Part shown: one piece after another, positions 1 through 13,882 of the stretch
Numbering within the stretch: the first letter of the stretch is position 1
How the letters are laid out: the number at the start of each line of letters is the position of its first letter
Source: Anaerolineales bacterium
GTDB lineage: Bacteria > Chloroflexota > Anaerolineae > Anaerolineales > Villigracilaceae
DNA length: 13,882 nucleotides
Assembly (NCBI GenBank): GCA_016928525.1
Contig: JAFGKO010000387.1
Span: 1 to 13,882 of the forward strand
Direction: 5' to 3'
The notes under the pieces: generated by a model
Databases searched by the model: none
Told to the model about the DNA's origin: nothing
What the model saw: the letters and a program-made list of their open reading frames with translations, nothing else
Position numbers and translations under genes: made by a program

Positions 1-146
1 ATCATGATAATTGGCTTCACAATCTGATGATCTCCACTTCCTTGTCTGGGGTTAGCCCCTAACCACAAATTCCAGTAGTATCAGGAAATTTCATATCATA
101 CGCGGACACTTTGACGTGGCTCAGCGCAAGCTTCAACAGTTTCCGT

Positions 147-179
147 TAAAAAAATAACGGCCACTTCGAAAGTGACCGT
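147..179 (-). terminator. Rho-independent terminator of the sigma/anti-sigma unit
   Basis: On the minus strand a 10-bp stem (ACGGTCACTT / AAGTGGCCGT, one G-T wobble, 3-base loop; plus coordinates 157-166 and 170-179) is followed by TA and a run of seven T (148-154). It lies 15 bases past the stop of the anti-sigma-like gene, so it ends that transcript. Bases 1-146 upstream show no convincing gene. Confidence 0.88.
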
Positions 180-193
180 CAATTTGAGTACCG

Positions 194-583
194 CTAATCG
201 CTTATCTGCTTGTTCACAACGAAAAAGGCGATCCAGAAGAAACCGGACAGTCCAAAGATCACGTAAGGCGCAATCGGGTTCTCGTCCGCCAGGAAAATCA
301 GGGACATTCCGAACATGAACGTAGTGAGCACCGCCAGGATCAAAAAGACATTGTGCTGAACCATCAACTTCTTTACTTTTCTTAGTGCTTCCATTTCATT
401 CTCCTTTCTTAATGGCGCGGGGATCTCCTGCAAAGATGTTGCATTCTTCGCCTGTTCGGCGAGAGTTGCCAATTGAGGGTCGGTCTTGAGATATTCTTCG
501 ATCAAATTACGAGTGTCAGCACTCACCTCATCTGCCAGGTAAAGAGGCAGCAAATCAATGATCAGATGCTTTGGGATGTTCAT
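194..583 (-). CDS. Putative membrane anti-sigma factor, zinc-less
   Basis: The 129-residue protein probably holds the co-encoded ECF sigma factor inactive at the membrane. Residues 8-38 (DLLPLYLADEVSADTRNLIE, then YLKTDPQ) match the pattern of the zf-HC2 anti-sigma N-terminus, but the Cys/His zinc ligands are missing. Two hydrophobic segments follow, about residues 78-98 and 105-122, with a charged linker at 55-75. The start at 583 has an AAAAGGA ribosome site 7 bases upstream and overlaps the sigma gene by 29 bases, which suggests translational coupling. The terminator at 147-179 follows. Known: such partners are often co-transcribed with group-4 sigma factors. Inferred: the anti-sigma role, from position and N-terminal pattern. 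It could instead be a membrane protein without sigma-binding activity. Confidence 0.7.
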   Translation of the reverse strand: MNIPKHLIIDLLPLYLADEVSADTRNLIEEYLKTDPQLATLAEQAKNATSLQEIPAPLRKENEMEALRKVKKLMVQHNVFLILAVLTTFMFGMSLIFLADENPIAPYVIFGLSGFFWIAFFVVNKQISD

Positions 584-1067
584 AGTATTTTTCCTTTTCT
601 AACTGAGCCTCTGCGAGCTTCAAGCGCGCACGATGCACCTTTACTTTGACAGTTGTCAGTGGCAATTTCATGACACGGGCAATCTCCTCGTAAGACAGTT
701 CGTGTTGAATTCGCAGAAGAAACGCCGTGCGGTCCACTTCGGAAAGCATTTGGATGGTATCTACCGCGTGCTCCAGTTCCAGGCGGGATTCAACCAGATG
801 GTCAGGGCCGGGTTGCAGATCGACAAGCTCGTGACTTAATTCCACTTTTCGATGCGCATGGCGTTTCTGGTTCAAATACAAGTTGCGAGCTATAGCGAAA
901 AGATAAGCCTTCACTGTCTCTGTGCGAATTTTATGGCGCCCAACCCAGGCGCGGGCGAAGGTCTCTGACGTAAGGTCATCCGCATCCTCCGCGCTCCCTG
1001 AAAGCCAGAAGGAGTAACGGTACACATCCTTGGAATAACGCTCGTAAATCTCATGAAATGTGATCAT
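555..1067 (-). CDS. ECF-type RNA polymerase sigma factor
   Basis: This 170-residue protein is a group-4 (extracytoplasmic function) sigma factor that directs RNA polymerase to a small regulon. The sigma-2 domain spans about residues 7-73, with the typical DADDLTSETFARAW segment at 28-41 and the DNA-reading stretch AIARNLYLNQKRH at 58-70. The sigma-4 domain spans about 98-152, with helix-turn-helix LSYEEIARVMKLPLTTVKVK and then VHRARLKLAE. Its length is normal for the family, with no extra C-terminal domain. The ATG at 1067 fits the domain start; the ribosome site is weak. It overlaps the anti-sigma-like gene at its 3' end and is transcribed away from the lipoprotein cluster. The signal and regulon are unknown. 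Confidence 0.93.
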   Translation of the reverse strand: MITFHEIYERYSKDVYRYSFWLSGSAEDADDLTSETFARAWVGRHKIRTETVKAYLFAIARNLYLNQKRHAHRKVELSHELVDLQPGPDHLVESRLELEHAVDTIQMLSEVDRTAFLLRIQHELSYEEIARVMKLPLTTVKVKVHRARLKLAEAQLEKEKYYEHPKASDH

Positions 1068-1085
1068 CAGGTATCTCTACTCTAC

Positions 1086-1113
1086 ATTACACATTTGAGC
1101 TAAAAAAGTTACA
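1086..1113 (-). promoter_or_regulatory. Candidate ECF autoregulatory promoter
   Basis: Reading the minus strand toward the sigma gene, TGTAAC (1113-1108) followed by a T-run resembles ECF -35 boxes of the AAC type. TGTAAT lies 16 bases further (1091-1086). Autoregulation is common for ECF factors. The -10 assignment is weak and no second copy proves it. Confidence 0.3.
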
Positions 1114-1148
1114 ACCTTTGCAAACTGGATTAAAATCCACTCAACCTT

Positions 1149-1337
1149 ATGACTCACCGGATTGACCCCTCCCCCGTAAAAAATCCCCGCTTCTTTCGCG
1201 GATGCTTCCCCCTCCGGGGACGATGCGACACGGATCAGCATAAGCCTCAGCCTGCCACCGTGCAATCAAGCAAAGACACCACTGTGGGGAGAATCCCGTC
1301 CATCCCGATTCCCACAAAAGGAAAGTTGAGCTGGTAA
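1149..1337 (+). pseudogene. 62-codon ORF resembling a decayed recJ 5' end, coupled to lipoprotein 1
   Basis: The first 13 codons match the recJ start at 4471 in 29 of 39 bases. The proteins begin MTHRIDPSPVKNP here and MTRWLDPRPVKTA in RecJ, and a later G-x-x-P-L also aligns if a one-codon gap is allowed. The rest has no likeness to RecJ or any family I recognise, and the composition looks non-conserved (Pro, Arg, Thr). The stop TAA shares its last base with the ATG of the lipoprotein gene (TAATG at 1335-1339), so translation through it could feed the next gene. Either it is a remnant of a recJ-bounded duplication, or a small real leader ORF. No clear ribosome site is visible. I think a remnant is more likely, without certainty. 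Confidence 0.35.
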
Positions 1338-2443
1338 TGAAAATCATCGCTTTTCTGCTTGTCTTCCTCCCTCTCCTTGCCGCCTGCGCCGCGCCGACCT
1401 CCATAGCGACTCCCACCCCCGCGCCCGTTTCTACCAAAGGCGCGGAGACCGAGACCCTTGCAGCAGGAACCCCAACTATGTCCCCAACCCTCACGCCGGA
1501 TTTGGTGACAATGGACGAGTTGGGGATCACGGACTATAGAGCCAAAAAAACTTTTGAGGGCATGCCGGAGACCCTCACCCGTGAAGCTGACGGAAGCTAT
1601 TCGGTCACGGCAAAATCAAATGAGGAAGGAGCCATCACCGAAGGGAAATATACGATTGACATAACAACCTTCGATTTCCATTTGGAAATGAAAAATTTTT
1701 ATTCCCCAGGAACCGTTGAAGCCACAGATGAACAGGGTAATAAGGTCAGATTGATCTGGAATAATGAGCTGGGTTGGGTCAAGGAGTTTACAAACCTGTC
1801 AACGGATATCGAGAATCCGACGGAATTCGATTACGAATACAGAGTACCCATGCTACAGTCCCTCTTGCTTCAACATGAGAGTCCTTTTAAGCCAGGTGGA
1901 GGCTTGGATTTTAGGTTAAGAGTGGACTCAGAAAACTCAAAAGTTATCTATTTTCGTACTGATGATAATGTGGGGAACCTCGCTCGAGTAACCGACTACT
2001 GGTTGAAAGTAAAGATGCCCAATGGCGAATCTTTCATAGTTAACCCGGTTGATATCGATAATGAAGAGGGGAGAGCGATAATCTTGACCGCCTATGGGAA
2101 AAATGCTACGAAAGACGCAGACTCAAGAGCCAAATTACAAAATTGGATAAAAGATCCAACAGCTGCATATTGGTTTATAGTGAGCGCAGACCCATCTTTT
2201 TTGGAAAATTTTCAGCTTGTTGCAGCTATAGATGCAACAGATTACAGTGATCTTAACTATTTATTTGAACTCCAAGATAAAGATATTAATAGCTTAAAAT
2301 TTGGCAAATTTATGCCTAATGATTTAATTGGCCGTATATCTCTTCTAGGATCTGAATTTTCCGCTACTTTACCTCAAAAATTACAAACGATGATTCTTCC
2401 TGTCAACACTAATATGCTGGCAGTGAATCCCGCAATCGAATAA
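1337..2443 (+). CDS. Lipoprotein 1, paralogue of the gene at 2689, unknown function
   Basis: The 368-residue protein has a lipoprotein signal peptide with lipobox LAAC ending at Cys17, then a Thr/Pro/Ala-rich linker to about residue 53 that would tether the domain at the outer face of the membrane. Residues 54-145 begin PDLVTMDELGITDYRAK and are clearly homologous to lipoprotein 2 (shared EADGSYSV, YTID, ATDE-GN-V-LIW). The middle has diverged, and likeness returns near the C-terminus (QTMILPVNTN versus QIMRLPVTSS). I recognise no enzymatic motif or named domain. The ribosome site is weak and distant (AAAAGGAAAG at 1316-1325), and the start overlaps the stop of the upstream ORF as TAATG. The 3' half is visibly more AT-rich than the 5' end. 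A secreted binding or structural role is possible but unproven. Confidence 0.85.
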   Translation: MKIIAFLLVFLPLLAACAAPTSIATPTPAPVSTKGAETETLAAGTPTMSPTLTPDLVTMDELGITDYRAKKTFEGMPETLTREADGSYSVTAKSNEEGAITEGKYTIDITTFDFHLEMKNFYSPGTVEATDEQGNKVRLIWNNELGWVKEFTNLSTDIENPTEFDYEYRVPMLQSLLLQHESPFKPGGGLDFRLRVDSENSKVIYFRTDDNVGNLARVTDYWLKVKMPNGESFIVNPVDIDNEEGRAIILTAYGKNATKDADSRAKLQNWIKDPTAAYWFIVSADPSFLENFQLVAAIDATDYSDLNYLFELQDKDINSLKFGKFMPNDLIGRISLLGSEFSATLPQKLQTMILPVNTNMLAVNPAIE

Positions 2444-2471
2444 AAACTAAAAAGTAATCGTTCTTTATACA

Positions 2472-2500
2472 TTGATTCTCTGTTTTTTTTCTGCTACTCT
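2472..2500 (+). promoter_or_regulatory. Promoter of the first Cys-rich peptide gene, leaderless type
   Basis: TTGATT (2472-2477) and TACTCT (2495-2500) are 17 bases apart, and the ATG follows the -10 by six T. No Shine-Dalgarno exists between them, so transcription would start at or next to the start codon. The stretch CTGCTACTCTTTTT is repeated identically before the paralogous gene at 4111. Confidence 0.55.
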
Positions 2501-2506
2501 TTTTTT

Positions 2507-2656
2507 ATGAAACGTTTTCTTCTCTTCGCAGGAATTTCTTTATTTACTTTATTTTTTTATGTAGCTGCTATCACACAGGTGAGGGCATCCGCCCCATGCT
2601 GCGCCTATGATCCGTGTCGTTTGAACAGGACTTTCGTACCGATAGGTCGTGAGTAA
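2507..2656 (+). CDS. Tiny secreted Cys-rich peptide A (49 aa)
   Basis: The ORF encodes a 49-residue precursor. It starts MKRFLLFAGISLFTLFFYVA (basic N-terminus, hydrophobic core), has a signal peptidase site after VRA (residues 25-27), and gives a mature peptide of about 22 residues beginning SAPCCAYDPCRLNR. Cys31, Cys32 and Cys37 are in the mature part. It is a paralogue of the peptide at 4111. Across the shared core APCCAYDPC all four codon differences are synonymous third-position changes, and the N-terminal codons for FLLF differ synonymously too, which is strong evidence for protein coding. Its own leaderless-type promoter precedes it. Lipoprotein 2 begins 32 bases after its stop with a strong ribosome site, so the two are probably one operon. 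No family is recognised. Vicinal cysteines could form disulfides or bind metal (inference). Confidence 0.75.
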   Translation: MKRFLLFAGISLFTLFFYVAAITQVRASAPCCAYDPCRLNRTFVPIGRE

Positions 2657-2688
2657 CCCAAAGAACGTTATCCAGCCAGGAGGAAAAC

Positions 2689-3891
2689 ATGAAATCCTTG
2701 AAGTCCGCTTTTATCCTGTTGATTCTGCTAACTGCTTGCGCCGCGCCCACGCCCGTTGCGACTCCTGCCCCGACCATCCCCAGTATTCCCACTTCCCCGC
2801 CGCCAACCCCAACCGTGGCCCCGACCCCCACGCCGGATTTAGTGACAATGGATGAGTTGGGGATCACGGACTATAGAGCTAAACAAACTTTTGGTGAGGA
2901 TATGCCAAAAACTGTTACCCGTGAAGCTGACGGAAGCTATTCCGTCAATGCCATAGGCTACGAAGGGGAGAATAAGACGGAAAAGAAGTACACCATCGAC
3001 ACCTCAAGTTGGAACTTAAACACTGACATCAAAAACGCCTATGCCCCAGCAACCGTTAATGCCACGGATGAGGAAGGTAACCAGGTCACCCTTATCTGGA
3101 GCGCCGAACAAAAGGCTTGGCGCGTGCCTTTTGCCATGATCCCCGACACAGAGCTCAATAAGATTGACCAACATCCTTTTGTTCCTGAAGGGGATGAGAA
3201 AATAGCCGTTGAGTCAGCGTTGCTTTGGTTTAGGGACAATCCTCCCTTCACCGATGCGGCGGTGGAGAATTATAAAGAGTATGGGGGAAATGTAGTGAAC
3301 GCTGGCTTTGATACTATAGTAAAAGGCAATGCCGTCTTTTTACGTCCTGAAGCTATTCAAAGTGAAAATAATGCACATCCCAATGCCGACAACTCTACCA
3401 TAAAATTCTCGCCCCTATGGATAAGGCAAAACATCAATGGAAAACTCCAAGACATTAATATTATAGTTAATTTGGATAGTCCTGACAAAAACAATTATAA
3501 AGTATTGTTAGGAATTCCTATGGGAATGAGCCTGTCTGAAATATCTGCCACAAAAGGACAAGACGGTTTGAATGAGGAAATACAGTATTACTACGGTGAT
3601 TCGCCATTCTATTATCCGTTTGTAGCTTTATACGCGGATCAAGATCCCGATATAAAAGCTCTCCTTGCTTTACCGAATAATGATCCGGGGAAATTGACAT
3701 TCCCAGGTTACAATGGGCAATACAAGTTCTATGACATTTTTTATAAATTAAAGAGTGAAGTTAATAATGATCCAACGATATTTAGGGAATTTGTTATAGG
3801 TACAAAGAATCCTAATGGTGGAAGAATCTATATGAGTTTTCCTCCGGAAATCCAAATCATGCGTCTCCCTGTAACCTCTTCAAGGAATTAA
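2689..3891 (+). CDS. Lipoprotein 2, paralogue of the gene at 1337, unknown function
   Basis: The 400-residue protein has a lipoprotein signal peptide with lipobox LTAC and Cys17, at the same residue number as in lipoprotein 1. A Pro/Thr-rich linker runs to about residue 49. The conserved segment starts PDLVTMDELGITDYRAK, continues TREADGSYSV and ATDEEGNQVTLIW (about residues 50-137), and a variable middle follows. The C-terminus has QIMRLPVTSS, matching QTMILPVNTN of the paralogue. The start at 2689 is fixed by AGGAGG at 2678-2683. It is the second gene after peptide A, likely co-transcribed, and presumably acts outside the cytoplasmic membrane. I see no catalytic motif. The likeness to lipoprotein 1 is strongest at both ends and weak in the middle, which suggests duplication followed by rapid divergence or domain replacement. 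Confidence 0.87.
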   Translation: MKSLKSAFILLILLTACAAPTPVATPAPTIPSIPTSPPPTPTVAPTPTPDLVTMDELGITDYRAKQTFGEDMPKTVTREADGSYSVNAIGYEGENKTEKKYTIDTSSWNLNTDIKNAYAPATVNATDEEGNQVTLIWSAEQKAWRVPFAMIPDTELNKIDQHPFVPEGDEKIAVESALLWFRDNPPFTDAAVENYKEYGGNVVNAGFDTIVKGNAVFLRPEAIQSENNAHPNADNSTIKFSPLWIRQNINGKLQDINIIVNLDSPDKNNYKVLLGIPMGMSLSEISATKGQDGLNEEIQYYYGDSPFYYPFVALYADQDPDIKALLALPNNDPGKLTFPGYNGQYKFYDIFYKLKSEVNNDPTIFREFVIGTKNPNGGRIYMSFPPEIQIMRLPVTSSRN

Positions 3892-4075
3892 GCTAGTGAA
3901 AGTCAAAATCAAACCTAAGGCATAAATATACTTGATTAAATATAAATTATTGGGGGTAGAGGACTTGAAGCAAGAGGAACTATCCGAGTGATCAAAGACA
4001 ATTTGACCTGAAATACAAACGATGTTGCCATTCTCCTATCAGTACATTTGTAACTTGATGAAGCTTAAAGATAAC

Positions 4076-4104
4076 TTATTTTTGCCTAATAGCTCTGCTA
4101 CTCT
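4076..4104 (+). promoter_or_regulatory. Promoter of the second Cys-rich peptide gene, leaderless type
   Basis: TACTCT (4099-4104) lies six bases before ATG, in CTGCTACTCTTTTT, identical to the box before peptide A. The -35 candidate TTATTT (4076-4081) at 17-base spacing is weak. The rest of the gap 3892-4098 is AT-rich and shows no gene; TTGTAACTT at 4048-4056 echoes the box upstream of the sigma gene. Confidence 0.5.
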
Positions 4105-4110
4105 TTTTCT

Positions 4111-4257
4111 ATGAGGCGTTTCCTGCTGTTTTTCTGTATATTCCTTTTTGCGATCTTTGCCTATTTCTCCTCAATAAAGCCGGCCCGGGCCGATGCCCCA
4201 TGTTGTGCCTATGATCCATGCTGTGCCAGTAACTGTTTTGATTATGATCTTGTGTGA
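4111..4257 (+). CDS. Tiny secreted Cys-rich peptide B (48 aa)
   Basis: This 48-residue precursor is a paralogue of peptide A. It has MRRFLLFFCIFLFAIFAYFS as signal core, a cleavage site after ARA (residues 25-27), and a mature peptide of about 21 residues starting DAPCCAYDPCCASNCF. Cys31, Cys32 and Cys37 fall at exactly the same residue numbers as in peptide A, and it adds Cys38 and Cys42. It ends in acidic residues (DYDLV), whereas peptide A ends in a more basic tail. There is no Shine-Dalgarno; the -10-like TACTCT six bases before the ATG implies a leaderless message. It follows lipoprotein 2 by 219 bases and has its own promoter. No family is recognised. Function unknown: a secreted signal, toxin-like or metal-binding peptide are all open. 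Confidence 0.75.
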   Translation: MRRFLLFFCIFLFAIFAYFSSIKPARADAPCCAYDPCCASNCFDYDLV

Positions 4258-4313
4258 TGTTTTTCAAACCCAGCACCAGCTCCTTCAGGTTGAGACCCCA
4301 TCGCGACACATTT

Positions 4314-4364
4314 ATCCGCGAATTCATGCTAATCTACTAAAAAAATTCGCGAAGATTAGCGGAT
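4314..4364 (+). repeat. Intergenic inverted-repeat element with crossing arms
   Basis: Three inverted pairs occur: ATCCGC/GCGGAT at the ends (4314-4319, 4359-4364), CGCGAATT/AATTCGCG (4317-4324, 4344-4351) and GCTAATCT/AGATTAGC (4328-4335, 4353-4360). The last two cross rather than nest. It looks like a dispersed intergenic repeat between peptide B and recJ. The remainder of 4258-4470 shows no gene. Confidence 0.55.
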
Positions 4365-4458
4365 GTCAAATGCTTGTGAAAGAGGTCTATTTGATTAACT
4401 ATGTGAGAACGCGTTACACTGCGGCTTGGCTTAAAACCGCTTTTTGCATGGAAACAGT

Positions 4459-4464
4459 TACAAT
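4459..4464 (+). promoter_or_regulatory. -10 element of recJ, leaderless type
   Basis: TACAAT lies six bases before ATG at 4471, with no ribosome site between, so the recJ message is probably leaderless. No good -35 is seen at 17 bases. This supports the ATG at 4471 over the in-frame upstream TTG at 4444, which would lie upstream of the predicted transcript start. Confidence 0.5.
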
Positions 4465-4470
4465 ACCGTC

Positions 4471-6792
4471 ATGACTCGCTGGCTCGACCCTCGCCCCGTA
4501 AAAACAGCCTCGCTCGACAGCCTGGGGTTGCACCCCCTCGCCGCGCAAACTCTGGTCCGGCGCGGGATCACCACCCCCGAAGCCGCGCGCGCCTTCCTCG
4601 ACCCCGACTCCCAACCCCTGGCCTCCCCCTATGAACTCCCCGGCATGGGAGCGGCGGTTGAGCGCATCCTTTTGGCTATCCGCAACAAAAAGCCGGTCTG
4701 CGTCTGGGGCGATTTCGACGTGGATGGGCAGACCTCCACCGCCCTGCTGGTGCAGACCTTGCAGGCGCTCGGCACAGACGTAACCTACCATATCCCCATC
4801 CGCGCTGTCTCGTCACACGGAGTCCATATCCCACAACTGGCCGAAATCATCGAGCGCGGCGCAAAGCTGATCCTGACCTGCGACACGGGCATCAGCGCGC
4901 ACGAGGCCGTGAAGTACGCCCAATCCCGCGGCGTGGATTTTGTCATCACCGACCACCATGAACTGGGTGAAACCTTGCCGGATGCCGTCGCTGTCGTTAA
5001 TCCCAAATTGATGGCAGGAGACCACTTTCTGGCGAATCTGGCAGGCGTTGGGGTTGCCTACAAATTGGCAGAAGCATTGTTCGAAAATTGGGATTCGGGA
5101 ATTGGGAATCGTGATACATTTCCCAATTCCCGAATTACAACTCCCGAAATCCTTCTAGATCTTGTAGCTCTGGGGCTAATCGCCGATGTCGCCTTACTGA
5201 AAAATGAAACCCGCTCCCTGGCCCAAAAGGGACTGGAAACCCTGCGCAACTCCAAACGCTTGGGGCTGAAAATCATCTCCGAATTTGCCAACCAGCCGCT
5301 CTCACAGGCCACCGAGGAATATATCGGCTTTGTGCTTGCGCCGCGCCTGAACGCGTTGGGCAGGCTGGGCGACGCCAACCCCGCCGTCGAACTGTTGACC
5401 ACCAGCGACCCCGTCCGCGCGCGCGTGCTGGCGGCGCAACTGGAAGGGCTGAACAGCCAGCGCAGGCTGCTCACCAGCCAGGTCTACCGCGCTGCTGAAG
5501 CCCAATTGCGCGCAGATCCGTCCCTGCTGGAAGGGCCCGCCATCGTGCTGGGACATCCCTCCTGGCCGGGCGGTGTGGTGGGCATCGTCGCCAGTCGTCT
5601 GAAAGATCGCTACAACAAACCCGTCATCCTGTTCAACACAGCCGAAGGCGAACCCGCGCGCGGCTCGGCGCGGTCCATCGAGGGATTGCACATCACCAAA
5701 GCCATCGCCGCCCAAAAGGATTTATTGTTGAATTTCGGTGGGCACCCTATGGCCGCAGGTCTCGCGCTGGAGCAGGAGAACCTGCCCGCGTTCCGCAAGG
5801 GACTTGGAAAGACCATCGAAGCCATGCTGGGCGATGTAGTCTACGAAGAACCGTCCCTGCAAATCGATGCCTGGATGTCCCTGGATGAACTGACTCTTGA
5901 TCTGGCCGATTCCATCGAGCAACTGGCTCCCTTTGGCGCAGGCAATCCATCCTTGACTTTTGCCTCGCGGAACGTGCAATTGAAAGCGGCGGCAAAGATC
6001 GGGAAAGCGCAGGAACATCTGCGCCTGAACGTGGAAGACCAACAGGGGAACACGCAAGGTATCCTGTGGTGGAACGGCACGGACGAAGGCTTACCTGAAA
6101 CAGGCAGCAAACTTGACATTGCTTATTCTTTACGTGCCAGCACCTACCGCGGGGAGAGGCAGTTGTCGCTGCAATTTGTCGACTATCGTGTTGTTGAAGA
6201 AAAAGCAGTCGAAGTAAAACGTAAAAAGATAGAAGTCATCGATTTCCGTCAAAACGCTGAGCCATTTTCCCGTTTGGCCGTTCAGGTGTTTGCGGAAGGT
6301 GCAGATAAGAAGAAATTGGATGGCATGGATCGATACAACTTACGGCCAGCCGATGAATTGGCGATCTACACGACCCCGCCAGGACCAGGAGAGTTGAAAG
6401 CAATCCTGGAAAAAGTCAAGCCACAAAAGGTGTATCTCATCGCGCACAATCCGCCCGCCGAAAAGACGGACGAATTCCTGACCCGGCTGGCAGGCATGAC
6501 AAAATTCGTCATCGCTAAAAAAGGTGGTAAAACCGCAATTTCTGAACTGGCCGCAGCAACCACCCAACGTGAGTCCACTGTACGGATCGGGTTGGAGTGG
6601 CTGGCAGCCGGGGGGCATGTAGCAATTACCGGCGAGGAAGATGCGATTTCCCTGTCCGCTGGAAATGGCGCGGGGAATCAGTATGTCCAGAAGGAACTGT
6701 ATGTCGCGATCAAGGGTCTACTCGAGGAAACAGCAGCATACCGAAATTATGTCGCTACAACAAAAGACCCTAAAGGTCTGGTAGACCTTTAG
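4471..6792 (+). CDS. recJ: Single-stranded-DNA-specific exonuclease RecJ
   Basis: RecJ degrades single-stranded DNA 5' to 3' in recombination and mismatch or base-excision repair, using metal ions held by DHH-family motifs. In this 773-residue protein I see motif I as VWGDFDVDG (78-86), TCDTG (136-140), DHH (161-163), NLAGVGVAYKLAEAL (189-203), LVALGLIADV (231-240) and the DHHA1 signature GGHPMAAG (423-430). An OB-like part follows to about 575. The C-terminus (about 585-773) extends beyond the usual 560-580 residue core and contains a stretch that reads like a winged helix (ISELAAATTQRESTVRIGLE, 690-709). Residues 208-222 are encoded by a palindromic insertion. All catalytic motifs are intact. 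The gene converges with the oxidoreductase operon, and its stop lies inside a shared hairpin. Confidence 0.96.
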   Translation: MTRWLDPRPVKTASLDSLGLHPLAAQTLVRRGITTPEAARAFLDPDSQPLASPYELPGMGAAVERILLAIRNKKPVCVWGDFDVDGQTSTALLVQTLQALGTDVTYHIPIRAVSSHGVHIPQLAEIIERGAKLILTCDTGISAHEAVKYAQSRGVDFVITDHHELGETLPDAVAVVNPKLMAGDHFLANLAGVGVAYKLAEALFENWDSGIGNRDTFPNSRITTPEILLDLVALGLIADVALLKNETRSLAQKGLETLRNSKRLGLKIISEFANQPLSQATEEYIGFVLAPRLNALGRLGDANPAVELLTTSDPVRARVLAAQLEGLNSQRRLLTSQVYRAAEAQLRADPSLLEGPAIVLGHPSWPGGVVGIVASRLKDRYNKPVILFNTAEGEPARGSARSIEGLHITKAIAAQKDLLLNFGGHPMAAGLALEQENLPAFRKGLGKTIEAMLGDVVYEEPSLQIDAWMSLDELTLDLADSIEQLAPFGAGNPSLTFASRNVQLKAAAKIGKAQEHLRLNVEDQQGNTQGILWWNGTDEGLPETGSKLDIAYSLRASTYRGERQLSLQFVDYRVVEEKAVEVKRKKIEVIDFRQNAEPFSRLAVQVFAEGADKKKLDGMDRYNLRPADELAIYTTPPGPGELKAILEKVKPQKVYLIAHNPPAEKTDEFLTRLAGMTKFVIAKKGGKTAISELAAATTQRESTVRIGLEWLAAGGHVAITGEEDAISLSAGNGAGNQYVQKELYVAIKGLLEETAAYRNYVATTKDPKGLVDL
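5093..5135 (+). repeat. Palindromic element inserted in frame in recJ
   Basis: A perfect 16-bp inverted repeat (ATTCGGGAATTGGGAA at 5093-5108, complement at 5120-5135) with an 11-base loop lies within recJ. It encodes residues 208-222, between the NLAGVGVAYKLAEAL and LLDLVALG blocks, a linker that tolerates length change. The reading frame stays open. Codon use here differs from the GC-rich surroundings. Confidence 0.75.
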
Positions 6793-6797
6793 GGTCT
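6765..6797. terminator. Bidirectional hairpin terminator overlapping the recJ stop
   Basis: A perfect 15-bp stem (AGACCCTAAAGGTCT, 6765-6779; complement 6783-6797) has a 3-base loop. The recJ stop TAG (6790-6792) lies in the right arm. On the minus strand the stem is followed by TTTT, giving a terminator for the oxidoreductase transcript, whose gene ends at 6816. On the plus strand the following T-tract is poor (CATATTT). Confidence 0.75.
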
Positions 6798-6815
6798 CAT
6801 ATTTCCAATAACGAG

Positions 6816-8636
6816 TTAGTTCAATCCCAGCTCAGCCAATTTCTCCGTAGTGGGCCAGCCCTTCTCGTCCCAGCCGCGGTAGGCATAGAACTCGGGCAGC
6901 ATCTTGTCGAGATCGGCCACGCGCCCTTTGGCGGGACCGTCGGGCAACGGCTCGTTGAGCATGCGCGGCGGCAGGGTGTCGACGGTGGAGCCGGCCTTGA
7001 GGATGAACATGCGCTCGAGGTTGTAAACGCGTTCGGCAGCACGCATGACTTCTTCCTCGCTGTAGTCCGCGCCGGTGGTCAGGTTGAGCAGTTTCGCCAG
7101 GCGCACAGGCCAGATCATGAAATCTTTCGAGAAAACATAGCGGACGGCAAAAAATACGCATACACCGCCGGAGTCGATCAGCGCGAAGGCATCCTGCCAG
7201 CGCGCAACCAGTTCGCCCTTCCCCTCAGTGCTCAGTCCATCGGATTTGATTGGCACGCCAAAGACCTCCGTGTAAGCCACATCGCCTTCCATGTGAGAGG
7301 CGCCCTTGTTGGAGGTAGCGTACAGCAGGCCCATACCCTGTGACCCGCGCGGGTCGTAGCCGGGAAATTCCTGCTTGCGAGTGGTGACCGAGACTTCAGG
7401 ATGCTCGTAATGCTGCGCCAGGCGATAGCTGCCTTCAGCCAGTTGGTTCCCGAAGCCTTCGCGATAGGCAATCTTCTGCACCATGTCGATCACGGCATCG
7501 GGATCGCCAAAGCGCAGCGGGCCGCCCGTGACGCTATCGTCGATGATGCCGCGCTCGTAGAGTTCCATCGCCGCCGCAATCGTCAGGCCGGTGGAAATGG
7601 TGTCCAAACCCAGTTCGTTGCACCAGTAATTGGCCTTGGTCAGCGCGGCCAGGTTGTCGATGCCGCAAGCCGAACCGAGTGACGCGATGGTCTCGTATTC
7701 AGGGCCTTCGCCTTTGCCAGCATATTTCTCATCGTCTACCGCAGTCAGGCGTCCGCAGGCAATCGGGCAACGGTAACAGGGTTTATGCGAGATCAAATAT
7801 TTTTCTTTGAGCGCCACGCCATCGATGTTGTTCACACCCTCGAAGGTACCGGCCTGGAAGTTGCGGGTCGGCAGGATGCCGAGCATGTTGGTGACCTGCG
7901 GCACATAGGCCGTGCCGTAAATACGCAACGAGGAGCCTTTTTTGATGTCAGCACCCACTTCCTTGTTCAGCTCCAGGCTGAAGGCACGCATCCCGGCATC
8001 GTCGAAGAAAGCCGGGTTCTTTTTGCCCAGGACAACCACACCCTTGAGCTTCTTGCTGCCCATGACCGCGCCCACACCTGAACGCGCCGCGGCGCGATGC
8101 TTATCGTTCATGATGGCAGCCATCAAGGCCAGGTTTTCGCCTCCCGGGCCGATGCAGGCGACTTTGGCATCGGGATCGGTCTCCTCGAGCAGGATATCGG
8201 TGGCCGTGTGGACATCCTTACCCCAGACATGCGCAGCAGAGCGGACCTCAACCTGGTCCTCGTTCACCCAGACATAGACCGGCTCGGAGGCCGCCCCCTC
8301 GAAGATGTAGAGATCGAAGCCGGTGCGCTTCATCCAGGTAGGAAAATCGCCGCCCGAATTGGAGTGCGCCAGCGCGCCCGTCAGCGGGGACTTGGTGACC
8401 ACCATATAACGGTTGCCAGTCGGGGCGGTGGTTGCGGTCAGCGGGCCGGTAGCAAAGATAAGCTTGTTTTGAGGCGAGAGCGGGTCCACCCCCGGGTCGA
8501 CTTCATTGTACAGGTAGCGGATTGCGACGCCACGCCCGCCGATGTAGTCCTTGCAGACCTGAGGGTCGATATCCTCGGTTGTAACGGTGCGGGTCGTCAG
8601 GTTGATGCGTAGTAGTTTGCCGTGCCAGCCGTACAT
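6816..8636 (-). CDS. aor: Aldehyde ferredoxin oxidoreductase (tungsten-pterin family)
   Basis: This 606-residue enzyme oxidises aldehydes to acids (or the reverse) with ferredoxin, using a tungsten bis-pterin and one 4Fe-4S cluster in the cytoplasm. The cluster ligands are visible as Cys287, Cys290, Cys294 (PCYRCPIAC) and Cys493 (GGVCVFF), spaced as in the Pyrococcus furiosus enzyme (288, 291, 295, 494 from memory). Glu313 (GPEYET) and His448 (GASHME) match proposed active-site residues. Cofactor-binding blocks include SNSGGDFP (92-99) and SGVGAVMGSKKLKG (186-199). The length is normal and intact. The start at 8636 has AAGGAGA just upstream, fitting a second gene in an operon behind the sulfur carrier. 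Which aldehyde is used cannot be told from sequence; the subfamily name aor is by likeness. Confidence 0.93.
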   Translation of the reverse strand: MYGWHGKLLRINLTTRTVTTEDIDPQVCKDYIGGRGVAIRYLYNEVDPGVDPLSPQNKLIFATGPLTATTAPTGNRYMVVTKSPLTGALAHSNSGGDFPTWMKRTGFDLYIFEGAASEPVYVWVNEDQVEVRSAAHVWGKDVHTATDILLEETDPDAKVACIGPGGENLALMAAIMNDKHRAAARSGVGAVMGSKKLKGVVVLGKKNPAFFDDAGMRAFSLELNKEVGADIKKGSSLRIYGTAYVPQVTNMLGILPTRNFQAGTFEGVNNIDGVALKEKYLISHKPCYRCPIACGRLTAVDDEKYAGKGEGPEYETIASLGSACGIDNLAALTKANYWCNELGLDTISTGLTIAAAMELYERGIIDDSVTGGPLRFGDPDAVIDMVQKIAYREGFGNQLAEGSYRLAQHYEHPEVSVTTRKQEFPGYDPRGSQGMGLLYATSNKGASHMEGDVAYTEVFGVPIKSDGLSTEGKGELVARWQDAFALIDSGGVCVFFAVRYVFSKDFMIWPVRLAKLLNLTTGADYSEEEVMRAAERVYNLERMFILKAGSTVDTLPPRMLNEPLPDGPAKGRVADLDKMLPEFYAYRGWDEKGWPTTEKLAELGLN

Positions 8637-8655
8637 AGATTCTCCTTGTATTTCC

Positions 8656-8774
8656 GGTGGTTGAGTAGGACGAGCGCTTTTTTCGTCTGTATCGAAACCA
8701 CCAATTTAAAGTTGCTCTTGTTACTGGTGGTCTCGATACGGGCTGGGAAATGCACCTACCCCTACTCAACCACC
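8656..8774 (-). repeat. Nested palindromic intergenic repeat in the aor operon
   Basis: Perfect outer arms GGTGGTTGAGTAGG (8656-8669) and its complement (8761-8774) enclose an inner near-perfect pair around GTATCGAAACCACCA (8689-8703 and 8725-8739). It fills the 145-base gap between the sulfur carrier and the oxidoreductase and would fold strongly in their shared message. It resembles dispersed palindromic repeats of bacterial intergenic regions. Confidence 0.8.
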
Positions 8775-8781
8775 TGGGGTT

Positions 8782-9021
8782 TTATCCTCCAGCAATTGCT
8801 GAAAATGCCGAAATCGTGTCTCCTTCGGAGACCGGGGTGTGCAGGGCCACTGTCAAGCCGTTCAGGACGATCACGCTGCTGTCATCCAGCGGGATGCCGA
8901 AGGGGACGAGTATATCTTTCACAGTGGCGCCAGCAGGCGCATCCACCGTAGTGATGTTGCCTTCAGCGCCAGGCGGCAGATGGTCGCGATAGGTGGCAAT
9001 CAGCTTGACGTGCACTTGCAT
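8782..9021 (-). CDS. MoaD/ThiS-family ubiquitin-like sulfur carrier protein
   Basis: The 79-residue protein has the beta-grasp pattern of MoaD/ThiS proteins: MQVHVKLIATYRDHLPPG at the N-terminus, ATVKDILVPFGIP in the helix, VIVLNGLTVAL, then EGDTISAFSAIAGG. It ends in the free Gly-Gly that is adenylated and thiocarboxylated in this family. Known: such carriers supply sulfur for the dithiolene of molybdopterin or tungstopterin, or for thiamine. Inferred: because it is the gene just before the tungsten-type oxidoreductase on the same strand, it probably serves that cofactor. No activating E1-like (MoeB/ThiF) gene is in the window. The start has no Shine-Dalgarno; TAGAAT seven bases upstream suggests a leaderless message. 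Confidence 0.88.
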   Translation of the reverse strand: MQVHVKLIATYRDHLPPGAEGNITTVDAPAGATVKDILVPFGIPLDDSSVIVLNGLTVALHTPVSEGDTISAFSAIAGG

Positions 9022-9028
9022 GGGGATG

Positions 9029-9055
9029 ATTCTAGCATAAATATCAGTATGTCAT
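9029..9055 (-). promoter_or_regulatory. Promoter of the sulfur carrier-oxidoreductase operon
   Basis: On the minus strand TAGAAT (9034-9029) lies seven bases before the ATG at 9021. ATGACA (9055-9050) is a -35 candidate at only 15-base spacing, and it belongs to the end of the adjacent palindromic repeat. The -10 is plausible, the -35 uncertain. Confidence 0.4.
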
Positions 9056-9191
9056 TGCGAGCGAGTGTAACGAGCGCGGCAATCTCCTGATGGTCAGGTA
9101 TGCCCGTTTAACAGGAGATTGCTTCGTGCCGCGAGCACGCCGGTGCGAGATGGCAGGACGGGCGATACGGGCGGCAAATCATCCGCCCTAC

Positions 9192-9217
<26 letters not shown>
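9049..9217. repeat. Compound palindromic repeat overlapping the exporter 3' end
   Basis: Perfect 13-bp ends ATGTCATTGCGAG (9049-9061) and complement (9205-9217) enclose a perfect 11-bp pair GCAATCTCCTG / CAGGAGATTGC (9079-9089, 9112-9122). Between the inner pair and the right end lies extra material with a GGGCGG/CCGCCC hairpin (9169-9174, 9183-9188) and CCTACTCAACCA, like the arm of the repeat at 8656. The right end is read as the last codons of the ABC exporter. Confidence 0.8.
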
Positions 9218-11009
<1,792 letters not shown>

Positions 11010-11016
11010 AGGGGGG

Positions 11017-11022
11017 ATTAAA
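11017..11022 (-). promoter_or_regulatory. -10 element of the ABC exporter gene
   Basis: On the minus strand TTTAAT is followed by CCCCCCT and then ATG at 11009, with no Shine-Dalgarno. The layout matches the other leaderless-type starts in the window. No clear -35 box at 17 bases. Confidence 0.4.
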
Positions 11023-11072
11023 CCACGATTTTTGAACCGCGAAGAACGCAAAGAGCGCGAAGTTTCCTTTTC

Positions 11073-11153
11073 ATATGTCATTGCAAACCCTGCAAGGGCG
11101 AAGCAATCCCCTAATTATCTGGAGACTGCTTCGCTTCGCTCGCAGTGACATAT
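11073..11153. repeat. Second copy of the ATGTCATTGC palindromic repeat
   Basis: Ends ATATGTCATTGC (11073-11084) and GCAGTGACATAT (11142-11153) pair in 11 of 12 positions. Inner arms GAAGCAATCCCC (11100-11111) and GGAGACTGCTTC (11121-11132) pair in 10 of 12. It belongs to the family of the repeat at 9049 and sits between the divergent exporter and NACHT genes. The gap also holds a CGCGAAGAACGC-type stretch (11038-11062). Confidence 0.72.
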
Positions 11154-11169
11154 CAAACAATAAAAATAG

Positions 11170-11175
11170 TACAAT
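11170..11175 (+). promoter_or_regulatory. -10 element upstream of the NACHT gene
   Basis: TACAAT is followed seven bases later by an ATG at 11183, again the leaderless layout. GTGACA (11145-11150), in the end of the palindromic repeat, is a possible -35 with a long 19-base spacer. Confidence 0.45.
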
Positions 11176-11182
11176 AAACTCA

Positions 11183-11224
11183 ATGAACAAAAGCAACAGG
11201 CAAATACAGTTGGAGGCAATATGA
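11183..11224 (+). CDS. Possible 13-codon leader ORF coupled to the NACHT gene
   Basis: The ORF reads MNKSNRQIQLEAI and its TGA overlaps the NACHT start as ATGA (11221-11224). It begins seven bases after a TACAAT -10 element. The ribosome site of the NACHT gene (GGAGG, about 11212-11216) lies inside it. It may be a leaderless first cistron that delivers ribosomes to the NACHT start, or a chance ORF in a short 5' leader. The peptide has no recognised motif. Confidence 0.3.
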   Translation: MNKSNRQIQLEAI

Positions 11225-13527
11225 GCGTGGGAAAAGCAGTTACGGGTGTGGGCGCTTGGGCATGGGAGCAGTTCGGTGAGAATGTCAAACCCAGCTTTTT
11301 ATCGTTTTTGAAACGCAAATGGGATGATGCCAAAGAAGAAAATGAAAAAGTACGCTATGCTGATACAAAATGGAAAGATTTTAGTTGGGGTAAAGCAGTA
11401 AAGCGTTACCAGGAACATATGCGGTCTCTCTATGGTCACATCCGTGTGATTGGGTCAACTGAACCTGTAAAGTTAGATAATGTTTTCACAGATGTTTTCT
11501 TGCTCGAGAAACCACAAGCTTTCCGTAGGTTCGATATAAGCCAATTAAGTAAGTTACAAAAAGAGCCCGACCAATTAGATAACGGTGATCGTTTACGAGG
11601 CTTGCAAGTTGTCATACAAAAGCGTGGACATCGTCTATATATTCTAGGAAAACCCGGTGCAGGAAAAACAACCTTTCTGAAATATCTTGTGCATCAAACA
11701 CTGGAAGCTCAACTAGATAAAATTCCCGTTTTCATCACTTTAAGAGATTGGGCAAATTCAAACCTTGAACTTTTACCTTTCATTGCAAAACAATTCGATA
11801 TTTGTCGATTCCCAGATGCGCAACCATTTATCGAGTACATCCTGGAAAATGGGCGAGCTGTTATTTTTTTTGATGGTTTGGATGAAGTACCGGAACAAAA
11901 TAAACAACGGTCACAAATAACATCTTCTATGCATGAATTTTGCAGAAAGTATCAGGAATCCCAGGTTGTGATTACTTGTCGCATAGCTGCTACTGACTAC
12001 TCTTTCACTGAATTTACCTACATTGAGATGGCTGATTTCAGCGAAAGCCAGGTTAAAACCTATGCTCGCAAATGGTTTGGAAAAGATACTGAAAAAGCAG
12101 AAAGATTTTTGGTTGAGCTTAATAAAGAAGAAAATAAAGGTGTGCGTGATCTAGGCCGAAGTCCACTTCTGCTTTCGATGATCTGCCTAGCATATGATGA
12201 AACATTGACAATTCCTAAAAGGCGTGTTGAACTTTACGAGGAGGCCCTTGATGCACTACTTAAAAAATGGGATTCATCCCGAAATATCCAACGCGATGAA
12301 ATCTATAAAAATCTTTCGCTCGGGCGGAAACGTCAAATGTTCGCCCGTCTTGCTGCTGAAGCATTTGAGAAAGGCGAAATATTTTTCCCTAAAAAACAAT
12401 TAGCATCTCAAATAGAAGCTTATCTAAATAATCTTCCTCCTACCGATATCGAGGATGATATTGATGGAGAAGTTATACTACAAGCAATTTCTGCCCAACA
12501 TGGCATATTTGTCGAGCGAGCTAAAGATATATTTTCTTTTGCTCATCTGACATTTCAGGAATATTACACAGCAAAATATATAACTGACAAGCTAAGTCAA
12601 GGTACCTTACATTCCTTAAAGAAAAATCTAATTGATGATCGTTGGCATGAAGTATTTTTACTAACAGCAAGTCTTTTAGCTGATGCAGATGAATTTTTTA
12701 CTTCAATGCTTTCATTTACTCAAGAATTTATAAAGAAAGATAAAACCCTATTTGAAATTCAAGAATGGGTAGACAAGAAATCTTCCCAATGCTCCTCTGA
12801 TTATAGAAATGCCGCTCGAGCTTTTTATTGGTTTCTTGCACTTGTTCGTGGTCCTGCTCTTGATAAAGCCTTGGGGGAAGCAATTGACCCTAGGCTAGTA
12901 AGAGCAACCACGCTTCCCCCTGACTTAGCAGGTTTACTATTTTCGAGTATTGCTGTTACTAAATCTCTAACCCAAAATCTATCCAATCAAATACATGTAT
13001 TACTAAATGATGCTTTTAACCTATCATTGAATGCTGTTATTGAATCAAATCTTAATTCTAGCAGTATTCTTGAACGCGAATCAAAAACAACACAAATATT
13101 AATTTTAGAAACCAATATAACCTTTATTACTATCATTGCGGAAATTATTGGTCTGCGTTGGGAATGGGCTACTATCTCATCACTTTATCCAAAGATAGGC
13201 AAATTCTATACTCAATTAAAAAAAGGCTGTAAGTTAATTTCAACTGATTTTTCAAAACTATTTGAAGGAATTAAATTACCACCTAGTCAGGCATCGAGAG
13301 ACAAATGGATCGAATTCGCAAATGATGTTCGTACTAACGCTCGGCGAGTTTTAGATATTGGATATTTGTGGAAGCTAGACAAAGAACAAACAGTTTTTGT
13401 GGCGAGTTACCTTAAAGCAAATCTTTTATTACTTGAATGCCTCAATGTCGCTCTCGTATCAAAGAGAGATGCAATACTAACGAATATACTAAGCGCTGAA
13501 AATATCGTACATGAAAAAACTCCCTGA
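11221..13527 (+). CDS. NACHT-domain STAND NTPase, candidate anti-phage protein
   Basis: The 768-residue protein has Walker A GKPGAGKTT (143-151), Walker B VIFFDGLDE (214-222), a sensor-like TCRIAA (252-257), GRSPLLLSMICLAYDE (312-327) and the block FAHLTFQEYYTAKY (440-453), all typical of bacterial NACHT NTPases. Residues 1-130 form a helical N-terminal region that includes GHIRVIG and VFTDVFLLE, as seen in NACHT-associated N-terminal domains. About 300 residues after 455 are helical-looking without visible leucine-rich, WD40 or TPR repeats. No nuclease, TIR or protease motif is seen, so the effector is unknown. Known: some bacterial NACHT proteins restrict phages by ligand-triggered oligomerisation. 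Inferred: the same here. The start at 11221 has GGAGG. The gene is clearly more AT-rich than its neighbours, suggesting transfer, and its 3' end overlaps the next gene by 17 bases. Confidence 0.88.
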   Translation: MSVGKAVTGVGAWAWEQFGENVKPSFLSFLKRKWDDAKEENEKVRYADTKWKDFSWGKAVKRYQEHMRSLYGHIRVIGSTEPVKLDNVFTDVFLLEKPQAFRRFDISQLSKLQKEPDQLDNGDRLRGLQVVIQKRGHRLYILGKPGAGKTTFLKYLVHQTLEAQLDKIPVFITLRDWANSNLELLPFIAKQFDICRFPDAQPFIEYILENGRAVIFFDGLDEVPEQNKQRSQITSSMHEFCRKYQESQVVITCRIAATDYSFTEFTYIEMADFSESQVKTYARKWFGKDTEKAERFLVELNKEENKGVRDLGRSPLLLSMICLAYDETLTIPKRRVELYEEALDALLKKWDSSRNIQRDEIYKNLSLGRKRQMFARLAAEAFEKGEIFFPKKQLASQIEAYLNNLPPTDIEDDIDGEVILQAISAQHGIFVERAKDIFSFAHLTFQEYYTAKYITDKLSQGTLHSLKKNLIDDRWHEVFLLTASLLADADEFFTSMLSFTQEFIKKDKTLFEIQEWVDKKSSQCSSDYRNAARAFYWFLALVRGPALDKALGEAIDPRLVRATTLPPDLAGLLFSSIAVTKSLTQNLSNQIHVLLNDAFNLSLNAVIESNLNSSSILERESKTTQILILETNITFITIIAEIIGLRWEWATISSLYPKIGKFYTQLKKGCKLISTDFSKLFEGIKLPPSQASRDKWIEFANDVRTNARRVLDIGYLWKLDKEQTVFVASYLKANLLLLECLNVALVSKRDAILTNILSAENIVHEKTP

Positions 13528-13882
13528 ACACGGCTCTTGCTTTATCTGCGGAAGCGAAAACCCGCACAACGTCGGTCTGCGCTGGTATGTAGATGAAAAA
13601 GGCGTGGTATCGTCCGAGTTCACGCTGACACTGGCGCAGCAGGGACCGCCCGGTCACGCGCACGGCGGGCTACACGGTCGCGGCGGCGAAGATCGAGGTC
13701 AATTATCGCAAGCCGGTACCGCTGGAGACGTTGATCGCGACGAAGGGCTATGTCACACGGCGGCGCGGGCGCAAGATCTACACGCGCGGGGAAATCTGCC
13801 TGCCGGACGGGACGCTGCTGGTGGAGGGCAAGGGGCTGTTCGTTGTGGCGCCGCATTTGTTCGAGAAGAGCAAGATGTTCAG
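13511..13882 (+). pseudogene. PaaI-type hotdog thioesterase, internally deleted and frameshifted, partial
   Basis: The first frame reads MKKLPEHGSCFICGSENPHN and continues to LAQQGPPGHAHGG, the usual N-terminus and HGG loop of PaaI-family acyl-CoA thioesterases. After 13666 the matching sequence resumes in another frame (from 13668) as GYTVAAAKIEVNYRKPVPL, and continues YTRGEICLPDGTLLVEGKG to the window end. By family likeness about 15-20 residues are missing between the two parts, including the segment that normally follows HGG with the catalytic acid (ASAALLDE-like). The first frame stays open to the edge, but its product no longer resembles the family. So it is a pseudogene, or an assembly or sequencing error. 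It is GC-rich, unlike the NACHT gene it overlaps (13511-13527). The 3' end lies outside the window. Confidence 0.75.

Follow-up and report, generated by a model that had tools for sequence, protein, structure and literature searches.

A pair of exported-type cysteine peptides whose genes alternate with lipoprotein genes upstream of recJ in a Chloroflexota contig

The DNA analysed here (the window, 13,882 nt or 13.9 kb) carries, from left to right, a putative anti-sigma gene, a sigma-70-family factor gene, two lipoprotein genes that alternate with two genes for very short peptides (lipoA–pepA–lipoB–pepB), and recJ. Beyond recJ lie genes for an aldehyde ferredoxin oxidoreductase (AOR), a MoaD/ThiS-like protein, an ABC transporter (minus strand) and a NACHT ATPase (plus strand). 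The examined DNA contained no tRNA, and no Rfam family reached its gathering threshold. The features that concern the peptides are the following.

194–583, minus strand: putative membrane anti-sigma factor, with a sub-threshold match to zf-HC2 (E 0.029)
555–1067, minus strand: sigma-70-family factor (Pfam Sigma70_r2 and r4_2), with a sub-threshold match to Sigma70_ECF (17.4 bits against 21.1)
1149–1191, plus strand: vestige of a recJ start, 43 bases resembling the first 44 bases of recJ (4471–4514)
1337–2443, plus strand: lipoA, predicted lipoprotein of 368 aa with C-terminal type A, a single Cys (at 17) and a P/T-rich linker
2472–2477, plus strand: TTGATT, a weak −35-like element read by eye, with a spacing of 17 to the pepA box
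2492–2500, plus strand: TGC-TACTCT, extended −10-like box 6 nt upstream of the pepA ATG
2507–2656, plus strand: pepA, ORF for an exported-type peptide of 49 aa (predicted signal peptide about 1–27, core 29–37, basic tail, 3 Cys)
2678–2683, plus strand: AGGAGG, Shine–Dalgarno sequence of lipoB
2689–3891, plus strand: lipoB, predicted lipoprotein of 400 aa with C-terminal type B and a single Cys (at 17)
4096–4104, plus strand: TGC-TACTCT, identical box 6 nt upstream of the pepB ATG
4111–4257, plus strand: pepB, ORF for an exported-type peptide of 48 aa laid out like pepA, with an acidic tail and 5 Cys after the predicted signal peptide
4471–6792, plus strand: recJ (DHH, DHHA1 and RecJ_OB domains), with a frame open throughout

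The stop codon of pepA and the ATG of lipoB are separated by 32 nt, and no terminator-like site was found between the two genes. Because of this short gap and the AGGAGG within it, pepA and lipoB are probably co-transcribed on one mRNA. pepB stands alone, with no lipoprotein gene directly downstream. The listed recJ ORF begins at TTG 4444; a TACAAT box lies 6 nt before ATG 4471, and the gene therefore probably starts at 4471 rather than 4444.

An earlier note on this DNA had described the two peptide ORFs (49 and 48 codons) as sharing the core APCCAYDPC, with Cys31, Cys32 and Cys37 at the same positions and with tails that differ in cysteine number and charge. The alignment of the pair bears this out in every respect. 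The nine residues of the core are identical and the three cysteines coincide, while the flanking tails diverge. In blastp the two peptides are 56% identical over 43 aa, with an E-value of 1e-17 that applies to this one comparison. When up to three mismatches to APCCxYDPC are allowed, the window yields the pepA and pepB sites and no others; chance alone would be expected to give 0.01. Counted from P30, the pepA product has 3 Cys and a net charge of +1, the pepB product 5 Cys and −3 (−4 if D28 is included). After residue 38 the tails cannot be aligned, and only 1 of the last 11–12 residues is conserved.

The differences between the genes are distributed as expected for selection on the protein, as the earlier note had argued. 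Over codons 1–38, 45 of 114 bases differ and 23 of 38 residues are kept, the base differences falling 12, 8 and 25 times on codon positions 1, 2 and 3. In a neutral simulation, which placed an equal number of differences at random with the transition share unchanged, none of 20,000 copies reached 23 identical residues of 38 (mean 12.7, maximum 21), and 29% of the copies were free of stops. The true frame yields 23 identical residues; the other five frames give 9 to 16, each interrupted by stops in one or both sequences. All four base differences in the core are silent third-position changes, as had been noted, an outcome that blind change would produce with a chance of 0.002 (all changes) or 0.012 (transitions only). 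Likewise, nine signal-peptide codons (4, 5, 6, 7, 10, 12, 22, 26 and 27), described before as ‘several’, differ only silently. The NG86 method gave a dN of 0.28 and no estimate of dS (it returned −1), the silent sites being too diverged. Diverged silent sites indicate that the pair is old and not a fresh copy, and that the core has been kept by selection. The comparison of the two sequences thus gives good support to pepA and pepB as real genes and old paralogues.

No homologue of the peptides was found outside the window in the protein database, species genomes, viral contigs, plasmids or phages. In the protein database no candidate shared three 5-residue words with either peptide. This silence says little, because the database holds the two lipoproteins of the window and lacks even its two peptides, in keeping with the expectation that annotation misses such genes. 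The DNA scan of species genomes is the informative negative by comparison. It used the fixed pattern APCCxYDPC, which a family with changed core residues would escape, and returned one match in 84,980 genomes, in Rhizobium. There the core lies in another frame of a 464-aa ORF; a 47-aa ORF with an ATG also covers it and has by eye no hydrophobic stretch before the core, and we judged the match to be due to chance. The pattern search proposed in the earlier note as its own check thus produced no homologue. The note had also held that a lack of homologues in related genomes would speak against the pair; such a lack was found for the exact core only, a changed core lying beyond the pattern's reach.

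The viral contigs contained no match to APCCxYDPC. The shorter pattern PCCxYDPC occurs there at 15 loci, all of them judged unrelated, with open frames of 19–38 codons and no ATG before the core; they belong to two sequence contexts that recur at 12 and at 3 loci, and a contig end cuts one of the 12. Searches of plasmids by tblastn with pepA and with pepB, and of phages with pepB, gave nothing. The best sequence matches in the PDB had E-values of 1.7 (pepB alone) and 2.3 (two-row alignment). Neither peptide matched a family in Pfam, NCBIfam or PHROGs at E up to 1, or in PADLOC at E up to 0.01, which agrees with the earlier statement that no named family shows this pattern. CCAYDPC appeared in no paper in the literature search, and among the matches listed for small secreted cysteine-rich peptides none contained Anaerolineae. 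The pair is an orphan family of exported-type microproteins, nameless in the libraries searched.

Both peptides begin with K-R or R-R followed by a hydrophobic stretch, with mean Kyte–Doolittle values of up to 2.4 and 3.3 over 11 residues. V-R-A or A-R-A directly precedes residue 28, and the signal peptides are equal in length. The basic n-region, hydrophobic h-region and A-x-A-type site of a Sec/signal peptidase I substrate can thus all be recognized by inspection. From these features we infer that both peptides are exported by Sec and cut after A27, between V/A-R-A and S/D-A-P. Such a cut would leave SAPCCAYDPC plus 12 residues for pepA and DAPCCAYDPC plus 11 for pepB, so that the mature length of 21–22 residues given earlier is right if the cut follows A27. 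Cleavage at the alternative A-x-A site, behind A29, would leave Pro at +1, a residue disfavoured in that position. The residues before C31 (S/D-A-P) do not form a lipobox and the peptides do not qualify as bacterial lipoproteins; lipoA and lipoB do carry a lipobox (L-A-A-C and L-T-A-C, at 17).

In both peptide genes the first T of TACTCT is at −12, and GGAG, GAGG, AGGA and AAGG are absent within 20 nt. A TANNNT box at 5–7 nt is found before 16 of the 450 ATGs in the window, and its extended form, TGNTANNNT, before 4 of 450; pepA, pepB and the MoaD-like gene account for three of these four. We compared 14 starts, namely those of 12 genes or ORFs, a second start of the ABC transporter and the vestige ORF at 1149. 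A TANNNT box at 6–7 nt without any Shine–Dalgarno sequence precedes four of them (pepA, pepB, recJ and the MoaD-like gene), five have a Shine–Dalgarno-like word (the anti-sigma gene, lipoA, where it lies at an unusual 14–15 nt, lipoB, AOR and NACHT), and five show neither arrangement (the sigma gene, ORF 1149, both ABC starts and ORF 13511). A stricter scan for the sigma-70 consensus returned 8 promoter-like matches in the window (6.0 expected), neither peptide box among them. pepA and pepB nevertheless have the sequence signature of leaderless genes, a −10 box about 12 bp upstream and no Shine–Dalgarno sequence, and their mRNAs may well be leaderless, each starting from its own box. According to PMC3160421, leaderless starts are preceded by a TANNNT box at a distance of about 12 bp, and leaderless genes occur in 4 of 12 Chloroflexi genomes, where they make up only 4.7% on average. 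The Chloroflexi box given there is TAtaaT, which TACTCT matches poorly, a point against the leaderless reading.

The lipoproteins beside the peptides are neighbours and not relatives of them. lipoA and lipoB are paralogues of each other. Both carry a lipobox and a P/T-rich linker; they share the N-terminal domain and differ in the C-terminal part, where 48 of 201 aligned residues are identical. Neither has a Cys beyond residue 17, and so no disulfide between peptide and lipoprotein is possible. The lipoprotein search returned 12 rows, two of which are the window's own proteins (P0009, lipoA; P0001, lipoB). The other 10 are relatives from outside the window, 357 to 640 aa long, of which reading of the alignment assigns seven to the lipoB type (P0002–P0008) and three to the lipoA type (P0010–P0012); P0005 is labelled as a Chloroflexi bacterium MAG. 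None of lipoA, lipoB and the 10 relatives reached a curated Pfam cut-off, and none of lipoA, lipoB and six of the 10 relatives an NCBIfam cut-off. The two lipoprotein models had no confident match in the PDB. No relatives of the lipoproteins were found in viral contigs, and none of lipoB in plasmids.

The N-terminal domains of lipoA and lipoB are also close at the nucleotide level (1468–1607 and 2805–2947, 85% identity over 143 nt), and the conserved stretch has a G+C content of 54–57%, compared with 39–41% in the diverged C-terminal parts. Gene conversion or domain swapping is a likely origin of this resemblance. In the peptides, 13 of the 22 same-residue codons after Met1 differ silently, compared with 8 of 34 in the conserved lipoprotein stretch (residues 55–100 of lipoA). 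Since silent changes are fewer there, this stretch was probably homogenized later.

The recJ-start vestige aligns with a local score of 39, against at most 25 in 300 shuffles. When it was compared with 194 blocks of the window, the two overlapping blocks that hold it both scored 39 and the next best 23. The lipoprotein–peptide block (3.3 kb) lies between this vestige and the intact recJ, an arrangement which suggests that the block came to the recJ start by insertion or duplication.

The reading that we prefer is that pepA and pepB encode exported peptides in which a constant cysteine head carries a variable tail, and that these peptides act at the cell surface with the lipoproteins. Taken as a whole we give it a probability of roughly 0.45, so that it falls a little short of even odds; the status of the genes is well supported, export is read from the sequence, and the function is proposed on top of both. 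From the open frames, the selection on the protein and the layout, which are observed, the proposal extends through expression, export and processing to a disulfide or metal site and a partnership at the surface. The −10-like box of each gene would drive synthesis of a leaderless mRNA, and Sec export with a signal peptidase I cut after A27 would release a peptide of 21–22 residues outside the membrane. The head (S/D)APCCAYDPC could form a compact turn held by a disulfide or a metal through CC-x4-C. The divergent tail (basic without further Cys, or acidic with two more Cys) could then direct each peptide to its own partner, and the peptides would act at the surface together with the alternating lipoproteins. 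The combination of fixed head and variable tail mirrors the lipoproteins, with their common N-terminal domain and varied C-terminal part.

Several points count against this proposal. Adjacency is the sole evidence that ties the peptides to the lipoproteins. The tails are without conservation, and nothing in the two sequences shows selection on them. The cysteine counts are odd (3 and 5), leaving one unpaired Cys per peptide unless a dimer or a metal is involved. The sum of both counts is even (8), and a heterodimer is conceivable in which the CC-x4-C heads pair and the basic peptide (3 Cys) complements the acidic one (5 Cys), with two matched lipoproteins handling it at the cell surface. We regard this variant as improbable; to our knowledge no two-peptide, two-lipoprotein system of such a kind has been described. 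What the locus does illustrate is that exported-type peptides this small can be recognized from one contig by comparison of paralogues when the databases are empty. If the pairing with the lipoproteins is true, it would offer an entry point into a surface interaction of poorly studied Chloroflexota.

The peptides might instead be bacteriocin-like killers of close kin, with the lipoproteins as surface immunity, one for each peptide, and an arms race shaping the tails. Two peptide–lipoprotein pairs that diverge in the peptide tails and the lipoprotein C-terminal parts would be expected in that case, and the lack of any species-genome match beyond the chance one would suit fast turnover. We nevertheless consider this role unlikely. 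Neither lipoprotein matched an immunity family above the cut-off in Pfam or NCBIfam, and PADLOC gave none; only BSAP-5i (NCBIfam) appeared, below threshold and in relative P0005 alone (10.9 bits against 150). At 357 to 640 aa, the members of the family are bigger than one would expect of immunity proteins. The peptide genes have no transporter or maturation gene beside them, the ABC transporter being about 5 kb away. Two-peptide (class IIb) bacteriocins resemble the pair in that two small exported-type peptides are encoded nearby. They are made with double-glycine leaders and come with an ABC transporter of their own and a small immunity protein, whereas the leader here is of the Sec type, no transporter adjoins, and neither peptide contains a G-G, G-A or G-S pair.

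Just as unlikely in our estimate is a role in metal binding or redox chemistry, where the CC-x4-C head would bind a soft metal or cycle between thiol and disulfide outside the cell and the tails would set localization. The identity of the nine-residue core while the remainder drifts fits this idea, and odd numbers of Cys suit thiolate ligands better than closed disulfides. The surroundings speak against it. Next to the pair are genes for lipoproteins and a sigma-70-family factor, and recJ, but none for metal transport or redox chemistry; the AOR gene is more than 2 kb away, beyond recJ.

We are more doubtful still that the cut peptides serve as exported pheromones for kin, with the lipoproteins or the sigma/putative anti-sigma pair (194–1067, minus strand) perhaps acting as sensors. 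The presence of a sigma factor and a putative membrane anti-sigma factor close to genes for small exported-type peptides would suit such signalling. However, the zf-HC2 match of the putative anti-sigma factor and the Sigma70_ECF match of the sigma factor are both below threshold. The peptide box is moreover of the same kind as those of recJ and the MoaD-like gene, and no separate promoter type was apparent in a comparison of TANNNT-type boxes as opposed to extracytoplasmic-function sigma promoters.

It is very improbable that pepA serves as a leader peptide, a regulatory ORF that controls lipoB through attenuation at its Cys codons, as its Cys-Cys pair and its position just before lipoB might suggest. 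RNA folding was no better than in shuffles for any of four stretches (z +0.07 to +1.38; +0.71 for 2580–2710 and +1.20 for 4190–4330), which argues against attenuation; pepB has no lipoprotein gene directly behind it, and a signal peptide would be purposeless. An origin of the ORFs by chance, or by duplication of non-coding DNA in recent times, would explain the missing homologues and the absence of the peptides from the protein database's gene predictions for the contig, and is equally remote in view of the codon-position bias, the neutral simulation, the diverged silent sites and the common start box.

A close comparison is with the orphan microproteins, the broad class of lineage-specific small exported proteins of bacteria. 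The pair shares with them a length below 50 codons, a signal peptide, a history of being missed by gene callers and the lack of a named family. What sets it apart is that two old paralogues combine a constant Cys head with tails that differ, that each has a leaderless-type start, and that lipoprotein genes are interleaved with them.

Some features elsewhere in the window deserve mention. Two pairs of imperfect inverted-repeat arms (8654–8672 with 9184–9202, and 9048–9064 with 11136–11152; 89% and 94% complementary) surround the MoaD-like gene and the ABC transporter and are possibly small palindromic repeat elements. At the right edge, the ORF at 13511–13882 has an apparent frame change near 13640, with the frame of ORF 13731 as plausible continuation; neither piece matched Pfam, and the change reflects either a broken gene or an assembly error. 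The NACHT ATPase (11221–13527, plus strand) has a match to an NCH2 C-terminal domain and to PDC-S60 in PADLOC (E 2e-9, 34 bits). Its G+C content is 37.5%, compared with 57–61% for recJ, AOR and the ABC transporter, and we regard it as a candidate for an acquired defence gene.
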